Made by a program: the position numbers and the translations under genes
NCBI GenBank assembly: GCA_019639055.1
Contig: JAHBSP010000006.1
Span: 62,001-126,000 of the forward strand
Direction: 5' to 3'
Length of the DNA stretch: 64,000 nucleotides
Source: Microbacteriaceae bacterium
Lineage (GTDB): Bacteria; Actinomycetota; Actinomycetes; Actinomycetales; Microbacteriaceae
The notes under the pieces: generated by a model
What the model saw: only the letters and a program-made list of their open reading frames with translations
Databases searched by the model: none
What the model was told of the DNA's origin: nothing
Shown: positions 1 to 64,000 of the stretch, one piece after another
Layout of the letters: each line of letters opens with the position of its first letter
Position numbering within the stretch: position 1 is the first letter of the stretch

Positions 1-1
1 T

Positions 2-592
2 ACTGAACTGGTCAGGCGTCGCCCGTATTCAGTACTGCTATTAGACGAGGTTGAAAAGGCGCATCCGGAAATATTCGATGTGCTACTACAGGTACTTGAC
101 GACGGTCGCCTCACCGATGGGCAAGGCCGCACTATTGATTTCAAAAATACGATATTAATTTTGACTTCTAATATTGGTAGCCAGTTCCTAATTGACCAGG
201 GGCTAGATTTTGAAGAAAAGCGCGAAGCCGTTATGCAGATACTTCGTTCCGCTTTTAAACCTGAGTTCCTGAACCGCTTGGACGATATTGTGATGTTTGA
301 TCCGCTCAGTGAAACTGATCTAGGTCAAATTGTAGAACTCTATATCGGCAGAATGCAGGCCCGTCTGGAAGAGCGAAGACTGAATCTTGCTGTGTCTCCG
401 GATGCGCGCATTTGGCTTGCTAAGCGAGGTTACGATCCGCTCTACGGGGCAAGGCCGTTGCGCAGACTTATGCAACAGCAAATCGATGACAAACTAGCAA
501 AAGGACTGCTTGCTGGAGAGATTCATGATGGCTCGCAGGTGTTTGTCGAGATTTCAAGTGATGGAGAAAATCTAACCGTTTCCAGTAGGTAG
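2..592 (+). CDS. clpB: ClpB disaggregase, C-terminal part (5' end outside window)
   Basis: C-terminal 196 residues of a Hsp100 ATPase that rescues aggregated proteins with DnaK in the cytosol. The open frame runs in from base 2, so the start lies upstream of the window. Visible are the second AAA+ module's Walker B (VLLLDEVEKAHPE), the stretch LLQVLDDGRLTDGQGRTIDF, sensor 1 (LTSNIGS) and sensor 2 (GARPLRR), followed by a short C-terminal small domain. The LLQVLDDGRLTDGQGR wording and the ending favour ClpB over ClpC, although ClpC cannot be fully excluded without the middle domain. The next gene starts 70 bases downstream on the same strand. Confidence 0.88.
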   Translation, partial: TELVRRRPYSVLLLDEVEKAHPEIFDVLLQVLDDGRLTDGQGRTIDFKNTILILTSNIGSQFLIDQGLDFEEKREAVMQILRSAFKPEFLNRLDDIVMFDPLSETDLGQIVELYIGRMQARLEERRLNLAVSPDARIWLAKRGYDPLYGARPLRRLMQQQIDDKLAKGLLAGEIHDGSQVFVEISSDGENLTVSSR

Positions 593-662
593 TCGATAAT
601 ATGACCAATGCGAAACCGGATATGGGCACACCACCTACACCCTTGTAATAAACTAAGGCATT

Positions 663-3500
663 ATGGCACAAAGGCAAAGAGGATGGTTTCATTTTCTAGC
701 GAGCCGTATTAAGCGAAACTTCGGAGCATATTTCTATACGCTTCTCGGGGTTCTGCTAGCTCTTATTTCTATAGTGGGCGTTTCTGGATATCTAGAACAG
801 GCCAAATCAGAAATTGCCCGTGAAGCAGTTTCCACGCTCCCCACACACCTAGCAACCGCCAGTATTACCACTTCTTGGGGAAGTGACCGCAACGCTCAGG
901 AAGCAGCAGGTCAGACAATCCTTGATGACTATTTTGCAGGCTCTGGCATTGTTTTAGAAAGAGCGGCATCCACTGATGTGCTTAGTTGGGTGGCAACGCT
1001 GGATTCAGAAAGCATTACCTCATCAGGTGTGGAGCTAATTCAAAACGCTGAGCGGGTTCTGAGTGAGAGATTTGAAAGCGCCGGAGTTAGTGAGCGAGGT
1101 CTCGGGGTCACACTCCGGTCCGCCGCATTCCTGAAACAGATTTCGGCAGATACTGCCACTTTAGGCGCTATCGGTTATGCGCCGATTGGTATTGTGCTGA
1201 TACTTATAGCAACAGTTGCAGTGTTGCTTAGCAGGTTGGTTGCGACGGCCAATGTGGCTTCAACAACAGTGCTTTCTGCGCGCGGATCGTCTCGGAAAAG
1301 ATTCTTCCTTTCTGGAATTTTTGAGTTTCTAATAATCTCACTACTTGCCGGTGGGTCAGCTTATTTGTTGCAAAAGCCAATCCATTCGGCATTGAGTTTG
1401 GATGCTGTAGATAATTTTGGCAGCACGGTTACGCTGGGAATTTCAGTAGCTGTGGTAGTTGTGGCCTTTATCGTTGGTGCTTGGACAGGGAGTGACGCGG
1501 CTAACTTTGATTTCCGCAGACAGGCTAAAAAAGTTAGTGTCGGGGCTACATTATTTACCATACTGCTTTTACTACTAAGTGCAGCAGGTGCGTGGTTCTT
1601 GCTTTCAGGAGAACCTCCGGTGCTCTCTCTACAGGGCGGAGAACTTCTTGTGAATCCTCTCCTTGCCGCCGCTCCTTCACTGCTCCTGCTAGGTGCGGTG
1701 CTGATTGCCACACTTCTACTAACTCCACTATTAATCCGAATTTTTGCTTTCCTAGTTCGTTTCGGAACTGCAAGTAGAATTGCAGGCAAACAGGCTGTGG
1801 ATAGTTCCACGAAGTGGCGCCCGGTCATTCTACTTACTGCAATATCTGTCGCTACGGGAGTTATTGCTGGGAGCTTTATGACAGTTTGGCCGGTGCAGCG
1901 TGAGCAGTCTGCGCTGGAAAATGTCGGATTTGATTTGGCGGTTGAGACATCCGGTCGTAATGCTTCCTCGCTGGATTGGTTGGATGATGTAACCGGGTTT
2001 TCCGGTCACAGTCCGGCACTTATATCAAACGGCAATGTAAATTCTGTGACCGCAAGTATTCTGGCGGCTAGCCCAGATTCACTGCCTGAAGTTATGAAAG
2101 ACGCTCAAATAGCAGAAAATCTGAAATCTTACTTTTCTGGGGAGATTGCCTACACGCCTCTTGTTGACGGAGCTAAGCAGTTGCAGTTCAACTTCGTTAG
2201 TTCCGCTGCCAGTTATATATTTCCTTTCCAAGGGGAAACCTACAAGCTAGAGCCGAACTCGCTGGCATACAATCCCTGGGTAAATTTTCTACTTGACGAT
2301 GGCACCGTAGCTACTGTTTTCATTAACAGCCAAGTTTTTGCTAATGCAGAATACGCGAGAGCGTGGAGGGAATATAATTCCAAACTTGACCCAACTAGAC
2401 TCTGGGGGGATCAAGATATTGATGTGGATTGGCCACCGGTTTGGTTACCGGCTGATAATGTCCGCTCCTCTTTTACAGTAGATATTCCAGAAAATGCGAT
2501 CGGGTTTATTGGTTTTGATTTGAAGTTAGACCTAAATCAGTCCACTCATTATGGTGAATGGACAATCAGGCTAGATTCAATCACCGGTCTGGCACAGAAA
2601 CCTAGTTACGAGATTTCAACGAGAAACTCAGCAGCCAAAGAAGAAAACTTTGATAACGCAAAGTCCACAATTGACTTTCTTTTTACTTGGGATAAATTCC
2701 TCCCAAACCCAGACCAAGATATGTTTATTAAGTTTTACGAACCGAACGCAAACATAATTGAGGCAGTAATAACTGAGGATTTGGCAAACTCACTTTCGTT
2801 ATCGGTTGGCTCTGGAATCAATATTCAAGGAACAGGCTTTTCCCGGGTCGAGGCAGAGGTTGTCGGTATAGTTCAGATGATTCCAGGCACAGGTTCCAAT
2901 TCAGCGGTGTTAGTAGATCTTGAGCAAATCAGTGTCATGGATGCGCAAATAACTGAAAACGACAGGCACTACCCCAATCGCTTGCTGCTTGTCACTGACG
3001 ATGCACTAACTGTACAAAATCAGCTAAAGGGCAAGTCTGAGGTTGTTAGCATGACTGCTTATGAGAGCTATAAAGCAACTGTAGGTAGCCCATTGCAGCT
3101 CTCGCTATGGATCGCGACTCTAGCAGCAGCGCTTTTGGCACTGTTGGGTTACTTCGTGGCAATTTCTATTGACTCCACTCGCCGCACTGGTGAAGTTCGA
3201 GTATTGAAAGCTATCGGATTCCGAGATGCGCAGCTGCGGTTCGGCAGGGCGCTCGAATGGATTGGAATTTCGATAGTTTCGATTGTCATTGGTGCCGCAG
3301 CCGGGGTTGCCGCAGCCGGGCTTATAGTTATTGCAATAGTGCAGAATCTGCTCGGAAAGACCCCGCAGTTCTTGGTTGAGTTCACTGTTGATGAATGGAT
3401 TGCGTATGCGGCTATTCCTATGGTGGTGGCAACAATCATCGCTGCCATATACGCCTTTATACGCACGCGCGCATCAATGACAATTAGGGAGGAAGACTGA
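663..3500 (+). CDS. FtsX-type ABC transporter permease (first of pair)
   Basis: A 945-residue membrane protein with FtsX/MacB-like permease architecture. One N-terminal membrane segment lies near residues 25-45. A group of hydrophobic segments follows at about 170-410, then a large extracytoplasmic domain (about 410-830) and a closing set of three membrane helices. The cytoplasmic turn RRTGEVRVLKAIGF before the last helices is the usual FtsX-domain signature. An AAGG-like site precedes the ATG. The gene overlaps the next permease by one base (TGATG) and is followed by two ABC ATPases, so the four probably form one exporter or extracytoplasmic mechanotransmission complex. The substrate cannot be deduced. 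Confidence 0.85.
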   Translation: MAQRQRGWFHFLASRIKRNFGAYFYTLLGVLLALISIVGVSGYLEQAKSEIAREAVSTLPTHLATASITTSWGSDRNAQEAAGQTILDDYFAGSGIVLERAASTDVLSWVATLDSESITSSGVELIQNAERVLSERFESAGVSERGLGVTLRSAAFLKQISADTATLGAIGYAPIGIVLILIATVAVLLSRLVATANVASTTVLSARGSSRKRFFLSGIFEFLIISLLAGGSAYLLQKPIHSALSLDAVDNFGSTVTLGISVAVVVVAFIVGAWTGSDAANFDFRRQAKKVSVGATLFTILLLLLSAAGAWFLLSGEPPVLSLQGGELLVNPLLAAAPSLLLLGAVLIATLLLTPLLIRIFAFLVRFGTASRIAGKQAVDSSTKWRPVILLTAISVATGVIAGSFMTVWPVQREQSALENVGFDLAVETSGRNASSLDWLDDVTGFSGHSPALISNGNVNSVTASILAASPDSLPEVMKDAQIAENLKSYFSGEIAYTPLVDGAKQLQFNFVSSAASYIFPFQGETYKLEPNSLAYNPWVNFLLDDGTVATVFINSQVFANAEYARAWREYNSKLDPTRLWGDQDIDVDWPPVWLPADNVRSSFTVDIPENAIGFIGFDLKLDLNQSTHYGEWTIRLDSITGLAQKPSYEISTRNSAAKEENFDNAKSTIDFLFTWDKFLPNPDQDMFIKFYEPNANIIEAVITEDLANSLSLSVGSGINIQGTGFSRVEAEVVGIVQMIPGTGSNSAVLVDLEQISVMDAQITENDRHYPNRLLLVTDDALTVQNQLKGKSEVVSMTAYESYKATVGSPLQLSLWIATLAAALLALLGYFVAISIDSTRRTGEVRVLKAIGFRDAQLRFGRALEWIGISIVSIVIGAAAGVAAAGLIVIAIVQNLLGKTPQFLVEFTVDEWIAYAAIPMVVATIIAAIYAFIRTRASMTIREED

Positions 3501-6307
3501 TGTTACCCCCTAGAGTTGTGACTTTCTTAAAACAATTCAAAGTGCTGTTCTCTCCTTCCGCACTAATAGCAGCCATGGTGGTAATTTTCACTGTTGGCGC
3601 TATTGTTTTGCCGACTCTTGCTAGCAAGCTTTTTGCTGAAGAGGTGCAGTTTCAGTTATCTAAAGTGCGTGAGATGAATCGGGCACTAAATGGTTCTATG
3701 AATACCGCTGATAACTGTATTCCATGGGCTGCTTGGGAGACGCGTGATTGTTGGGCATATTTCGACGAAGAAATTGCCAAAGTCACTGCCGGCATCGAAG
3801 ATCCATTGGGTAGTTCACTTTCTAAAGGCGACATTCATTTTCAATTTGTAAGCCTGACTCCAACATGGTCGGGGGAGGATCTTACACTTCCGGACGTTGC
3901 TGTAGCATTCTCGGTCTACCGTGATCTTGCAGACCAGATAAATCTACTTGAAGGCAGATTCCCTAATGCAATTGGTGAAGAGTTACAGCAATGGCTCATA
4001 AATAAAGCGCCACCTTATAAAGATAAGATAATTACCACTGTGCCAACAAAGTATGCGATTGAATTCGTGACTAGCGTGGCAGCGGCAGAGCAGATGCAGG
4101 ACTGGCAGGTCGGTGAAGTTCGCTATATAGAAGCACTAAGAACTACCGTAGATCAGGCTGTGCGCGACACCGGTATGAAATTCCCAATCAAGCTTGTTGG
4201 TGTTTATGAAGCAAAGGATCCAAACGCCGGGTACTGGCAGCGCTTCCCACTTTCCAGAGACGGGGCGCTCTTTGATGACGGAAACAGGCGCCCGGTGTTT
4301 ACTGGTGCTGCCTATCTAAACCCGGCAGATTTAGGAATTTGGCAGGTATTCCAGGTTGCACCGTTTGTTGATAAAGGTCAAGTGAGTTTGCTTAGTGAAC
4401 CTGTTTCTGTAAACATCTGGTACCCGGTAGATACTACTCAAATAAACCCGGAAAATGCCAACGAATTTGCAGCTCAGCTGAGACGAGAAGCAGCGACTAC
4501 ACACAACCTAGATTTCCTACCTAGGGCACTTTCAATCTCCACAGGAATTAATGAAGCCGTCGGTAGCATAAATTCCCGCGATGTTTTAATGACCACCACA
4601 TACGCACTCATCGTTATCGGCCCCATAGGTGTTGCACTTGTTGTGCTTATGCTCACCAGTCAGATTGCTCTGCAAAGATTGGCTGCAGCGAATCAGATAC
4701 AGCGAGCCCGTGGAGCCACTGCCACTTTCTTGAGATCAAGACTGTTTATGCTCGCTATTTTGGTATCACTGCCGGCAGCAATTGTTGGTGCCGCAATAGG
4801 ATTACTTATAACCGGTGGGGCTATAAACACTAATGTCGTGGTCATAGTAGTTGCAGCGGCTGTGGTTCCTGCGGTAATTATGGCATTCTCGCTACATGTA
4901 AAAGGCATGCACAGTGCACGTAATGATCTTGGCGAGGGGAAGGCATCCTTGGGGCGACGCATCCTCGAAATGCTACTCTTTGCGCTAGCAGTTATTGGTG
5001 TCGGACTGTTGCTGCTGCGGGGTGAGGCAAAAAATGTTGCTTTAGAAATTGATCCGCTCGTGCTTGCCACTCCACTTCTGGTGGCGCTCGCCGGAAGCAT
5101 ACTCGTCTTACGTTTCTACCCGGTACCGCTTGCTTTCCTTGAAGGGAGATACAGAAAGCAAAAAGGGGCAACTAACTGGCTTGGAGTGATTCGTAATCGC
5201 AGAGATGCAGCTGTGGGTACCATCCCAGTTTTTGCACTGGTGCTTGGCGCCACTGTCGCGGTCTTTGCGTCGATATTCTCAGCGGCTATTGTTGACGGAA
5301 TCAAACGCAGTGTTACTGCAGAAGTTGGTTCTGATCTTAGAATCTCCGGCCCTTGGTTTAGTGACGATGTTGCGGAAGCGATTGGAAACATCCCCGGTAT
5401 TGCTGGACAGGCAAGATTGGCAGATGCTGGCACTCTGACAGTTCGTGCAGGCTCTGGTGCGCCAATTGCCACCAAAGTATTTATTGTCGACGCTGATTTG
5501 TTTGCCCAGGTGCAAAGGGATGTCTACGGAGGCGTTTCAGAGGATATTGCGGCACAACTTAAGAACACTACGACTGAGTACCCAGCCGCGCTATTCGGTA
5601 CCACTTTCGAGGGAATGACCGACCTAGCGATAGACGGTAAGCAGGTTTCACAAATAGGTGTTTACCCGACCCTGCCTGGAGCGGATCAGCTCACAAACTG
5701 GGTGCTTTTTGATCGAAGCGGGTATGAACGGCTGTTTGGTTCATCCTTTGTGGCTCGAGTTATGCTGATTGACCTTGCTGAGGGAGTTTCAGCCGAAGAT
5801 GTGTTTCCACTGATTCAGGAAGAGGTGCGCTCTTTCGCTTCCTCAACCATGCAAGAGGCAGAAGGTCGTATTCTGGCTTCACCAATCGTGAATGCCTTCG
5901 GGACAATCCTTTGGGGAGTGATAGTGCTAACCGTCATTCTGTTGGCACTTACGGTGATGCTGATGCTGGTTATTCAGCGGCCGGAGCGTGCAAGAACCTT
6001 CGCCATGCTCACTACTCTAGGGGCTGCGGCTAAGCAGCGCCGCAGACTTTTGCTTTGGGAGATTGTGCCGGTAACGGTAGTTTCTGCAATTGCTGCAACA
6101 CTCTTCGGATATCTGCTCGCTAGGCTTCTGGTATTCCTCGTCAACTTCAACTCGTTTACTGGTGGCATTAAACCGATAGTTGCTTATGACCTCACCAGCT
6201 TATTAATTCCTGTGGGTATTGTGGTGGTCTCAGCCTTCGTGGTTTGGCTATTCTCTCCACTGCTGGCAAGAGTAAATGTTTTAGCTCAACTAAGGTTAGG
6301 AGCGTGA
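3500..6307 (+). CDS. FtsX-type ABC transporter permease (second of pair)
   Basis: A 935-residue permease, similar in size and layout to the preceding gene but clearly diverged from it. There is a membrane segment at about 17-40 and a long outside domain to about residue 360. A block of helices carries the cytoplasmic loop RARGATATFLRSRLF, a second outside domain follows, and a final FtsX-like helix group ends near LARVNVLAQLRLGA. The start codon overlaps the stop of the first permease, implying translational coupling and a heterodimeric membrane part. Two ATPase genes follow immediately. Function beyond ABC-linked transport or envelope signalling is unknown. Confidence 0.85.
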   Translation: MLPPRVVTFLKQFKVLFSPSALIAAMVVIFTVGAIVLPTLASKLFAEEVQFQLSKVREMNRALNGSMNTADNCIPWAAWETRDCWAYFDEEIAKVTAGIEDPLGSSLSKGDIHFQFVSLTPTWSGEDLTLPDVAVAFSVYRDLADQINLLEGRFPNAIGEELQQWLINKAPPYKDKIITTVPTKYAIEFVTSVAAAEQMQDWQVGEVRYIEALRTTVDQAVRDTGMKFPIKLVGVYEAKDPNAGYWQRFPLSRDGALFDDGNRRPVFTGAAYLNPADLGIWQVFQVAPFVDKGQVSLLSEPVSVNIWYPVDTTQINPENANEFAAQLRREAATTHNLDFLPRALSISTGINEAVGSINSRDVLMTTTYALIVIGPIGVALVVLMLTSQIALQRLAAANQIQRARGATATFLRSRLFMLAILVSLPAAIVGAAIGLLITGGAINTNVVVIVVAAAVVPAVIMAFSLHVKGMHSARNDLGEGKASLGRRILEMLLFALAVIGVGLLLLRGEAKNVALEIDPLVLATPLLVALAGSILVLRFYPVPLAFLEGRYRKQKGATNWLGVIRNRRDAAVGTIPVFALVLGATVAVFASIFSAAIVDGIKRSVTAEVGSDLRISGPWFSDDVAEAIGNIPGIAGQARLADAGTLTVRAGSGAPIATKVFIVDADLFAQVQRDVYGGVSEDIAAQLKNTTTEYPAALFGTTFEGMTDLAIDGKQVSQIGVYPTLPGADQLTNWVLFDRSGYERLFGSSFVARVMLIDLAEGVSAEDVFPLIQEEVRSFASSTMQEAEGRILASPIVNAFGTILWGVIVLTVILLALTVMLMLVIQRPERARTFAMLTTLGAAAKQRRRLLLWEIVPVTVVSAIAATLFGYLLARLLVFLVNFNSFTGGIKPIVAYDLTSLLIPVGIVVVSAFVVWLFSPLLARVNVLAQLRLGA

Positions 6308-6309
6308 CC

Positions 6310-7251
6310 ATGAGCAATCCAGAAACATCAACCAATCTGACCCCACCGGGAGGTGGAGGGGCAACGGCCTTGGCAGAACCGATAAGTAACTCACCGGCGA
6401 TATTCTGCTCAGACTTGGTACGAATTTTCGCCACCAAGGGAATTGAGGTGCAGGCTCTGCAGGGACTGAATTTGCGTGTAAATCACGGTGAATTGGTGGC
6501 CGTGGTTGGCGCATCCGGTTCAGGAAAATCTACTTTACTCTCAATCCTTTCCGGTCTAGATACCCCAACTGCTGGAATCGCTCGTGTATCCGGAGTTGAT
6601 TTGTTGTCGATGACAAAAAAGCAGAAAGTTGATTACCGCAGACACACGGTTGGGTTTATTTGGCAGCAAACTGCGAGAAACTTGATTCCATTCCTAACCG
6701 CTGCTGAAAACATATCAACTGCTCTGGTTGTAGCTGGTGCGAAGAAACGTAAAGAGCGGGTCGCAGAATTGGTTGAGCTTCTGGGGCTAGGAGAACTAGC
6801 TGGCAGGAAACCGGGTGAGCTTTCTGGTGGTCAGCAACAGCGAGTTGCTATTGCGGTTGCTCTGGCAAATAAACCGAGCGTGCTTCTTGCAGATGAGCCA
6901 ACTGGTGAACTTGATGAGCAGTCCAGTGCTGAAGTGTTCCAAGTATTTGAGCACGTAAACCAAGAACTGGGAGTCACTGGGCTAATTGTGACTCACGACC
7001 AAACTGTAGCGAGCCACGTTAGGCGCACAGTGCAGATTCGGGATGGTCGCACCGCTACCGAGGTGCTCCGATCCTCTCGCACAGACGAAGAAGGAAATGT
7101 GCACCACATCACAGAAGAATATGCAGTTCTCGATAAGGCAGGGCGCATGCAACTTCCGAAAGATTTTGTAGAGCAACTTGAACTCAAAGACAGAGTGAGA
7201 TTGGGACTAGAGCCTGATCACGTGAGTGTTTGGAAGGCGGAGAATCAATAA
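6310..7251 (+). CDS. ABC transporter ATPase with AbrB-like C-terminal tail
   Basis: A 313-residue ATPase of the LolD/MacB class. Motifs are Walker A GASGSGKST, signature [19 protein letters not shown], Walker B VLLADEPTGELDEQ and H-loop VTHD. I chose the ATG at 6310, two bases after the permease stop, rather than the in-frame start at 6244 inside the permease gene. The first 35 or so residues are a Pro/Gly-rich linker. The last 45 residues (from AVLDKAGRMQLPKDFVEQL) resemble an AbrB/SpoVT swapped-hairpin domain; ATPases with such tails occur in other actinobacteria. Probably powers the two upstream permeases together with the next ATPase. Confidence 0.9.
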   Translation: MSNPETSTNLTPPGGGGATALAEPISNSPAIFCSDLVRIFATKGIEVQALQGLNLRVNHGELVAVVGASGSGKSTLLSILSGLDTPTAGIARVSGVDLLSMTKKQKVDYRRHTVGFIWQQTARNLIPFLTAAENISTALVVAGAKKRKERVAELVELLGLGELAGRKPGELSGGQQQRVAIAVALANKPSVLLADEPTGELDEQSSAEVFQVFEHVNQELGVTGLIVTHDQTVASHVRRTVQIRDGRTATEVLRSSRTDEEGNVHHITEEYAVLDKAGRMQLPKDFVEQLELKDRVRLGLEPDHVSVWKAENQ

Positions 7252-7931
7252 TGCCAGTCTTACAAGCGATTGATGTTTCGCGTATTTTTAAAACCCCTGC
7301 GGGACCGGTGCAGGCGCTCGCCCCTGTGAGCCTAGAAGTAAGTCCGGGACAGTTGATGGTTGTTAAGGGCCGCTCCGGTAGTGGCAAGTCAACACTGCTT
7401 AGCCTCTTGGGCGGTATCGATAAACCGACCACTGGTCAGGTTCTTATTGACGGAGAAGACACACAGACCGCTAACGAGTCTCGTAAAATTCAAGAACGAC
7501 GTGAAAAACTGGGTTTCATTTTCCAAGGTTTCGGTTTGCTTTCGATGCTCACCGCTGCCGAGAATGTGGAACTTCCCCTTCGCTTGAATGAGCGCAATGG
7601 TAAAAAGCGAGATCGCAGAGTTGAAGAACTTCTTGAACTCGTGGGTTTGGGCGCACATGCAAGGCAGCGTCCGTACGAACTGTCGGGTGGTCAGCAGCAA
7701 CGCGTTGGGATCGCAAGAGCCCTTGCTAATAACCCCAAAATCTTAATAGCGGATGAGCCGACTGGTCAGCTAGATAGTGTTACTGGCGCCTCCATCATGA
7801 AGCTTTTCCATGACCTCACCCGTAGCCAGAATTTGGCTGCTGTAATTAGCACCCACGATCCAAGCCTAGTAGAGATGGCCGACGTGGTTGTGGAATTACA
7901 CTCTAAACCATTGGAGCAGAGTGTAGCTTAA
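7251..7931 (+). CDS. ABC transporter ATPase (LolD/MacB class)
   Basis: A 226-residue ATPase with Walker A GRSGSGKST, signature [19 protein letters not shown], Walker B ILIADEPTGQLDS and H-loop STHD. It lacks the AbrB-like tail of its upstream partner. I chose the ATG at 7251, which overlaps the previous stop by one base (TAATG). The in-frame start at 7230 would overlap the previous gene by 22 bases. It is the last gene of the permease-permease-ATPase-ATPase operon. Its stop codon shares the palindrome TTAA with the stop of the convergent gene on the other strand. Confidence 0.9.
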   Translation: MPVLQAIDVSRIFKTPAGPVQALAPVSLEVSPGQLMVVKGRSGSGKSTLLSLLGGIDKPTTGQVLIDGEDTQTANESRKIQERREKLGFIFQGFGLLSMLTAAENVELPLRLNERNGKKRDRRVEELLELVGLGAHARQRPYELSGGQQQRVGIARALANNPKILIADEPTGQLDSVTGASIMKLFHDLTRSQNLAAVISTHDPSLVEMADVVVELHSKPLEQSVA

Positions 7932-9193
7932 ACGTCTTGGATTCCCCAAGGGATACCGTAACCACCTTCTGATTCAGGAGCCGCGAGCAGGTCAAGGAAA
8001 GGCTTTGCGTCGAAAGCTTCAGGTCCAAGCACACCGCTACCACTCCAGGTACCGTTAGCTAGTAGCTCCAACCCAACAACCGGGTTAAACGCTGTTTGCC
8101 AAACCACACACTGGCTCTCATATTCGGCCATGGTTTCTTGGTTATCTGCAACTTGGTAAAGATATACACTCTTGTCTTTACCATCCTTGCCCTTACCGGT
8201 AACCCAAACACCGGCGCAGGTTTTTCCTTCCATCTGTGGACCTATTGTTGCCGGGTCAGGAAGAGCTGCAGCCACAACATCTCGGGGAGCAACTTCTACA
8301 GGCCCGTTGGCGCTTCTAACTCTGATTGGTTTCACGGAGTCTAGCTTCAATTGGTTTAGGGTTTTCAGCACTGAAATGAACTCGTTGCCGAGACCGTATT
8401 TGAAAGTAACTCGCTTACCGTTCAAGAAACGAGGAATCATCAGCACTTCCTCGTGTTCCACATTGACACACTCAACGGGGCCGATGCCTTCGGGGAAATT
8501 GAAGATTTCAGGTTCAGAGAAAGGCTCTGTGGTGTACCAGCCCTTGTCCTTCTCCCAAATTACTGGAGGGTTCAAACATTCTTCGATTGTTGTCCAGATG
8601 CTGAAAGAGGGAGCGAAGATCTCATTGCCGTCTTCATCGCGTACCACTAGGTTTGCCCCGTCGCGAACAGCAAATTCATCAACCTCACTGAAGAGGTAAT
8701 CTTGGGCGTATTTTGCCATCACGTTTGAAAGACCGGGTTCCACACCCAATCCAACTAGAGCAAGCGTGCCCTGCTTCTCCCAGTCAGCATGGCGTTCAAA
8801 CTGCTTATCTCCTAGTTTTAGACCGGGAAGTTCATAAGGATTTTCCGGATGCGGCAAGGAAAGACTCATAGCCATGTCCAGATAGTTGATACCAGCCTTC
8901 TCAGCGGCCTCGAAAAGTGGAGGCACAAATTTTGGCTCAACAGCATTCATCAGATGGGTGATTTTGTGTTCCTTGATAACCGAGACGACATCGTCTACGC
9001 TTGAGGCATCAATTTTGGTGGCACTGAATTTAGCCGCAGCTTCCGGATGCTTCTTCGCAACCCAGCCGACGGTATCCTCAGCTCGATCTAGTGAATAGTC
9101 ACTAACAATAATTGCTTCATAAAAGGAGCGTTTAGCGGCGATTTTGGCAATAGCGTTACCAACACCACCTGCTCCAACTAACAAAATTCTCAT
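7928..9193 (-). CDS. Saccharopine dehydrogenase family protein
   Basis: A 421-residue NAD(P)-dependent dehydrogenase. The N-terminal Rossmann fold shows VGAGGVGNAIAKIAA, and a catalytic/dimerisation domain of the saccharopine/carboxynorspermidine dehydrogenase family follows. Family members act on saccharopine, carboxynorspermidine or related amino dicarboxylates, and the exact substrate is not visible. The residues NPYELPG and the glycine-rich region around GLGVEPGLSN fit the carboxynorspermidine/saccharopine dehydrogenase-like subgroup. It stands alone on the minus strand; the next minus-strand gene starts upstream after a short gap. No other lysine or polyamine gene adjoins it, so the role stays open. 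Confidence 0.8.
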   Translation of the reverse strand: MRILLVGAGGVGNAIAKIAAKRSFYEAIIVSDYSLDRAEDTVGWVAKKHPEAAAKFSATKIDASSVDDVVSVIKEHKITHLMNAVEPKFVPPLFEAAEKAGINYLDMAMSLSLPHPENPYELPGLKLGDKQFERHADWEKQGTLALVGLGVEPGLSNVMAKYAQDYLFSEVDEFAVRDGANLVVRDEDGNEIFAPSFSIWTTIEECLNPPVIWEKDKGWYTTEPFSEPEIFNFPEGIGPVECVNVEHEEVLMIPRFLNGKRVTFKYGLGNEFISVLKTLNQLKLDSVKPIRVRSANGPVEVAPRDVVAAALPDPATIGPQMEGKTCAGVWVTGKGKDGKDKSVYLYQVADNQETMAEYESQCVVWQTAFNPVVGLELLANGTWSGSGVLGPEAFDAKPFLDLLAAPESEGGYGIPWGIQDV

Positions 9194-9217
9194 GAGGTTA
9201 ATCTACCCCACGGATTT

Positions 9218-9892
9218 TTACTCTCTGAACAAGAAAAGGGCAGCCATGGTCAAAACCACGCCAGTTCCGATTAGCGCAGCAGAGAACACATCGGTGAAAT
9301 AGTGAACACCCAGAATCAATCTGGATAGCCCGACGGCGAGAATTACTAGTATTCCAATGACCAGCATCAGTCGTTTTCTGATTAAGAAAATGAGGATAAT
9401 CATCACGGTTGCGGCGAAGGATGTGTGCCCGCTCGGCATTGAAAACGGGTCGGTATTTGCTGTGATTGCGCCACTACTTTTACGAGGGCGCTCCACGGTT
9501 AGTTTAATTACCCAAGTAATTGCCGTACCAAGAAGTAGGGCACTGTATGCAAAAATCGCCTTGTTTCTGAAAGCCGAACGCGCCACTTCGGTTGCGTCCT
9601 TCATCCGAAGTTTGTAGAAAATAATTAGCGCTAGCAAGATAGCCACCGAGTAGATAATTGCTCTGGTGGTGCCGAAGACGTAGTCGAGAATATCTGAGAA
9701 TGCGAAAGTTAGATTGCTGGTTACTGCGGCTGCGAACTGATCCGCTCCTGAATCGATTGCAACCGCAAGTGGGGAAGTGTAAACAAATGCAATCAGTATT
9801 CCGGCAATCTCGAGCATGCCACCGACCATAAGCAGTTTCAGCATCGGCGGTACTGGAGTGTTTCCGCTCCGGCCAAATAATATTTGACTCAT
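9218..9892 (-). CDS. PAP2-family membrane phosphatase
   Basis: A 224-residue integral membrane phosphatase of the phosphatidic acid phosphatase type 2 family. It likely acts on lipid phosphates such as undecaprenyl pyrophosphate or phosphatidate at the outer face of the membrane. The catalytic triad of motifs is present: a Lys followed by ERPRK near residue 135, PSGH near 153, and SRLILGVHYFTD near 185-197 (the SR-x5-H-x3-D motif). About six hydrophobic helices are predicted. The start codon overlaps the stop of the upstream MFS gene by four bases, so the two are translationally coupled. Substrate not resolved. Confidence 0.82.
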   Translation of the reverse strand: MSQILFGRSGNTPVPPMLKLLMVGGMLEIAGILIAFVYTSPLAVAIDSGADQFAAAVTSNLTFAFSDILDYVFGTTRAIIYSVAILLALIIFYKLRMKDATEVARSAFRNKAIFAYSALLLGTAITWVIKLTVERPRKSSGAITANTDPFSMPSGHTSFAATVMIILIFLIRKRLMLVIGILVILAVGLSRLILGVHYFTDVFSAALIGTGVVLTMAALFLFRE

Positions 9893-11133
9893 TTCAACTC
9901 TTTTACCGTCTTAGGTCTAATAAGAATCCACAGCGCAAGGATTGCAATAGCGGCTGCGCCAAGTTGGACTGTGGCCATAGCAGCGCCAATTAGCATACCT
10001 GCAGCGGCAAGAATACCCACAAGTGGAGAAAGCACACCGGCAATTCCGAAGTTGGATGCACCAATCAGGCTAGACGCGGTGCCCGCCTCATTACCGTGCT
10101 CGGCTAGTGCAAGCACCTGGATGAGCGGAAATTGTGCCCCGCAGGTAGTCATATAGAAGAATAGTGCGATGGCGGTCCACCATAGTCCTTGACCGGTTTC
10201 TTCACCGAAGAAAAGGACTCCAGCAAAAATGAATTGGGCGGCGGTAGTAAAGGCGAGAATCCAGGCGGGGCCAAAACGAACGGCGAGCCTAGAAGCAAGC
10301 TGCACACCGATCATCACCCCTATAGAGTTTGAAGCGAAGAAAAATCCGTATTGCTGTGCGTTGATTCCATACTGATCCTGAAGCAAGAATGGAGAAGCCT
10401 GTAAATAGGAGAAGACGCCGGTGAAATTCATTCCGGCTAAGATAAGTGCGCCGATATAAACGTGGTCACTGAGAACTTTCTTATACCGCTGCAACTGGCT
10501 GTGGCTGCGCGCGTATGCTTTCTTTTCCGGGGTCAACGTTTCCTCAACAAAGGAAATAACTGCAATAAGCACCAAAATTCCATAAATTAGCAGGAATGCG
10601 AAGACTCCATGCCAGTCAACAACTAGTAACAGTTGCGAACCAATGAGCGGAGCAAGAATCGGTGCGATACCACTTACCAGTGAAAGCCTAGAGAGCATCC
10701 GCACCAGTGGCACACCTTCAAACAGGTCACGCACAATGGCCATCGACACCACACTTCCTGCTGCAGCGCCAAAACCTTGAAGCACTCTAGCGAGGGTGAG
10801 AGTAATAATGTCTGGAGCGATGATTGCAAAAACGGACGCCACTATATGAAGAAGGTTAGAAATAATCAGTGGCCATTTCCTACCGAATCGGTCGCTAAGC
10901 GGCCCCATGAGTAACTGCCCAAAAGCAAAGCCGAGCATGGTTCCAGCAAGGGTCGCTTGAATAGCTCCTTCTGATACTTGAAACTCATCGACTAGTTGCG
11001 GGAATGCCGGAAGGTATAGGTCAACCGTAAATGGTCCAATAGCGGTGAGTGCGCCGAGCACTAGGATATATCCGATGCGTTTGGCATTACTAAGCCGTTC
11101 GCCAGGCGTCTGGCGATTATCTTCAGTGCTCAA
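9889..11133 (-). CDS. Bcr/CflA-family MFS drug exporter
   Basis: A 414-residue major facilitator with 12 predicted membrane helices. The motif A loop GPLSDRFGRKWPL lies between helices 2 and 3 (about residue 82), and the N-terminal phrase FTVDLYLPAFPQL is typical of the Bcr/CflA multidrug (H+ antiporter DHA1) family. Likely exports hydrophobic or sulfonamide/bicyclomycin-like compounds, but specificity cannot be read from sequence. The ATG lies one base beyond the metB stop, and the gene runs into the PAP2 gene with a four-base overlap. It may therefore be cotranscribed with cbs-metB upstream. Confidence 0.85.
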   Translation of the reverse strand: MSTEDNRQTPGERLSNAKRIGYILVLGALTAIGPFTVDLYLPAFPQLVDEFQVSEGAIQATLAGTMLGFAFGQLLMGPLSDRFGRKWPLIISNLLHIVASVFAIIAPDIITLTLARVLQGFGAAAGSVVSMAIVRDLFEGVPLVRMLSRLSLVSGIAPILAPLIGSQLLLVVDWHGVFAFLLIYGILVLIAVISFVEETLTPEKKAYARSHSQLQRYKKVLSDHVYIGALILAGMNFTGVFSYLQASPFLLQDQYGINAQQYGFFFASNSIGVMIGVQLASRLAVRFGPAWILAFTTAAQFIFAGVLFFGEETGQGLWWTAIALFFYMTTCGAQFPLIQVLALAEHGNEAGTASSLIGASNFGIAGVLSPLVGILAAAGMLIGAAMATVQLGAAAIAILALWILIRPKTVKELK

Positions 11134-11134
11134 T

Positions 11135-12298
11135 TTAGCTTGCTTTAGTGAGTGCGGAGTCGATGTCTGCTAGCAGATCTTCCGCATTTTCAATACCCAC
11201 GGAAAGGCGAATTATCGCTGGATCTACTGCAAGTTCAGTGCCTTTAACACTGGCATGAGTCATTTCTGATGGGTAGCACATTAGACTCTCCACACCACCG
11301 AGAGATTCGGCTAGCTGGAAAAGCACAGTGCTCTCTGCGACCTTACGAGCGACATTTTCGTTTTCAAGACGCAGGGAGAGCATCCCGCCGAAACCGAGTG
11401 GCATTTGGCGTTTAGCAAGTTCGTGACCTGGATGAGATTCCAGACCAGGGTAGAAAACTTCCTTAACTCTGCTATCAGAACTTAGTGTTTTAGCGATTTT
11501 TAGAGCGTTTTCGGAATGCTTTTCTACGCGGATGCCCAGTGTGCGAATACCGCGGACAGTCAACCAGGAATCGAACGGGCTTGCAATCGCACCTGCTGCG
11601 AACTGTTGGAAGCGTAGCTTATTGGCGATGTCATCATCATTTAACACCACAACACCGGTGAGTGAGTCAGAGTGCCCGGAAAGGTATTTGGTTGCCGAGT
11701 GAACCACGACATCTGCACCTAGTGTCAAAGGCTGCTGTAGGTATGGGGTTGCGAAAGTATTGTCTGCGACTAAAAGAGCACCTCCTGCGTGAGCCAGTTT
11801 GCTTACCTCAGCCAGATCGGTGACTTTCAATAGTGGGTTGCTTGGAGTTTCAAGCCACACAATGTCTGGCTTGCGTTCTGCAATGGCTGCCTCAATTTTG
11901 GAGAGGTCTGAGAAATCTGTGGTGCTTACCGAAACGCCCCACTCGCTGTGGATTCGAGAAACTAGCCTGTGGGAGCCGCCATAGACATCGTTTGCCATAA
12001 GCACCGAACCGCCAGGTTTTAGTAGGACGCGGATTATTGCATCCTCTGCTGCAAGACCAGAGGCAAAAGCCAGTCCGTGCTTTCCTTGTTCAAGACTGGC
12101 AACGATTTCTTCATACATATTGCGGTTAGGGTTTCCGCCGCGAGAGTATTCAAAACCTCCTCGGAAACCGCCGATACCGTCTTGCTTGAATGTGCTGCTG
12201 AGGCTAATTGGTGGAGTTACGGCCCCTGTAGATGGGTCGCTCTCGTAACCGACATGAATGCTACGGGTGCTGAAGCCCCATTTTTCATCCGACGACAT
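11135..12298 (-). CDS. metB: Cystathionine gamma-synthase/lyase (PLP)
   Basis: A 387-residue PLP enzyme of the Cys/Met metabolism family. The PLP lysine is K204 in HSATKYLSGHSD, with upstream LVADNTFATPYLQQP and SRGGNPNR typical of the group. Such proteins either join O-acyl-homoserine and cysteine or split cystathionine. Direct pairing with cbs upstream favours a cystathionine gamma-lyase-like role in reverse transsulfuration, though both activities are reported for actinobacterial MetB. A GAGGGAAAAT ribosome site precedes the ATG. The gap to cbs is 59 bases, so cotranscription is likely. Confidence 0.85.
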   Translation of the reverse strand: MSSDEKWGFSTRSIHVGYESDPSTGAVTPPISLSSTFKQDGIGGFRGGFEYSRGGNPNRNMYEEIVASLEQGKHGLAFASGLAAEDAIIRVLLKPGGSVLMANDVYGGSHRLVSRIHSEWGVSVSTTDFSDLSKIEAAIAERKPDIVWLETPSNPLLKVTDLAEVSKLAHAGGALLVADNTFATPYLQQPLTLGADVVVHSATKYLSGHSDSLTGVVVLNDDDIANKLRFQQFAAGAIASPFDSWLTVRGIRTLGIRVEKHSENALKIAKTLSSDSRVKEVFYPGLESHPGHELAKRQMPLGFGGMLSLRLENENVARKVAESTVLFQLAESLGGVESLMCYPSEMTHASVKGTELAVDPAIIRLSVGIENAEDLLADIDSALTKAS

Positions 12299-12357
12299 AT
12301 TTTCCCTCTTCTATATATTTCGTTTTCTGCTCATCCATGCCGGAAATAGCCGGCCAC

Positions 12358-13713
12358 CTACTTGAGGTTGGTGAGTAAGTCTTGTCTGGTGATTACACCA
12401 ACGGGCTTGCCGTCTCGAAGCGCGAGTAGCGCATCCTCTTCGTGGAGAAGTGTATTTGCCTTCACTACACTCTCACCAACACCGATAGGTTTCAGGACTG
12501 GTCCGGTAACCTTTTCGATCGGGTCGGTTAGGCTGACGCTTCCGCTACCAACTGCTTCCAGTAGCGCGATTTCGGATACAGTTCCGGCTACTTCTCCTAA
12601 AACGACAGGTGGTTTGCGCTTCAGTACCAGCAGCTGTGAAACACCTAAGTCGCGAATCTTCTTGATTGCATCACCCACCTGCTCTTCTGGTGAGACATAG
12701 TAGAGCTCATCACTACCTTTAGCCGCTAGAACGTCGGCAACGGTTTCTCCCTCTTCCTCTTTCAGGAAGCCGTGGGTGAACATCCATTCATCGTTGAAAA
12801 TCTTGGTCATGTAACCGCGACCACCGTCGGGCATGATAATTACTACGACAGCGTCTTCATCAAGTTCAGCAGCAAGTTTGAGTCCGGCAACCACGGCCAT
12901 TCCGCTTGAGCCACCGATTAGTAGCCCCTCTTCTTTTGCCATTCTGCGGGTCATCGCAAAGGATTCGGCGTCGGTTACTTCGATAATTCGATCAACGACA
13001 GCAGGGTCGTATGCGCCTGGCCAGAAATCTTCCCCAACACCCTCGACTAGGTAAGGTCTTCCGTCTCCGCCGGAAAATACTGAACCTTCTGGGTCAGCGC
13101 CAATAACCTGAACTTTGCCGTCACTGACTTCTTTCAGGTACCTACCGGTGCCACTGATGGTGCCTCCAGTGCCTACACCCGCAACGTAATGGGTAACTTT
13201 ACCTTCGGTATCGCGCCAAATTTCTGGGCCGGTGGTTTGGTAGTGAGCAAGTGGCCCATTCATGTTGAAGTATTGGTTTGGTTTGAAAGCACCAGGAATT
13301 TCGCGAGCTAGTCGGTCCGAGACGCTGTAATAAGATTCGGGGCTGTCAGGGGCAACATTTGTTGGGGCGACAACTACTTCGGCACCGTATGCACGAAGCA
13401 CACTGCGCTTGTCTTCACTAACCTTGTCAGGGCATACAAAAACGCAGCGGTATCCGCGTTGCTGAGCCACCATGGCCAAACCAACTCCGGTGTTTCCGCT
13501 GGTTGGTTCCACAATAGTGCCACCAGGTTTTAGGTCGCCATTGGCCTCGGCTGCATCGATAATAGCGGTAGCGATTCGATCCTTGGTTGATCCACCAGGG
13601 TTCATGTATTCAACTTTTACGAGCACAGTCGCTTTGATTCCCTCAGCCACTTTGCCGAGTTTCACTAGCGGGGTATTCCCGACCAAATCTATGACAGATT
13701 TTGAATAATTCAT
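12358..13713 (-). CDS. cbs: Cystathionine beta-synthase
   Basis: A 451-residue PLP enzyme that condenses homocysteine with serine to cystathionine. The fold-type II catalytic domain (about 1-310) carries the PLP lysine K44 in GGSTKDRIA, the substrate loop EPTSGNTG and a glycine-rich phosphate cradle GVGTGGTISGTG. A C-terminal pair of CBS (Bateman) domains at about 330-451 distinguishes it from plain cysteine synthase. Unlike the human enzyme, no heme-binding N-terminal extension is present. It heads a minus-strand run with metB, making a likely homocysteine-to-cysteine module. It starts about 30 bases after the rplL terminator region. Confidence 0.92.
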   Translation of the reverse strand: MNYSKSVIDLVGNTPLVKLGKVAEGIKATVLVKVEYMNPGGSTKDRIATAIIDAAEANGDLKPGGTIVEPTSGNTGVGLAMVAQQRGYRCVFVCPDKVSEDKRSVLRAYGAEVVVAPTNVAPDSPESYYSVSDRLAREIPGAFKPNQYFNMNGPLAHYQTTGPEIWRDTEGKVTHYVAGVGTGGTISGTGRYLKEVSDGKVQVIGADPEGSVFSGGDGRPYLVEGVGEDFWPGAYDPAVVDRIIEVTDAESFAMTRRMAKEEGLLIGGSSGMAVVAGLKLAAELDEDAVVVIIMPDGGRGYMTKIFNDEWMFTHGFLKEEEGETVADVLAAKGSDELYYVSPEEQVGDAIKKIRDLGVSQLLVLKRKPPVVLGEVAGTVSEIALLEAVGSGSVSLTDPIEKVTGPVLKPIGVGESVVKANTLLHEEDALLALRDGKPVGVITRQDLLTNLK

Positions 13714-13743
13714 CTCTTAAACTTACCTTGTTACCCGGGAATT

Positions 13744-13777
13744 AAAAAGGGATGAGCACCCGAAAGTACTCATCCCT
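13744..13777 (-). terminator. Intrinsic terminator after rplL
   Basis: On the minus strand, just past the rplL stop, there is a strong stem GGGATGAG...CTCATCCC with a short loop, followed by TTTTTAA. It closes the rplJ-rplL transcript and separates it from cbs, whose start lies about 30 bases beyond. Confidence 0.85.
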
Positions 13778-13791
13778 CTTATTTAGGCTAT

Positions 13792-14184
13792 TTATGCAAG
13801 CTTTACAGTTGCACCAGCAGCTTCTAGAGCTTCCTTTGCCTTGTTTGCGGTCTCGGTGTTAGCACCCTCAAGCACCTTGGAAGGTGCACCGTCAACAAGT
13901 GCCTTAGCTTCGCCGATACCTAGACCGGTTAGCTCACGAACAACCTTGATTACCTGGATCTTGCCGTCGCCAGCAGCTTCAAGAACTACATCGAATGAGT
14001 CCTTTTCCTCTGCAGCAGCCTCGCCACCACCAGCGCCACCGGCAACTGGAGCAGCAGCAACTGCAACTGGAGCAGCTGCGGTTACTTCAAAGGTTTCCTC
14101 GAACTTCTTAACGAATTCGCTAAGTTCGATTAGGGTTAGCTCCTTGAAAGCTTCGAGAAGCTCTTCAGTAGATAGCTTTGCCAT
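13792..14184 (-). CDS. rplL: Ribosomal protein bL12 (L7/L12)
   Basis: A 130-residue stalk protein that recruits translation GTPases. The N-terminal dimerisation domain ([18 protein letters not shown]) is followed by an Ala/Gly-rich hinge at about 38-60. The C-terminal factor-binding domain contains [23 protein letters not shown], close to universal. Length is normal. It follows rplJ by about 30 bases in the same transcript and is closed by a terminator. rpoB, which often follows rplL, is absent here. Confidence 0.97.
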
Positions 14185-14213
14185 TTGTTTATCTCCTATT
14201 TGTTAAAGCCTGC

Positions 14214-14729
14214 TTACGCAGCTTCTTCCTGTTTGATGCGCAGAGCGTCGACTGTGCGAACTGCCTGCGAAAGTGGTGCGTTGAACAAGTACGCGGCGCC
14301 GAATAGGGAAGCCTTGAATGCGCCTGCGAGCTTAGCAAGCAGAACCTCACGGCTTTCAAGTTCGGCAAGTTTTGTAACCTCTGCAGCGTCGAGTGCTTTA
14401 CCGTCTAGGTATCCGCCCTTGACTACTAGCAGTGGGTTTGCCTTTGCGAAATCACGAAGACCCTTGGCCACAGCGACAGGGTCGCCGTGTACATATGCGA
14501 TTGCGGTTGGACCGGTAAGAAGATCATCAAGACCCTCCAGGCCTGCCTCTTTTGCAGCAATCTTGGTCAGAGTGTTTTTCGACACGGCGTAGGTGGCGTG
14601 GTCACGAATCGAGTTACGTAGTTCCTTCAACCTCGATACGGTCAACCCACGGTATTCAGTAAGCACGACTGCGCCGGAGTTGCTGAAAAGTTCCTTCAGT
14701 TCCTCTACGCTTGATTGCTTATTCGCCAT
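14214..14729 (-). CDS. rplJ: Ribosomal protein uL10
   Basis: A 171-residue stalk base protein that anchors L7/L12 to 23S rRNA. The N-terminal rRNA-binding domain shows [18 protein letters not shown], and a C-terminal helix for L12 binding ends with [11 protein letters not shown] place the start at 14729 because GGAGG lies seven bases before it. The longer reading from 14741 would put its start codon inside that ribosome site. The transcript begins at a separate promoter with a long leader typical of L10 autoregulation. Confidence 0.95.
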
Positions 14730-14741
14730 GGCGTCCTCCAT

Positions 14742-14912
14742 TTAGTAAGTCTGCTTGTTAGCAGTGCGCCCATAGCAAATAAAAAAGCTCCGCGCGCGCT
14801 GGCTAACGGAGCTGAAATAGCTTATCCGTCACCTGCGCGGGCCTTTGCATTTGCAAACCTTCACTTGATTGAAACTTGCGCTTCCTTCAAGAACCGGCGG
14901 TCTTGGGCAACC
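14742..14912 (-). ncRNA. L10 leader with attenuator
   Basis: About 170 bases of untranslated leader precede rplJ on the minus strand. It contains the phrases CCAAGACCGCCGGT and GCGCAGGTGACGGATAAG, which I recognise from actinobacterial L10 leaders. These RNAs bind L10/L12 to reduce rplJL expression. At 14779-14813 it ends in a hairpin with arms AGCTCCG and CGGAGCT followed by TTTTTATTT, which looks like a transcription attenuator. Family assignment is from memory of the motif; a covariance-model search against the Rfam L10 leader would settle it. Confidence 0.75.
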
Positions 14913-14917
14913 TGTCT

Positions 14918-14946
14918 ATAATAATCCGAATTTGTTGACTAATCAA
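14918..14946 (-). promoter_or_regulatory. Promoter of the rplJL leader
   Basis: On the minus strand a -35 box TTGATT (14941-14946) and a -10 box TATTAT (14918-14923) are separated by exactly 17 bases. The predicted start falls just before the L10-leader motifs. It lies between the pfkA stop and the leader, showing that rplJL is not simply read through from pfkA. Confidence 0.6.
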
Positions 14947-14983
14947 GTTGAAAATCTGCTTGCAGTAGTAAATGGATCTTTTG

Positions 14984-16003
14984 TTAGCCAAAAAGTTTGG
15001 CAGCCTCGGCGTAACGCTCTGCCGGCACAGTCTTTAGTTCGCCTAGTGCATCGGATAGTGGAACTCTAAGGATGTCTGTGCCACGGAGTGCGACCATAGT
15101 GCCCCAGTCGCCATCGATTGCAGCTTCGACAGCATTCAGCCCGAACCTGGTGGCGAGCACACGGTCATAGGATGTTGGTGTGCCCCCGCGCTGGATGTGA
15201 CCAAAAATAGCGAAACGAGTTTCAATCCCCGTGCGTTTCTCAATCTCGTCTGCAATAACAAGCGAGATGCCTCCAAGTCTGGGGCGACCAAAAGCATCCA
15301 ATCCTCTTTCGGAATATGGGTCGCGTTCTCCCTCCAGGATGTAACCTTCAGCTACACAAACCAAAGGCGCGCGTCCGCGTTCGTGAGCTTGCATGACGTA
15401 GTCGCAGACTTCATCCATAGACATTGGATTCTCTGGAATCAGGATTACGTGCGCTCCGGCAGCCATGCCGGAATGAAGTGCGATCCAGCCGACGTTACGG
15501 CCCATGACTTCGGCCACCATGCAGCGCCCGTGTGCTTCACCGGTGGAACGGAGTCGATCCATAGATTCAGTAGCAATCTGCACCGCGGTATCGAAACCGA
15601 AAGTGTAGTCGGTGGCGGATAGGTCGTTATCGACAGTTTTTGGCACACCGACGATTTTTATACCCGCATCAACTAAGCGCTGAGCCGCGGCTAGAGTGCC
15701 CTCCCCACCGATAGCAATCAGACCATCTAGTTCGTGGCTGTCTAGCACTTCGGCTACTCGCTCGGGACCGCCATGATCGAAAGGATTGGTGCGACTGGTA
15801 CCAAGGATCGTGCCACCCAAGCTGGCTATACCTTTTACATCTTTACGCAGAATGGGCATGGTGTTGTTTTCAACCAGGCCCTCCCAGCCGTTTTTGAATC
15901 CAACAAATTGGTGACCCTTAGTGTCTCCCAAGCGGACGATACTGCGAATAACTGCATTAAGACCCGGGGCATCTCCGCCACTGGTCAAGATTCCAAAGCG
16001 CAT
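14984..16003 (-). CDS. pfkA: 6-phosphofructokinase
   Basis: A 339-residue enzyme that phosphorylates fructose 6-phosphate to fructose 1,6-bisphosphate in glycolysis. Key motifs are LTSGGDAPGLNAVIR at the N-terminus, IGGEGTL with glycine at position 102, and VPKTVDND with lysine 122 and the catalytic aspartate. Glycine at the first site plus lysine at the second matches the actinobacterial group III pattern, where ATP use is common. PPi-dependent enzymes instead carry Asp at the first site. The gene sits unusually between rplA and rplJ, with its own terminator upstream and a likely own promoter. Confidence 0.93.
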   Translation of the reverse strand: MRFGILTSGGDAPGLNAVIRSIVRLGDTKGHQFVGFKNGWEGLVENNTMPILRKDVKGIASLGGTILGTSRTNPFDHGGPERVAEVLDSHELDGLIAIGGEGTLAAAQRLVDAGIKIVGVPKTVDNDLSATDYTFGFDTAVQIATESMDRLRSTGEAHGRCMVAEVMGRNVGWIALHSGMAAGAHVILIPENPMSMDEVCDYVMQAHERGRAPLVCVAEGYILEGERDPYSERGLDAFGRPRLGGISLVIADEIEKRTGIETRFAIFGHIQRGGTPTSYDRVLATRFGLNAVEAAIDGDWGTMVALRGTDILRVPLSDALGELKTVPAERYAEAAKLFG

Positions 16004-16030
16004 AAGTCAAGCCTAGTTTGTTGGCGGTAG

Positions 16031-16058
16031 ATTGTCGCAAAATTAGGTCGGCAGTCAA
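16031..16058 (-). promoter_or_regulatory. Likely pfkA promoter
   Basis: Minus-strand boxes TTGACT (16053-16058) and GACAAT (16031-16036), spaced 16 bases apart, lie about 28 bases before the pfkA start and beyond the rplA terminator. The -10 match is modest, so this is a candidate. Confidence 0.4.
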
Positions 16059-16095
16059 TCAAGGTTTCTGGTGAAAACGATTTGAGATTTAAATG

Positions 16096-16127
16096 CTTTG
16101 GGGGAGGATCGAAATCCTCCCCCAAAG
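16096..16127 (-). terminator. Terminator after rplK-rplA
   Basis: A near-perfect 14-bp stem (CTTTGGGGGAGGAT paired with its complement) and a four-base loop lies 11 bases past the rplA stop. On the minus strand only a weak T-rich tail follows; the T-run is better on the plus strand. It probably works by stem strength and insulates pfkA from the ribosomal transcript. Confidence 0.75.
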
Positions 16128-16137
16128 TTTTATTGCT

Positions 16138-16827
16138 TTAGATAGCAGTTACATCTAGTGGGATGCCTGGACCGAAAGTGGTCGAGACAGCGCCCTTCTG
16201 GATGTAGCGGCCCTTTGAAGTCGATGGCTTAGCGCGAACGATTTCATCGAGGGCAGCGCGGATGTTTTCATCCAGCTGCTCAGGAGTGAAGTTCGCTTTA
16301 CCAACAACGAAGTGCACGTTTGCCTGCTTGTCAACGCGGAATTCAATCTTTCCGCCCTTGATGTCGCTAACTGCTTTGGCAACGTCAGGGGTTACGGTAC
16401 CGGTCTTAGGGTTTGGCATTAGGCCACGAGGACCAAGAACCTTACCGAGAGTACCAACCTTACCCATGAGTTCTGGGGTTGAAACTGCAGAATCAAATGC
16501 GGTGTAACCTGCGGCAACTTTACTAATAAGTTCGTCGCCACCAACCTCGTCTGCACCCGCTGCAAGAGCGGCTTCGGCAGCAGGACCGGTTGCGAATACG
16601 ATTACTCGTGCGGTCTTACCGGTTCCGTGAGGAAGGTTTACAGTTCCGCGGACCATCTGGTCTGCTTTACGTGGGTCAACATTCAGCTTGATAGCTACTT
16701 CAACAGTGCTGTTTGGTTTAGCAGCGCTGGTTTCTTTAGCTAGGGCAACAGCCTCTGTTGGGGTGTAGTGCTTGCCGGCTTCAATAAGAGCCGCTGCAGC
16801 TTGATATGCCTTACTTCTCTTAGCCAT
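16138..16827 (-). CDS. rplA: Ribosomal protein uL1
   Basis: A 229-residue L1-stalk protein that binds 23S rRNA and, in many bacteria, its own mRNA. Motifs include [16 protein letters not shown] and the family ending near [17 protein letters not shown]. Length is standard. Its start codon overlaps the rplK stop by one base. Part of the secE-nusG-rplK-rplA run, closed by a strong hairpin downstream. Confidence 0.97.
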
Positions 16828-17258
16828 TAGTTGTCCACCGTAATTCCCATTGAGCGTGCGGTACCTGCAATGATTTTTTCTGCAGCTTCGATATCGTTAG
16901 CGTTTAGGTCAGCCTGCTTTGTTGTTGCAATCTGCCTTAGGGCTTCACGACTGAGCTTGCCAACTTTTTGAGTGTGTGGAACACCACTACCCTTTGGCAC
17001 GCCAGCTGCCTTCTTGATTAGTTCAGCTGCTGGAGGGGTCTTCAGGATGAAGGTGAATGAACGGTCCTCGTAGACGGTAATTTCTACGGGAACAACGTTT
17101 CCGCGCTGATCCTGAGTTGCATCGTTGTACTGCTTGCAGAATTCAACGATGTTTACACCGTGCTGACCCAGAGCCGGACCGATTGGTGGGGCTGGGGTAG
17201 CAGCACCGGCGTTGATCTGAAGTTTAATCAGACCAGTCACCTTTTTCTTAGGTGCCAT
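16827..17258 (-). CDS. rplK: Ribosomal protein uL11
   Basis: A 143-residue protein at the GTPase-associated centre of the large subunit. The N-terminal domain is shown by [20 protein letters not shown], and the rRNA-binding C-terminal domain by [20 protein letters not shown]. It overlaps rplA by one base, which suggests translational coupling. It lies 74 bases after nusG. Confidence 0.97.
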
Positions 17259-17332
17259 TATTTTTCCTTTCTAACGAGCTACTTTCGTAACTCTCCCGCA
17301 AGTCGGTATTTCCGAAAGCGGTGTGGATTGAA

Positions 17333-18061
17333 CTAAAGCTTTGTTACTTGATCAAAGCCCAGTTCAACCGGAGTTTCACGTCCGAAGAGTGAAACAAGCA
17401 CTGTGAGTTTTCCGCTCTCAGGCTTAATCTCGGAGATTGTGCCTGGAAGAGTTTCAAACGATCCTTCCTTGATGGTGACAACTTCTCCAATAGTGAAGTC
17501 GATGTCGAAAGGAATTGGTGTGCGAACTGCTGGAGCTTGTTTTCCACCCTTGCTTGCTGCAGCAGTTTCCTGCACCTGCACGGTGGTCTTCAGCATTTCA
17601 AAAGCTTCTTTAAGTGTTAGCGGGGTCGGGTTGTGAGCGTTGCCCACGAAACCGGTCACGTTTGGCGTGTGACGCACAACCGACCAGGAATCTTCGTTTA
17701 GGTCCATTCGCACAAGCACATAGCCTGGGTAGCGCACACGGGAGACCATCTTGCGCTGGCCGCCCTTCATGTCAGCTACTTCTTCCATCGGTACCTGAAC
17801 TTCGTAAACGTAGTTACTAGCGCCGTGGATGGACTGGATGCGGTTCTCTAGGTTGCTTTTCGCGCGCTTTTCCATGGTTGAGTAAGCGTGCACAACATAC
17901 CAACGACCAGGGCGTGAAGCGAGATCCTTTTTGAATGCCTCGTAAGGGTCTTCCTCAGAGGTCTCTTCGCTGTCATCAGCCTCAGCCGCATCAGTAACTT
18001 CTTCGGTTACCTCGGCTGCAGTTTCTTCAGCAACTTCTTCCACGAATTCTTCAGTGCTCAA
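17333..18061 (-). CDS. nusG: Transcription antitermination factor NusG
   Basis: A 242-residue RNA-polymerase-associated factor. The first 55 or so residues are a Glu/Ala/Thr-rich acidic extension typical of actinobacteria. The NGN domain follows, with [19 protein letters not shown] and [10 protein letters not shown], then a Pro/Ala linker, then the KOW domain with [20 protein letters not shown]. It lies six bases downstream of secE in the usual secE-nusG pair. Confidence 0.96.
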
Positions 18062-18067
18062 AAGTTT

Positions 18068-18340
18068 TTAAACCCCATTTCCAAAAATCCACATGGCGCC
18101 AAAACCGAAGAATGAGTCCAATCCCAAGACGATAAGCATCATGATTACCACAAAAGCTAAAACAACAAATGTGTAGTTAATCAGTTCTTTGCGTGTAGGG
18201 GTGACTACTTTCTTTACTTCGGCAACTACTTGGCGCATGAACAAAGCAATGCGGGAAAATGGGTTGCGTTGCTTCGCACTGTCGTGCTTAGCCTTAGCGA
18301 CCACATCCTCGCTTGGCTCATCAACTATTTCTCTAGCCAA
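18068..18340 (-). CDS. secE: Preprotein translocase subunit SecE
   Basis: A 90-residue single-span subunit of the SecYEG channel. The amphipathic helix and conserved block FMRQVVAEVKKVVTPTRKEL are followed by a transmembrane helix at about residues 53-75. Start is TTG at 18340, with a GGAAG site six bases ahead. The 30-residue N-terminal extension before the conserved helix is usual in actinobacteria. Immediately upstream lies tRNA-Trp, a common neighbour. Confidence 0.93.
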   Translation of the reverse strand: MAREIVDEPSEDVVAKAKHDSAKQRNPFSRIALFMRQVVAEVKKVVTPTRKELINYTFVVLAFVVIMMLIVLGLDSFFGFGAMWIFGNGV

Positions 18341-18379
18341 TTTGCTTCCTTACTTCTTTCTCTCGCAATATTGCGATCG

Positions 18380-18452
18380 CAGGGCGGACAGGACTCGAAC
18401 CTGCAACTTGCGGTTTTGGAGACCGCTGCTCTACCAATTGAACTACCACCCT
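18380..18452 (-). tRNA. tRNA-Trp (CCA)
   Basis: Seventy-three bases fold into a full cloverleaf on the minus strand. Acceptor arms AGGGTGG and CCGCCCT pair with one wobble, the D-arm is GTTC-GAGC, and the anticodon loop CTCCAAA gives CCA for tryptophan. The T-arm is GCAGG-TTCGAGT-CCTGT and the discriminator is G. No CCA is encoded. It lies 39 bases upstream of secE. Confidence 0.96.
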
Positions 18453-18597
18453 AAACACCCGAAAATAGGCGCATTAAAGTATGGCTGATGTCAACCACCC
18501 TGATAGTTTACGCTAGATATTTTCGTTTCGCCACCACAGGTTCCGATTGGGGTAATCAAAGGAATTAAAAACTGCATATTCAAATTAGGATTGAGAT

Positions 18598-19791
18598 GTG
18601 TCAGCACGTATTTCAGACAAAATCCTTCAGGTAGCAGAGTCTGCAACCCTCAAGGTAGATGCAAAAGCAAAAGCTTTACAAGCCGCCGGGCGTCCGGTTA
18701 TTTCATTCGCTGCGGGTGAACCAGATTTCGCTACTCCACCAGCAGTGGTTGCTGCGGCTGTGGAAGCGTTGAAGGATCCAAAAAACTTTAGATACACGCC
18801 AGCTCCAGGGCTTCCTGAGTTACGCAAAGCAATTGCAGCAAAAACTCTCCGTGACAGCGGTCTAGAAGTTGACATCGACCAGATTGTCGTTACCAACGGT
18901 GGTAAGCAAGCAGTTTATGAGGCATTCCACGCCATCATCGACGACGGTGATGAAGTTTTGGTCCCGACCCCTTACTGGACTAGCTACCCAGAAATCATCA
19001 AACTTGCCGGCGGCAAGCAGGTTGATGTGTTCGCAGGGGCGGATGCCGACTACCTAGTCACGGTTGAGCAGTTGGAAGCGGCCTGGACTCCAAAAGTTAA
19101 GGCTTTGCTATTCGTCTCGCCTTCAAACCCGACAGGTGCGGTTTACAGCGAAGAGCAGACCAGAGCAATTGGCGAATGGGCGCTATCCAAAGGTATTTGG
19201 GTGATTACCGACGAGATCTACCAAAACCTGGTTTATGACGGTGAAAGGGCAATTTCAATTGTTGAGGCAGTGCCTGCGCTCGCCGATAAGACCATCCTTG
19301 TGAATGGTGTAGCTAAGACTTACGCGATGACCGGTTGGCGAGTGGGTTGGCTGGTCGGCCCCAAAGATGCTGCGAAGGCGGCAGGAACACTTCAGTCTCA
19401 CCTGACAAGCAACATCAACAACGTTGCACAACTGGCTGCGCTTGAGGCACTCACCGGAGATCAGACGCCAGTAGAGGAATTTAGGCAGGCATTTGATCGC
19501 AGACGCAAACTTATCGTTGGCGAACTCTCAAAGATTCCTGGAATTAAGGTTCCTAACCCCAAAGGTGCATTCTATGTTTACGTGGATGTAACTGGTCTGT
19601 TAAACAAAGAATGGGATGGTATATTTGTGGGAACCAGTTTGGAGCTCGCCGACCTCATTCTTGAAAGGTGTGAAGTGGCAGCAGTTCCAGGCGAGGCATT
19701 TGGGCCTAGTGGTTACTTGAGATTTGCCTACGCTCTCTCCGACGAAGAAATACTCGAGGGAGTAACGAGGCTACAAAAGTTCTTCGCCTAG
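18598..19791 (+). CDS. Aspartate aminotransferase-like PLP aminotransferase (class I)
   Basis: A 397-residue PLP enzyme of the AspC/AspB subgroup, cytosolic. The lysine that binds PLP is K240 in [16 protein letters not shown]. Other landmarks are [23 protein letters not shown] and the C-terminal arginine in YLRFAYA. The start is GTG. Most likely interconverts aspartate or glutamate with their keto acids; a broader amino acid range is possible. A small membrane protein gene follows 22 bases downstream. Confidence 0.88.
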
Positions 19792-19813
19792 GGATAGGAG
19801 GAAAGGGAAAATT

Positions 19814-20110
19814 ATGTCCGATTCAAGATCCGACGAAGAAATTCGTAAACAGGCTATAAAAAACCTGAAAAGGAAACAAGAGTTCTGGAAACTACTGGTT
19901 CTTTTCACCCTTCTCAGTGGACTTTTTGTAGCAATTTGGTGGTTCACTATCGGTAAAGATGGTGGAGGATCCGCTTATTTCTGGCCAATCTGGCCGATGT
20001 TGGGGTTTGTTATAGCACTTGTTGCTACAGGTATTGATGCATTCTCCTCAGTATTCGGACGCCTCAACGAGAGCAAGATTCAAAAAGAGATAGATAAACT
20101 CAAGAACTAG
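19814..20110 (+). CDS. Small two-helix membrane protein
   Basis: A 98-residue protein of unknown function. The charged N-terminus (about 1-30, rich in Lys and Arg) precedes two membrane helices at about 32-50 and 57-80, then a basic tail that looks coiled-coil. This resembles 2TM-domain proteins, but I do not assign a family. A GGAGGAAAGGGAAAATT region before the ATG supports real translation. It is probably cotranscribed with the aminotransferase. Confidence 0.7.
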   Translation: MSDSRSDEEIRKQAIKNLKRKQEFWKLLVLFTLLSGLFVAIWWFTIGKDGGGSAYFWPIWPMLGFVIALVATGIDAFSSVFGRLNESKIQKEIDKLKN

Positions 20111-20124
20111 GTTTGCGGGACTGC

Positions 20125-20150
20125 TAAAACCATATTTATTGGTTCTTTTG
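20125..20150 (+). terminator. Possible weak terminator between convergent genes
   Basis: Between the small membrane protein and convergent murB, ACCA...TGGT arms around an AT-rich loop precede a short T-run. The stem is short, so this is tentative. Confidence 0.3.
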
Positions 20151-20152
20151 AG

Positions 20153-21208
20153 TTAGGTATCAAAGCCGATAAGAATCGGTTCTGGGTCTAGATTGATTCC
20201 CCACTCTGCAGATACGCGCAACTGAATAAAGTTCGCAAGTTCCAGAATCTGTTCGGCTGTGGCATTTCCGCGGTTGGTGATGGCGAGTGTGTGCTTGGAA
20301 CTGATTGCGGCATCCGATCCTGGCAGAGAAAAACCTTTGTGTATTCCTGCGTTGTCAATCAACCAGGCAGCACTGAGTTTTACCCTATCTTCTTCTGGCC
20401 ACTTAGGACCTCCGGCAATTCCGGTGGCGAAACCGTGAGAGACGATCGGGTTTTTAAAGAAAGAACCAAGGCTAACTGAGTCTGGGTCAGTTGCACTCAG
20501 AACCATGCCTTTCTCGGATCTAAGTTCAAGTACGGTGTCTCGAAGTTGGGCGGGAGTAAGTTTTGCGGAATCCGGTGTTTGGAGGCGCTCTAGTATTTGC
20601 TCAAAGTTTGAAGTGATAGTGCGCTGATTGAGTGCGAAATTCACGCTAATAACGGCACCCAAACGCTTTTGTAGGGCGGATGAGCGGTAGGCGAATTCCA
20701 AGTCTTTAGGGAACAGTCTAATTTCCTCGCCCGATTCGTAGTCGAGGAAACTAATTGAAGTAACACTGTTAGCTATTTCTCCGCCATAAGCCGCGATGTT
20801 TTGAATCGGCGCTGCCCCCACGGTTCCAGGGATTCCTGAAAGGGGAGCCAAATCCGCGAAACCGGCATCAACTGTGGTTTGCACGAAGGCGTCCCAATTG
20901 ACTCCGCCCCAAACTTCTACGTTCACAGGGGAGTCCGAATCTTTGGTTTCTGAAAGTTCTTGTTTTATTTGTGAGAGCTGCGCAGCATCCCTGTCGATGG
21001 TTCTAATAACTGTTCCATCGAATCCAGAATCGGAGATTAGAGTGTTCGTGCCGTCACCAAGGATTAGCCAATCCGTTTTTTCATTCCAGGTGTTGAGTGC
21101 TGCATCGATTAGTTCTTTCGCAGAATATACTTCGATAAGTTCCGCCACCGGCCCACCGGCACGGATAGAACCAATCTCACTGAAAGGGATGTTGCTTCTG
21201 CTCTGCAA
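20153..21208 (-). CDS. murB: UDP-N-acetylenolpyruvoylglucosamine reductase
   Basis: A 351-residue FAD enzyme that reduces UDP-GlcNAc-enolpyruvate to UDP-MurNAc in cell wall synthesis. Evidence includes the FAD-binding N-terminus with GDGTNTLIS, SGIPGTVGAAPIQNIAAYG, the catalytic serine context GSFFKNPIV, and the C-terminal LDPEPILIG carrying the catalytic glutamate. Start is TTG; an upstream in-frame stop leaves no longer option, and the ribosome site is weak. It lies 23 bases downstream of two MaoC genes in one minus-strand operon, a common actinobacterial order. Confidence 0.92.
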   Translation of the reverse strand: MQSRSNIPFSEIGSIRAGGPVAELIEVYSAKELIDAALNTWNEKTDWLILGDGTNTLISDSGFDGTVIRTIDRDAAQLSQIKQELSETKDSDSPVNVEVWGGVNWDAFVQTTVDAGFADLAPLSGIPGTVGAAPIQNIAAYGGEIANSVTSISFLDYESGEEIRLFPKDLEFAYRSSALQKRLGAVISVNFALNQRTITSNFEQILERLQTPDSAKLTPAQLRDTVLELRSEKGMVLSATDPDSVSLGSFFKNPIVSHGFATGIAGGPKWPEEDRVKLSAAWLIDNAGIHKGFSLPGSDAAISSKHTLAITNRGNATAEQILELANFIQLRVSAEWGINLDPEPILIGFDT

Positions 21209-21231
21209 AACTATTACCGGATTCTAAGTCT

Positions 21232-21648
21232 CTAGATTTGTATGACAGCTTGAGCTTTACCAAGCACCATTTCGCCTTCGACACTGACTTTGAGATCAAT
21301 TCGCGCAGTTCCCGCTTCCTCATCAACCGCGCCAACAACAGCCTCAATATGAACGGCGACAGCACCATCTGCTGGGACAACAATTGGTTTGGTGAAACGA
21401 ACACCGTAGGAGAGTAACCTTGCCGGATCTCCCAGCCACTCGACCAGCGGGCTAATTGCAGTGCCCATTGTGAGCATCCCGTGGGCGAGGACTCCTGGGA
21501 GCCCAACTCGGGCCGCAACATCATCGCGGTAGTGAATCTGATTGAAGTCTCCGGATGCGCCAGCGTAGCGAACAAGAGAGTCGCGAGTGAAATCTACGTC
21601 GCGAGTAATCAATACCTGTCCGACTTCAAGTTTTTTTGAATTGGTCAT
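21232..21648 (-). CDS. MaoC-like dehydratase (HadB type)
   Basis: A 138-residue hot-dog fold protein. The hydratase 2 motif YAGASGDFNQIHYRDDVAARVGL contains the expected Asp and His, followed by GVLAHGMLTMG. Such proteins act as (R)-specific 3-hydroxyacyl dehydratases; with a partner they form the mycobacterial HadAB-type enzyme of fatty acid elongation. It overlaps its partner gene upstream by four bases, supporting a heterodimer. Confidence 0.85.
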   Translation of the reverse strand: MTNSKKLEVGQVLITRDVDFTRDSLVRYAGASGDFNQIHYRDDVAARVGLPGVLAHGMLTMGTAISPLVEWLGDPARLLSYGVRFTKPIVVPADGAVAVHIEAVVGAVDEEAGTARIDLKVSVEGEMVLGKAQAVIQI

Positions 21649-22085
21649 GATTCATTCCTCACGAAAAGCATGGAAGTGGCGGTAATTACCGGCTCTCCAC
21701 CTGAAGTAATTACTGTCTCTGCGCCGAGCATCACGTTGGTGCCGACAGCTTTGTAGCTGTTCACGGTAAGGACCGCGTCCAGTAAATCCCCCGCTTTCAC
21801 CTGGCGAAGGTATTCGAACTTTTGCTCGCCGTGGACAACATTTGCGAAATCAATTCCAACATCGGGGTCGGCAAGGAATTGGTTCAACACTTGTTGTTGC
21901 ATCACCACTGAGAAGGTTGCTGGCCCGACAACATCGTCAAGGCCAGCGGCTTGCGCCGCATCAGCGTCTAGGAGTGCAGGGTTGGTGGAATGGATTGCTT
22001 TAGCGAACTCGATGAGCTTTTCTCGCCCCACCAAATAGCTCTTAGCTGTTTTATAGGTTTTACCAACTATCGATTCTGAAACCAC
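21645..22085 (-). CDS. MaoC-like dehydratase partner (HadA type)
   Basis: A 146-residue hot-dog protein of the FAS1-like dehydratase/MaoC N-terminal type, start GTG. The sequence VGPATFSVVMQQQ, HGEQKFEYLRQVKAGDLL and the lack of the D-x-N-x-I-H catalytic signature fit the non-catalytic or substrate-holding partner of the adjacent HadB-like protein. It starts eight bases after the stop of the RND exporter gene. Confidence 0.82.
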   Translation of the reverse strand: MVSESIVGKTYKTAKSYLVGREKLIEFAKAIHSTNPALLDADAAQAAGLDDVVGPATFSVVMQQQVLNQFLADPDVGIDFANVVHGEQKFEYLRQVKAGDLLDAVLTVNSYKAVGTNVMLGAETVITSGGEPVITATSMLFVRNES

Positions 22086-22092
22086 GGCTCAA

Positions 22093-25000
22093 TCATACCG
22101 AGGCTGAGCGCCGAAGTTGTTTTTCTGCTTTTCTTTCCTTGTGCCCGTAAACCAGCCAGTACAGACTTGGAAGCACAATTAGCGTCAAAAGTGTGGATGA
22201 AACTAAACCGCCGATAACGATAATTGCGAGCGGTTGCGAGATAAATCCGGCATGTCCGGTGATGCCCATTGCCATAGGAACTAGCGCAAAAATTGTTGCT
22301 AACGCGGTCATCAAAATTGGACGAAGTCTACGTAGCGAACCGTGCATAACTGAATCGTGAACGCTCTCGCCACGGTTTCGGAACTGGTTAACCAGGTCAA
22401 TAAGCACGATTGCGTTCGTCACAACAATACCCACAAGCATCAGTAGACCAATGAGTGAAGATACACCGAGCGGGATGTCTGTAATCAGTTGCAGACCGAT
22501 AGCGCCAGTAGCCGCGAATGGCACAGAAATAAGTAACAGAATCGGTTGGAGTAGGCTCTTGAAAGTCGCCACCATAACTATGTAGACAATCAGAATCGCA
22601 ACAAGCAGTGCGATATACATAGCGGAGAATGCCTCTTCCTGGTCGGCAGCCAAACCTCCCATTTCTGCGTTCACACCGGCAGGAAGATCTATATTGCTTA
22701 GCATCTCAGTTACTTCAAAAGTTGTTGCACTCAAATCGGCCGTTTTTGGAGTAATTGAAACAGTTACTGTGCGAACCGAGTTATGAGCTGTGATGGATGC
22801 GGGTTGCAGTGTCGATTCAATTGTCGCGATTTCGGAAAGTGGGATCATTCCTACAGGGGTGGCAATCTGGAAATCTGGGAGTTCTTCTAGGGTCTCGATT
22901 GCCGAATTGCTGCGCATGTAAATATTCAGTTGATTGTTGTCTATTTGAATAGTTCCCACGAGTTGGGGATTCATGATGCTGGAAATTGCCATGCCGATTT
23001 GAGTCTCGGTTAGTCCATATTTGGCAGCTTCAATGCGGTTAATTGTGACCGATGCTTGAGGCTGCTGCTTGCTCATAGTCGTAGAAACTTCGGCAGCGCT
23101 TTCTAGTTTCTTGGCTTCATTGAACACATATTTCGCAGCTGCATCCAGATTGGCAGGGTCCCCCGCAGAAACAATCACGGAGACGCTGGAGCTACTACCG
23201 AAACCTGAACCACTAGATAAGCTGAAAGTCCCTACACCTTGAAGAGCGTTCAAAGCATCACGAATCTCGTTTTGCAGCTTGGTTTGGTCTGCACCCTCAC
23301 GAGTAGTAATCGAATAGCTAACAGAGGATCTCGCCCCTCCTGATAGAGCTCCCATTACTGCACTTAGGCCGCTAGAGCCTATTGTCATTTGGTATGTTTC
23401 TATCTCGGCGAAACTGGCTAGAGTTGCCTCTACAGCTTTAGTTGAGCCATCCATTGCTGAAAGGCTAAGTCCAGGTTCTAACTGCTGTGAAACATTGAGT
23501 GTATTTTGACCCGAATCACCAATGAAGTTGGTTTTAAGTAATGGAATAAGTGAAAAAGTTCCACCCAGAATCAAGATAGAAACAAGAAGTGTAACCAGCG
23601 GAAACCGCAGAGTGCCTCGCAAAATTGGGCGGTAACTTGCTTGGAGTAGTCCGATACTTTCTGTTGCTGATTCTGCCGCTCGGCGATGACCGCGTTTCGT
23701 AGCAGGTTTCGCAATCCAGTAAGCCAGTACCGGAACAATTGTGAGCGACACAAAGAGTGAGGCCAGCAACGAGAGTGTGACGGTGAGCGCGAATGGCCTG
23801 AATAGTTCACCGGTCATATCGCCCACGAAAGAAATCGGTAGGAACACTGCAACCGTGGTTATGGTCGCTGAAGTGATAGCGGTGGCAACTTCTTTAACCG
23901 CAGTCTTAATTGCAGTAATTTTATCTACGCCATCAGCCAGATGATGTTTAATATTTTCGATAACCACAATCGAGTCATCGACCACTCGACCAATCGAAAT
24001 AGTGATGGCCCCTAAGGTAAGCATGTTGAGGCTGTAATCAAACCCCTGTAAGCCAATAAATGTGAGCAGCACACTGGTAGGAATCGAGATAGCGGTAACG
24101 ATTGTGAGTCTTACTGAAAGCAGGAAGATTAGAATAACCAGCACTGCAAAAGCGAGTCCGAGCATCCCTTCGACTGCGAGAGTTTCTATAGATTGCTGGA
24201 TATAAGGCGCCTGATCAAAAACTACATGGAAAGAAACTGGCACACCGAGAGTGGTGCTGAGCTCATCAAGTTTTTCTTTAACAGCTGTAGATGCCGCTAC
24301 TGTGTTTGAGTCAATTGTTTTATTGAAGGATAGGGTTACTGCACTCTGGCCATTTACCCTAGAGATGGATGTCACATCGGCAGTAGTGAGATTGACCTCG
24401 GCAAAATCACCAAAAGTGAAATTAGTTCCGGGGATTGGCAGTGCTGCTATATCTTCTGCCGAGGTTAGCCGTTCGCCGACTTGCACCGGCAGAGTGAAAT
24501 TACCATCAAGCAGTGACCCGCCCGGAAGCAGGTTGCCATTTGCTCTCAACACATTGGTGAGCATGCTGCGATCAAGACCAAGCTGAGCCAGCGCTGCATC
24601 ATTAGGAATTATTTGAACTTCAGAAACCGCTGCACCCGCGAGTGAAACCTGCCGAATCTCATCTAGTTTCTCCAGCTCGGGAATTGCAATACCGTTTAGT
24701 GCTTGAACTAATTCCTCCAAATCCCCGGTAGTGGAGGCAGATACCGAGATGATTGGGAGATCATCTAGTCCAGCGGCAATAACCAGAGGATCTGAATTCT
24801 CAGGAAGAGTAGCTTTGATTCGAGCAATCGCTGAAAGTACTTTCTGTTCAGCTGTCTGCAAGTTTGTTCCGTAGTCAAAAGCAACGACAACCATTGACAC
24901 ACCAGTGCTTGAAGTAGATGTTGTGGATTCAAGTCCAGGTACGGTTTGGATAGCCTTTTCAATTGGGCTACTTACAGAATTGGAAACAACCTCTGGGCTG

Positions 25001-25164
25001 GCTCCCGGGTAACTGGTAACGATAACAAACTGAGGGATTTGGATGCTAGGAATCAATTCCTGTTTAAGATTTGTAAGTGCCAGCCCGCCAAAAATTGCTG
25101 CGACGATAGTCACAAGGGCGATTAGTGCTCGGTTTGCCAGCGAGAAATTGGCAAGTTTATGCAT
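22093..25164 (-). CDS. RND-family efflux permease (AcrB/HAE-like)
   Basis: A 1023-residue proton-driven exporter with the RND plan. One N-terminal helix precedes a large periplasm-type porter domain, then helices 2-6; the arrangement is repeated in the second half. Helix 4 holds GRVVDDSIVVIENI, whose two aspartates are the proton relay of HAE-type RND pumps. No membrane-fusion or outer-membrane partner adjoins it, as expected in a monoderm. The substrate is unknown. It precedes the MaoC-murB genes on the same strand but may be a separate unit functionally. Confidence 0.87.
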   Translation of the reverse strand: MHKLANFSLANRALIALVTIVAAIFGGLALTNLKQELIPSIQIPQFVIVTSYPGASPEVVSNSVSSPIEKAIQTVPGLESTTSTSSTGVSMVVVAFDYGTNLQTAEQKVLSAIARIKATLPENSDPLVIAAGLDDLPIISVSASTTGDLEELVQALNGIAIPELEKLDEIRQVSLAGAAVSEVQIIPNDAALAQLGLDRSMLTNVLRANGNLLPGGSLLDGNFTLPVQVGERLTSAEDIAALPIPGTNFTFGDFAEVNLTTADVTSISRVNGQSAVTLSFNKTIDSNTVAASTAVKEKLDELSTTLGVPVSFHVVFDQAPYIQQSIETLAVEGMLGLAFAVLVILIFLLSVRLTIVTAISIPTSVLLTFIGLQGFDYSLNMLTLGAITISIGRVVDDSIVVIENIKHHLADGVDKITAIKTAVKEVATAITSATITTVAVFLPISFVGDMTGELFRPFALTVTLSLLASLFVSLTIVPVLAYWIAKPATKRGHRRAAESATESIGLLQASYRPILRGTLRFPLVTLLVSILILGGTFSLIPLLKTNFIGDSGQNTLNVSQQLEPGLSLSAMDGSTKAVEATLASFAEIETYQMTIGSSGLSAVMGALSGGARSSVSYSITTREGADQTKLQNEIRDALNALQGVGTFSLSSGSGFGSSSSVSVIVSAGDPANLDAAAKYVFNEAKKLESAAEVSTTMSKQQPQASVTINRIEAAKYGLTETQIGMAISSIMNPQLVGTIQIDNNQLNIYMRSNSAIETLEELPDFQIATPVGMIPLSEIATIESTLQPASITAHNSVRTVTVSITPKTADLSATTFEVTEMLSNIDLPAGVNAEMGGLAADQEEAFSAMYIALLVAILIVYIVMVATFKSLLQPILLLISVPFAATGAIGLQLITDIPLGVSSLIGLLMLVGIVVTNAIVLIDLVNQFRNRGESVHDSVMHGSLRRLRPILMTALATIFALVPMAMGITGHAGFISQPLAIIVIGGLVSSTLLTLIVLPSLYWLVYGHKERKAEKQLRRSASV

Positions 25165-25224
25165 TGGCTATCCCTACAATTCGTTCAACCACACAAGACT
25201 AGCAACTAATTATTAGCGTAAACC

Positions 25225-25884
25225 TTAATCGAAGTTAACCGGGAGGTAGAGATCTTGGATGCGATCAGCGGATGCAGTGTGATCGGCGCGGGTAAATATC
25301 GCGCATTCGTCAACACTGCAATTAAGGGCACCGTCTTCAGGGTCGGAAACAAGCAGGTATGCGGTGAAGGTTCCGGTTGCTGAGTCATCCCAACTGCGCG
25401 CACCAAACATCTGCCAAGCCCAATCATTGTTTACCCAAGTTGATGCGCTCCAGTCAGCTTCCCCGGAGCTCTCGCCCTCACCACCTATGCCACCAAGGCA
25501 AGGAGTAGGTTTTTCACCAGGGGCGGGGATTTTACAGATAGACACATAGATGCCAATATTCCCGTTATAGCCGGAGCCGGAAACAACCAGCCTGTCGCCA
25601 GATTTCAATACGGAAAGATCGGGGGAGGATCCTGATTCGGTTGAAACCATCAAAGTGCGGACTCTCCCGTCGTCACCTTTTGCGCTAACCGTGGTTGGCC
25701 ATCCTTCTGGCTTATCTTGATTTGAAGAGCCCTCGCTCTTGTGAAGCAGAATCGGCACTGCGATCCAGGCGATTGCACCAATCAGGAGCGCAACCACAGC
25801 AAGGATGCTCCAAAGTACCGGCCTGCGCTTAAGTTTTTTACTCGGTGATTGTTCTTCGTTGGCTGAAATTGGACCCTCTACCAT
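25225..25884 (-). CDS. Anchored extracytoplasmic protein, unknown function
   Basis: A 219-residue protein with a basic N-terminus, one membrane helix at about 24-48 and an outside domain. That domain holds VVSGSGYNGNIGIYVSIC, a Cys-rich GEKPTPCLGG, and the ending CAIFTRADHTASADR followed by IQDLYLPVNF. I recall similar phrases in actinobacterial surface or secreted proteins, but I cannot name a function. Four cysteines might form disulfides outside the cell. Intergenic gaps on both sides suggest it is monocistronic. Confidence 0.65.
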   Translation of the reverse strand: MVEGPISANEEQSPSKKLKRRPVLWSILAVVALLIGAIAWIAVPILLHKSEGSSNQDKPEGWPTTVSAKGDDGRVRTLMVSTESGSSPDLSVLKSGDRLVVSGSGYNGNIGIYVSICKIPAPGEKPTPCLGGIGGEGESSGEADWSASTWVNNDWAWQMFGARSWDDSATGTFTAYLLVSDPEDGALNCSVDECAIFTRADHTASADRIQDLYLPVNFD

Positions 25885-25961
25885 GCTTTGAAGTTTACTC
25901 TTGGATGTTGCATAAGGAATATGGATACCGAAATATACGGTTTGTCATCCGTAGAGAAATA

Positions 25962-26028
25962 CTTAGGTAGCTCCTAAGCCAACATGCTAATATAAAGCCT
26001 AAGTTTTGCATGTCCACATTTGTGGACA
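25962..26028. promoter_or_regulatory. Two palindromes upstream of the DUF3073 gene
   Basis: At 25962-25978, CTTAGG and CCTAAG flank TAGCT. At 26011-26028, TGTCCACA and TGTGGACA flank TT, a perfect 8-bp palindrome. A -10-like TAATAT lies between them at about 25988-25993. These could be operators, or the second could be a hairpin in the 5' untranslated region, 28 bases before the start codon. Confidence 0.45.
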
Positions 26029-26056
26029 TTTGGATCTGGAATAGAAGGTGTCACGC

Positions 26057-26248
26057 ATGGGGCGCGGCCGTCAAAAAGCTAAACACACTAAGGTGGCGCG
26101 GGAGCTGAAATACTTCAGCCCGCAAACAGACCTCTCTGAATTAGAGCGAGAACTCAGCGGTAAACCAGCTGGCGATTCGGAATGGCCAGAATACGGCGAC
26201 TACGACCAATACGCTGATTACGAAAGTGACGACGAAGACGAGGACTAG
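26057..26248 (+). CDS. DUF3073 family protein
   Basis: A 63-residue soluble protein beginning MGRGRQKAKHTKVARELKY, the hallmark start of the actinobacterial DUF3073 family. The N-terminal half is strongly basic and the C-terminal third very acidic (EYGDYDQYADYESDDEDED). The function is unknown. I start at the ATG 26057 because an AGAAGG site is well spaced and relatives begin with MGRGR; the GTG at 26048 would sit on that site. It shares a CTAG stop overlap with convergent purM, and synteny with the purine genes is common. Confidence 0.9.
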   Translation: MGRGRQKAKHTKVARELKYFSPQTDLSELERELSGKPAGDSEWPEYGDYDQYADYESDDEDED

Positions 26249-27363
26249 TCTCGGTATGCGCCGATTAGGCGCACCGCTCCTCCATCAGCTCCCTTACCTC
26301 CGATAGTCCAATCGGTATCCTGTGAGTACTTAGCGCTCGCAGTCTTGTACCGAGCAACTTTGCCGAGTTCCCAAGCGGTGAAACCCTGCGCGTTAATGCG
26401 TGAAGATATTTCGGAAGCGCTTTCGGCATCCACAATAAGTGCGATTCCGATACCGAGGTTCCATGTCTCTTCAAGTGCTGGGAGCGGAATGCCGGCGATG
26501 CTTGCGAGAGTGCTGAAGACATCCGGAACCTGCCAAAGTGAGCGATCTATTTCTAGGGATGTGCCAACCGGCATAATCCGCGCGATATTCGCAGCTATTC
26601 CACCGCCGGTGATGTGTGAAATACTGTGGATGCTTTTACCAACTTCCGAATCAAAGAGCGAGTTCAAGAGCGCGGAATAGATCATGGTTGGCTCAAGGAG
26701 TACTTCACCGAGCTGGCCACCGAAATCGTCTGAATGCTTTCGGTAGTTGAGACCAGCATCCTGAACAATTTTGCGTACGAGTGAAAACCCGTTGGAGTGC
26801 AGCCCGCTAGATGCCACAGCGAGCACTACATTGCCTGGTTGCACAAGATGAGCGCCCTTAATCGCCTCTTTCTCAACAACTCCGGTTACTGCCGCTGCGA
26901 TATCGTATTCATCCTCCCCCAAAAGTCCCGGGTGCTCAGCAGTCTCGCCCCCAATAAGCGCCGCTCCCGTGGGTGCAAGGGCACGGGCAATTCCGCCAAC
27001 AATTTCAGCAATACGTTCTGGAACCACTTTGCCGGTAGCGATGTAGTCGGTCATGAAGAGTGGTTTTGCACCAGCGACGGCGATGTCATCAACGGTCATC
27101 CCCACTAAATCTTGCCCGATTGTGTCGTGCTTATCGATCGCTATTGCAATCGCGATTTTTGTGCCCACCCCGTCGGTTGAGGTTGCAAGAATCGGGTGAC
27201 GATAGCCGGTTAAGAATCCGGCATCGTAGAGCCCGGCAAATCCGCCGTAGCCACCAAGTACGTGAGCTCCATGCGTCTTGGCTACTTCTGCCTTCATAAG
27301 TTCAACAGCGATGTCGCCAGCAGTGGTATCTACACCAGCTTTTGCGTATGGATTTTCACTCAC
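26245..27363 (-). CDS. purM: AIR synthetase (phosphoribosylformylglycinamidine cyclo-ligase)
   Basis: A 372-residue ATP-dependent enzyme that closes FGAM to 5-aminoimidazole ribotide. Family features are YAKAGVDTTAGDIAVELM at the start, GGYGGFAGLYD, ATSTDGVGTKIAIA, DDIAVAGAKPLFMTDYIATG and GGETAEHPG. I chose GTG 27363 (MSENPYAKAGV...), since the long upstream extension from 27438 would run through the divergent purF start and has no family match. purF is transcribed away from it with 73 bases between, so the two share a control region. Confidence 0.93.
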   Translation of the reverse strand: MSENPYAKAGVDTTAGDIAVELMKAEVAKTHGAHVLGGYGGFAGLYDAGFLTGYRHPILATSTDGVGTKIAIAIAIDKHDTIGQDLVGMTVDDIAVAGAKPLFMTDYIATGKVVPERIAEIVGGIARALAPTGAALIGGETAEHPGLLGEDEYDIAAAVTGVVEKEAIKGAHLVQPGNVVLAVASSGLHSNGFSLVRKIVQDAGLNYRKHSDDFGGQLGEVLLEPTMIYSALLNSLFDSEVGKSIHSISHITGGGIAANIARIMPVGTSLEIDRSLWQVPDVFSTLASIAGIPLPALEETWNLGIGIALIVDAESASEISSRINAQGFTAWELGKVARYKTASAKYSQDTDWTIGGKGADGGAVRLIGAYRD

Positions 27364-27436
27364 GTTTAGAAGTCTAATAAATATGTGCGAAACTAAACTG
27401 TAACCGCTTTCCATTGCCAGAATTTTCAGGAGTCTC

Positions 27437-28894
27437 ATGTGCGGAATAGTCGGAATTGTCTCTGATAATCCCGTAAATCAATCCGTTTATGACTCGCTCG
27501 CGCTATTGCAGCATCGCGGACAGGATTCAACAGGTATTGCCACAATTGACGGCAGCACCATGCACATGTTTAAGGCGCGCGGGCAGGTTCGTGAGGCTTA
27601 CCGCACCAGAGATATGCGCACACTTCTTGGCAATGCAGGGTTAGGTCATGTTCGTTACACCACCCAAGGTGAGGCTGAAATTGAGGAAGAAGCACAGCCA
27701 TTCTTTGTAAACTCCCCCTACGGGATCGTGCTGGTACACAACGGAAACCTCACCAACACTGTGAAATTACGGGATGAACTTCGTAACCGTGATCGCAGAC
27801 ACCTAAACACCAGTAGCGACACCGAAGTGCTACTGAATATTCTCGCTAATTCTTTAGATGAGAACGTAAAAGGGCCGGAGCTTGATCCGGAAACAATCTT
27901 TGCTTCGGTGCGGATGCTGCACAAGCGTCTCGAAGGCTCCTATGCGGTCGTTTCGCTCATTTCAGGGTATGGGTTGCTTGCTTTCCGTGACCCTTTCGGT
28001 ATTCGCCCGCTCACTATCGGTAAGCGTGAAACCGATGCCGGATTCACCGAATGGGTTGTGGCCAGTGAGTCTCTGGTTATGGAAAACCAGGGCTACGAAG
28101 TTTACCGAGATGTCGCGCCCGGTGAAGCAGTGTTTATCTCAATAACTGGAGAGTTTTTTGCTGAGCAATGTGCTGATAATTCGGTGCTGGTTCCTTGCTC
28201 ATTCGAGTATGTCTACCTGGCTAGGCCAGACTCTACCATGAACGGTATTTCTGTTTACGATGCCAGACTCAGACTCGGAGATAGACTCGCAGACACTATC
28301 GCCAAATACACTCCGCGCGGCGACATAGACGTGATTATGCCTATCCCTGATTCCAGTCGCCCTGCAGCTCTGGAGGTTGCTAGAAAGCTAGGGATTGAAT
28401 ATCGTGAAGGTTTCTACAAGAACCGCTATGTTGGGCGCACATTTATTATGCCGGGTCAAGCATCCCGGAAACGCAGTGTGAAGCAGAAGCTAAACGCGAT
28501 GCCTTCAGAATTTAAGGGGAAGAACATCCTGATTGTGGATGACTCTATTGTGCGCGGAACTACTTCCAGGGAGATTGTGGAGATGGCTAGGGCGGCCGGT
28601 GCGAACAAAGTGACTTTCACATCCGCAGCTCCACCGGTGCGATACCCACACGTTTACGGGATTAACATGCCTTCGGCTAAAGAGCTAATTGCTCATAACC
28701 GGAAGATTCCAGAAATTCGTGATGTGCTAAGTAGCGACAACCTTATCTACCAAGAGGTTGAGGATCTGAAGAGCGCGATTCTTGAAGATAGCAACGTTAC
28801 AGATTTAGATATGAGTTGTTTCGACGGCAGATACGTCACCGGCACGGTTACTCCAGAGTATTTGGCTTGGGTGGAAGCCACTCAAAGCTCCTAA
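27437..28894 (+). CDS. purF: Amidophosphoribosyltransferase
   Basis: A 485-residue enzyme for the first committed purine step, from PRPP and glutamine to phosphoribosylamine. Cys2 after the initiator Met (MCGIVGIV) is the Ntn glutaminase nucleophile with no propeptide. LLQHRGQDSTGIATI and the PRPP loop ILIVDDSIVRGTTSREIVEM are present. The [4Fe-4S] cysteine pattern of the Bacillus enzyme is not clearly visible. It diverges from purM across 73 bases, and other pur genes follow after an accessory insert. Confidence 0.95.
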   Translation: MCGIVGIVSDNPVNQSVYDSLALLQHRGQDSTGIATIDGSTMHMFKARGQVREAYRTRDMRTLLGNAGLGHVRYTTQGEAEIEEEAQPFFVNSPYGIVLVHNGNLTNTVKLRDELRNRDRRHLNTSSDTEVLLNILANSLDENVKGPELDPETIFASVRMLHKRLEGSYAVVSLISGYGLLAFRDPFGIRPLTIGKRETDAGFTEWVVASESLVMENQGYEVYRDVAPGEAVFISITGEFFAEQCADNSVLVPCSFEYVYLARPDSTMNGISVYDARLRLGDRLADTIAKYTPRGDIDVIMPIPDSSRPAALEVARKLGIEYREGFYKNRYVGRTFIMPGQASRKRSVKQKLNAMPSEFKGKNILIVDDSIVRGTTSREIVEMARAAGANKVTFTSAAPPVRYPHVYGINMPSAKELIAHNRKIPEIRDVLSSDNLIYQEVEDLKSAILEDSNVTDLDMSCFDGRYVTGTVTPEYLAWVEATQSS

Positions 28895-28943
28895 GCCGAG
28901 CATTTTTCCTTTGGGGATTTGGGGCGATCAGGGGAATTGTGGA

Positions 28944-29255
28944 CTATTTGCCCTTGGTCTCCGGTTCGAACTCTTCGCTAACTTCTGCGGTAGCTTCTTT
29001 GATTCGGCGATTAGATATCCGGTCCATGATTAGGTAAATGATGCTAGCAACAGCAAGGCCCGCTGTGCCAAAAATCACAACCAAGTAGCCAAATGCTTGC
29101 GCCTGAGTGATGCCTTGCCCAAGGGGCGCGGTTTCAAGACTGCTCGGAACTGAGAAAGCGATGATGCCGGCAACAACGATACCGACGAATATTCCGGTAA
29201 TCACCAAGGAACGGTACCTTGGCGCTTTGCGAACCTTTACCTGCTTCTCACTCAC
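28944..29255 (-). CDS. Small two-helix membrane protein
   Basis: A 103-residue protein with membrane helices at about 16-36 and 55-80. A Gly/Pro-rich outside loop lies between them and the tail is acidic and charged. No family is recognised with confidence; similar small proteins occur near pur genes in Microbacteriaceae, as far as I recall. It starts nine bases after the stop of the FAD enzyme upstream and likely shares its transcript. Confidence 0.65.
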   Translation of the reverse strand: MSEKQVKVRKAPRYRSLVITGIFVGIVVAGIIAFSVPSSLETAPLGQGITQAQAFGYLVVIFGTAGLAVASIIYLIMDRISNRRIKEATAEVSEEFEPETKGK

Positions 29256-29264
29256 CCCTCAAGT

Positions 29265-30911
29265 TTAGAGGGATTTTGCGATGCCTCGACCCACCTGTCT
29301 CCCAGAAAAGAGACAACCACCAAGGAAGGTTCCTTCGAGTGCTCGGTATCCATGCATCCCTCCGCCACCGAAACCGTTAACTTCTCCAGCCGCGTATAGC
29401 CCTGCGATTGGGTTGCCTTTGACGTCTAGTACCTGCCCATCTAGGTTAGTTTCGATTCCACCGAGGCTCTTTCGGGTGAGAATATTTAGCTTCACGGCGA
29501 TAAGTGGGCCATTCTTCGGGTCGAGGAATTTGTGTGGTGGTGCGGTGCGGATAAGTTTATCCCCACGATAATTCCGCGCAGTCCTAATAGCCATAATCTG
29601 TGAATCTTTGGTGAACTCGTTGTCTATTTCGCGATCTCGGGCCTCCACCAGCTCCTTGATTTGGGCAGTGTCGAGCGGAGTTTCTGCAAGACCATTCATT
29701 CCTACTACCAGCTCTTCAATTGTGTTAGCGACAACGAAATCTTCACCGTGTTCTTTGAACGCTTCGACTGGTCCGGTCGCTCCCTTAGACAGTCTTTCTT
29801 TCAACAGTTTTCGGATGCTCTTCCCGGTCAGGTCTGGATTCTGTTCACTTCCCGAAAGTGCGAACTCTTTCTCGATTACTTTTTGCGAGAGGATGAACCA
29901 GGAGTAGTCGTGTCCGGTTGTGCGAAGGTATTCCAACGTGCCTAGAGTGTCAAAACCTGGCCAGAGTGGTGGTGGTAGTTGCTTGCCGGTGGCATCCAAC
30001 CAGAGCGAGGAAGGGCCGGGAAGAATGCGGATTGCGTGCTTCTCCCAAACCGGATCCCAGTTCTTTATCCCTTCCACGTAGTGCCACATGCGGTCAGGGT
30101 TGATGATGTTCGCACCGGCAGTTTCAGCGATTGCGTATCCGCGACCATCCACGTGCGCTGGCACTCCGGAGAGCATATGTTTTGGTGCGTCTCCCAAACG
30201 CTTTGGCCAGTGTTTGCGAACAAGATCGTGATTGCCGCCGATGCCTCCGGTGGACATCAGCACAGCACCGGCCTTGAATTCAAAATCAGCTATTTCGGTA
30301 CGGTTGGATGCTACACCGCGTTCAGAATCATCTGCTGCCAAGACTTTCCCGGTGACGCCGACGACAGCGCCGTTATTAGTTGTCAGTGAATCAACGCGGT
30401 GACGATGGAGAATTTGTACTTTGCCGGCTGCCTCAGCATCCTTAACAATTTTTACAAAAGGTTCGATAACGCCTGGCCCTGTGCCCCAGGTGATGTGAAA
30501 CCTGGGAACTGAGTTGCCGTGACCGAGTGGACCGTATCCACCGCGCTCAGCCCATCCCACCACTGGGAAAAAGTTGAAACCCAGGCAGCGAAGCCAAGGG
30601 AGTTTCTCGCCGGCTGCAAACTCCAAATACGCCTTTGCCCATTCCTTTGGCCATTTATCCTCTGGTCGGTCAAAGTTGGCCGAACCAAACCAGTCCTGGG
30701 TGGCGAGTTCTAGGGAGTCTTTTACGCCCATCCTCCTCTGAAAGGGAGAATTGATTAGGAAGAGGCCACCGAATGACCAGAATGCTTGACCGCCAAGGTT
30801 GTGCTCGTTTTCCTGGTCTAGGAGGAGCACACTTTTGCCGGAATTGATAAGTTCAGCAGTTGCGACAAGCCCAGCAAGGCCCGCGCCAACGACTATGACG
30901 TCTTTGTCCAT
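29265..30911 (-). CDS. FAD-binding dehydrogenase (KstD/fumarate reductase flavoprotein-like)
   Basis: A 548-residue flavoprotein. The N-terminal dinucleotide motif is VVGAGLAGLVATAELINSG, and the C-terminal FAD site LYAAGEVNGFGGGGMHGYRA is characteristic of actinobacterial FAD-binding dehydrogenases annotated KstD-like. Family members oxidise or reduce C-C bonds next to carbonyls. There is no other steroid gene here, so the substrate is not known. The start lies nine bases past the HEPN gene stop on the same strand. Confidence 0.83.
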   Translation of the reverse strand: MDKDVIVVGAGLAGLVATAELINSGKSVLLLDQENEHNLGGQAFWSFGGLFLINSPFQRRMGVKDSLELATQDWFGSANFDRPEDKWPKEWAKAYLEFAAGEKLPWLRCLGFNFFPVVGWAERGGYGPLGHGNSVPRFHITWGTGPGVIEPFVKIVKDAEAAGKVQILHRHRVDSLTTNNGAVVGVTGKVLAADDSERGVASNRTEIADFEFKAGAVLMSTGGIGGNHDLVRKHWPKRLGDAPKHMLSGVPAHVDGRGYAIAETAGANIINPDRMWHYVEGIKNWDPVWEKHAIRILPGPSSLWLDATGKQLPPPLWPGFDTLGTLEYLRTTGHDYSWFILSQKVIEKEFALSGSEQNPDLTGKSIRKLLKERLSKGATGPVEAFKEHGEDFVVANTIEELVVGMNGLAETPLDTAQIKELVEARDREIDNEFTKDSQIMAIRTARNYRGDKLIRTAPPHKFLDPKNGPLIAVKLNILTRKSLGGIETNLDGQVLDVKGNPIAGLYAAGEVNGFGGGGMHGYRALEGTFLGGCLFSGRQVGRGIAKSL

Positions 30912-30920
30912 AAGAGTATT

Positions 30921-31331
30921 TTATGAGGTTTTTGAGGATGTGATTTTTGCTACGGAAACTAGACTCGACGCAGCTCGGGAAATTTTGAGGATTTCTGTAA
31001 CAGAGATTGGGTCGTAACCATAACTCGCCCTGTTCTTGAAACTGAGCAAAGTTCTTAAGTGTTTTGCCGCGACCCCATCAATCGAAGAAAGTAGCGTAAC
31101 TGCCTGGTTATGATCAGAACTTATTGAATATGAGCCAAGTTTTTGGAGGCAAATAACATCAGAGGCAGCTATTCCTGCGTGAATGTAGAGAACTGCCGCA
31201 CTGTCTGTTCCGCCATCATTCGGCATATTCAACCTTGCCTCTTCTGCCATTTCCAAAAACTGGATTGCTTTGGAAAGTCTGCCCTTTGTGATTTTTATGT
31301 TTTGGCTTCGGTCAGGATTGCTTAGCTTCAT
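30921..31331 (-). CDS. HEPN-domain-like protein (putative toxin of MNT-HEPN pair)
   Basis: A 136-residue, mostly helical protein. The stretch AAVLYIHAGIAASDVICLQKLG and the ending LLSFKNRASYGYDPISVTE resemble a HEPN subfamily found next to nucleotidyltransferases in actinobacteria. In such pairs HEPN is usually the RNase-like toxin. The classic R-x4-6-H motif is not visible: the place corresponding to it reads RASYGY, so catalytic activity is uncertain. It overlaps the nucleotidyltransferase gene by 20 bases, implying coupled translation. Confidence 0.65.
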   Translation of the reverse strand: MKLSNPDRSQNIKITKGRLSKAIQFLEMAEEARLNMPNDGGTDSAAVLYIHAGIAASDVICLQKLGSYSISSDHNQAVTLLSSIDGVAAKHLRTLLSFKNRASYGYDPISVTEILKISRAASSLVSVAKITSSKTS

Positions 31332-31962
31332 CTGCGGAGGTGCTTTTCGATTTTGAGTGCAATTTTTTCTTTAACCAATTTGAGTCTCCGAAGACAGTAA
31401 TTCCTTCTTTGACAATCAGATCGAACACTAATGCTTCGCTGATTTCTGAGTTTTTATAAATTAGTGGATTGACTGGGTTGCCGGTCCACTTGCTAACAAT
31501 CTGTGTGATTTTAAACACTTGATCAGTTCCACCTCCGATTTCGTATAGATCATCCGGGAGGACGAAAAGGATGTCTATATCGCTATCATTGCTCATATCA
31601 TCTCTCGCTGCAGAACCAAAGATCATGACTGTGGATGGTTTCACCTCCCATTCAGAAATCATGGTGGCTAAACGGTCAATCAATAACTTTTTAGCTTGAG
31701 CAATTTGCAGTATTGCATCGATAAATAAGTGTTCTCTATTCAAGGCAAAAGCGTAGCTGCGGCCGGTGACCTGTTCCAAGACAGTCCCCTGTTTAACGAG
31801 TCGACGGATTGACTTCCTAACACCTTGAGGCGAACCTCCTTCAGGGAGTAGGTTATGAATTTTCTCGATTGTAAAGTAGTGATCGGCTCCTGAAAGCACA
31901 GTCAAGACCTGAGAGTCGATGCTGGTGGTGTCTAGAGCTGAGAAGGGATTCTGGAGTCGCAT
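31312..31962 (-). CDS. Winged-helix nucleotidyltransferase (MNT, putative antitoxin)
   Basis: A 216-residue protein. Residues 14-75 form a winged-helix domain (SQVLTVLSGADHYFTIEK; GVRKSIRRLVKQGTVLEQV). The minimal nucleotidyltransferase core follows, with FGSAARDDMSNDSDIDILFV (GS at 116-117, aspartates 128 and 130). No clear third acidic residue is seen. I chose ATG 31962, preceded by AAGGAG; the TTG at 31983 contains that site. Partnered MNTs can AMPylate the HEPN toxin. The winged helix suggests self-regulation through the three palindromes just upstream. Confidence 0.75.
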   Translation of the reverse strand: MRLQNPFSALDTTSIDSQVLTVLSGADHYFTIEKIHNLLPEGGSPQGVRKSIRRLVKQGTVLEQVTGRSYAFALNREHLFIDAILQIAQAKKLLIDRLATMISEWEVKPSTVMIFGSAARDDMSNDSDIDILFVLPDDLYEIGGGTDQVFKITQIVSKWTGNPVNPLIYKNSEISEALVFDLIVKEGITVFGDSNWLKKKLHSKSKSTSADEAKQS

Positions 31963-31992
31963 GATGCTCCTTCTAAATCGCAAGAGTTGTGT

Positions 31993-32046
31993 TCTACTAA
32001 AGTAGATGGATTTCTACTATAGTAGACGAAAATACACTAAAGTGCA
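31993..32046 (-). promoter_or_regulatory. Triple operator array upstream of MNT-HEPN
   Basis: Three 14-bp palindrome units begin at 31993, 32013 and 32033, exactly 20 bp apart. Reading the plus strand they are TCTACTAAAGTAGA, TCTACTATAGTAGA (a perfect palindrome) and TACACTAAAGTGCA (degenerate). The middle one contains a TATAGT that may serve as -10. The third overlaps the stop codon of the neighbouring gene. The regular two-turn spacing suggests cooperative binding on one DNA face, probably by the winged-helix MNT. Confidence 0.7.
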
Positions 32047-32423
32047 TAAAACTTTGTTAAATTCGGTAAAACCTTCGCAAGCTCATCCGCCCTAGCTCCA
32101 GAAGCAGTTACAAGCCCAGCAGATTTAGCAGTACTCCAATCCAAAGCCTCGGTTATAAGCAATAACCAAGTTTTTGGATCCATTTCCACAACATTAGGTG
32201 GTGTGCCTCGGCGATGATTACCGCCCTCAATAACCTGCACTGCAGAGTATGGCGGTACACGCAGTTCTACCGTGTGTCCGGGAGCTGCATCCGCCGTTAT
32301 TTGTAAACTGAAGCGCACCGCAGTGGGAAGTTCGTGCATCCCTAAAATATCCGCACCTTCTTTCAGTGCAGAAATCACGGCACTAAGCGCCGGTTTCCCG
32401 ACGGCTTCGGATATTCGTTTCAC
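32037..32423 (-). CDS. Sterol-carrier-family protein
   Basis: A 128-residue actinobacterial protein annotated in relatives as sterol carrier (SCP2-like) family. The phrases TVELRVPPYSAVQVIEGG, HRRGTPPNVVEMDPKTWLLL and LVTASGARADELAKVLP are close to the family consensus as I recall it. Actual lipid binding is not shown for the family. It is divergent from purD, 32 bases between starts, a common gene pair. Its last bases carry the third operator-like palindrome of the downstream MNT gene. Confidence 0.8.
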   Translation of the reverse strand: MKRISEAVGKPALSAVISALKEGADILGMHELPTAVRFSLQITADAAPGHTVELRVPPYSAVQVIEGGNHRRGTPPNVVEMDPKTWLLLITEALDWSTAKSAGLVTASGARADELAKVLPNLTKFYAL

Positions 32424-32455
32424 CCTTCAAAGGGTATCCAATTAGGCTTGGAAAT

Positions 32456-33706
32456 GTGCGGATATTAGTTATTGGTTCAGGTGCTAGAGAGCACGCAATC
32501 GTGAAGTCACTGAAACGTGAAGGTGGCCACACGCTCTATGCTTCGCCTGGCAATGCCGGCATCGCTGAAGATGCTGAAATTGTGCAGCTGGATGTGCAAA
32601 ACGGTCGCGAGATTACTCGCTTTGCGCAGGAGCAGGATATTGCACTCGTAATTGTAGGTCCTGAAGCACCACTGATTGCAGGAGCCGTGAATGATCCGCG
32701 CGAACGCGGAATTGCAGTCTTCGGCCCTAGTCGCGACGCTGCCCAGCTAGAAGGATCCAAAACTTTCGCTAAAGAAATTATGAGCGAAGCTGGCGTGCCT
32801 ACGGGAGGTGCGGTTCGGGCATCCTCGATTCAGGAAGTAATTGAAGCGATGGGTGAATTTGGTGCCCCCTACGTGATTAAGGCTGACGGTCTTGCTGCCG
32901 GTAAAGGCGTATTGGTGACTGAGGATTCGCAGGAAGCTCAGGCCCACGCTATGCACTGGCTCGAGCGCGGGGCGGTGCTGGTTGAGGAGTTCCTAGAAGG
33001 CCGTGAAGTATCGCTATTCTTTATCAGCGACGGGGATGACCTAATCTCGCTTTCCCCGGCGCAGGATTACAAACGACTTCAAGACGCAGATGCTGGTCCG
33101 AATACTGGTGGCATGGGCGCATACTCTCCAGTTCCATGGATAGCCGAAGCCTTTGGTAGTGAAGCAGAATTTATCGCCCAGGTTAAAGCTCAAGTAGCTC
33201 AGCCGGTTATTAACGTGATGAATGAACGGGGCACACCATTCGTAGGCCTTCTCTACTGCGGGCTGATTGTGAACGGCACCACAATTAAAGTGATTGAGTT
33301 CAATGCACGATTCGGCGATCCTGAAACCCAGGTCATTTTGCCCAGACTAAAGACCCCGCTAAGTGAGTTGCTGTTTGCAGCCGCTACCGGCACACTCGGC
33401 ACTAAGCCTCCGGCAGAATTTTCAGACAGTTCCGCCGTTACCGTGGTGCTGGCAAGTGGGGGATACCCGACTGAAAACAGTGAGCCAGTTCCGTTGGGCG
33501 GTTTAGGGAATCTTCAAGGCGTTGATGTTATTCATGCCGCAACTGCGAAACAAGATGGAACACTATATAGCGCTGGTGGCAGAGTGCTCAACCTAGTAGC
33601 AACTGCTGATTCCCTAGAAGTAGCTAGAGAAGTTATTTACTCCCAAATCGACGAGGTCGATTTTCCCGGAGTCCAGTACCGTAGTGATATCGCAGAACTG
33701 AGTTAA
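32456..33706 (+). CDS. purD: Phosphoribosylamine-glycine ligase
   Basis: A 416-residue ATP-grasp enzyme forming GAR from phosphoribosylamine, glycine and ATP. Visible are the N-terminal [15 protein letters not shown], the ATP-grasp core [13 protein letters not shown], and [15 protein letters not shown] plus [18 protein letters not shown]. Start is GTG. It begins the plus-strand operon purD-purC-VOC-purS-purQ-purL, with three bases before purC. Confidence 0.96.
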
Positions 33707-33709
33707 GAA

Positions 33710-34615
33710 ATGGTAGTACCAGCAGCTTGGCCACCGACGCTAGCCGGATGGACTCATACCTATTCTGGAAAAGTTCGGGAACTTTATCTGCCTGCTGGTG
33801 AAGCCGAGCACGCGCATCCGGATCTGGCATTAGTTATTGCCAGCGACAGAATCAGCGCGTTTGATTTTGTGTTGGAGCCGAGCATCCCAGAAAAGGGTGC
33901 ACTACTCACACAGCTATCTAAGTGGTGGTTTGAACAGTTTCCGGATGTCCCTAACCACCTGCGTAACGGACTACAACCCCCAGCACAATACGAGGCAAGC
34001 TCTATGATCGTGGAGCGCTTGCAGATGATTCCTATCGAGTGTGTAGTGCGAGGATATCTGACCGGCTCGGGCTTCGCGGAATATCAAGAAACCGGTGAAG
34101 TCTGCGGGATACCCCTCCCAGCAGGTCTCAATAATGGCGACAAACTACACGAACCAATATTTACCCCCGCGTTTAAAGCAGAACAGGGAGAGCATGACCG
34201 CAATATCGATTTTGCAGAAACGGTCTCGATTATCGGCGAAGAATTGGCGGTAAAGATTCGAGACTTTTCTTTGCGGGTATACGCCCGTGCATCCGAAATT
34301 GCTGAAAAAAGCGGGCTAATTATTGCAGACACCAAGTTTGAGTTCGGTATCGATAAGAATGGTGTGGTCACACTCGCAGACGAGGTGCTCACCAGCGATT
34401 CCAGCAGATACTGGGATGGCGATACCTGGCTTAGTGAGGCAAGTGGCGAAAAGAGCCTAGCCAGTTTTGATAAGCAGATAGTGCGTAATTGGTTAAGCGC
34501 AAACTGGGATAAGCAAGGAACTCCACCAGCGCTTCCGGTAGAAATAGTCGAGCGGACCCGATTCAAATATCAAGAACTTTTCGAGAAATTAACCGGCGCC
34601 TACTTTCTGGGCTAA
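33710..34615 (+). CDS. purC: SAICAR synthetase
   Basis: A 301-residue ATP-dependent ligase joining aspartate to CAIR. Family motifs are YSGKVRELY, VIASDRISAFDFVLE, ECVVRGYLTGSGFAEY and IIADTKFEFGID. Length fits the longer actinobacterial form. It follows purD after three bases. The next gene, a VOC protein, is separated by 63 bases, so it may have its own promoter. Confidence 0.96.
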   Translation: MVVPAAWPPTLAGWTHTYSGKVRELYLPAGEAEHAHPDLALVIASDRISAFDFVLEPSIPEKGALLTQLSKWWFEQFPDVPNHLRNGLQPPAQYEASSMIVERLQMIPIECVVRGYLTGSGFAEYQETGEVCGIPLPAGLNNGDKLHEPIFTPAFKAEQGEHDRNIDFAETVSIIGEELAVKIRDFSLRVYARASEIAEKSGLIIADTKFEFGIDKNGVVTLADEVLTSDSSRYWDGDTWLSEASGEKSLASFDKQIVRNWLSANWDKQGTPPALPVEIVERTRFKYQELFEKLTGAYFLG

Positions 34616-34678
34616 TGCTTGAGCTAGATTTGGGAATATCAACAGGAATATAAACGCGTCTGGAGCGTTATAAAGAGT

Positions 34679-35566
34679 ATGGATGACAAGTCAGAACTTT
34701 TGATGCCAGCAGCTACCCACATGGGCGCTGTCACCTTATATGTCGCAGATTTAGACAAGGTGATGGATTTCTACCACCGTGGCGTTGGTCTTGAAGTGCT
34801 CTGGCAGGAAAACGGCCGTGCAGCGCTCGGCCGCGATAATGAGGTGCTGCTCTATCTGGAAGAGCGTCCCGCACTATCGAAAGCCGAAATGGGTAGCGCT
34901 GGGCTTTACCACACAGCAATTCTGTTCAAAACCAAACCTGAGCTTGCAATTGCGCTCTATTCGACTGCAACCAAGTTCCCGGGCAGTTACACGGGTTCAG
35001 CAGATCACCTAGTTTCAAACGCCTTCTACTTCAATGACCCAGAAGGCAACGGTGTAGAGCTTTATTGGGACCGCCCACGCGATCAGTGGGATTGGAGCCC
35101 AAACGGCGAAGTAAAGATGGCAACCATTTGGCTCGACCCAAACCGTTTTATTGAACAAAACTTAGGCGAAGCCACGGATGAAGAGATCACTGCGGGAGTT
35201 TTTAAAGATATCCAGCCAGCGAATGTCGGACACGTGCATTTGCAGGTAGGGAACATTCCTCAGGCTCGCGATTTTTATGTGAGCAAGATGGGCTTTGATG
35301 TCACCGCAGCTATGGGAAATCAAGCCCTGTTTACCTCTGCTGGTGGGTATCACCACCACATCGGCATGAACACTTGGAATTCTTCAGGCGCAGGGATGCG
35401 CTCGCCAGCATTAGGACTAGGCCAGATGGCAATAGTTGTTCCGACCGCGGAAGACTTAGCGATTATTGAGAGCCGATTGAAGTCCCACGATATCGCTGTA
35501 GCAAACGATGGTAAAGAACTTGAAGTTCGGGACCCTTGGGGGAACTTAATTAAAATTTCGCTGTAA
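34679..35566 (+). CDS. VOC-family protein, CatE/glyoxalase-like
   Basis: A 295-residue protein made of two vicinal-oxygen-chelate modules (about 10-140 and 180-290). Likely metal ligands are the His in THMGAVTLYVADLDKVMD, the His in VGHVHLQVGNI, the His cluster GGYHHHIGMNTW and the Glu in LEVRDPWGN. Size and layout match Bacillus CatE-type catechol 2,3-dioxygenases, but glyoxalase or other activities are equally possible. It lies between purC and purS, though no purine role is known. Confidence 0.75.
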   Translation: MDDKSELLMPAATHMGAVTLYVADLDKVMDFYHRGVGLEVLWQENGRAALGRDNEVLLYLEERPALSKAEMGSAGLYHTAILFKTKPELAIALYSTATKFPGSYTGSADHLVSNAFYFNDPEGNGVELYWDRPRDQWDWSPNGEVKMATIWLDPNRFIEQNLGEATDEEITAGVFKDIQPANVGHVHLQVGNIPQARDFYVSKMGFDVTAAMGNQALFTSAGGYHHHIGMNTWNSSGAGMRSPALGLGQMAIVVPTAEDLAIIESRLKSHDIAVANDGKELEVRDPWGNLIKISL

Positions 35567-35615
35567 ATAACTAACGTAGGATTGAGGGGTAAGCCTCTAC
35601 CATCGGGAGTTTTTC

Positions 35616-35864
35616 GTGCCGACCATTGTCGTTGAAGTTATGCCAAAGCAAGAGCTTTTAGATCCACAAGGCAAGGCGGTTGCGGCCGCTATAGCCCGCA
35701 AAGGAATTTCAGGTGTTAGCGCGGTCCAGGTAGGTAAGCGCTTTGAAATCATCACTGAGGGTCCCGTCACAGCGGAACTTCTTGAGAGCGTTAAGGCGCT
35801 CGCTGAAGACTTCCTATCCAACGCCGTTATTGAGGATGTTGTTTCTATCGAGGTTGTCGAATGA
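35616..35864 (+). CDS. purS: FGAM synthase subunit PurS
   Basis: An 82-residue subunit of the three-part PurSQL formylglycinamide ribonucleotide amidotransferase, thought to bridge PurQ and PurL and help ammonia channelling. The sequence [20 protein letters not shown] with [13 protein letters not shown] is typical. Start is GTG. It overlaps purQ by four bases. Confidence 0.93.
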
Positions 35865-36559
35865 CCAAAATCGGTGTGGTAACTTTCCCTGGTTCACTGG
35901 ATGACCGTGATGCTCTTCGCGCGGTGCGGCTCGCTGGAGCAGAGGGTGTTGCTCTTTGGCACGCAGATCATGATCTTCAGGGAGTGGATGCTGTGGTGCT
36001 TCCCGGGGGCTTCTCCTACGGTGACTACCTCCGCTGTGGTGCGATTGCTGCAATCTCCCCAATCATGACCGAGGTGAAAGCAGCCGCAGCTAAAGGGCTG
36101 CCAGTTTTAGGCATCTGCAACGGTTTTCAAGTACTTGTCGAAGCGGGGATGCTCCCAGGTGGGCTAATCAGAAACGATCACGGAAACTTCTTCTGTCGCG
36201 ACCAAAAACTAAGAGTTGAATCTACCAGCACCGCATGGACCAACGAGTTTGAACAGGGTGAAGAGATAGTGATTCCTCTGAAAAATGGTGAAGGCGGGTA
36301 TATCGCTACCGAGGAAACGCTTGACCGTTTAGAGGGTGAAGGTTTGGTTGCTTTCAGATACCTAGAGGTAAACCCTAATGGTTCACTCCGCGACATTGCC
36401 GGTCTTCGCAACGAGATGGGGAATGTTGTTGGGCTTATGCCACACCCTGAACACGCCACAGAACCAGGTTTTGGACCAGACACAGATGCTGCTATGCGCT
36501 CCGGTACAGACGGGCTTCGTTTCTTCCGCAGTGTTCTAAACTCGCTGGCGGTGGCATAG
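35861..36559 (+). CDS. purQ: FGAM synthase glutaminase subunit PurQ
   Basis: A 232-residue class I glutamine amidotransferase that supplies ammonia to PurL. The nucleophilic cysteine lies in [20 protein letters not shown], and the catalytic His-Glu pair in [26 protein letters not shown] marks the N-terminus. It overlaps purS by four bases and purL by one, forming a coupled PurSQL operon. Confidence 0.95.
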
Positions 36560-38862
36560 TGTCGGCCACAGAGAACACCAAGGCAGTGCTCGATACCGTA
36601 GAAAACGTCGCTAAGGATCCGGAACGCACTCAGCCATATGCGGCTCTCGGTCTTAAAGATGGTGAGTATGCGCTAATCAAAGATATTTTGGGTCGTCGCC
36701 CGACATCCGCAGAATTGGCAATGTATTCGGTGATGTGGAGTGAACACTGCTCTTACAAATCTTCAAAGAAGTACCTGCGCCAATTCGGTACCAAAACTAC
36801 CGAAGAAATGCGCAAACACCTGATGGTAGGTATGGGGCAAAATGCCGGAGTCGTCGATATCGGTGACGGCTGGGCCGTGACTTTCAAGGTTGAGAGCCAC
36901 AATCATCCCTCCTATATTGAGCCATTCCAGGGAGCTGCAACGGGCGTCGGCGGTATCGTGCGCGACATTATCTCGATGGGTGCCAGGCCGATAGCGGTTA
37001 TGGATCAGTTACGGTTTGGTGCTATCGACCATGAAGATACAGCCAGAGTTTTTCACGGCGTTGTTGGCGGTATCTCCTTTTATGGAAACTGCCTAGGGCT
37101 TCCAAACATTGGCGGGGAAACATACTTCGATTCCTGCTACCAGGCGAACCCGCTAGTGAATGCGCTTGCGCTCGGTGTGCTTCGTCACGAGGATTTGAAA
37201 CTCGCGAACGCCACGGGTGTTGGTAATAAGGTGGTGCTTTTTGGTGCTCGCACCGGAGGCGACGGTATCGGTGGCGCATCCATTCTTGCATCAGATTCCT
37301 TCTCCGAGGGTGGTCCTACTAAACGCCCGGCAGTGCAGGTCGGTGACCCATTCGCCGAGAAGGTGCTGATTGAGTGCTGCCTAGAACTTTATGCAGCAGA
37401 CGCTGTTGAAGCGATTCAAGACCTCGGTGCCGCCGGTATTTCCTGTGCGACCAGTGAACTTGCTGCCAACGGTGACGGCGGGATGCACGTGGAGCTCGAC
37501 AGAGTGCTGCTCCGTGACGAAACCCTCACCCCCGAAGAAATCCTGATGAGCGAATCTCAGGAAAGAATGATGGCAATCGTTGATCCAGCAAAACTTGCCA
37601 CTTTCGAAGCCATCTGCAAGAAGTGGGAAGTCGAATACTCAGTGCTCGGTGAAGTAACTGAAGGTAACCGCCTCACAATCGATTGGCACGGAGAGCGAAT
37701 TGTTGATGTTGACCCTTCAACCGTCGCAGTCGATAGCCCAGTCTATGATCGCCCGGTTGCCTACCCTGCTTGGATTGACGCACTTAATGCTCAGGGAGTA
37801 AATGCTTCGGGGCTTACTCGTTCAGAAGAGGGAGCACAGCTAGGCAAGTGGATGCTGGACCTCGCTGGAAGTGCCGACCTAGCCAGCAAGTCGCTAATCA
37901 CTAACCAGTACGACCATTACGTGATGGGCAATACCGCCCTCGCAATGCCGGATGATGCCGGAATGGTGCGAATCGATGAAGAGACCGGATTAGGAGTCGC
38001 CCTCGCCACCGACGCGAATGGTCGCTACTGCCAACTTGACCCTTATGTTGGTGCGCAGCTGGCACTCTCCGAGGCATACCGCAACGTGTCGAGTGCCGGA
38101 GCAACCCCGATGGCTGTTACCGACTGCCTGAACTTCGGAAGTCCTGAAAATCCGGAAGTAATGTGGCAGTTCTCCAAAGCCGTTGAGGGCTTGGCTGACG
38201 CCTGCCAGATTTTGGGTATTCCAGTCACCGGCGGCAACGTAAGTTTCTACAACCAGACCGGCGACAAACCAATCTTTCCAACTCCGGTTGTGGGTGTTAT
38301 GGGCGTGATAGACGATGTTGCCGCCAGGGTTCCGTCCGGGCCACAGGATGCTGGTCTCAACATTTATCTGCTCGGTACCACCCAAGACGAACTCGATGGA
38401 AGTGCCTGGGCACACGTGGTGCATGACCACCTAGGAGGTCGCCCACCGGCAGTGAAACTGGAAGCCGAAAAGGCGCTAAGCGCTGTGCTGGGGGCTGGGG
38501 CTAATCAGGGACTGATTTTTGCATCCCATGACCTTAGCGACGGAGGTCTAGCTCAGGCAATTGCGGAGTTCTCGCTTCGCTTCGGAATGGGCGCTAGATA
38601 CTGGCTCGGCGAAATTGAGGCAAGGGATGGCGTAGACCTGACCGCTGCTCTCTTTAGTGAGTCGAGTGCTCGCGCGATCGTGGCTGTGCCTCGCGAAGAG
38701 GACGTGAAATTCATTGGGCTCTGCGAGGGGCGCGGGGTGCCGGTGATGCGCATCGGAGTAACAGAAGACACAGCCGCAATTGAAGTGCAGAACTTATTCA
38801 CTCTGCAGCTGGATGAGATTCGCGCGCGCTCAAATGAGACGCTACCTAAGTATTTTGGTTAG
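36559..38862 (+). CDS. purL: FGAM synthase large subunit PurL
   Basis: A 767-residue short-form PurL without its own glutaminase domain, as expected alongside separate PurS and PurQ. ATP and substrate motifs include [36 protein letters not shown] and [13 protein letters not shown]. It converts FGAR to FGAM. Start is GTG overlapping the purQ stop. Last gene of the plus-strand purine operon; no clear terminator was seen in the 40 bases before the convergent chorismate mutase. Confidence 0.96.
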
Positions 38863-38902
38863 ATACTTACAGTGTTCCTCGGCTAAGCCGAATTCATTTT
38901 AA

Positions 38903-39211
38903 TTAATTCAAATGCTGTTCGTGATGGTGAATTACTTCGGCGATAACGAAGTTGAGGAACTTTTCCGCGAATTCAGGGTCAAGATGCGATTCAATCGCTA
39001 GCTCTTTAAGGCGAGCAATTTGCTCTTTTTCGCGCTCAGGGTCACTCGGTGGCAAACCACCAGACGCCTTTAGCGCACCAACTTCTTGAGTGAATTTGAA
39101 ACGTTCAGCAAGCATATGCACGAGTGCGGCATCAATATTGTCGATACTCCTACGGATTGCGTAGAGTTTCTCTAAAATTTCTTCCTGGCTGGGCTTATTC
39201 TCACTGCTCAT
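38903..39211 (-). CDS. Chorismate mutase (AroQ class)
   Basis: A 102-residue all-helical protein matching the AroQ chorismate mutase fold that turns chorismate into prephenate for Phe/Tyr. Conserved parts include IRRSIDNIDAALVHMLAERF, KFTQEVGALKASGGLPPSDP and a central EREKEQIARLKELA. The N-terminal Arg and the Arg-Glu-Lys set are consistent with an active site. It overlaps the GNAT gene upstream by one base. Confidence 0.85.
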   Translation of the reverse strand: MSSENKPSQEEILEKLYAIRRSIDNIDAALVHMLAERFKFTQEVGALKASGGLPPSDPEREKEQIARLKELAIESHLDPEFAEKFLNFVIAEVIHHHEQHLN

Positions 39212-39855
39212 TAGTCCACAATATCCCGGAACTCTATCGGTTCGTGGCTGCGATCTTCAATCATCCGTTCAAGGTTTGCTTTCACACGAGGCCAGTCGTC
39301 AATGATGATCGAGAATACCGCGGCATCGCGCCAGGTGCCGTCTGCGCGTTGTTTGTCACGGCGAGAGATTCCTTCATAGGTTGCCCCAATCGCCTGTATC
39401 GCCTTTTGAGAGCGCTTATTGATAATGTCTGTCTGGATTTTTATGCGCCCAAATCCGTGAGAAAAGGCCAACTCAAGCAAGAGATACTTGGATTCCGCAT
39501 TCGCGACGCTTCCCCAAACCCTAGGGTCGAAAGCAGTCCAGCCAATATGTGCTGACTCATTGCGCTCGTTAAAGTCGCCAAGCGTTGTGGTGCCAATTAC
39601 TCGATCCCTGAGCGGGCCGTTCTCCACAACAACAAGATACGGATTTGCGGTATCGAAGTTGTAGTAGTCGAGCGCCCATTCGGCAAAAAGATCGGCGTCT
39701 TCACTGAAGGCATCGATGCCACCTCCGTAGCCTTCCTCGAAGACTATGGGATGGCCGATAGCTGGCATCAAATCGATGATGCGGTCGCGAGTGAAAGGCT
39801 CTAACCTTATTTCTTTACCGCGGATTGTAACTAGCGGTGGGCGGGATGCGCTCAT
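39211..39855 (-). CDS. GNAT acetyltransferase, RimJ/RimL-like
   Basis: A 214-residue acetyltransferase. The acetyl-CoA fold is seen in YLVVVENGPLRDRVIGTTTL, and the phrase KYLLLELAFSHGFGRIKIQTDIINKRSQKAIQ contains the usual AcCoA motif for the RimJ/RimL subgroup. Such enzymes acetylate ribosomal protein N-termini, small molecules or aminoacyl nucleotides; the target is unknown. It sits between purA and chorismate mutase on the minus strand, nine bases after purA. Confidence 0.8.
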   Translation of the reverse strand: MSASRPPLVTIRGKEIRLEPFTRDRIIDLMPAIGHPIVFEEGYGGGIDAFSEDADLFAEWALDYYNFDTANPYLVVVENGPLRDRVIGTTTLGDFNERNESAHIGWTAFDPRVWGSVANAESKYLLLELAFSHGFGRIKIQTDIINKRSQKAIQAIGATYEGISRRDKQRADGTWRDAAVFSIIIDDWPRVKANLERMIEDRSHEPIEFRDIVD

Positions 39856-39864
39856 GAAGTTATT

Positions 39865-41154
39865 TTAGTCCTCAAGTAGGTCATGGACGGAGATAACCTG
39901 CTCACGTTCTGGCCCAACACCAATCGCAGAAATTCTTGCCCCGCTTATAGACTCAATGAATTTCACATACGCTTGGCAGTTTGCCGGTAAATCTTCCAAC
40001 TTGCGAGCACTGGTGATGTCTTCAGTCCATCCTGGGAGATATTCGTAGATTGGTTTTGCGTGGTGGAAGTCGCTCTGGGAGTCGGGGAGTTCATCCCTGC
40101 GCACTCCATCAACTTCGTAAGCGACACATACCGGAATTTGTTCGAGACCGGTGAGCACATCAAGTTTGGTGAGCACGAAATCTGTAACCCCGTTGACTAC
40201 GGCTGCGTACCGAGAAATTGGGGCGTCATACCAGCCACAGCGGCGCGGACGACCGGTGGTGGTGCCAAACTCGTGGCCGGTGTTACGAAGGAAATCGCCA
40301 TCTTCATCAAAAAGCTCTGTGGGGAATGGCCCAGCTCCAACCCTGGTGGTGTAGGCCTTGGTCACAGCAATTACGCGTTTGATTCGGTTTGGAGCCACAC
40401 CGGAACCGGTGGATGCGCCTCCCGCAGTCGCTGAGGAAGAGGTAACAAACGGATAGGTGCCGTGGTCAATGTCGAGCATCGTTGCCTGCCCGCCCTCAAA
40501 GAGCACAGTCTTGCCAGCATCCAGTGCGCTGTTTAGTTCGTGCACGGTGTCGCAAACGTGTGGGCGCAGGCGCTCGCGGAAGCTGAGTAGGTTCTCGACT
40601 ACTTCATCCACTTCGATAGCGCGTCGGTTGTAAACCTTAACCAGTAACTGGTTTTTCTGGTCGAGTGCTCCCTCAACTTTTTGGCGAAGAATCTTGTCAT
40701 CGAACAGGTCCTGGATGCGCACCCCGACTCGGTTGATTTTGTCGGCATACGCTGGTCCGATTCCGCGACCGGTGGTTCCGATTTGGCGCTTGCCGAGGAA
40801 TCGTTCAGTTACTTTATCGAGCACGCGATGGTAGGCAGTGATTACGTGAGCGTTGGAAGAAATGCGTAGGCGTGAAGTGTCTACGCCGCGAGCTTCTAGG
40901 GCATCAATTTCTTCAAAAAGCACTTCGAGGTCGATTACTACACCGTTTGAAATTACCGGTGTCACACCCGGGGTGAGAATGCCGGAAGGAAGTAGGTGGA
41001 GAGCATATTTTTCTTCGCCAATAACCACGGTGTGCCCGGCGTTATTTCCGCCGTTGAATTTCACAACGTAGTCAACTCTTGACCCGAGTAGGTCGGTTGC
41101 TCGGCCCTTACCTTCGTCGCCCCACTGGGCTCCGATTAGAACGATTGCACTCAT
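39865..41154 (-). CDS. purA: Adenylosuccinate synthetase
   Basis: A 429-residue GTP-dependent enzyme that makes adenylosuccinate from IMP and aspartate. The P-loop-like start [30 protein letters not shown] and [19 protein letters not shown] are all typical. Length is normal. It heads a minus-strand run with a GNAT protein and chorismate mutase, while the rest of the pur genes lie nearby on the plus strand. Confidence 0.96.
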
Positions 41155-41211
41155 GCAGACCTCGTTTCTTTCCCTTTTCGATGCTACCTGATTTGGGTAT
41201 TTGGCGTTTGG

Positions 41212-41856
41212 CTACTTGGCGTGCTGTTGTAGCCAGGCATACATGATTATTGCAGCCGCTGCACTGGCGTTTATGGAGCGGGTAGAGCCATACTGGGTAA
41301 TCTCAATTTGGGCGCTCGCCGCAGCTATCGCTTCCGGCGTGAGGCCCGGGCCTTCCTGGCCAAAAAGCAGGATGCACCTCTCCGGAAAATCAAACTTATT
41401 CACAGGGACTGCGCCCTCAGTATTATCCACAGCAATGATCGGCAAGTCTTGCTCTTTTGCGTATTCAAGCAGAGCATCAATAGTGGGATGCAGTAACACC
41501 TGCTGGTAGCGGTCGGTCACCATAGCGCCGCGCCGGTTCCATCTGCGCCTTCCAACAATATGCACGGTGTTGGCAGCGAAAGCATTGGCACTTCGCACAA
41601 TAGAACCGATGTTCAAATCGTGCTGCCAATTCTCGATTGCGACTTCGAAGCCGTGCCGATGTTTTTCTAGGTCGGCGATTATCGCATCCATTTTCCAGTA
41701 TCGATACTGGTCAACAACGTTACGGGTATCGCCGTGCTCTAGAAGCTCAGTGTCATACTGGTCACCCACTGGCCATTCGCCAACCCAGGGACCAACACCA
41801 GCTGTGCTGAACTCGAGAGTTTTGCTTGGGCCATTCTCCGAATCTTGACTATGCAT
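41212..41856 (-). CDS. TrmH/SpoU-family RNA methyltransferase
   Basis: A 214-residue SPOUT methyltransferase likely acting on tRNA or rRNA 2'-O-ribose. The three SpoU motifs are present: LNIGSIVRSANAFAAN, LLFGQEGPGLTPE and ITQYGSTRSINASAAAAI, which form the knotted AdoMet site. An extra N-terminal stretch of about 60 residues precedes the catalytic domain. The start overlaps the end of the upstream gene by eight bases. The target nucleotide is not deducible. Confidence 0.87.
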   Translation of the reverse strand: MHSQDSENGPSKTLEFSTAGVGPWVGEWPVGDQYDTELLEHGDTRNVVDQYRYWKMDAIIADLEKHRHGFEVAIENWQHDLNIGSIVRSANAFAANTVHIVGRRRWNRRGAMVTDRYQQVLLHPTIDALLEYAKEQDLPIIAVDNTEGAVPVNKFDFPERCILLFGQEGPGLTPEAIAAASAQIEITQYGSTRSINASAAAAIIMYAWLQQHAK

Positions 41857-42823
41857 TTGGATCAGCGGTGGCGTCGGGATCTTCAGGAATTACCGGCGCG
41901 GGCATAAGGGATTCGGTCAATGCTTCACCGGATGACCTACTGATGTAGCAGAAGTAGCGATCCTCAACATCGCGGTATTCGGCTTGGGAAGTTGGGTATG
42001 AGAAGCTGAGCTGAATGTCTGAATAGTTGCCGGCAATATCTAGGTCTAGCACTTCAGGCGCTTGGCAAAGGTTGGGAAGGTCACGCTCATAAGCTGCAGT
42101 TTCAGGCCAGAAAGATGATGTTGTCAGCGACTCAGCACGAATCAACTGTGCAGCGTGCGGAATATCACAGTCAATAACTACAAGCTCTTCCTGCCAGGCA
42201 TCGCGGAAGAAAGAAATGCACTCGCCACCGTGAAGTTCCGTCCAGCGGTAAGTTCCAGGAGGTACAGGCTCATCTTCTGGGAGTGGTGCGGCTGTTTCGG
42301 TCGGCTCCGGTTCTGTTGGTGCTACTTGGATGGCGCTAATTCGGTCGCCAACTATGTAGCTAATGGCCATCAATAATACGACGGCTACTGACACGGTGAC
42401 CCAAGCCAGTGGAGTCATTTTCTGCCAGAAGTATGGAGGGTTTTCGTCACTGGAATCGCCTTGGCGTGAAGGTGGAACTCTGTCACCGGATGCGCCCGCT
42501 GTGCTCCCAAAAGCTGCCCCGGTAGGGTCGCTGCTTCGTGCAGAGCTTTCGCGAGATGCTACCTGCTGCGAACCGGTAGCGTTCATCTCGGCACTGTCAG
42601 GCATTTCCCATTGGACTTTTGCTACATCCGCAGCAGACATTGCCTCGGTAGGGAGGTCGGCGCTTGGAGTTTCAGGTGTTGCTGGAGCGCTTGGTGCTGA
42701 TGGCGTTGTGGGTGCAGAAGGGGTGGTTGGCGCATCCGCATCAATTTCGACAATATCGTCACCAAAAAGCTCCTTGAACGGGTCAAAGTCTTCGGAGTCG
42801 GGGTTATTGGGGTCGAATGTCAT
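41849..42823 (-). CDS. Septum-formation-like membrane protein
   Basis: A 324-residue single-span protein. About 130 residues of low-complexity Pro/Ala/Ser/Thr cytosolic region with TTPSAPTTPSAPSAPATP repeats precede a membrane helix at about 136-156. A Pro/Glu-rich linker and an outside domain follow. That domain shows HGGECISFF, VVIDCDIPHAAQL and NLCQAP, with four Cys probably in disulfides, as in the actinobacterial septum formation domain. A division role is not proven here. It overlaps pyrE by four bases. Confidence 0.68.
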   Translation of the reverse strand: MTFDPNNPDSEDFDPFKELFGDDIVEIDADAPTTPSAPTTPSAPSAPATPETPSADLPTEAMSAADVAKVQWEMPDSAEMNATGSQQVASRESSARSSDPTGAAFGSTAGASGDRVPPSRQGDSSDENPPYFWQKMTPLAWVTVSVAVVLLMAISYIVGDRISAIQVAPTEPEPTETAAPLPEDEPVPPGTYRWTELHGGECISFFRDAWQEELVVIDCDIPHAAQLIRAESLTTSSFWPETAAYERDLPNLCQAPEVLDLDIAGNYSDIQLSFSYPTSQAEYRDVEDRYFCYISRSSGEALTESLMPAPVIPEDPDATADPNA

Positions 42824-43389
42824 GAAAGCCCTAAGTCCTCGAGTGAAATAGCGTACCTGTAATCGTAACCAGCGTCGTTGATTACTTGCTGAGCGCCAGT
42901 GTTGCGGTCAACAACCACAGCCACCGCAGCAACTATACCGCCCGCACGTTCCACAGCCTCAATCGCCCTCATTGGCGAACCACCAGTAGTGGAGGTGTCC
43001 TCAACAACGATTACTCGCTTCCCTGAAATATCTGGCCCCTCGACCTGGCGGCCGCGACCGTGATCTTTCGGTTCTTTACGAACCACGAAAGCATCATAAG
43101 ATTTGCCGAGGATAGCTGCCTGGTGCATAATCGCGGAAGCAATCGGGTCGGCGCCCATAGTAAGGCCACCAACAGCAACAACATCTGGGATGTCTGAAAT
43201 AAGTTCCAACATCACTTTCCCAATTAAAGGGGCAACCCTGTGGTCAAGACTTACTTTACGAAGGTCAACGTAGTAGCTGGCCTGCTTGCCACTAGCGAGG
43301 GTGAAGTCGCCGTGAAACACAGCGAAGGTTTTAATGTAGTCGATTAACTGTTCGCGGATTTTGGCGCTATCAAGGTCTGTGTTTTGCAC
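42820..43389 (-). CDS. pyrE: Orotate phosphoribosyltransferase
   Basis: A 189-residue type I phosphoribosyltransferase joining orotate to PRPP, the fifth pyrimidine step. Features are FTLASGKQASYYVDLRKVSLD, VGGLTMGADPIASAI and the PRPP loop VIVVEDTSTTGGSP. It is divergent from the exonuclease gene with 33 bases between starts, and it overlaps the downstream membrane protein gene by four bases. Confidence 0.95.
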   Translation of the reverse strand: MQNTDLDSAKIREQLIDYIKTFAVFHGDFTLASGKQASYYVDLRKVSLDHRVAPLIGKVMLELISDIPDVVAVGGLTMGADPIASAIMHQAAILGKSYDAFVVRKEPKDHGRGRQVEGPDISGKRVIVVEDTSTTGGSPMRAIEAVERAGGIVAAVAVVVDRNTGAQQVINDAGYDYRYAISLEDLGLS

Positions 43390-43422
43390 TATATAAGTTT
43401 AACCAAGCGGTAGCCTTGAGTA

Positions 43423-44265
43423 GTGCTTATTGCGACTTGGAATGTGAACTCGATTCGCACCAGAGTGGGCGGAGTCACCGACTGGTTGCGAGCATCCCAC
43501 GTTGACGTGTTGTTGATGCAGGAAATTAAGTGCAAACCTGAACAGTTTCCCCGCGCAGAATTCGAAGCACTCGGCTATGAACTTGCAATCCACGGACTGG
43601 ACCAGTGGAACGGTGTCGCAATCGCTTCCAAGGTCGGAATTGCGGATGTCGAAATCGGCTTCCCCAGAATGCCCGGATTCTCAAAAACCGGCGATCCCGA
43701 GCCGGAAGCGCGCGCGATTGGTGCAACCGTTGGTGGGGTGAAAGCTTGGAGTCTGTATGTGCCAAACGGTCGCGCACTAGATGACCCACACTACACATAC
43801 AAACTTGAATGGCTGGCGGCTCTTCGTGAATACGCTCGCGAATGGGATTCAGTAAACAGTGGGATTCCGCTGGCACTCGGTGGCGACTGGAACATTGCAC
43901 CAACTGATGTCGATAACGGCGATCCGGATTTGGGACCCGGAAGCACCCATATTTCCGCTCCTGAACGCGAGGTTTTTACATCCTTCTTCGAGGCCGGATT
44001 TACGGATCCGGTGCGAGAATTTGTGCCCACGGGATACACGTACTGGGATTACCAGCGACTAAAGTTCCCAAAAAATGAGGGTATTCGCATCGACTTTATT
44101 ATTGGGAATCAGGCGCTGAAAGATAGGTCAATCGGTGCATGGATTGACCGTGACGAGCGCAAAGGTGATGGCCCGAGCGATCACGTGCCGGTAGTGCTAG
44201 AAATTACGGATAGCGCAGTATCCGATGATTCCGACTTTGACTTCGATGAACCGATGGTGTTCTAA
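43423..44265 (+). CDS. xth: Exodeoxyribonuclease III / AP endonuclease
   Basis: A 280-residue Mg-dependent DNA repair nuclease of the EEP superfamily. Active-site pieces are IATWNVNSIRTRV, LLMQEIKCKPEQF, LGGDWNIAPTDVD, IRIDFIIGN and SDHVPVVLE. Start is GTG. It is divergent from pyrE. The next plus-strand gene, an MFS transporter, begins three bases past its stop. Confidence 0.93.
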   Translation: MLIATWNVNSIRTRVGGVTDWLRASHVDVLLMQEIKCKPEQFPRAEFEALGYELAIHGLDQWNGVAIASKVGIADVEIGFPRMPGFSKTGDPEPEARAIGATVGGVKAWSLYVPNGRALDDPHYTYKLEWLAALREYAREWDSVNSGIPLALGGDWNIAPTDVDNGDPDLGPGSTHISAPEREVFTSFFEAGFTDPVREFVPTGYTYWDYQRLKFPKNEGIRIDFIIGNQALKDRSIGAWIDRDERKGDGPSDHVPVVLEITDSAVSDDSDFDFDEPMVF

Positions 44266-44268
44266 CTA

Positions 44269-45486
44269 ATGACCAAAACACGCAAACGCCTACTGATATT
44301 TCTTGCAATAACTATCGCGGCGGTAAACATGCGATCGGTGGTGACCGCGGTCGCGCCAGTTTATGAACAAATCGATGCGGATATCCACCTCGGGACCCTA
44401 GAAATCGGATTGCTTGGCGCAGTGCCTGCAATATGTTTCGGACTCTTTGCGCTTCTGACCCCACTCTTTTGGCGTTGGCTCAGCCTAGAAGTTCTCTTGT
44501 TTATATCGATGCTGCTGATTGTCACAGGTAGCACGCTCAGGGCAATATCCGGGGCATATGTTTGGTTATTTCTCAGCAGCTTTATTGCGCTCGCGGCAAT
44601 TGGGGTCGCCAATGCGGCTATGCCACCTATAGTAAAAAAGTATTTCCCCGACAAGATTGGCGCAATGACCGCAATCTATGTTTCGTTGATGAACATAGTG
44701 TCATTCCTCCCGCCACTGCTAACTCCGTTTGTTGTACAGATTGGCGGTTGGAGACTTCAACTTGGAATGTGGGCGGTACCTGCGATTGCCGCAGCAACTC
44801 TCTGGTTTATCAAAATCGTTTCCTCCCAGCGAGATTTGGAACTCACAGGAGAGATTGAAATTCCAGAGGCGGCGGATGCGCGAAAAAAGTTCACTTACAA
44901 GCGGATCCTGAAAACTCGACTCGCTTGGGCGATGATTCTGCTCTTTGGTGTTCCGAGCGCATTCTTCTACGTGATCGCTGCCTGGTTGCCACAGCTTCTG
45001 GAATATTTTTCAGGCATCCCGATGTCGGAAAGTTCCTTCTACCTGTTCCTCTTGATGCTCACAGGCGTTCCAGGTTCGCTTGTCTTGCCGGTGTTGACCG
45101 TGAAGATGCGGAGTGTGTGGCCGATAATTATTGGTGCGTTTGTACTGCACTGGGTTGGTTATGCCGGTTTGGTGTTTATGGGGCACACAGTGCCGTGGCT
45201 GTGGGTGCTACTTATTGGGCTCGCGCCGTCTATCTTCCCGATGACCATGACCCTGATAAACCTGCGCACCAAGACTCGCGCCGGTGCACTCGCTCTTTCT
45301 AGCGCAACCCAAGGCTTTGGCTATGCGATTCCGATGATTTCATCCGTAGTGGTGGGCGTGCTCTTTGATCTCACTGGCACCTGGAATGCCCTCGTTTGGT
45401 TCATGCTTATAATTTCGTTCGGGATGCTCGCATCCGGGCTTTATGTGACTAAGCAGCGTTATCTAGAAGACGAGGTTGAGTTTTAG
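44269..45486 (+). CDS. MFS transporter, CynX/NimT-like
   Basis: A 405-residue protein with 12 predicted helices. The start phrase AAVNMRSVVTAVAPVYEQI is typical of the CynX/NimT subfamily of the major facilitator group, which moves cyanate, nitroimidazoles or other small anions or drugs. The substrate is unknown. It follows xth by three bases, likely cotranscribed. Its stop overlaps the end of a small remnant gene on the other strand. Confidence 0.83.
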   Translation: MTKTRKRLLIFLAITIAAVNMRSVVTAVAPVYEQIDADIHLGTLEIGLLGAVPAICFGLFALLTPLFWRWLSLEVLLFISMLLIVTGSTLRAISGAYVWLFLSSFIALAAIGVANAAMPPIVKKYFPDKIGAMTAIYVSLMNIVSFLPPLLTPFVVQIGGWRLQLGMWAVPAIAAATLWFIKIVSSQRDLELTGEIEIPEAADARKKFTYKRILKTRLAWAMILLFGVPSAFFYVIAAWLPQLLEYFSGIPMSESSFYLFLLMLTGVPGSLVLPVLTVKMRSVWPIIIGAFVLHWVGYAGLVFMGHTVPWLWVLLIGLAPSIFPMTMTLINLRTKTRAGALALSSATQGFGYAIPMISSVVVGVLFDLTGTWNALVWFMLIISFGMLASGLYVTKQRYLEDEVEF

Positions 45487-45656
45487 GGAAGAAGTTGTTT
45501 CGTCCAAGCGAAAAGGTCGACAATCGCCGGGGAATGTGCTTCGACGAGCGCTTCTTCCTCTCCCTCGCCTAGATGCCGATCCCGCGACCATCTTCCTGCA
45601 ACGGATGCTACGACCGCACCGATAGCGCGATCTGTCTGGAAGTTTGTCAGCGCCAT
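45483..45656 (-). pseudogene. ADP-ribosylglycohydrolase remnant A (57 codons)
   Basis: A 57-residue frame on the minus strand with a good AAAGGAG ribosome site six bases before ATG. Its start, LTNFQTDRAIGAVVASVAG, is like the N-terminus of an ADP-ribosylglycohydrolase, but it breaks off and jumps to ALVEAHSPAIVDLF near the C-terminus. A second copy at 46662-47013 has both these ends (14 of 19 and 10 of 13 residues identical). So this is probably a gene with a large internal deletion. A new short peptide with its own function is possible. Family call rests on the N-terminal motif. Confidence 0.55.
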
Positions 45657-45663
45657 AGGGTCT

Positions 45664-45706
45664 CCTTTGTTAGTGGGTACATTAGGGCAGTAACCACTAA
45701 CAAAGG
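45664..45706 (-). repeat. Perfect 13-bp inverted repeat over the ribosome site of remnant A
   Basis: Arms CCTTTGTTAGTGG and CCACTAACAAAGG (13 bp, perfect) are 17 bases apart. In the minus-strand mRNA the second arm includes AAAGG of the ribosome site, so folding would hide it. The same DNA could be an operator. Confidence 0.6.
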
Positions 45707-45722
45707 ATGGGGCTAGGTTACC

Positions 45723-46358
45723 TCAAACTAATACCCAGTTGGCAGGGTAACGATTGTCGAGCATCAAGTTATCTAATTTGGATTGACGATAACTTGCGGG
45801 GGTCATTCCTAATGCCACCAATTCTTTTGCTCTTTCAGCGCTTACGTACTTGACCAAGTTACCCGTTGTAAGGGTGCGTTGATCTACGACGGTATGACCA
45901 AATCTTTCACCTGTTTCAAAAGTTAGGATGTTATCGGACCAAGCAAGGGCATCACCAAGAGTGAATCCTGCCCATTCGCCAGATTCAATTACTTGGAATG
46001 AGTTTTGGTGTTTGTAATGATTCTCGAAATTGCTTGTTCTTTTTTCTAAAGCATTTCGGAACCTACTTGCAATCTCTTCCTGTTCTGAGATTCTTACTTC
46101 GCTAAGTGTGGCCGCAACCTCTTCAGAGGTGTAGATTTTTGGCTCGTCATCATTTTTGTTAATAAATGAAACTGCGACAAATTCTGTTAGCTTACTTTCA
46201 ACAGCGAAACTTAAATCGGGTACGTACTTACTTCCAAAATTTCTTTGAAAACTTCTAGCTTCTCTAATCTCGTGAAATATCGGTTTTTCGCAACCAATGT
46301 ACTCTTCGCTAAAGGTTCTCTTATGGGAAGTGTCTTTATTATCTTCGTTTTTACTCAT
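45723..46358 (-). CDS. Orphan protein, unknown function
   Basis: A 211-residue, mostly soluble, charged protein with no family I recognise. The N-terminus is polar and charged (MSKNEDNKDTSHKRTF). The middle contains FAVESKLTEFVAVSFINKN and the last part KYVSAERAKELVALGMTP. I place the start at ATG 46358, since a GAGAGGGGG site lies just before it; the longer reading to 46442 runs into hairpin-rich non-coding DNA. By eye its base use is more A+T-rich than its neighbours. It lies between two decayed ADP-ribosylglycohydrolase-like copies, suggesting a recent or mobile origin. Confidence 0.6.
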   Translation of the reverse strand: MSKNEDNKDTSHKRTFSEEYIGCEKPIFHEIREARSFQRNFGSKYVPDLSFAVESKLTEFVAVSFINKNDDEPKIYTSEEVAATLSEVRISEQEEIASRFRNALEKRTSNFENHYKHQNSFQVIESGEWAGFTLGDALAWSDNILTFETGERFGHTVVDQRTLTTGNLVKYVSAERAKELVALGMTPASYRQSKLDNLMLDNRYPANWVLV

Positions 46359-46364
46359 GGGTGT

Positions 46365-46391
46365 TACCCCCTCTCTGGGGGTATAGCCCCC
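46365..46391 (-). promoter_or_regulatory. Mutually exclusive hairpins over the orphan gene's ribosome site
   Basis: In the minus-strand mRNA the order is GGGGG, CUAUA, CCCCC, AGAGA, GGGGG, then UAACACCC and AUG. The CCCCC can pair either with the first G-run, freeing the ribosome site, or with the second G-run (stem UACCCCC with GGGGGUA, 46365-46383), hiding it. Such a pair is the minimum layout of a translational switch. Confidence 0.5.
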
Positions 46392-46553
46392 ATCGATCTT
46401 GCAACACGATTTTTCGTATTGCCCGTTCTTCCCCTGGGACACCCGGGAATCGATGGATTCGGGTTGTCGCGCGACCGGCCAGGTACCTTTAGGTCACGAC
46501 TCTTGAACGTAAAAAATATTTTAACACATAACACTGACATTGGCTTCTCGTGA

Positions 46554-46643
46554 GGTTTTGTTGAAGGTCTAGTTGGCGTCATCAATTTCGAGAGAATTAA
46601 GCAGGCAATAGGCGAAGAGTACTTCAAACAGGAGTTCATTTAA
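46554..46643 (+). pseudogene. Possible C-terminal gene fragment
   Basis: After an in-frame stop, 29 codons read GFVEGLVGVINFERIKQAIG and then EEYFKQEFI before TAA. The composition looks protein-like, but there is no start or ribosome site. I do not recognise the parent. Weak evidence. Confidence 0.2.
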
Positions 46644-46661
46644 TAGTAAAAAAGTTTTTGT

Positions 46662-47013
46662 TCAAGTGAATAAATCTATGATTGCCGGAGAATTAGCTTT
46701 GACAAGTTCGACGAGTCCTAGTCCTTGTGCGAGCAGCGCGGGCAAGCGAATTGTCGCAGGTGGCACGTTTTCTTCAGCACGAGCAAGAAATGGCCCGGTT
46801 GCTGGATCGATTAGGAAATGTTTGGATCAACGGAGAGTCCTAGGAGTTCGAGTACTGACGCAAACATGCTGGGTGAGGCCAGGCAAATTTCAGACATTGC
46901 CCTCACTGTGGTCTCTGCTCTTGGCCGAATGTATTCACGCCAAGTGCATCTCCTGCGGCTGTTGCCACAACTGCGCCAATTGCTCGGTCTATTTGAAAGC
47001 TTGATAATGTCGT
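46662..47013 (-). pseudogene. ADP-ribosylglycohydrolase pseudogene B
   Basis: The minus strand carries pieces of the same ancestor as remnant A. From ACG at 47013 (where ATG is expected) it reads LSSFQIDRAIGAVVATAAG then DALGVNTFGQ, and soon meets a stop. Further pieces lie in shifted frames. The end reads LARAEENVPPATIRLPALLA and, further on, LVKANSPAIIDLFT before a stop. The D-R-A-I-G...G-D-A-L-G start is the family hallmark. The start codon is lost, stops and frame breaks are present and most of the usual 250-300 residues are missing. The plus-strand frames over this region (from 46666) are shadows. Confidence 0.6.
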
Positions 47014-47017
47014 AGTG

Positions 47018-47048
47018 ACCTCCTGATCTAGCAGCGTTAAAAGGAGGT
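47018..47048 (-). repeat. Inverted repeat over the ribosome site of pseudogene B
   Basis: Arms ACCTCCT and AGGAGGT are again 17 bases apart. On the minus strand the second arm is the ribosome site before the lost start. Layout matches the repeat before remnant A, although the sequence differs. Confidence 0.45.
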
Positions 47049-47141
47049 TAGCTTCGTGACCTAAGCGCTACCTACCTTTCGAAATTTCTGCGGATGATTG
47101 TGTAAAAGTATTGTTGCACCAGCCACTGACATCATTAGAAA

Positions 47142-47171
47142 GCGGCGAAGTCCCAAGAAGGACCTCGCCGC
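47142..47171 (-). terminator. Terminator after hsp20
   Basis: A 12-bp G+C-rich stem (GGCGAGGTCC with its near complement, one G-T pair) and six-base loop lies 28 bases past the hsp20 stop, followed by TTTC. It closes the hsp20 transcript. Confidence 0.65.
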
Positions 47172-47198
47172 CATAGCATTTATCTCCAGCTAGGAGTT

Positions 47199-47624
47199 TT
47201 ATGCTTCGATACTTTTTGCAAGATCTTCTGTCTTGCTGTGAGCCACACTAACTTTGCGTGGCTTAGCACTTTCGCGCACAGGCATTGTCACAGTTAGCAC
47301 ACCATTGTCGTAATTTGCACTAATTGCTTCGGTGTCGATTGCCTCACCGAGATTAAGCTGCCGCACGAAAGCTCCCGCACTACGCTCTTGAATAATCCAC
47401 TTGGTATCCGACATTTCGTCAAAATTCCTAGTTGCTCTAATTGTTAGCTGACGACCATCGACATCAACATCAATTGATGAAGGGTCAACTCCGGGAAGGT
47501 CGGCGCTGAGCACATAGTGTTCGCCTTCCTTGTATAGATCCATCGGCATTTGACGAAGCGCCTGACGAGTAGGGAACATAGACCCTACAAGGCGGTCAAA
47601 TTCACGAAGGGTGTCGATACTCAT
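47199..47624 (-). CDS. Hsp20/alpha-crystallin small heat-shock protein
   Basis: A 141-residue holdase chaperone that keeps unfolding proteins soluble. The alpha-crystallin domain at about 35-130 shows EHYVLSADLPGVDPSSIDVD and FVRQLNLGEAIDTEAISANY with DNGVLTVTMPVRE. I chose ATG 47624, which has an AGGAG site, over the TTG at 47645. It stands alone between a terminator and a control region holding both HAIR and CIRCE, so it is very likely repressed by HspR and HrcA and induced by heat. Confidence 0.92.
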   Translation of the reverse strand: MSIDTLREFDRLVGSMFPTRQALRQMPMDLYKEGEHYVLSADLPGVDPSSIDVDVDGRQLTIRATRNFDEMSDTKWIIQERSAGAFVRQLNLGEAIDTEAISANYDNGVLTVTMPVRESAKPRKVSVAHSKTEDLAKSIEA

Positions 47625-47660
47625 AATGTCTACTCCTTTACTCAAACTATTGTTTTGAAA

Positions 47661-47681
47661 CTTGAGTGTATATCACTCAAG
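47661..47681 (-). promoter_or_regulatory. HAIR operator (HspR)
   Basis: CTTGAGT, seven bases, ACTCAAG: an exact match to the HAIR consensus bound by the heat-shock repressor HspR. It lies 36 bases upstream of the hsp20 start codon. Confidence 0.92.
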
Positions 47682-47692
47682 TTAAGGTTATA

Positions 47693-47719
47693 TTAGCACT
47701 CTCATGGGTAGAGTGCTAA
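47693..47719 (-). promoter_or_regulatory. CIRCE operator (HrcA)
   Basis: TTAGCACTC, nine bases, GAGTGCTAA: an exact CIRCE, the binding site of HrcA. It lies 11 bases upstream of HAIR in the hsp20 control region. Confidence 0.93.
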
Positions 47720-47763
47720 CTTTTCAGCAAATTTTGAGGTAGTTAAAAGTCTTGATTTTAGCT

Positions 47764-48105
47764 TTATAAATTCATCGCAATAAGCGACATCATCAACACA
47801 TAAATTCCGGTACCAGCAAGCACGCTAAGAGTCATATTGCTTCGCCAGAGGTGCAGGACAACTGTGATTGTTAGAGCTAGAAGAACCGGAACAAATGCAC
47901 TGACTTCAGTCACATTCACATTACGCACTGTATAGACGGCAAGAATCAACATAATGCCGAGTGGCATCCGCTCACCGAGGTAGGCCAGCAGGCGACTGTG
48001 GCGTATTGGTGCGAGCATCGCAAAAGGTAGCGCCCGAAGCGCCCAAGTGATTGCCCCGGCGAGCAGAATTCCTGAGAGTACATACCAAGGTTCAGTCATC
48101 TTCAC
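47764..48105 (-). CDS. azlD: AzlD-type transporter subunit
   Basis: A 113-residue protein with four predicted helices, the small partner of AzlC in branched-chain amino acid (or azaleucine) export. The phrase ALRALPFAMLAPIRHSRLLA is typical of AzlD, which helps the larger subunit in the membrane. It overlaps azlC by 14 bases, so the pair is coupled. Substrate assignment follows from the family, not from residues seen here. Confidence 0.87.
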   Translation of the reverse strand: MKMTEPWYVLSGILLAGAITWALRALPFAMLAPIRHSRLLAYLGERMPLGIMLILAVYTVRNVNVTEVSAFVPVLLALTITVVLHLWRSNMTLSVLAGTGIYVLMMSLIAMNL

Positions 48106-48829
48106 CTCGCCTGTGATTAGCGAAAAGGTAAGAAGACGTTAGGGCGACCGCGAACATTCCCATCGAAATCAGTAGCATGTGCTCTTTGGAAATCAGTGCA
48201 CCTACGAGCGCGCAAAGCAATGCCAAAGCTACGACCGGTAGTGATTTCATGGCCTTGTATGCTTCAATCGCTAGCACCACAAAAAGTGCGGTGACAGCGA
48301 AATCGATTCCGATAATCTCTGGAGGAATTAGTCCACCGAGCAGTGCGCCGGTTACTACCGCCAAAATCCAGACGATCTGGAGACCACCCTGGATGGCAAG
48401 GATTTTTGCGCGTGACCAGGTCTGCGCATCCTTCGAAGTAGTGAGTCCATAGGCTTCATCAGTGAGCGTGAAAGTGCTGTAAGCCTTCCAGCCAATGCCA
48501 TCCACGCGGTGAAGCGGAAAAGTCAGGGCATAAAAGACATGGCGGAAATTTACTAGGAATGCACTTAGCGCTATCTGCGTGAGTGGGGCTGCGGCAGCAA
48601 ATAAACCAACAAGTAGGAACTCCATCGATCCGGCAAAGACAATGAGTGAAATAAGGAGTGCCCAGTACCATGCCAGTCCCGACTGCGCCACCAAAACCCC
48701 CAAGGCAAGACCGAGCGGAATTACACCAATAGATACCGGTAAGACGACCTTCCAGCCAGCAAGGATTTCGCTACGGGTATTGGTCAATTTGAGGAGCTTT
48801 CGGGACTGTATTAGGTGAGAATTATTCAA
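48092..48829 (-). CDS. azlC: AzlC-type amino acid exporter
   Basis: A 245-residue membrane protein with about seven helices. The sequence PVSIGVIPLGLALGVLVAQSG and the N-F-R-H motif FLVNFRHVFYALTFPLH are hallmarks of the AzlC family, which exports branched-chain amino acids together with AzlD. The N-terminal 25 residues are polar. It forms a two-gene unit with azlD. Confidence 0.88.
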   Translation of the reverse strand: MNNSHLIQSRKLLKLTNTRSEILAGWKVVLPVSIGVIPLGLALGVLVAQSGLAWYWALLISLIVFAGSMEFLLVGLFAAAAPLTQIALSAFLVNFRHVFYALTFPLHRVDGIGWKAYSTFTLTDEAYGLTTSKDAQTWSRAKILAIQGGLQIVWILAVVTGALLGGLIPPEIIGIDFAVTALFVVLAIEAYKAMKSLPVVALALLCALVGALISKEHMLLISMGMFAVALTSSYLFANHRRGEDD

Positions 48830-48874
48830 TTTTAGTCAGTAATCTGTGGCATGAAATCCTCAAAAACGAAAAGC

Positions 48875-49776
48875 TTATTCCTTGCTCAAAATCCTCTTCA
48901 CAAAAGCCAAGGATCTCCCTGCTTCTTCCCACGGGTCAGGGCAGAAGCACAAATCTACTGTCCACCATTCCAGCCCGCCGGCTACATCTCTGAGCGTAGG
49001 TGCGAGGGCATCAAAATCTATAGCCCCGGAACCAAACGGCCGGTGAATTGTGGTGCGAAAAGCACTCACATCTGATTCGCTGATTGAGCCATCGGTGTCA
49101 AGCAGATGCACGTGTGTGATTCTTGAGCCTAACTCGCGCAAGAGATCAGCTTGACCACCTACCAGAGTCCTTCCTTCTCGCACGTGTCTTGCACCCTCAA
49201 CAGCCACGGTATGCGCGTGAGCAGTGTCATAGAAACACTAATTACTTCGGGGTCAAAATAGTCAGCAATCTTGAGTATTTGTTCAGGCTCGTTAAATGCC
49301 CAGCAGGGTTCAAATTCCCAAACCAGTTTCACTCCTAAACGGTTCGCAAATTCGCCCAGCTTATCCCAGGTGCGGAAGAGTTTTTCAAAAGCGATTTCTT
49401 CTCCAACCTCAAACGGGGTCTCAGGGTTATGGCCGGTATTGATTATGTAGCGATCAGTTCCTAGGTCGGCAGCGAATCTAATATTGCGTTCTTGAACTTT
49501 CAAGTACTCGCTATCGTCAGCTGTATCCAAGAATCTAGTACCGGATGCGCTGGCTGCTGCCCCTGAAATTTCTAAGCCATTAGATTTAACCAATTCAGCT
49601 ATTGCGCTTCGATCTGCAGTTGTAGCCGCGGTGACGGGAGTTGGGTGTGGAGCAAATGCTCCAATCTCCACACCCTCGTAACCGATTTTAGAAATCATTG
49701 GGATAATTTGCTCAAGTGACCAGTCGATTGACTCGTCAAAAGCAAACGCCCAAGTTCCGATAGATATTTTTGGCAT
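48875..49776 (-). pseudogene. Sugar phosphate isomerase/epimerase with a frameshift
   Basis: A xylose-isomerase-like TIM barrel (AP endonuclease 2 fold) broken by one missing base. The first part, from ATG 49776, reads ISIGTWAFAFDESI and LVWEFEPCWAF. The second frame reads VEGARHVREGR, HVHLLDTDGSI and LEWWTVDLCF. At 49233-49235 a T-run of three replaces what would be four; adding one T restores VFYDTAHAHTVAVEG and a 300-residue protein, close to the neighbour's 303. Without repair the protein ends early. The cause may be a real mutation or a homopolymer error. It starts right at the stop of its paralogue. Confidence 0.8.
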
Positions 49777-50688
49777 TTATGCTTCGATGCTTTTCTTTAT
49801 GAATGCAGTGTATTTATCCATCCAGTTTTGTACTTCGGATGCGTCACCGCGCCAGCCATACTCGTCTAGTGTCCACCACTCTAAATCTGGTTGCGCTTTG
49901 TAAATTTCTTTACCGACAGCATCGAAGTCCACATCACCTTCGCCAAAATTAACATGCCCAGTGGTGTACTGGTGCGGCAGCGCACCCCACCAGTCTGGAG
50001 CACCCACAGTGTCGGCGATGTGTACGTGTCCGATTAGCCCCTTTAGGCGTCGGAGTAGTTCAATCTGTCCGCCTTCAATTGGTTCATAAAAATGCCCATT
50101 TGGACCTTCAAGACCAACACCGGCAATAATGTGTGCGTGCGAGGTGTCATAAAGCGCCCCAAACCAAGGTGAAGCCAGTTCTTCAGACACTTGAACAACA
50201 TGGTCGGGCGTTCTGAAAGCGGAACCGATTTCAAATTCCCAAACTAACTTTATTCCATGCTCGCCAGCTCGTTTGGAGCATTCGCCCCAGACCTTCTTTA
50301 GGCGTCGCAAAGCTTCCTCGTGCCCTAAATCTGCAGCCATAAGCGGGTTCAAGTAGTGCTCGTTTATTGACTTTGCGCCAATAACCTTCGCGAACTCTAG
50401 GTTCTTATCAAACTCAAGATTGTAAGTGCTGGGATCGTGATCGAACGGGCTACCTTCGGTGCGCATCGCTAGCGATAGAGGCTCAATACCGTAGGCGTCT
50501 ATTTGCTCTTTAGCTTTTTTGCCAGCCTCTCGTACCTGCTCGAAGTTCTCCATGCGATTTGGGCGATCCAAGTGAGGCTCTGCGGTGCGGATATCAGCAC
50601 CTTTTGCTCCCACTGCACTGATTACTTCATACGCTTTATCGAGCGTAAATCCGTTGAATGACCAGGTTGCGATACCTGCCTTGACCAT
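49777..50688 (-). CDS. Sugar phosphate isomerase/epimerase (TIM barrel)
   Basis: A 303-residue protein of the IolE/IolI/xylose-isomerase-like group. Metal-site parts include LVWEFEIGSAF, LYDTSHAHII, HVHIADTVGAP and LEWWTLDEYGW. Members isomerise, epimerise or dehydrate sugars and cyclitols. I start at ATG 50688, with AAAGG ahead, rather than GTG 50718 inside the previous stop. A paralogue broken by a frameshift follows. Its setting is the amino-acid-type ABC transporter and the catabolic genes upstream in the same run. Confidence 0.8.
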   Translation of the reverse strand: MVKAGIATWSFNGFTLDKAYEVISAVGAKGADIRTAEPHLDRPNRMENFEQVREAGKKAKEQIDAYGIEPLSLAMRTEGSPFDHDPSTYNLEFDKNLEFAKVIGAKSINEHYLNPLMAADLGHEEALRRLKKVWGECSKRAGEHGIKLVWEFEIGSAFRTPDHVVQVSEELASPWFGALYDTSHAHIIAGVGLEGPNGHFYEPIEGGQIELLRRLKGLIGHVHIADTVGAPDWWGALPHQYTTGHVNFGEGDVDFDAVGKEIYKAQPDLEWWTLDEYGWRGDASEVQNWMDKYTAFIKKSIEA

Positions 50689-50714
50689 AATTTTGCCTTT
50701 CTTATTAACCCTGC

Positions 50715-51518
50715 TCACAAGACCTGTGAGAGAAACTTTTGTAACCTTGATGTTTTTGGATCATCAAAAATCTGACTAGGTGTGCCCTGTTCTACTATTT
50801 GCCCGTCGTCCATAAATATGACTCTAGAAGCGACTTCTTTTGCGAAACCCATTTCGTGAGTCACAATCATCATGGTGCTTCCTTCTTCCGCAAGCCCACG
50901 GATTACTTGGAGCACCTCTCCAGATAGTTCCGGGTCAAGTGCTGCAGTAACCTCATCGAATAGCAGCATGTCTGGTTGCATTGCTAAAGCCCTAGCAATA
51001 GCCACACGTTGTTGTTGCCCGCCAGAAAGCTGTGAAGGATATGCGTCCATTTTTTCACCGAGACCTACGCGCTTTAGCTCGAATTCGGCTTCTTTTAGAG
51101 CATCTGCTTTTTTGATTCCCAGCACGTTCCTAAGGGCCAGAGTGATGTTCTCGAAAACCTTTTTATGAGGAAAAAGATTATAAGACTGGAAAACGATTCC
51201 CATCTTTGTTCGCACTTTATTAATATCAACGCGGATGTCTGTGATGTCTTTTCCTTTGAAAATTACATTTCCAGTGGTTGGTTCCTCAAGCAGGTTTGCG
51301 CATCTAAGCAGGGTAGATTTTCCGGAACCACTTGGTCCAATAATCGCTATAACTTCACCGCGGTAGCACTCTAGGTCAATACCTTTCAATACATGTGCTT
51401 TACCAAAGTATTTCTCAATGCCTTGCATACTTAGTAGGGGTTCGCTTGTGTTCTCCCAACTGTTGTTTGGCCAAGCCTCTGTTTTAGCTATTTTTGAGCT
51501 GGAGTTATTAAGTGTCAT
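50715..51518 (-). CDS. Amino-acid-type ABC transporter ATPase
   Basis: A 267-residue ATPase of the GlnQ/HisP class. Motifs are Walker [10 protein letters not shown], signature [19 protein letters not shown], Walker [15 protein letters not shown] and H-loop VTHEMGF. An extra 28-residue N-terminal stretch precedes MQGIEKYFG. It powers import with the permease and binding protein encoded upstream. The gap to the permease is five bases. Confidence 0.92.
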
Positions 51519-51523
51519 CTTGC

Positions 51524-52603
51524 TTACCTTCCATTCCTCATTCTGCGTTCAAGGTAAGTAACCACCATGATCAACGGGATTGTAATTACCAGGTATGCGA
51601 TACCGCTGGCTATATAGAAAGTTGAGTTGAAGAATTGTGCGTAGCCCTGGCTGGCGACTGAGAACAGATCGCGCTGGCCGAGAGATACCCCAAGGAATGC
51701 GACAAGAGAGGTGTCTTTAATAAGACCGATGTATTCATTCATCAGTGGAGGGATAACTCTACGGAATCCTTGAGGTATAACCACGAGGCGCATAGATTTT
51801 CCATAGGTAAGTCCAAGACCGCGGGCGGCTTCAAGCTGGCCTTTTTCTACTGATTGCAAACCTGCGCGAAGTGTTTCTGAAGCATATGCCCCTACATGCA
51901 ATGAAAGTCCTAAGACTAGTGCAGGAAATACGCCCATATTAATTCCTAGGCCTAAGGACATTCCGAAATATATGAGAGAAAGCTGGAGTAGTAAAGGAGT
52001 ACCACGCACCACGTTTACATAAATTCGCGCGGGTGCTCTTAGTACCTTTTTCTGCGATACCGCTAGAAGGGCCAAAGCCATACCAAGTGCTAACCCAAAT
52101 ACTGCGGATGCGGTAGCGAGAATTATCGTGTACATCGCACCACTCCAGAAGTTGTGGAGTTGGTTGATGACTTGAGGGAAGTTTAGGAAGTTTTGAGCGA
52201 ACCTTGTAGCGTCGGTGTTATTGAACGCGAAGATTACGCCTGAGAGAACCAAAGCCTGAAGACCGAGTAGTGCCCCAGTAATAGATTGATTACGAGCCTT
52301 CTTGGTGTCGACCTTCTTATAGGTTGCAAGGCCAAGAACTATCGCTACAAGGCCTAAAGCGGTCGCAGTTGCGGCAATAAACCACAACTCAGCTGAGTTT
52401 ATGCTTGCAGCAATTTTTCTAAAATCATCTAATCCTCTGGATATAAAGAGAACAATTGATCCGAGGGTGGGTATCAGTATGGATGCCCACCCTAGGGTGA
52501 GAGTGGTCAGGGAGATTGACCGACTCTCACCCGTGGGCTTAACGAAAGGGATTCGTTTCTTTAGCCCAGCATCAGGACTTTGGAGGTGTTCTATTGACGA
52601 CAT
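51524..52603 (-). CDS. Amino-acid-type ABC transporter permease
   Basis: A 359-residue permease of the HisM/GlnP group. An unusual N-terminal part (about 1-135) carries extra hydrophobic segments ([36 protein letters not shown]). The normal domain follows, with the EAA-type loop near [20 protein letters not shown]. Such extended forms exist in actinobacteria. It is the membrane part of a polar-amino-acid uptake system with the neighbouring genes. Confidence 0.88.
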
Positions 52604-52644
52604 AGTTGCCTTTCATTTTTGGTGCTGAACTAAACTTTTGATCT

Positions 52645-53535
52645 TTAACCCTGGTAGTAGAACGATGTCTCAGGTAGATCTTGAATTGGTAGATCAGGCA
52701 TGTACTTCTTGTAAAGCGCGGCCCAAGATCCGTCTGCAATCATGTCAGCGAATGCTTTGTCCCATGCTTCACGAAGTTCCACATTGTCTGGACCAAAGAT
52801 GAATGAAAAACCTGCACTACTAATTTCAGGAATTACATCACCAATTTGGATGTCTGGGTGCTCTTTTTGGAGCTCTACACCAACAGCCAGTTCTTCAATT
52901 GTTCCGGTGAGTAAACCACCTTCAATTGCAGGTACTGCTTCTGCTAGGTTCTTACGAGCTTTCACTTCTACACCTTTAGGAAGTAGCACCTTCTCTGCCC
53001 AGAGAATTTCGGAGCCACCATCGTTGGCTGAAATGCTCATTCCTGCAGTGAAGTCGTCAGCACTGTTGATTCCTGGGCTGTGTGTCTTACTGGTAAGAAT
53101 CACATAGCTTGGGAAGAACCATGGCCTACTGAAGGAAACAAGTTGTATACGTTCCTGTACCCTAGCGTAGGATGGGGAATCGGGTGTAGCCCAGCCATAA
53201 ACAGCGTCTGCAACTACGTCAAATTTGCCTGCGGCTACACCTGGTATCACAGCATCAAAAGTAGTGTTTATCCAGTCGATCTTGTCTTTGCTGATACCGA
53301 TTCTTTCAGAGATTTGCTCCAAGAGTTCTACTTCCAGACCAACAGGAGTACCGTCATCCTCGAGGTACCTGAAGGGCGGGAATCCAAACTCAGTAGCTAC
53401 AGTTAGGCGCCCATCAGTAATTGTGTCGAATGGTAGCTCTGTAGCCTCGTCTCCGCTTCCGCCAGTAGAGCATCCCGCAAGGAGTGCGCCTACAGCAAAT
53501 GTGGCGAAGATTGATTTCCACATTTTATTTTTCAT
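52645..53535 (-). CDS. Extracellular solute-binding lipoprotein, amino-acid type
   Basis: A 296-residue binding protein of the SBP_bac_3 family. The lipoprotein signal ends with LLAGC (lipidated Cys22). The mature part shows TVATEFGFPPFRYLEDDG, GLEVELLEQISERIG and an ending ALYKKYMPDLP. I chose ATG 53535 because of an AGGAG site seven bases ahead. Family members bind amino acids, opines or related nitrogen compounds; here the nearby ureohydrolase suggests a guanidino compound, but that is inference. Confidence 0.88.
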   Translation of the reverse strand: MKNKMWKSIFATFAVGALLAGCSTGGSGDEATELPFDTITDGRLTVATEFGFPPFRYLEDDGTPVGLEVELLEQISERIGISKDKIDWINTTFDAVIPGVAAGKFDVVADAVYGWATPDSPSYARVQERIQLVSFSRPWFFPSYVILTSKTHSPGINSADDFTAGMSISANDGGSEILWAEKVLLPKGVEVKARKNLAEAVPAIEGGLLTGTIEELAVGVELQKEHPDIQIGDVIPEISSAGFSFIFGPDNVELREAWDKAFADMIADGSWAALYKKYMPDLPIQDLPETSFYYQG

Positions 53536-53591
53536 TTGATTTTCTCCTTTAGTAAAAGGGGGGTGATATTCAGTTGTAGATTGATAAGCCA

Positions 53592-54593
53592 TTATGGTCG
53601 AGTAGGGGTTCCAATTCCTGCTCCGGTTACTGAAAGTTTTTCAGAAATCAAACTGAGAGTGTCTGAACTGAGTGGTTCAAGAGATGAATTTGCCCATCCC
53701 TTTAGTTGAGAAGGGCGTCTAGCCCCAACAATTGCGCCAGTCACGGGTTTCCAGCTAAGAACCCAACGAAGGGCAAGCTCAGAAGGTGAAACACCAATTT
53801 CTGTTGCATGTTCTAAAAAGAATTCAACAAACGCTAAATTACGATCGAGATTTTCACCCGTAAATTGTTTGGCGTTTTTTCTCCAATCACTATCATCGAG
53901 ACTCGCTAGTCTTTCTCTAGTGACGCCACCTGTGAGCATCCCTGAATATAGCGGGCTATAAGTAATAACTCCGGTGCCGTTTTCGCCGCACCAAGGGATG
54001 ACTTCTTCACCTGCTTCTCTTTTTATAAGTGATAGTTCTGGCTGCACTGAATTTATTGGGCCGATTTTTGAACATTGTTCAAGCTGGGCTACCGAGAAGT
54101 TTGATACACCGGCGTAGCGGACTTTGCCTTCAGTAACCAAATCCAGCATTGTGGACCAAGCATCTTCGAGGCTGGATCCGTCCTCAGGTGGGGTATGGAT
54201 TTGGTATAGGTCTATAGTCTCAACACCTAGTCGAGAAAGGGAATCTTCAAGCTCTCTACGGATGCTTTGAGGAGTTAAACTGGCGCGGACATCTGTTTCT
54301 TGCCCTGATTTCTTTTCCCAAAGTAGCCCGCATTTGGTAAATATTAGTGGGCGCTCATTCTGAGGAATCTTTTTGAGTGCCACGCCAATTACTTCTTCAG
54401 AAAGACCTAATCCGTATATTGGTGCAGTGTCGAGCCAGTTGATTCCTGCATCAACTGCTGTTAGCACTGTTGCAACTGAATCTTCTTTATCTTGCCCACT
54501 CCATCCGAAAAACTCATCACCGCCGAAAGCCCAAGTACCTAGGCCCAACCTAGAGATTTTTAGGTCAGCATTTCCCAGTAGTTTGTAATCCAT
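53592..54593 (-). CDS. Aldo/keto reductase, IolS-like
   Basis: A 333-residue NADP(H)-dependent reductase with the TIM barrel of the AKR family. Catalytic residues sit in NWLDTAPIYGLGLSE (Asp, Tyr) and a Lys in IFTKCGLL, with a His in LYQIHTPPEDG. The GLGTWAFGG start is shared with IolS-type enzymes. It overlaps the ThDP enzyme stop by one base (TAATG) and precedes the binding protein gene, so it belongs to the catabolic run. Substrate unknown. Confidence 0.85.
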   Translation of the reverse strand: MDYKLLGNADLKISRLGLGTWAFGGDEFFGWSGQDKEDSVATVLTAVDAGINWLDTAPIYGLGLSEEVIGVALKKIPQNERPLIFTKCGLLWEKKSGQETDVRASLTPQSIRRELEDSLSRLGVETIDLYQIHTPPEDGSSLEDAWSTMLDLVTEGKVRYAGVSNFSVAQLEQCSKIGPINSVQPELSLIKREAGEEVIPWCGENGTGVITYSPLYSGMLTGGVTRERLASLDDSDWRKNAKQFTGENLDRNLAFVEFFLEHATEIGVSPSELALRWVLSWKPVTGAIVGARRPSQLKGWANSSLEPLSSDTLSLISEKLSVTGAGIGTPTRP

Positions 54594-56251
54594 TATTTTT
54601 TCTCGCTCTCAATAGCGCTTGTGGGCTTTGATTCTGTAAACATAGAAAGACTTTTGTTCAGTACAAGCACTGACGGCCCTTCTTGTGAATTGCTTGCGAT
54701 AATTTGATCTGCGATTGTTCCGAGATTTACTTCGCTGGCCGGGATATCGAATGCTTCAGCTAATTTCACGAAATCGGGGACGAATAGGTCTGTTGCGCTA
54801 CTAGTGCCGAAGGCAGAATCCATATAGTGCTTTAGGATTCCGTATCCACCGTCATTAACAATCACCCAGGTTACGTTCACTTTATGCTGCTTTGCAGAGG
54901 CCAATTCTGCAATTGAGTACATAGCGCCGCCGTCGCCGGAGACCGCATAAGTTCTCTTATCGGAAGCAATAGCGCCGCCTATAGCCGCAGGGAATGCGAA
55001 CCCTAATCCACCTGCCCCCTGAGCTGAGTGGAACTCTCCCTCCTTGGCGTCCCAAGCAGACCATGCCCAATAACCGGCAATCGTCATATCCCAGAAGGTT
55101 GCGGAATTTTTTGGGATAGTGTCGCGGAGAATCTTTAGAAACTCAACTTCATAAGCAAGATCTTGTTCCGCCAGATGATTCTCTATTTTTTCTAGAGCGT
55201 CTTTCGCGACGGCTTCCGCATCATTTCCAGCGGCCACGTTTATATGTTCAGCTAAATATTTAAGCGCAACGAGAGCGTCTGCTTGTATAGCTAGGGCTTT
55301 GTAGTTGGCGCCGAGGGTTCTAACATCGGCATTCACTTGTATCAAAGTCCCTCGGGGATCAAAACTGAAGCCGTTAGAGGTGATCTCGCCTATTGCTGTT
55401 CCCAGAGCGAGTACCGCATCTGCAGTATTAAGAATGTTTGTTACTGCCTCATCTTCAACCCAGCTACCTAGGGAGAGCGGATGTGAGAAGTCGAATCTCC
55501 CTTTTGAAGCTGGAGTGCAAAGCACCAGTGCATTTGCTTTCTCAGCAAAAGTTTTTAGTGTTTGGCGTGCATCAGGTGAATTTTCTAATCCTCCACCTAC
55601 GATTACCACGGTTCGATTTGAAGAGTCGATGACTTCGATTGCTTTATCAAGGGATGCAAAGTCAAGAGTTATTTTTTCAGGCTTAATTTTCTGGAAAGAG
55701 GGCTTGGGGATTTCCGTTATCTCAGTTAATAAATCTTGTGGGATATCAATCCAGACTGGTCCTTGAGGTGCAGTAATTGACTGCTTCCAGGCATTTAAAA
55801 TTTGTGGCACTATTTGCTCTGCTCTATCGACGAGGGCGTATGCCTTTACCACGTTGGCGACACTCTTTGAGTTGTCTTCAAGTTCGTGAAGTAACCCGTG
55901 CCTTGAGTTGTCAAGCCCCTTTCGTGGGATTTGGCTCGCTATTACTAGGAGAGGGGTTGAACTTGCATAGGCTTCCTGAAGCGCTGCAAGAGCAAGTAAA
56001 GCCCCTGGACCAGTGGAAAGAAAGACGACACTAACTTGGTTTGACACCCTTGAGTATCCGTCTGCTTGAAAAACAGAATTATTTTCTACTCTTGATGAAA
56101 CAAGTTCCAATTTGCTTCTATTAAGAGAATCAAACAGTGCTAATGCATGTTGACCAGGAATACCGAACACTTTGCTCACCCCAAGCTCTGTCAGAGTCTC
56201 AACTACGAGATCCGCGACTGTCTTAACGCTTGAGAGTGTGCGGGTGTTCAT
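54593..56251 (-). CDS. ThDP-dependent enzyme of the acetolactate synthase family
   Basis: A 552-residue thiamine diphosphate enzyme. The activating glutamate is E56 in SSRVENNSVFQADGYS, and the cofactor/Mg site is SGDGGAMYSIAELASA through WVIVNDGGYG. The size fits acetolactate synthase, 2-keto acid decarboxylases (such as 2-ketoarginine decarboxylase) or IolD-like hydrolases. Distance from ilvN and the neighbouring ureohydrolase argue against acetolactate synthesis for branched-chain amino acids. It is seven bases downstream of the ureohydrolase. Confidence 0.8.
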   Translation of the reverse strand: MNTRTLSSVKTVADLVVETLTELGVSKVFGIPGQHALALFDSLNRSKLELVSSRVENNSVFQADGYSRVSNQVSVVFLSTGPGALLALAALQEAYASSTPLLVIASQIPRKGLDNSRHGLLHELEDNSKSVANVVKAYALVDRAEQIVPQILNAWKQSITAPQGPVWIDIPQDLLTEITEIPKPSFQKIKPEKITLDFASLDKAIEVIDSSNRTVVIVGGGLENSPDARQTLKTFAEKANALVLCTPASKGRFDFSHPLSLGSWVEDEAVTNILNTADAVLALGTAIGEITSNGFSFDPRGTLIQVNADVRTLGANYKALAIQADALVALKYLAEHINVAAGNDAEAVAKDALEKIENHLAEQDLAYEVEFLKILRDTIPKNSATFWDMTIAGYWAWSAWDAKEGEFHSAQGAGGLGFAFPAAIGGAIASDKRTYAVSGDGGAMYSIAELASAKQHKVNVTWVIVNDGGYGILKHYMDSAFGTSSATDLFVPDFVKLAEAFDIPASEVNLGTIADQIIASNSQEGPSVLVLNKSLSMFTESKPTSAIESEKK

Positions 56252-56257
56252 GCTTGT

Positions 56258-57217
56258 TCACTCGCCTTTTGCTTTTGAAATGTTCAGGGCCATCAGACTT
56301 ATGAGGTCGTAGGCAACATGTGCTGCAGCTATTCCGGTTATTTCGGCGCTGTCGTATGAAGGCGAGACTTCAACAACATCCCCACCGATAATATTTAGTC
56401 CTTTTAGGCCGCGAATGATTTCTAGTAGTTCACGGCTGGTCATTCCGCCGGCTTCAGGTGTGCCTGTCCCCGGGGCATGTGCTGGGTCGAGCACGTCTAT
56501 GTCAACCGATATATAAAGAGGTCGGTTCCCGACACGATTTCGAAGTCTGGTAATTATCTCGGCAGCTCCAAAATTATAAACATCGCTAGAGGTGACTATT
56601 CCAAAACCAATCCTGCTGTCTTCTGATAGGTCATCTTTCCCATATAAGGGTCCGCGAATACCGACATGGCATAGAGCATCTGTATCAAGAAGATCTTCTT
56701 CGAACGCTCTACGGAAAGGAGTGCCGTGTGTAAATTTTGCACCGAAGTATGTGTCCCAGGTATCCAAATGGGCATCGAAGTGTAAGAGGGCAACCTTGCC
56801 GTATTTCTTAGCAGAAGCACGTAGAAGGGGTAAGGCAATAGTGTGGTCGCCCCCAAGAGTAAGTAGATTTGCTCCAGATTCGACTATTTCAGTAGCAGAG
56901 CGTTCAATTATTTCGATTGTTTGCTCGATGTTGAAAGGATTTATTGCTAGATCTCCCACATCTACGATATTTGCTGCTTCAAAGACAGAAACATCTAGTG
57001 CTGGGTTGTAAGGGCGAAGTAGTCTTGAGGATTCTCGAACATGGTTTGGGCCAAACCTAGCACCGGGTCTATAAGAGACTCCACTATCGAAAGGGATCCC
57101 CATAATCACTATGTCTGCTTTGCCAGCTTCGGAATGCGGGAGTCGGGCAAACCCTTCTCTGCCAGCAAATCTAGGCACTCTGGATGAGTCGATGGGGCTG
57201 TTATTAATTATGTCCAC
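56258..57217 (-). CDS. Ureohydrolase (agmatinase/guanidinobutyrase-like)
   Basis: A 319-residue di-manganese enzyme that splits urea from guanidino compounds. All metal motifs are present: GGDHT at 122-126, HFDAHLDTW at about 147-155 and [18 protein letters not shown] near 230-247. The start phrase [19 protein letters not shown] fits the agmatinase/guanidinobutyrase branch rather than arginase. I chose GTG 57217; the longer frame runs through the operator repeats. It is the first gene of the catabolic run under a clear promoter. Exact substrate unknown. Confidence 0.85.
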
Positions 57218-57233
57218 TGTGACACCTAGTTTC

Positions 57234-57267
57234 TTATATGACAATATAAGTTGTTTATAAGACAATA
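57234..57267 (-). promoter_or_regulatory. Direct-repeat operator for the catabolic run
   Basis: Two copies of a 13-base box, TATTGTCTTATAA and TATTGTCATATAA on the minus strand, lie 21 bases apart (57255-57267 and 57234-57246). The upstream copy covers the -10 box. A bound regulator, most likely the XRE-cupin protein encoded next door, would block transcription. Confidence 0.55.
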
Positions 57268-57290
57268 CAAACAATGATTGAATTCGTCAA
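57262..57290 (-). promoter_or_regulatory. Promoter of the catabolic run
   Basis: A -35 box TTGACG (57285-57290) and a -10 box TATTGT (57262-57267) on the minus strand are 17 bases apart, ahead of the ureohydrolase gene. Confidence 0.6.
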
Positions 57291-57369
57291 GGTATACAAA
57301 AGAATTTCTTGAGAAAAATGCTCAAAGAGATTGAATCGTTAGATTATGAAGCTGTTTTGTATTAACGCT

Positions 57370-57960
57370 CTACGGAGTCACATGCCATGGCGAAGGTGAT
57401 AAGACCCAAAGAAGTGTTGCGCCATCCTCACTTATAACAGACCAAGTGTGGGGCTCTCTCCCCGGGAATGTCGCGGTGTCTCCTTCAGCGAGCACAACTT
57501 CCTGATCTGAAAATTTCACTTGCAACCTACCGCGTAATACATGAACTACATCCACGTCAGCGTTGATCGTGTAAAGCTGCTCACCACCGTGTCCGCCAGG
57601 TAGAACCTCTGAATGAATTAGCTGCACACGAGCTTCCTGACGCGGAGTAAGTAAATGTTCTACGGATGCTACCCCGCCAAGATTTATGTGAGGCCCTTCA
57701 CCTTTTTTAACAATTCGAACTTCTGTGTTTTCGAATAGGGAGCCAATAGGAATTGAGAGTACTTCACAAATATCCACTAGCGTGTTGACACTGGGCGAAG
57801 TTATATCCCTCTCAATTCGAGAAAGGAATCCCTTAGTTAGGCCAGTAGCTTGAGCTAGGTTGTCGATGGTGAGTTGTTGCGCTAGACGGGCCGCCCTGAT
57901 CCTAGAGCCAATCGGCTTGTGATTAGAGTCAGGTTCAATCGGTAGAGCGCGCAATATCAA
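57370..57960 (-). CDS. XRE-family regulator with cupin domain
   Basis: A 196-residue regulator. The N-terminal helix-turn-helix at about 18-75 shows IRAARLAQQLTIDNLAQATG and FLSRIERDITSPSVNTLVDI. A C-terminal cupin at about 120-190 (LYTINADVDVVHVLRGRLQV, GDTATFPGREPHTW) senses a small ligand. This build is common for local regulators of amine or amino acid catabolism, such as PuuR. The start appears to be TTG with a weak ribosome site, so the N-terminus is uncertain. It lies next to the operator repeats of the ureohydrolase run. Confidence 0.85.
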   Translation of the reverse strand: MILRALPIEPDSNHKPIGSRIRAARLAQQLTIDNLAQATGLTKGFLSRIERDITSPSVNTLVDICEVLSIPIGSLFENTEVRIVKKGEGPHINLGGVASVEHLLTPRQEARVQLIHSEVLPGGHGGEQLYTINADVDVVHVLRGRLQVKFSDQEVVLAEGDTATFPGREPHTWSVISEDGATLLWVLSPSPWHVTP

Positions 57961-58023
57961 ATCCGTTCAGTATTCGACGAGATATACAAGATTCTAGTAA
58001 TAAGAACACAGTTTAGGCAGAAA

Positions 58024-58497
58024 TTACTTGCCAACCACTACAAACTCTTTGCCAGTCCACCTGAGTTCAATCGGGATGTCTATACCGCCAGCAGTGTAGG
58101 TTGTTTCACCCACTACTACTTCTGTGGATGGGCGCTCACTTGGTTGCTGGTACATAATAGGTGCCGCTTCTTTGCAGGTGTTGAAGAACCAGTCCACTTC
58201 AGCACCGACAAGTTCACAAGCTTTCCACCAGCTAACGCTTTTAATGTCCTCGTATTCGGAGGAAAGCTGCGATTTGAATGCTTCCATGTTCCGGCCATTC
58301 TCAGTGACTGGGGAAAATATCGCCATCAGAATCGGGATTGCAATAAAAGGTAGACCAAGAAGTAGGTTGATTGCCCAGTGTTTAGGGATTCTGATTCGAT
58401 CTCGGGATACCGCCATGTAGAAAACTGCCCAGACCACAAGTGCGCCACACAGTACCCAAAAGAGGGTGGTTATTTCGTGTGTAAAAACAATATTCAT
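58024..58497 (-). CDS. Two-helix membrane protein, unknown
   Basis: A 157-residue protein with membrane helices at about 8-30 and 42-64 and an outside or cytosolic domain of about 90 residues. Three Cys or Trp-rich spots occur in that domain: SWWKACELVG, DWFFNTCKEA. It ends in a short strand-rich part (IPIELRWTGKEFVVVGK). No family is recognised. I start at ATG 58497; the TTG two codons earlier is less likely. No strong ribosome site is seen. Confidence 0.55.
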   Translation of the reverse strand: MNIVFTHEITTLFWVLCGALVVWAVFYMAVSRDRIRIPKHWAINLLLGLPFIAIPILMAIFSPVTENGRNMEAFKSQLSSEYEDIKSVSWWKACELVGAEVDWFFNTCKEAAPIMYQQPSERPSTEVVVGETTYTAGGIDIPIELRWTGKEFVVVGK

Positions 58498-58566
58498 TTG
58501 CAATCGAATGTAGCAAAGAATATGTGCTGCTATTAAAGTGGCTTATTTCTGAGACTCGAAGCGGTT

Positions 58567-59511
58567 TTAGAGAGTCATAACCAAACGACCCTGAACCTCA
58601 CCCCTCTGTAGGCGGCCAAGACCATCGGATACTTCATCAAAACCTATCGTAGTGATTTGTGGCTTCAACTTACCGGTTGCCATGTATTCGTAAACGCTAG
58701 CAATGTCTTCTTTGCTCCCGCCGTTTGATCCGCGCACAATAGCCTGGTTAAGAATCAGTGACTTCGTGCTGATGAGGGCTTCGAGCTTACCCATGCCCAC
58801 AACCACCACGACACCGTCGCGACGAATCACATCGATAGCATCGGCTGTGGTTACTCCGAAACCTGCAAAGTCAACGATGACGTCAAAAACAACATCATCA
58901 AAATCTTTCACAGACTTCTTAACATCCTTCAGCCCCAATTCTTTTGCAGTTGACCAGACCTTTTCGTTGATTTCTGCACCGTAGACATTGGCACCGGCGA
59001 GAACCGCAATTCGGGCACCAATCTGACCGAGGCCACCAAGCCCGATAATGCAGACATTGTCGCCAGCTTTCACGCCACCACGAGTCATTACTGCTCCGTG
59101 GCTTGTCATTCCGGCATCGGTTGCCGCAGCCCCATTTATCCAATCGACTTCGTCAGGGATGCGAATAAGTGCGGCCTGATTAACCACCATTTTTTCGGCA
59201 AAACCGCCATCAAAACTGTATCCGGGGGCGCCGTGTTCAGACATAGGCCATACAGACACTCGGTCGCCAACTTTGAAATCCGTAACGCCGCTACCAACTT
59301 CAGCAATCACGCCGGCATTTTCGTGGCCGATAGTGATTGGAAGTTTAGCGAGCATAGAGAGCCAGCCTTCGTCTTCGAGAAGTCCGACATCCGAATGGCA
59401 CAAACCTGCAGCCTTGATGTCAATCAAAACTTCGCCATCGCCAGGGCTCGGGTCTGCCACCTCAGTTAGTACTAAAGGTTTGTGGGTTTCGTGAAATTGC
59501 CAAGCACGCAT
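58567..59511 (-). CDS. Zinc-type alcohol dehydrogenase, short form
   Basis: A 314-residue medium-chain dehydrogenase. The catalytic zinc set appears as C38-H39 in KAAGLCHSDVG and the GHE motif ITIGHENAGVIAE. The nucleotide site is IIGLGGLGQIGARIAVLAG. The four-cysteine structural zinc loop of typical alcohol dehydrogenases is missing and the protein is about 30 residues shorter than usual. I chose ATG 59511 with a GGAG site. The substrate cannot be fixed. It may be a single-gene unit. Confidence 0.83.
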   Translation of the reverse strand: MRAWQFHETHKPLVLTEVADPSPGDGEVLIDIKAAGLCHSDVGLLEDEGWLSMLAKLPITIGHENAGVIAEVGSGVTDFKVGDRVSVWPMSEHGAPGYSFDGGFAEKMVVNQAALIRIPDEVDWINGAAATDAGMTSHGAVMTRGGVKAGDNVCIIGLGGLGQIGARIAVLAGANVYGAEINEKVWSTAKELGLKDVKKSVKDFDDVVFDVIVDFAGFGVTTADAIDVIRRDGVVVVVGMGKLEALISTKSLILNQAIVRGSNGGSKEDIASVYEYMATGKLKPQITTIGFDEVSDGLGRLQRGEVQGRLVMTL

Positions 59512-59616
59512 TTTTGCTCCTTCCCTTATCTTCACCATACGCCTAAAGAATCAGTTTGGGTAGGGGGTTATTGGGGCATGCAAAAGCTATACCGTGCATG
59601 GTTGCTAGGCAATTTT

Positions 59617-59701
59617 TGGTGCCAGGTGAGGGATTCGAACCCCCGAAGGCTGAGCCGGCTGATTTACAGTCAGATCCCTTTGGCCGCTTGGGTAACCTGG
59701 C
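59617..59701 (-). tRNA. tRNA-Tyr (GTA) with encoded CCA
   Basis: Minus-strand cloverleaf with acceptor GCCAGGT/ACCTGGC, anticodon loop CTGTAAA giving GTA for tyrosine, and a long variable arm typical of type II tRNAs. The T-arm is GGGGG-TTCGAAT-CCCTC. The discriminator A at 59620 is followed by an encoded CCA. Seen clearly in the sequence. Confidence 0.96.
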
Positions 59702-59854
59702 GCATCGCATTTTCTGGCTACCGACCGGAGTCGATTGCAGAAGAATGACAACGCTCAATGTTATCTAATGTGTGTGCTCTTTGCCTAATTAAATACCCAA
59801 GTTTTTGATGTGTGTGCCTCGCCCGTGTGGTTTAATCCGGGCTAATCTGGAGTC

Positions 59855-60343
59855 ATGGCAGATTCAAGTTTTGACATTGTGAGCAAGGTTGAACGCATGG
59901 AAGCGGACAACGCACTAAACCAGGCATCGAAAGAGATTGACCAACGTTACGATTTCAAGAATGTCGGTGCCGATATTTCTTGGAGCGGTGAGTCCATCGT
60001 GATGAAGGCTAACAGCGAGGAGCGGGTCAAGGCCGTCCTTGATGTGTTCGAGAGCAAGCTCATCAAGCGGGGTATTTCTTTGAAGAGTCTTGAGGCGAGC
60101 GAGCCTAAAGCTAGTGGTAAGGAGTATCGTATCGATGCGGCGCTAAAGCAGGGCATTGATCAGGAGAATGCCAAAAAGATCAGCAAACTGATTCGTGACG
60201 AGGGACCAAAGTCGGTCAAGAGTCAGATTCAAGGGGATGAGTTACGGGTCTCTAGCAAGAGCCGTGATGATTTGCAGTCGGTGATTGCGCTAGTTAAGGG
60301 CGCCGATTTGCCGATTGACGTGCAGTTCACCAATTATCGGTAA
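59855..60343 (+). CDS. YajQ-family nucleotide-binding protein
   Basis: A 162-residue protein with two ferredoxin-like domains of the YajQ family. The start [20 protein letters not shown] and the parts RYDFKN and [10 protein letters not shown] are typical. Some family members bind cyclic di-GMP and act with LysR-type regulators; whether that holds here is unknown. It lies 30 bases ahead of the cardiolipin synthase gene. Confidence 0.9.
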
Positions 60344-60373
60344 CGATTTTTCCACCGGAGCAGAAAGTAGCAA

Positions 60374-61834
60374 ATGACCTTCACTGAAGTTCTCTTCTAT
60401 CTGCTCACGGTAGTGGATTTGGCTTTGCGCCTTATCGCAATATACGTGGTGCCGATGAATCGTCGCCCACAGACTGCGATGGCGTGGTTGCTGCTCATTT
60501 TCTTCTTCCCAATCGGCGGCTTCATTATTTTCTGGATGTTCGGAGTCTCGCACCTTCCAATAGAGCGGGTTGCGAAACAGGACGAAATCAGCCGAATTAT
60601 TGCAGGACGATACCCGCAGCAGGACTTGGGTGAGCTGGGTCAGCCTGACTGGTTTGACGCATCCGCGAAAATGAACCGCGCTCTCGGAGCTATGCCCCTA
60701 GTGGGTGGTAACAATGCCAAGTTCTTCCCCGACTATCAAGAATCACTGGATGCGATGGTGGAGGCAATCAACTCTGCCAAGCAATCCGTTTTTTGTGAGT
60801 TCTACATCATGTACCGCGACGACACTAGTGCCGCGTTTTTTGATGCCCTAGTTGCTGCGAAGGATCGCGGTGTCGAGGTGAAGGTGCTGGTTGACCATAT
60901 TGCGTCTTGGCGTTACCCGCGCTGGACTAAAACCACTGTCAAGTTCCTTAATAAGAGCGGCTTGAATTGGCGCAAGATGCTTCCCATTAACCCTTTCAAG
61001 GGTCATTGGCGGCGCCCCGACCTGCGTAATCATCGGAAGCTCCTAGTAATCGACAATGAGCTTGCCTTTACAGGTAGCCAAAACATCATCGATTCTCAGT
61101 ATGTGAAGAAGTCAAACATTAGACGTGGACTGCACTGGAAAGACCTGATGGTTTCATTCACCGGGCCGGTTGTTTCAGGCATCCACGCAATGTTTGTTTC
61201 TGACTGGTACGCGGAAACTGGTGAGCTTCTCTCCAATATTGAATCGTTGAATGCCAAAAAACTTCCCAAACACAAAGCAGGCGATTTGCTCGCGCAGGTG
61301 GTGCCTTCGGGCCCGGCCTTCAAGGATCAAAACAACCTGAAACTTTTCAACACTCTGATGTATGCCGCTACCGAAAAAATCGTGATTACTTCACCATATT
61401 TCGTGCCCGACGACTCAATGTTTTACGCAATCACCAGCGCGGTTGATCGGGGAGTGAATGTCGAGCTTTTCGTCTCCGAGATTGGCGACCAGTTCCTTGT
61501 GTACCACGCCCAATGCTCCTATTACGAGGCACTTCTTGAAGCCGGCGTAAAGATTTGGTGCTACGAAGCCCCCACAATATTGCACGCTAAGCACATCACT
61601 GTCGACAACAATGTTGCGGTTTTCGGCTCCAGCAACTTAGACATGCGTTCCTTCGCCCTCAACCTAGAAATCTCGATGATGGTTTGGGGTAAAGAATTCC
61701 TCGACCAGTTGCAAGAAATCGAAGACAGTTACCGCGAAAAATCCACACAGCTTGAACTTAGCGAATGGCGGAAGCGCTCCTTCTGGAAGAAGCTGGCAGA
61801 GAATATCTGCCGGCCTACTGCTTCGCTTCAGTAG
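60374..61834 (+). CDS. cls: Cardiolipin synthase (phospholipase D family)
   Basis: A 486-residue membrane enzyme that joins phosphatidylglycerol units into cardiolipin. Two membrane helices at about 5-25 and 38-60 are followed by two PLD modules. The HKD motifs are RNHRKLLVIDNELAFTGSQ and LHAKHITVDNNVAVFGSSN. The order and length match bacterial Cls. The end overlaps convergent fprA by 20 bases. Confidence 0.9.
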   Translation: MTFTEVLFYLLTVVDLALRLIAIYVVPMNRRPQTAMAWLLLIFFFPIGGFIIFWMFGVSHLPIERVAKQDEISRIIAGRYPQQDLGELGQPDWFDASAKMNRALGAMPLVGGNNAKFFPDYQESLDAMVEAINSAKQSVFCEFYIMYRDDTSAAFFDALVAAKDRGVEVKVLVDHIASWRYPRWTKTTVKFLNKSGLNWRKMLPINPFKGHWRRPDLRNHRKLLVIDNELAFTGSQNIIDSQYVKKSNIRRGLHWKDLMVSFTGPVVSGIHAMFVSDWYAETGELLSNIESLNAKKLPKHKAGDLLAQVVPSGPAFKDQNNLKLFNTLMYAATEKIVITSPYFVPDDSMFYAITSAVDRGVNVELFVSEIGDQFLVYHAQCSYYEALLEAGVKIWCYEAPTILHAKHITVDNNVAVFGSSNLDMRSFALNLEISMMVWGKEFLDQLQEIEDSYREKSTQLELSEWRKRSFWKKLAENICRPTASLQ

Positions 61835-63155
61835 CGGCTACGTTCAGCATTCCTTCACGGGTTTCGACTTTGATTCTTGGGCGACCAACCTGCTCGCCTC
61901 GAGAAATTTCGTGCGCATCCAGGCGTGCCCATCCGGCAGCGTCGGTGTAGGTGACGCCGCGGTCTTTCAGGAGCTGGATGATCGCATCCTCATCGCCGAC
62001 TTCACGCTTCATCAATTCTGGCTGGGTGGCAAGCAGGTGCTCGATTGTTTCCAGCGCATCACTCTTAGTCGCACCAATTAGGCCAACCGGACCGCGCTTA
62101 ATCCACCCAGAGGCGTAAAGATCAGGGATAAACTCAGGCTCGCCAACTCCTCCACCGAGCACACGACCGCCGTCGTTTGCGATTATTCCTCGCGAAGCGT
62201 CGTAAGGGATATCCGTAAGCGGCGACCCGAAATAACCCACAGCACGGTAGAGTGCCTGGATTTCGAAGTTTCGCTCCTCACCCTTGCGGCTGGTGCGAAT
62301 GCCAACAACTTTGCCACCCTCGCCGAGAACCTCTTCAGGTGTGGAGTAGAAGTGGAACACAATTCGTCTCTTTGCAGTGCCAACATTTTCACGGGTCAAC
62401 CAGGAACGGAAGATCCTGTCAATCACCACTAGCTGCTTATTGGCGGCAATAGCTTCCTGCTGTTCCGGAGTGTATTCGAAATCAGCCGGATCAAGAATCA
62501 TATCGACACCGTTTACTTCACCGAGTTCGCGAAGCTCAAGCGGCGTGAACTTCACATCGGTTGGCCCGCGGCGGCCAAACATGTGCACTTCTTCAAGTGC
62601 AGAATCTTTCAGCCCCTGGTAAACGTGTTCAGGAATATCAGTTTCCAGTAGCTCTTCCGGGTCTTTCACGAGCATCCTAGTAATGTCGAGAGCCACGTTA
62701 CCATTACCGATTACCGCGACGCTCTTAGCGGTCAGTGGCCAAGTGTTTGGCACATCGGGATGCGCGTCAAACCAGTTCACAAAATCAGCCGCACCGAAAG
62801 AGCCGTCTAACTCGATCCCGGGAATGTTGAGTTTTGCATCCTGCATCGCGCCAGTTGTGAAGATTATTGCGTGATAGTTCTGGCGCATATCTTCAAGGGT
62901 GATATCAGTACCGAAATTCACGTTGCCGAAGAAGCGAATCGAGCCTGAGTCAATAACATCACGAAGAGCGTTGATGATTCCCTTAATGCGTGGATGGTCT
63001 GGCGCAACACCGTAACGAACTAGACCGTAAGGGGTAGGGAGTCGGTCGAACAGGTCAATTGAAACATCCAAATCGCCGCGATTTTTCATCAGGATGTCTG
63101 AAGCGTAAATACCAGCCGGACCTGCGCCAATTACGGCCACACGAAACTTTGTCAT
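61815..63155 (-). CDS. fprA: NADPH-ferredoxin/flavodoxin-type reductase, FprA-like
   Basis: A 446-residue FAD enzyme passing electrons between NADPH and ferredoxin. The FAD motif is VIGAGPAGIYASDIL, then LPTPYGLVRYGVAPDHPRIK, the NADPH motif VIGNGNVALDITRML and a C-terminal GWIKRGPVGLIGATKSDA, which is characteristic of adrenodoxin-reductase-type FprA of actinobacteria. Length is typical. Convergent with cls, overlap 20 bases. Confidence 0.92.
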   Translation of the reverse strand: MTKFRVAVIGAGPAGIYASDILMKNRGDLDVSIDLFDRLPTPYGLVRYGVAPDHPRIKGIINALRDVIDSGSIRFFGNVNFGTDITLEDMRQNYHAIIFTTGAMQDAKLNIPGIELDGSFGAADFVNWFDAHPDVPNTWPLTAKSVAVIGNGNVALDITRMLVKDPEELLETDIPEHVYQGLKDSALEEVHMFGRRGPTDVKFTPLELRELGEVNGVDMILDPADFEYTPEQQEAIAANKQLVVIDRIFRSWLTRENVGTAKRRIVFHFYSTPEEVLGEGGKVVGIRTSRKGEERNFEIQALYRAVGYFGSPLTDIPYDASRGIIANDGGRVLGGGVGEPEFIPDLYASGWIKRGPVGLIGATKSDALETIEHLLATQPELMKREVGDEDAIIQLLKDRGVTYTDAAGWARLDAHEISRGEQVGRPRIKVETREGMLNVAATEAKQ

Positions 63156-63211
63156 TTTTCCTCTCGAACTAAATAATCAAAGGCAAAAAGCCCACCCGTG
63201 TAAGGGGAAAT

Positions 63212-64000
63212 CTATCTGTTGCGGTTCACAATCGCGTCAGCAAAACTGAGCAGTACCGACCTAACTGCTCCTTCTTCAAGTATCGCAAGAGCATCCTTAG
63301 CAATGCCTGCGAATTTTCGCGCCTCCGCAACCGTTTCCTGAGTCACAGAATGCTTAGCCAGTGCAGCAATAGCTGCGTCTGCTTCCGCTTCGCTCGCTTC
63401 CTGGTTCAGGACCTTGTCGATGGATGCACGCAAGCGTTTCGAATCCTCGTCGCTTCTTCCCGAAAGCAGTAGTGAAGGCATAGTTTCTACACCCGCGCGA
63501 AGATCTGTGCCGGCGACTTTGCCGGTTTGTGGAGAGTCGGAGAGATCAATAACGTCATCAACGAGTTGGAAGGCAATACCGAGAGCTTCGCCGTATTCGG
63601 TTAGCGGTTTCTGGTACTCCCTCGGCGCGTCAGAATACATGACACCAAATTTGGCAGAAAGAGCAATCAGTGAGGCGGTCTTGTCTGCAAGTACGCGCAT
63701 GTAATGCTCGATAGGGTCTGCGCCATCAACAGGACCCATTGTTTCAAGGAGCTGTCCAGTCACAAGCCTTTCAAAAGTTTTCGCCTGCTCATCAAGACCT
63801 TCAGGGTTTAGACCAATGATTAGCCTGCTCGCCTTAGCGAGCAGCAAATCGCCGGTGAGGATAGCAACCGAATTGCCCCAGACACTGTGCACACTCGGCA
63901 CACCTCTACGCTGCGGTGCCTCATCCATGACGTCATCATGGTAGAGGGTGGCAAGGTGAGTTATTTCCACTGCTTCAGCCGCGGTGAAAACAGCGTCGTT
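63212..64000 (-). CDS. Polyprenyl diphosphate synthase (5' end outside window)
   Basis: The last 262 residues of a trans-prenyltransferase that builds chain-length-defined isoprenoid diphosphates for menaquinone or carotenoid synthesis. The first aspartate-rich motif is HDDVMDEAPQRRG and the second is QLVDDVIDLSDSP, both intact. The open frame runs off the window's end, so the internal GTG at 63970 is not the true start. The product length (heptaprenyl or octaprenyl, or geranylgeranyl) cannot be told from this fragment. Confidence 0.88.
   Translation of the reverse strand, partial: NDAVFTAAEAVEITHLATLYHDDVMDEAPQRRGVPSVHSVWGNSVAILTGDLLLAKASRLIIGLNPEGLDEQAKTFERLVTGQLLETMGPVDGADPIEHYMRVLADKTASLIALSAKFGVMYSDAPREYQKPLTEYGEALGIAFQLVDDVIDLSDSPQTGKVAGTDLRAGVETMPSLLLSGRSDEDSKRLRASIDKVLNQEASEAEADAAIAALAKHSVTQETVAEARKFAGIAKDALAILEEGAVRSVLLSFADAIVNRNR

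Follow-up and report, generated by a model that had tools for sequence, protein, structure and literature searches.

Genes and Boxes at the Locus

The window, that is, the whole stretch of 64,000 nucleotides that was analysed, contains a gene pair composed of a minimal nucleotidyltransferase (MNT) gene and, overlapping its stop, the gene of a HEPN-fold partner. The following genes and features were delimited in and around this pair:

30921–31331, minus strand: HEPN-fold partner, 136 aa, overlapping the MNT stop (AF2 model, fold comparison)
31312–31962, minus strand: MNT gene, 216 aa, N-terminal wHTH and minimal nucleotidyltransferase, proposed self-repressor (Pfam, AF2 model)
31741–31920, minus strand: wHTH domain, about residues 15–74 (AF2 model)
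31967–31972, minus strand: Shine-Dalgarno-like AAGGAG before ATG 31962 (sequence)
32037–32423, minus strand: SCP_3 gene upstream of the MNT gene and on the same strand (Pfam SCP_3, 1e-34)

The start codon of the MNT gene was assigned to ATG 31962, because the alignment of its homologues begins at MRLQNPF, and TTG 31983 was rejected as an alternative start. The encoded protein matched the Pfam families NTP_transf_2 (6.3e-8) and, weakly, Penicillinase_R (0.001). Its AlphaFold2 (AF2) model, obtained with a 29-member family alignment (pLDDT 94.8), consists of a winged helix, with helices at residues 15–24, 32–38, and 45–58 and wing strands at residues 61–66 and 69–74, followed by a nucleotidyltransferase. 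Winged-helix regulators were the best structure matches for the N-terminal part, and MntA structures were the best for the C-terminal part (7bxo, Z 11.3, rmsd 4.7, 116 aligned). The catalytic motif of the nucleotidyltransferase was retained in nearly all of the 138 homologues described below (GS in 135, D128 in 135, and D130 in 137).

The HEPN partner (30921–31331) had no match in Pfam, and only chance matches were obtained when its profile was compared with PDB sequences. Its AF2 model (pLDDT 92.6) matched AF_0298 (2hsb; Z 17.3, rmsd 2.2, 119 aligned) and HepT chains (Z 9–10.6). A HEPN-like open reading frame was found directly downstream of the MNT gene in at least 79 of the 138 homologues, and this figure is an underestimate: short flanks were frequent, and a strict detection pattern, accepting R or K, and H, Y or Q, was used. 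Residues H74, K99, and Y104 were invariant in all 79 partners recovered, and they are shared by the window protein and the partners in L008–L074. The Rx4-6H RNase motif was absent from these 79 proteins, with K99-x4-Y104 in its place, and the toxin label of the HEPN protein is thus uncertain. Y104 could be a target of nucleotidylation.

In several relatives, SCP_3 is directly followed by a 103-aa gene, between purD and purF, and the MNT, HEPN, and FAD genes are missing. Since SCP_3 stands beside the 103-aa gene in these relatives, the cassette formed by the MNT, HEPN, and FAD-binding genes, together with the operator (29265–32046), looks like an insertion between the two.

Upstream of the MNT gene, four further features were recorded:

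31993–32006, no strand assigned: operator box nearest the MNT gene, TCTACTAAAGTAGA (sequence; step-20 operator model)
32013–32026, no strand assigned: middle operator box, TCTACTATAGTAGA (sequence)
32016–32021, minus strand: possible −10 hexamer TATAGT in the middle box (sequence)
32033–32046, no strand assigned: third operator box, TACACTAAAGTGCA, which reads TGCACTTTAGTGTA on the MNT strand (sequence)

The earlier note had described three palindromic boxes in exact 20-bp phase, a perfect palindrome in the middle copy, and a third copy located in the end of the neighbouring gene, and a direct reading of the sequence bore out all three points. The boxes begin at 31993, 32013, and 32033, the palindrome of the middle one being perfect over 14 bp. 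Perfect 6-bp arms flank AA in the box closest to the MNT gene, and 5 of 6 arm pairs match in the third box, which holds the SCP_3 stop codon (32037–32039). Near-identical letters are restricted to the first two boxes, the third having the core in common with them. The last codons and the stop of SCP_3 are written in operator DNA, so that the C-terminus of SCP_3 and the third box are constrained together. With the start at ATG 31962, the centre of the nearest box lies 37 bp from the MNT start codon.

Across the 1.42-Mb genome, sites with at most one mismatch from TCTACTAWAGTAGA were limited to two at this locus and one in the coding region of a helicase, and the occurrence of the boxes here thus exceeds chance. 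The latter (G000:C14:41751) was rejected as a second operator owing to this location within a coding region.

A possible −10 box had also been attributed to the middle copy. The hexamer TATAGT is indeed present, but it is not accompanied by a good −35: no convincing −35 was seen in the window, and no consensus sigma-70 promoter was found by the scan.

A 20-bp Step Upstream of Homologous MNT Genes

Homologues of the wHTH-MNT were collected from whole genomes, and 138 were kept, non-redundant at 85% identity. They occur across many actinobacterial lineages. Plasmids of Rhodococcus, Mycobacterium, and Curtobacterium also carry homologues, and none was found in phage records. Two plasmid genes, L285 (NZ_CP084587.1, 3001–3717) and L286 (NZ_CP126255.1, 3001–3905), have no annotated HEPN gene directly downstream. 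The gene next to the Mycobacterium intracellulare plasmid wHTH-MNT lies on the opposite strand, and that next to the Curtobacterium plasmid wHTH-MNT is annotated as a helix-turn-helix protein. At L025 (1501–2079), the homologue is broken by in-frame stops and an MNT-like reading frame remains, which suggests that the module is decaying in some genomes.

For each homologue, direct repeats at lags of 10–45 were sought in the 110 bp that precede the start, with no motif assumed. In 51% of the 138 homologues, repetition was best at a lag of exactly 20 bp; this was so in 2.2% of shuffles and in 1.7% of the control segments (2244 in number), and a secondary peak at lag 40 corresponded to a third box. 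Likewise, at least 11 of 14 positions matched at lag 20 in 51 of the 138 homologues versus 12 of the 2244 control segments.

We then described the operators by a model made of palindromic half-sites, in which the core is common to all loci and the outer bases are specific to each locus. The total LLR of this model was 1394 at a step of 20 bp versus 498–597 at steps of 17–19 and 21–23. With two boxes, a step of 20, and an LLR above 8, 80 of the 138 homologues passed, versus 2 of 552 shuffles and 1 of 600 controls. When a third box was allowed, 81 loci passed: the model placed two boxes at 55 of them and three at 26. A further set of loci, taken from another, named collection and kept out of model building, behaved in the same manner (12 of 18 passed at step 20, and 0–4 at other steps). 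The step-20 model was passed by none of 45 control loci carrying the nucleotidyltransferase domain only, for which start codons were set crudely.

The presence of the boxes upstream of the closest homologues had been set beforehand as a check in the earlier note. This expectation held for the boxes themselves, which were carried by all ten homologues with at least 45% identity (six of them with three copies), but not entirely for their letters, which were only partly conserved. The three boxes of L069, for example, are TCTACTTAAGTGCA, TCTACTTTTGTGGA, and ACTACTTTTGTGTC, and direct repetition at 20 bp is exact (14/14) in L009 and L026. Box letters vary among homologues, whereas the 20-bp step and an ACTA/TAGT core are kept. 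A search for the exact box was rejected as a conservation test, being too narrow, because the letters of TCTACTAWAGTAGA are not common to the homologues, whereas the step and the core are. The boxes of L039, L040, L042, and L044 are less regular, with 20-bp steps kept (in L040, GCGCACTATCCTGAGC, then GCGCACAAAATTGCGC, then GCTCAGGATGGTG). About 40% of the homologues fell below the model threshold. Some of these have palindromes arranged in other ways, as in L011 (43% identity), where a single palindrome is found in place of the 20-bp array; in others, the position of the start or of the promoter may be a different one.

The best −10-like hexamer fell in a box in 70 of the 81 homologous operators, in part owing to the resemblance of the core ACTATAGT to a −10. 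In 49 of the 81, the centre of the last box was located at most 25 nt from the start codon, and most or all of the array would probably remain untranscribed at these loci. This arrangement bears on the idea that the function of the repeats lies in RNA, with a leader hairpin or attenuator, or a terminator of SCP_3. The box region does fold better than shuffles (−23.5 kcal/mol, z −3.5), with pairing between neighbouring boxes, but any palindromic repeats would fold in this way, no terminator-like site was found by the scan, and RNA pairing needs neither an exact 20-bp direct repetition nor the covariation with a DNA-reading helix described below. Considering also the probable lack of transcription of most or all of the array in the 49 homologues, we regard a role in RNA as very improbable.

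Covariation between the Operator Letters and the Predicted Recognition Helix

Among the 81 operators, half-site positions 4–7 were near constant (A 0.90, C 0.69, T 0.57, and A 0.70), and positions 1–3 were variable between loci and consistent inside a locus. When the mutual information between these outer bases and the 216 MNT columns was calculated, residue 46 ranked first, with a summed Z of 18.0 (11.7 for the next column), and its association extended to all three outer bases. The corresponding codon of the window MNT was located as follows:

31825–31827, minus strand: Q46 codon, first turn of the predicted recognition helix (residues 45–58); best column for operator letters (covariation, AF2)

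Other high-ranking columns were those of residues 44, 47, 50, and 54, which belong to the recognition helix or lie where it begins. For the most part, E46 was associated with CCA or CCC, Q46 with TCT or TCC, and Y46 or F46 with GCA. Exceptions were a few loci which have a common residue 46 but different outer bases (A, S, and T classes).

Shared descent may also generate such covariation, and its contribution was limited, although not fully excluded, by the use of identity-matched strata. In pairs matched for nucleotidyltransferase identity (<45%), a shared residue 46 increased operator similarity by 0.17, against a mean of 0.007 and an sd of 0.026 over 190 evaluable columns. Since one cluster held most of the loci, permutation within clusters was a weak phylogenetic control, and we therefore relied on the identity-matched comparison and on the rank of residue 46 among the columns.

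Covariation with residue 46 is expected if the MNT binds the boxes and is hard to explain if another protein does. In an early view, the MNT-HEPN pair was considered to lack a transcription regulator and possibly to borrow one in trans, and a trans DNA-binding component was proposed for such pairs by Makarova et al. (PMC2701414). If another regulator acted in trans on the boxes described here, operator letters that change between homologues would not be expected to track a residue of the MNT recognition helix, yet they do. Moreover, no other use of the box was seen in the genome, and none of the 45 loci with the nucleotidyltransferase domain only shows the step. Control of the boxes by a regulator other than the MNT thus appears unlikely to a marked degree.

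Probable Self-Repression by the MNT

The step found across the family, the boxes of the closest homologues, and the covariation with the recognition helix strongly support the reading put forward in the earlier note, namely that the boxes are phased operators of the winged-helix MNT itself. Judging from these sequence comparisons, it is highly probable that the MNT represses its own MNT-HEPN operon via the three boxes, with phased dimers over the promoter. The boxes would form the operator of the operon and be bound by the MNT through its N-terminal winged helix, presumably with one dimer per 14-bp palindrome; residue 46 and its neighbours, where the recognition helix begins, would read the three outer bases of every half-site. 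As the array covers the probable promoter, with TATAGT in the middle box, binding would be expected to repress the operon.

At a distance of 20 bp, about two turns, adjacent dimers would lie on almost one side of the double helix, in a position to touch each other, and may bind cooperatively. Conditional cooperativity, suggested in the earlier note, would in addition make DNA affinity depend on the toxin:antitoxin ratio, and the HEPN partner or nucleotidyl transfer may modulate binding. Alternatively, the self-operators are real, but the 20-bp step only ensures coverage of the promoter, without contact between dimers, binding being independent or negatively cooperative. Rv2827c, which binds four inverted repeats with negative cooperativity, provides a precedent for this (PMC7319586). 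Independent binding, however, needs no exact 20-bp step, and the total LLR was more than halved at 19 or 21 bp, so that we consider promoter coverage without dimer contact rather unlikely, and favour phased dimers able to touch. The sign of the cooperativity is nevertheless not guessable, because AbiEi binds with positive cooperativity and the AbiEi-like Rv2827c of M. tuberculosis with negative cooperativity (PMC7319586).

Comparison with Known Systems

The gene pair resembles MntA-HepT (SO_3165-SO_3166 of Shewanella, and the pairs of Aphanizomenon and Legionella) in gene order, with the MNT gene first and the HEPN gene second and overlapping, in the GS..SDxD motif, and in the match of the MNT C-terminal half and of the HEPN fold to MntA and HepT structures. 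The Shewanella antitoxin SO_3165 is the single MNT reported to bind its own promoter, in which two dissimilar palindromes are found, and it has no predicted DNA-binding domain (PMC4621449). In contrast, the window MNT has a wHTH, its operator is a 20-bp phased array, and its HEPN partner carries K-x4-Y, not Rx4-6H. The window MNT scored 32.9 bits against the NCBIfam model MntA_antitoxin, below the cut-off of 60. Because the Rx4-6H motif is lacking and this cut-off was not reached, the pair was not classified among the MntA-HepT toxin-antitoxin systems, although it may work like one. Operators were not treated in the paper on the Legionella HEPN-MNT pair. For a pair of Mycolicibacterium confluentis (AWB99_RS04530-04535), toxicity of the HEPN protein and its neutralisation by the nucleotidyltransferase have been reported (PMC13284704).

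A second related pair is PDC-M05, a candidate phage defence pair of a nucleotidyltransferase and a HEPN protein (PADLOC), the antiviral role of which is unconfirmed (PMC12988326). The gene pair is the same, and PDC-M05A was matched by 29 of 29 family MNTs, over the wHTH and the nucleotidyltransferase (2.3e-13 over residues 14–178 for the window MNT). The window HEPN protein had no match to PDC-M05B, and 9 of 42 partners matched it weakly. No description of a PDC-M05 operator was found in the literature searched.

In sequence, the wHTH resembles BlaI/MecI (Penicillinase_R), with a weak match (Pfam, E 0.001; PDB 1p6r with the family profile, E 0.003) which, for the window protein, falls below the Pfam cut-off. 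BlaI/MecI proteins are not known to have a nucleotidyltransferase, and their operators are different.

With AbiEi and Rv2827c (AbiE, type IV), the window MNT shares the plan of a two-domain antitoxin that represses its own operon via repeats over the promoter, self-repression being the probable reading in the case of the MNT. The known repeats differ in being 23-bp inverted repeats located 3 or 13 bp apart (PMC7319586). Furthermore, the nucleotidyltransferase is a separate toxin in AbiE, whereas it is fused to the DNA-binding domain in the window MNT.

Implications for the wHTH-MNT Branch

A wHTH-MNT branch with phased operators was not found described in the literature searched, in which few subscription journals were covered. 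We tentatively propose, as a possibility that we hold less probable than its converse, that this branch fuses an antitoxin enzyme with a repressor, that it follows a fixed 20-bp dimer rule in which one or a few residues of the recognition helix determine the operator letters, and that the state of the nucleotidyltransferase or the K-x4-Y HEPN protein gates DNA binding, which would make the pair a sensor-switch and not a plain RNase toxin-antitoxin. If this were true, the setting of the operator letters by few residues would insulate each module from its relatives.

A large branch of MNT proteins brings a DNA-binding domain of its own, an operator rule that can be recognised, and a residue that is a candidate for specificity, and self-repression, specificity, and insulation are therefore directly testable. 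The operator rule also provides a sequence handle by which wHTH-MNT modules can be found and annotated.

Follow-up and report, generated by a model that had tools for sequence, protein, structure and literature searches.

SAM-IV riboswitches (RF00634) generally act as off-switches for the genes that follow them. According to the passages of PMC3774663 that concern M. avium, the SAM-IV riboswitch of this organism precedes the gene for O-acetylhomoserine sulfhydrylase; the structure of the class is covered in parts of PMC6890682, and sections of two surveys (PMC3766115, PMC2864571) also bear on it. Phages, for their part, can destroy SAM with T3-type lyases and thereby blunt restriction. SAM lyases of phages are discussed in portions of PMC6106888 and PMC7877911, and the relevant section of PMC7877911 covers their action against restriction.

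Here, we describe a SAM-IV locus from a Microbacteriaceae bacterium (GCA_019639055.1; a genome of 1.42 Mb in 17 contigs). The window, i.e., the whole stretch of DNA analyzed, comprises 64,000 nucleotides, and all coordinates refer to it. The locus resembles the described SAM-IV systems in that a full-length aptamer, well over the cut-off and with the P3-loop/3'-tail pseudoknot, lies directly before a start codon, but differs from them in its target, which belongs to an unannotated protein family in place of the sulfur-metabolism gene known from the M. avium part of PMC3774663. Among the papers listed by the literature searches, none was seen, from its listing or text passages, to describe proteins of this family encoded downstream of SAM-IV in Microbacteriaceae.

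Organization of the locus

All features of the locus are on the minus strand, where remnant B (47016-46647), the SAM-IV aptamer (46508-46390), an intact gene for a 211-aa protein (46358-45723) and remnant A (45656-45486) follow each other from upstream to downstream. A convergent MFS transporter gene flanks the locus on one side and an Hsp20 gene on the other, and the intact neighbors in the window (phosphoribosyltransferase, exo/endonuclease family, MFS transporter, Hsp20) are ordinary. The relatives that have names are Microbacteriaceae; in the genome sets compared, the best match of the adjoining MFS transporter is 40% identical, and no genome of the same genus was seen in these sets for synteny. 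The features are as follows.

45486-45656, minus strand: remnant A, a 57-codon frame (open reading frame and block matches)
45489-45548, minus strand: C block of remnant A, from a secretory-lipase-type hydrolase
45594-45656, minus strand: N block of remnant A, from an ADP-ribosylglycohydrolase
45723-46358, minus strand: intact gene for the 211-aa protein, of an uncharacterized Microbacteriaceae protein family (family profile and homologs)
46341-46389, minus strand: expression platform and start codon, with a hairpin in which, according to the predicted fold, a C run pairs with the ribosome-binding site (GAGGGGG) downstream of it
46390-46508, minus strand: SAM-IV riboswitch aptamer (RF00634), full length, 65.2 bits (Rfam covariance model)
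46647-46709, minus strand: lipase-type C block of remnant B (LVKANSPAIIDLF..TK), with a stop inside
46722-46817, minus strand: lipase-type block 2 of remnant B, 59% over 32 aa, in a different frame
46817-46948, minus strand: lipase-type block 1 of remnant B, about 55-56% over 43-44 aa
46939-47016, minus strand: ADP-ribosylglycohydrolase N block of remnant B, without ATG at the expected start

SAM-IV and the proteins encoded behind it

The aptamer matches positions 1-116 of the 116 positions of the RF00634 model, with a score far above the curated cut-off of 38 bits, is the only SAM-IV in the genome according to the Rfam scan, and ends 31 nt before the ATG of the 211-aa gene. Its P3 loop (CCAUCGA) is complementary to its 3' tail (UCGAUGG), and this pseudoknot covaries across the SAM-IV sites of the bacterial family: a P3-loop/3'-tail pairing of at least 7 pairs is present in 47 of 68 sites, compared to a mean of 22 and a maximum of 29 when the tails are swapped (the count covers 68 of 72 sites, the P3 pattern not being found in the other four). 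In each of the 14 leaders that were read, a G run is followed by a C run and then by a G-rich ribosome-binding site. The C run is able to pair with either of the other two, i.e., the leaders contain the sequences of two mutually exclusive hairpins. In the predicted fold of the window leader, the ribosome-binding site is inside a hairpin (z -3.0); the same hairpin is predicted in two of three relatives' leaders folded, whereas the best fold of the third (L121) lacks it (z -0.6). The riboswitch was missed in the first-pass annotation of this DNA.

The leader layout, combined with the off-switch behavior of SAM-IV, suggests that the gene is probably turned off by SAM, the presumed ligand of the window aptamer, and turned on by its loss. 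When SAM is plentiful, the aptamer would be bound and its 3' tail held in the pseudoknot with the P3 loop, leaving the downstream C run to pair with the ribosome-binding site and keeping the gene off. When SAM falls, the G run of the tail would pair with the C run instead, the ribosome-binding site would become free, and the protein would be made.

The 211-aa protein, previously taken for an orphan, belongs to a fast-evolving bacterial family. A protein search of 59 genomes yielded one homolog besides the protein itself, in Gulosibacter macacae (G020; E 2.1e-8), and this homolog, although found by protein alone, also has SAM-IV upstream (62 bits). Used as a single query against two collections, the window protein recovered no relative, whereas a profile built from its relatives did. 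The profile of this family (A1) matches the window gene at E 7.9e-53, a value to be read with the window gene among the 12 rows of the profile, the independent pairwise evidence being the E-value of 2.1e-8. The A1 profile is matched in 17 of the 398 Microbacteriaceae genomes and at 13 loci of a collection of named species, all of these Microbacteriaceae, with hosts including Gulosibacter, Leucobacter, Frigoribacterium, Agrococcus and metagenome-assembled genomes, two of which bear the names Cryobacterium and Homoserinimonas. The protein diverges quickly under a nearly constant sensor: mean pairwise identity over 78 pairs is 87% for the aptamer vs. 42% for the protein, and between the window and its relatives, the RNA is 85-91% and the protein 22-30% identical.

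Comparisons of the protein with characterized families yielded no annotation. It has no match in Pfam above the cut-off and none in NCBIfam, and its PHROG matches are weak (best E 0.012). Structure models of the window protein (pLDDT 71.7) and the G. macacae protein (pLDDT 78.5) are of middling confidence and mostly helical; Foldseek and VIA-align detected no trusted structural relative (the highest Z, 5.9, was for 67 residues in a helical region), and a sequence search of PDB gave only sub-threshold matches to ribosomal protein L28.

SAM-IV is present in 69 of the 398 Microbacteriaceae genomes. After removal of two of the 75 rows at contig ends (G327, G328) and one below the cut-off (G261:C6:42999), 72 sites remained, including that of the window. 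The frame assigned to each site was the longest one starting within 130 nt or, failing that, within 330 nt, a rule under which some singletons may be wrong. At a phmmer E-value of 1e-5, the first downstream frames form groups of 27, 14, 4, 4, 4 and 2 proteins plus 17 singletons, with the window gene in the group of 14; single linkage at 1e-3 joins 45 proteins, which at 1e-5 split into the groups of 27, 14 and 4. In this bacterial family, a known riboswitch class mainly precedes unannotated, quickly changing proteins, two main families of which are found behind 41 of the 72 sites and five behind 53 of the 72. When ten proteins representing the five larger groups were scanned, they had no Pfam match above the cut-off, no NCBIfam match and only weak PHROG matches. 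Among the remaining contexts, the SAM-IV of one genome precedes what we take to be a metK-like frame, and that of another a frame that is presumably a flavin oxidoreductase. Given that the inducer can be guessed from the riboswitch, this set of unknown genes can be tested together.

The pairing between riboswitch and protein recurs when the proteins are used as the starting point. The A1 protein is encoded right behind SAM-IV in 15 of the 17 genomes; the two without a SAM-IV match (G197, G362) are weak, partial members, and a second A1 copy in G134 is preceded by a group II intron in place of SAM-IV. In the species collection, SAM-IV is located directly upstream at all 13 A1 loci, a figure that is partly circular because most rows of the A1 profile were chosen for adjoining SAM-IV. 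The profile of the other large family (A6) provides a cleaner test: among 119 genomes of the order, it is matched in five, all from one other bacterial family, and in all five cases, SAM-IV is found upstream (79-84 bits). In an hhalign comparison, the A1 and A6 profiles align over 76 columns (72%, E 3e-5), which is no more than suggestive of a distant relationship between the two families.

Origin and decay of the remnants

Both remnants are located on the minus strand where the first-pass annotation had placed them, and their similarity at the protein level exceeds that of shuffled sequences. The N blocks of A and B align with a score of 68 (maximum of 500 shuffles, 47) and the C blocks with a score of 60 (shuffle maximum 40, with none of 1000 shuffles reaching 60); at the DNA level, the similarity is marginal, the observed score being reached in one of 500 shuffles. 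The annotation's view that two related copies decayed around a foreign-looking gene is correct. In B, the expected start has no ATG and the similarity is spread across three frames. A search of the genome with remnant A matches only A and B.

The differences between the N blocks are concentrated in third codon positions (14 of 21, vs. 4 of 21 in each of the first and second positions), indicating that A and B diverged long ago under protein constraint and that decay came later. With silent sites so heavily diverged, a fresh tandem duplication as the source of the two copies is rejected.

The two copies had also been assigned to one ADP-ribosylglycohydrolase gene, an assignment that holds for the N block and fails for the rest. 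The N block matches the N-termini of genuine family members, namely, a full PF03747 protein of G052, which is the best match (68% over 28 aa; local-search E-value, 4e-6), and a protein of G212 (75% over 20 residues), and to this extent the proposed NAD-related character of the locus, through the link between NAD and ADP-ribose, is correct. However, only about 25 residues of this family are left in the remnants, which are tied to it via the N block alone, and in this one genome the PF03747 profile has no match above the cut-off. The other shared block, C (SPAI-DLF), corresponds, like the larger part of remnant B, to the C-terminal half of a secretory-lipase protein (PF03583, LIP), an alpha/beta-hydrolase; in the remnants, this half is disrupted by stops, deletions and shifts of frame. 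Blocks 1 and 2 of remnant B match this half at E 2e-10 and E 1e-6, respectively, in a small local database, and the lipase-type match is recovered in the genome itself at the remnants (E 9.6e-9); the genome contains no intact lipase-type homolog. Searched against the 398 family genomes, remnant A hits genuine ADP-ribosylglycohydrolases at their N-termini and lipase-type hydrolases at their C-termini, along with numerous weak matches scattered elsewhere. Duplication of a single ADP-ribosylglycohydrolase gene is thus rejected, the C block being lipase-type, and both remnants are chimeras in which the start of an ADP-ribosylglycohydrolase is joined to the end of a secretory-lipase-type hydrolase. 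For a join that occurs twice, the simplest guess is a neighboring pair of ancestral genes that was duplicated before decay. Gene decay of this kind is ordinary by itself; the unexpected part of the locus is the pairing of riboswitch and protein.

Possible roles of the locus

Taking these observations together, we consider it likely that the site represents an accessory locus of small size, where a pair of old chimeras decayed around one retained target gene of SAM-IV, off when SAM is plentiful and on when it falls. The function that best fits the protein is that of an accessory protein needed only when SAM is scarce; most likely, it is not an enzyme of methionine biosynthesis.

A role in methionine and SAM homeostasis, with the protein raising or saving SAM as a small regulator or as an aid to transport, is a possibility that we entertain tentatively. 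The presumptive metK-like and flavin oxidoreductase frames behind SAM-IV in two genomes point in this direction, as does the control of O-acetylhomoserine sulfhydrylase by SAM-IV in M. avium (in the corresponding part of PMC3774663). The extreme drift of the sequence, the patchy distribution and the accessory neighborhoods would, however, be unusual for a core metabolic helper. If the proteins do act in SAM economy, they would reveal missing parts of that pathway in Actinobacteria.

Recent insertion of the riboswitch and the gene between the remnants as a mobile cassette seems somewhat unlikely. Such an insertion would be in line with the G+C content of 0.38-0.42 across the gene, compared to 0.49 in the window, and with an aptamer far more alike than the proteins, but low G+C fits weak constraint as well. 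Furthermore, the searches of phage/virus and plasmid sequences found no copy of the protein family, so a phage or plasmid origin is rejected, and among the open reading frames of the window, no integrase frame was seen beside the gene. SAM-IV and ADP-ribosylglycohydrolase genes are, moreover, already close to each other in relatives. Both are present in 20 genomes, on the same contig in 13 and on different contigs in seven, and in 11 of these 13, they lie no more than about 33 kb apart, the distance being 125 bases in G407 and 2.4 kb in G349. The combined p-value of this linkage is ~1e-4 (13 of the 20 genomes), or 3e-4 on long contigs only, with genomes treated as independent even though two genera occur twice. 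Given this proximity in relatives, the remnants are probably a local member of an old SAM-IV/ADP-ribosylglycohydrolase neighborhood, not something imported.

We regard it as unlikely that the protein is a phage-defense effector set free once SAM has been destroyed by an infecting phage, as the SAM-degrading enzymes of phages and their anti-restriction role, described in sections of PMC7877911, might suggest. The drift of the protein under a nearly constant sensor and its presence in so few genomes would fit such an effector, and proteins implicated in defense are encoded within ~5 kb of the family gene at four of 12 loci: AbiEi, AbiEii and a PifA-like protein in G020, the type I restriction protein HsdR in G196, and DUF262/SspE-like proteins in G176 and G228. 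In addition, a Vsr endonuclease gene adjoins a gene of a related family in G232. The neighbors (113 proteins, i.e., the 129 frames of 12 SAM-IV loci minus 16 that are the SAM-IV gene itself, overlapping or antisense) matched 82 PADLOC models vs. 34 for 111 control proteins from 12 matched distant regions, but these figures count overlapping models rather than proteins, and the controls, whose matches were not checked one by one, also matched some. Five of 10 neighbors scanned singly had no match, the protein itself has no PADLOC match up to E 10, the virus and plasmid searches are empty, and the intact neighbors in the window are not defense genes. The defense-gene neighborhood is accordingly a lead, not proof. 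The likeness to AbiE, a phage-triggered abortive infection system, consists in one relative of the gene being located near AbiEi and AbiEii; the protein is unrelated to AbiE in sequence, and a riboswitch trigger would be a different principle. A broader version of this scenario, which we consider rather improbable, is that in Microbacteriaceae and one other family of the order, SAM-IV was diverted from its task in sulfur metabolism and now guards a large superfamily of fast-evolving conflict proteins, the effector being freed by a fall in SAM, e.g., when a phage SAM lyase disarms restriction. Should the proteins act in conflict with phages, this would be an immune response triggered by a riboswitch, with an RNA metabolite sensor as the infection alarm.

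Finally, although remnant A is an open frame with an ATG and a plausible ribosome-binding site, it is very improbable that it is a working, conserved gene of 57 residues, which would have contradicted the earlier view of it as a relic, given that among the matches listed from the 398 family genomes, there is no convincing full-length homolog besides itself, and that the proteins matched by its two halves are unrelated to each other.

Conserved P3 segment of the aptamer

A 24-base P3 segment of the SAM-IV aptamer preceding the 211-aa gene (46390-46508, minus strand) is conserved exactly in most riboswitches of this gene's family. When the virus contigs were searched with this segment, no exact match was found.

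Other genes associated with SAM-IV in related genomes

The ADP-ribosylglycohydrolase genes located near SAM-IV are, in genomes of the host's bacterial family (loci L165, L167, L171 and L175), often adjoined by a recurring conserved protein, present in four genomes, and by a NUDIX-like frame, both of which we take to be parts of an ADP-ribose/NAD operon. Another SAM-IV-linked protein family, of about 135 aa (loci L085, L104, L107 and L108), contains a conserved PGHN-HWIH-like motif; a scan of one member against Pfam yielded nothing above the cut-off. The small genome G126 has two SAM-IV sites (L103 and L051), one followed by a metK-like frame and the other by what is presumably a flavin oxidoreductase frame; with these putative identities, they are closer to the classical SAM-IV targets.

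tRNA genes and a group II intron

In two relatives, the SAM-IV gene is adjoined by a tRNA gene:

L118, 4657-4728, tRNA gene adjoining the SAM-IV gene
L120, 5627-5698, tRNA gene adjoining the SAM-IV gene

The vicinity of tRNA genes is a usual site of integrated elements. The second member of the 211-aa protein's family in genome G134 (locus L146), the upstream part of which is cut off, is adjoined by a group II intron.
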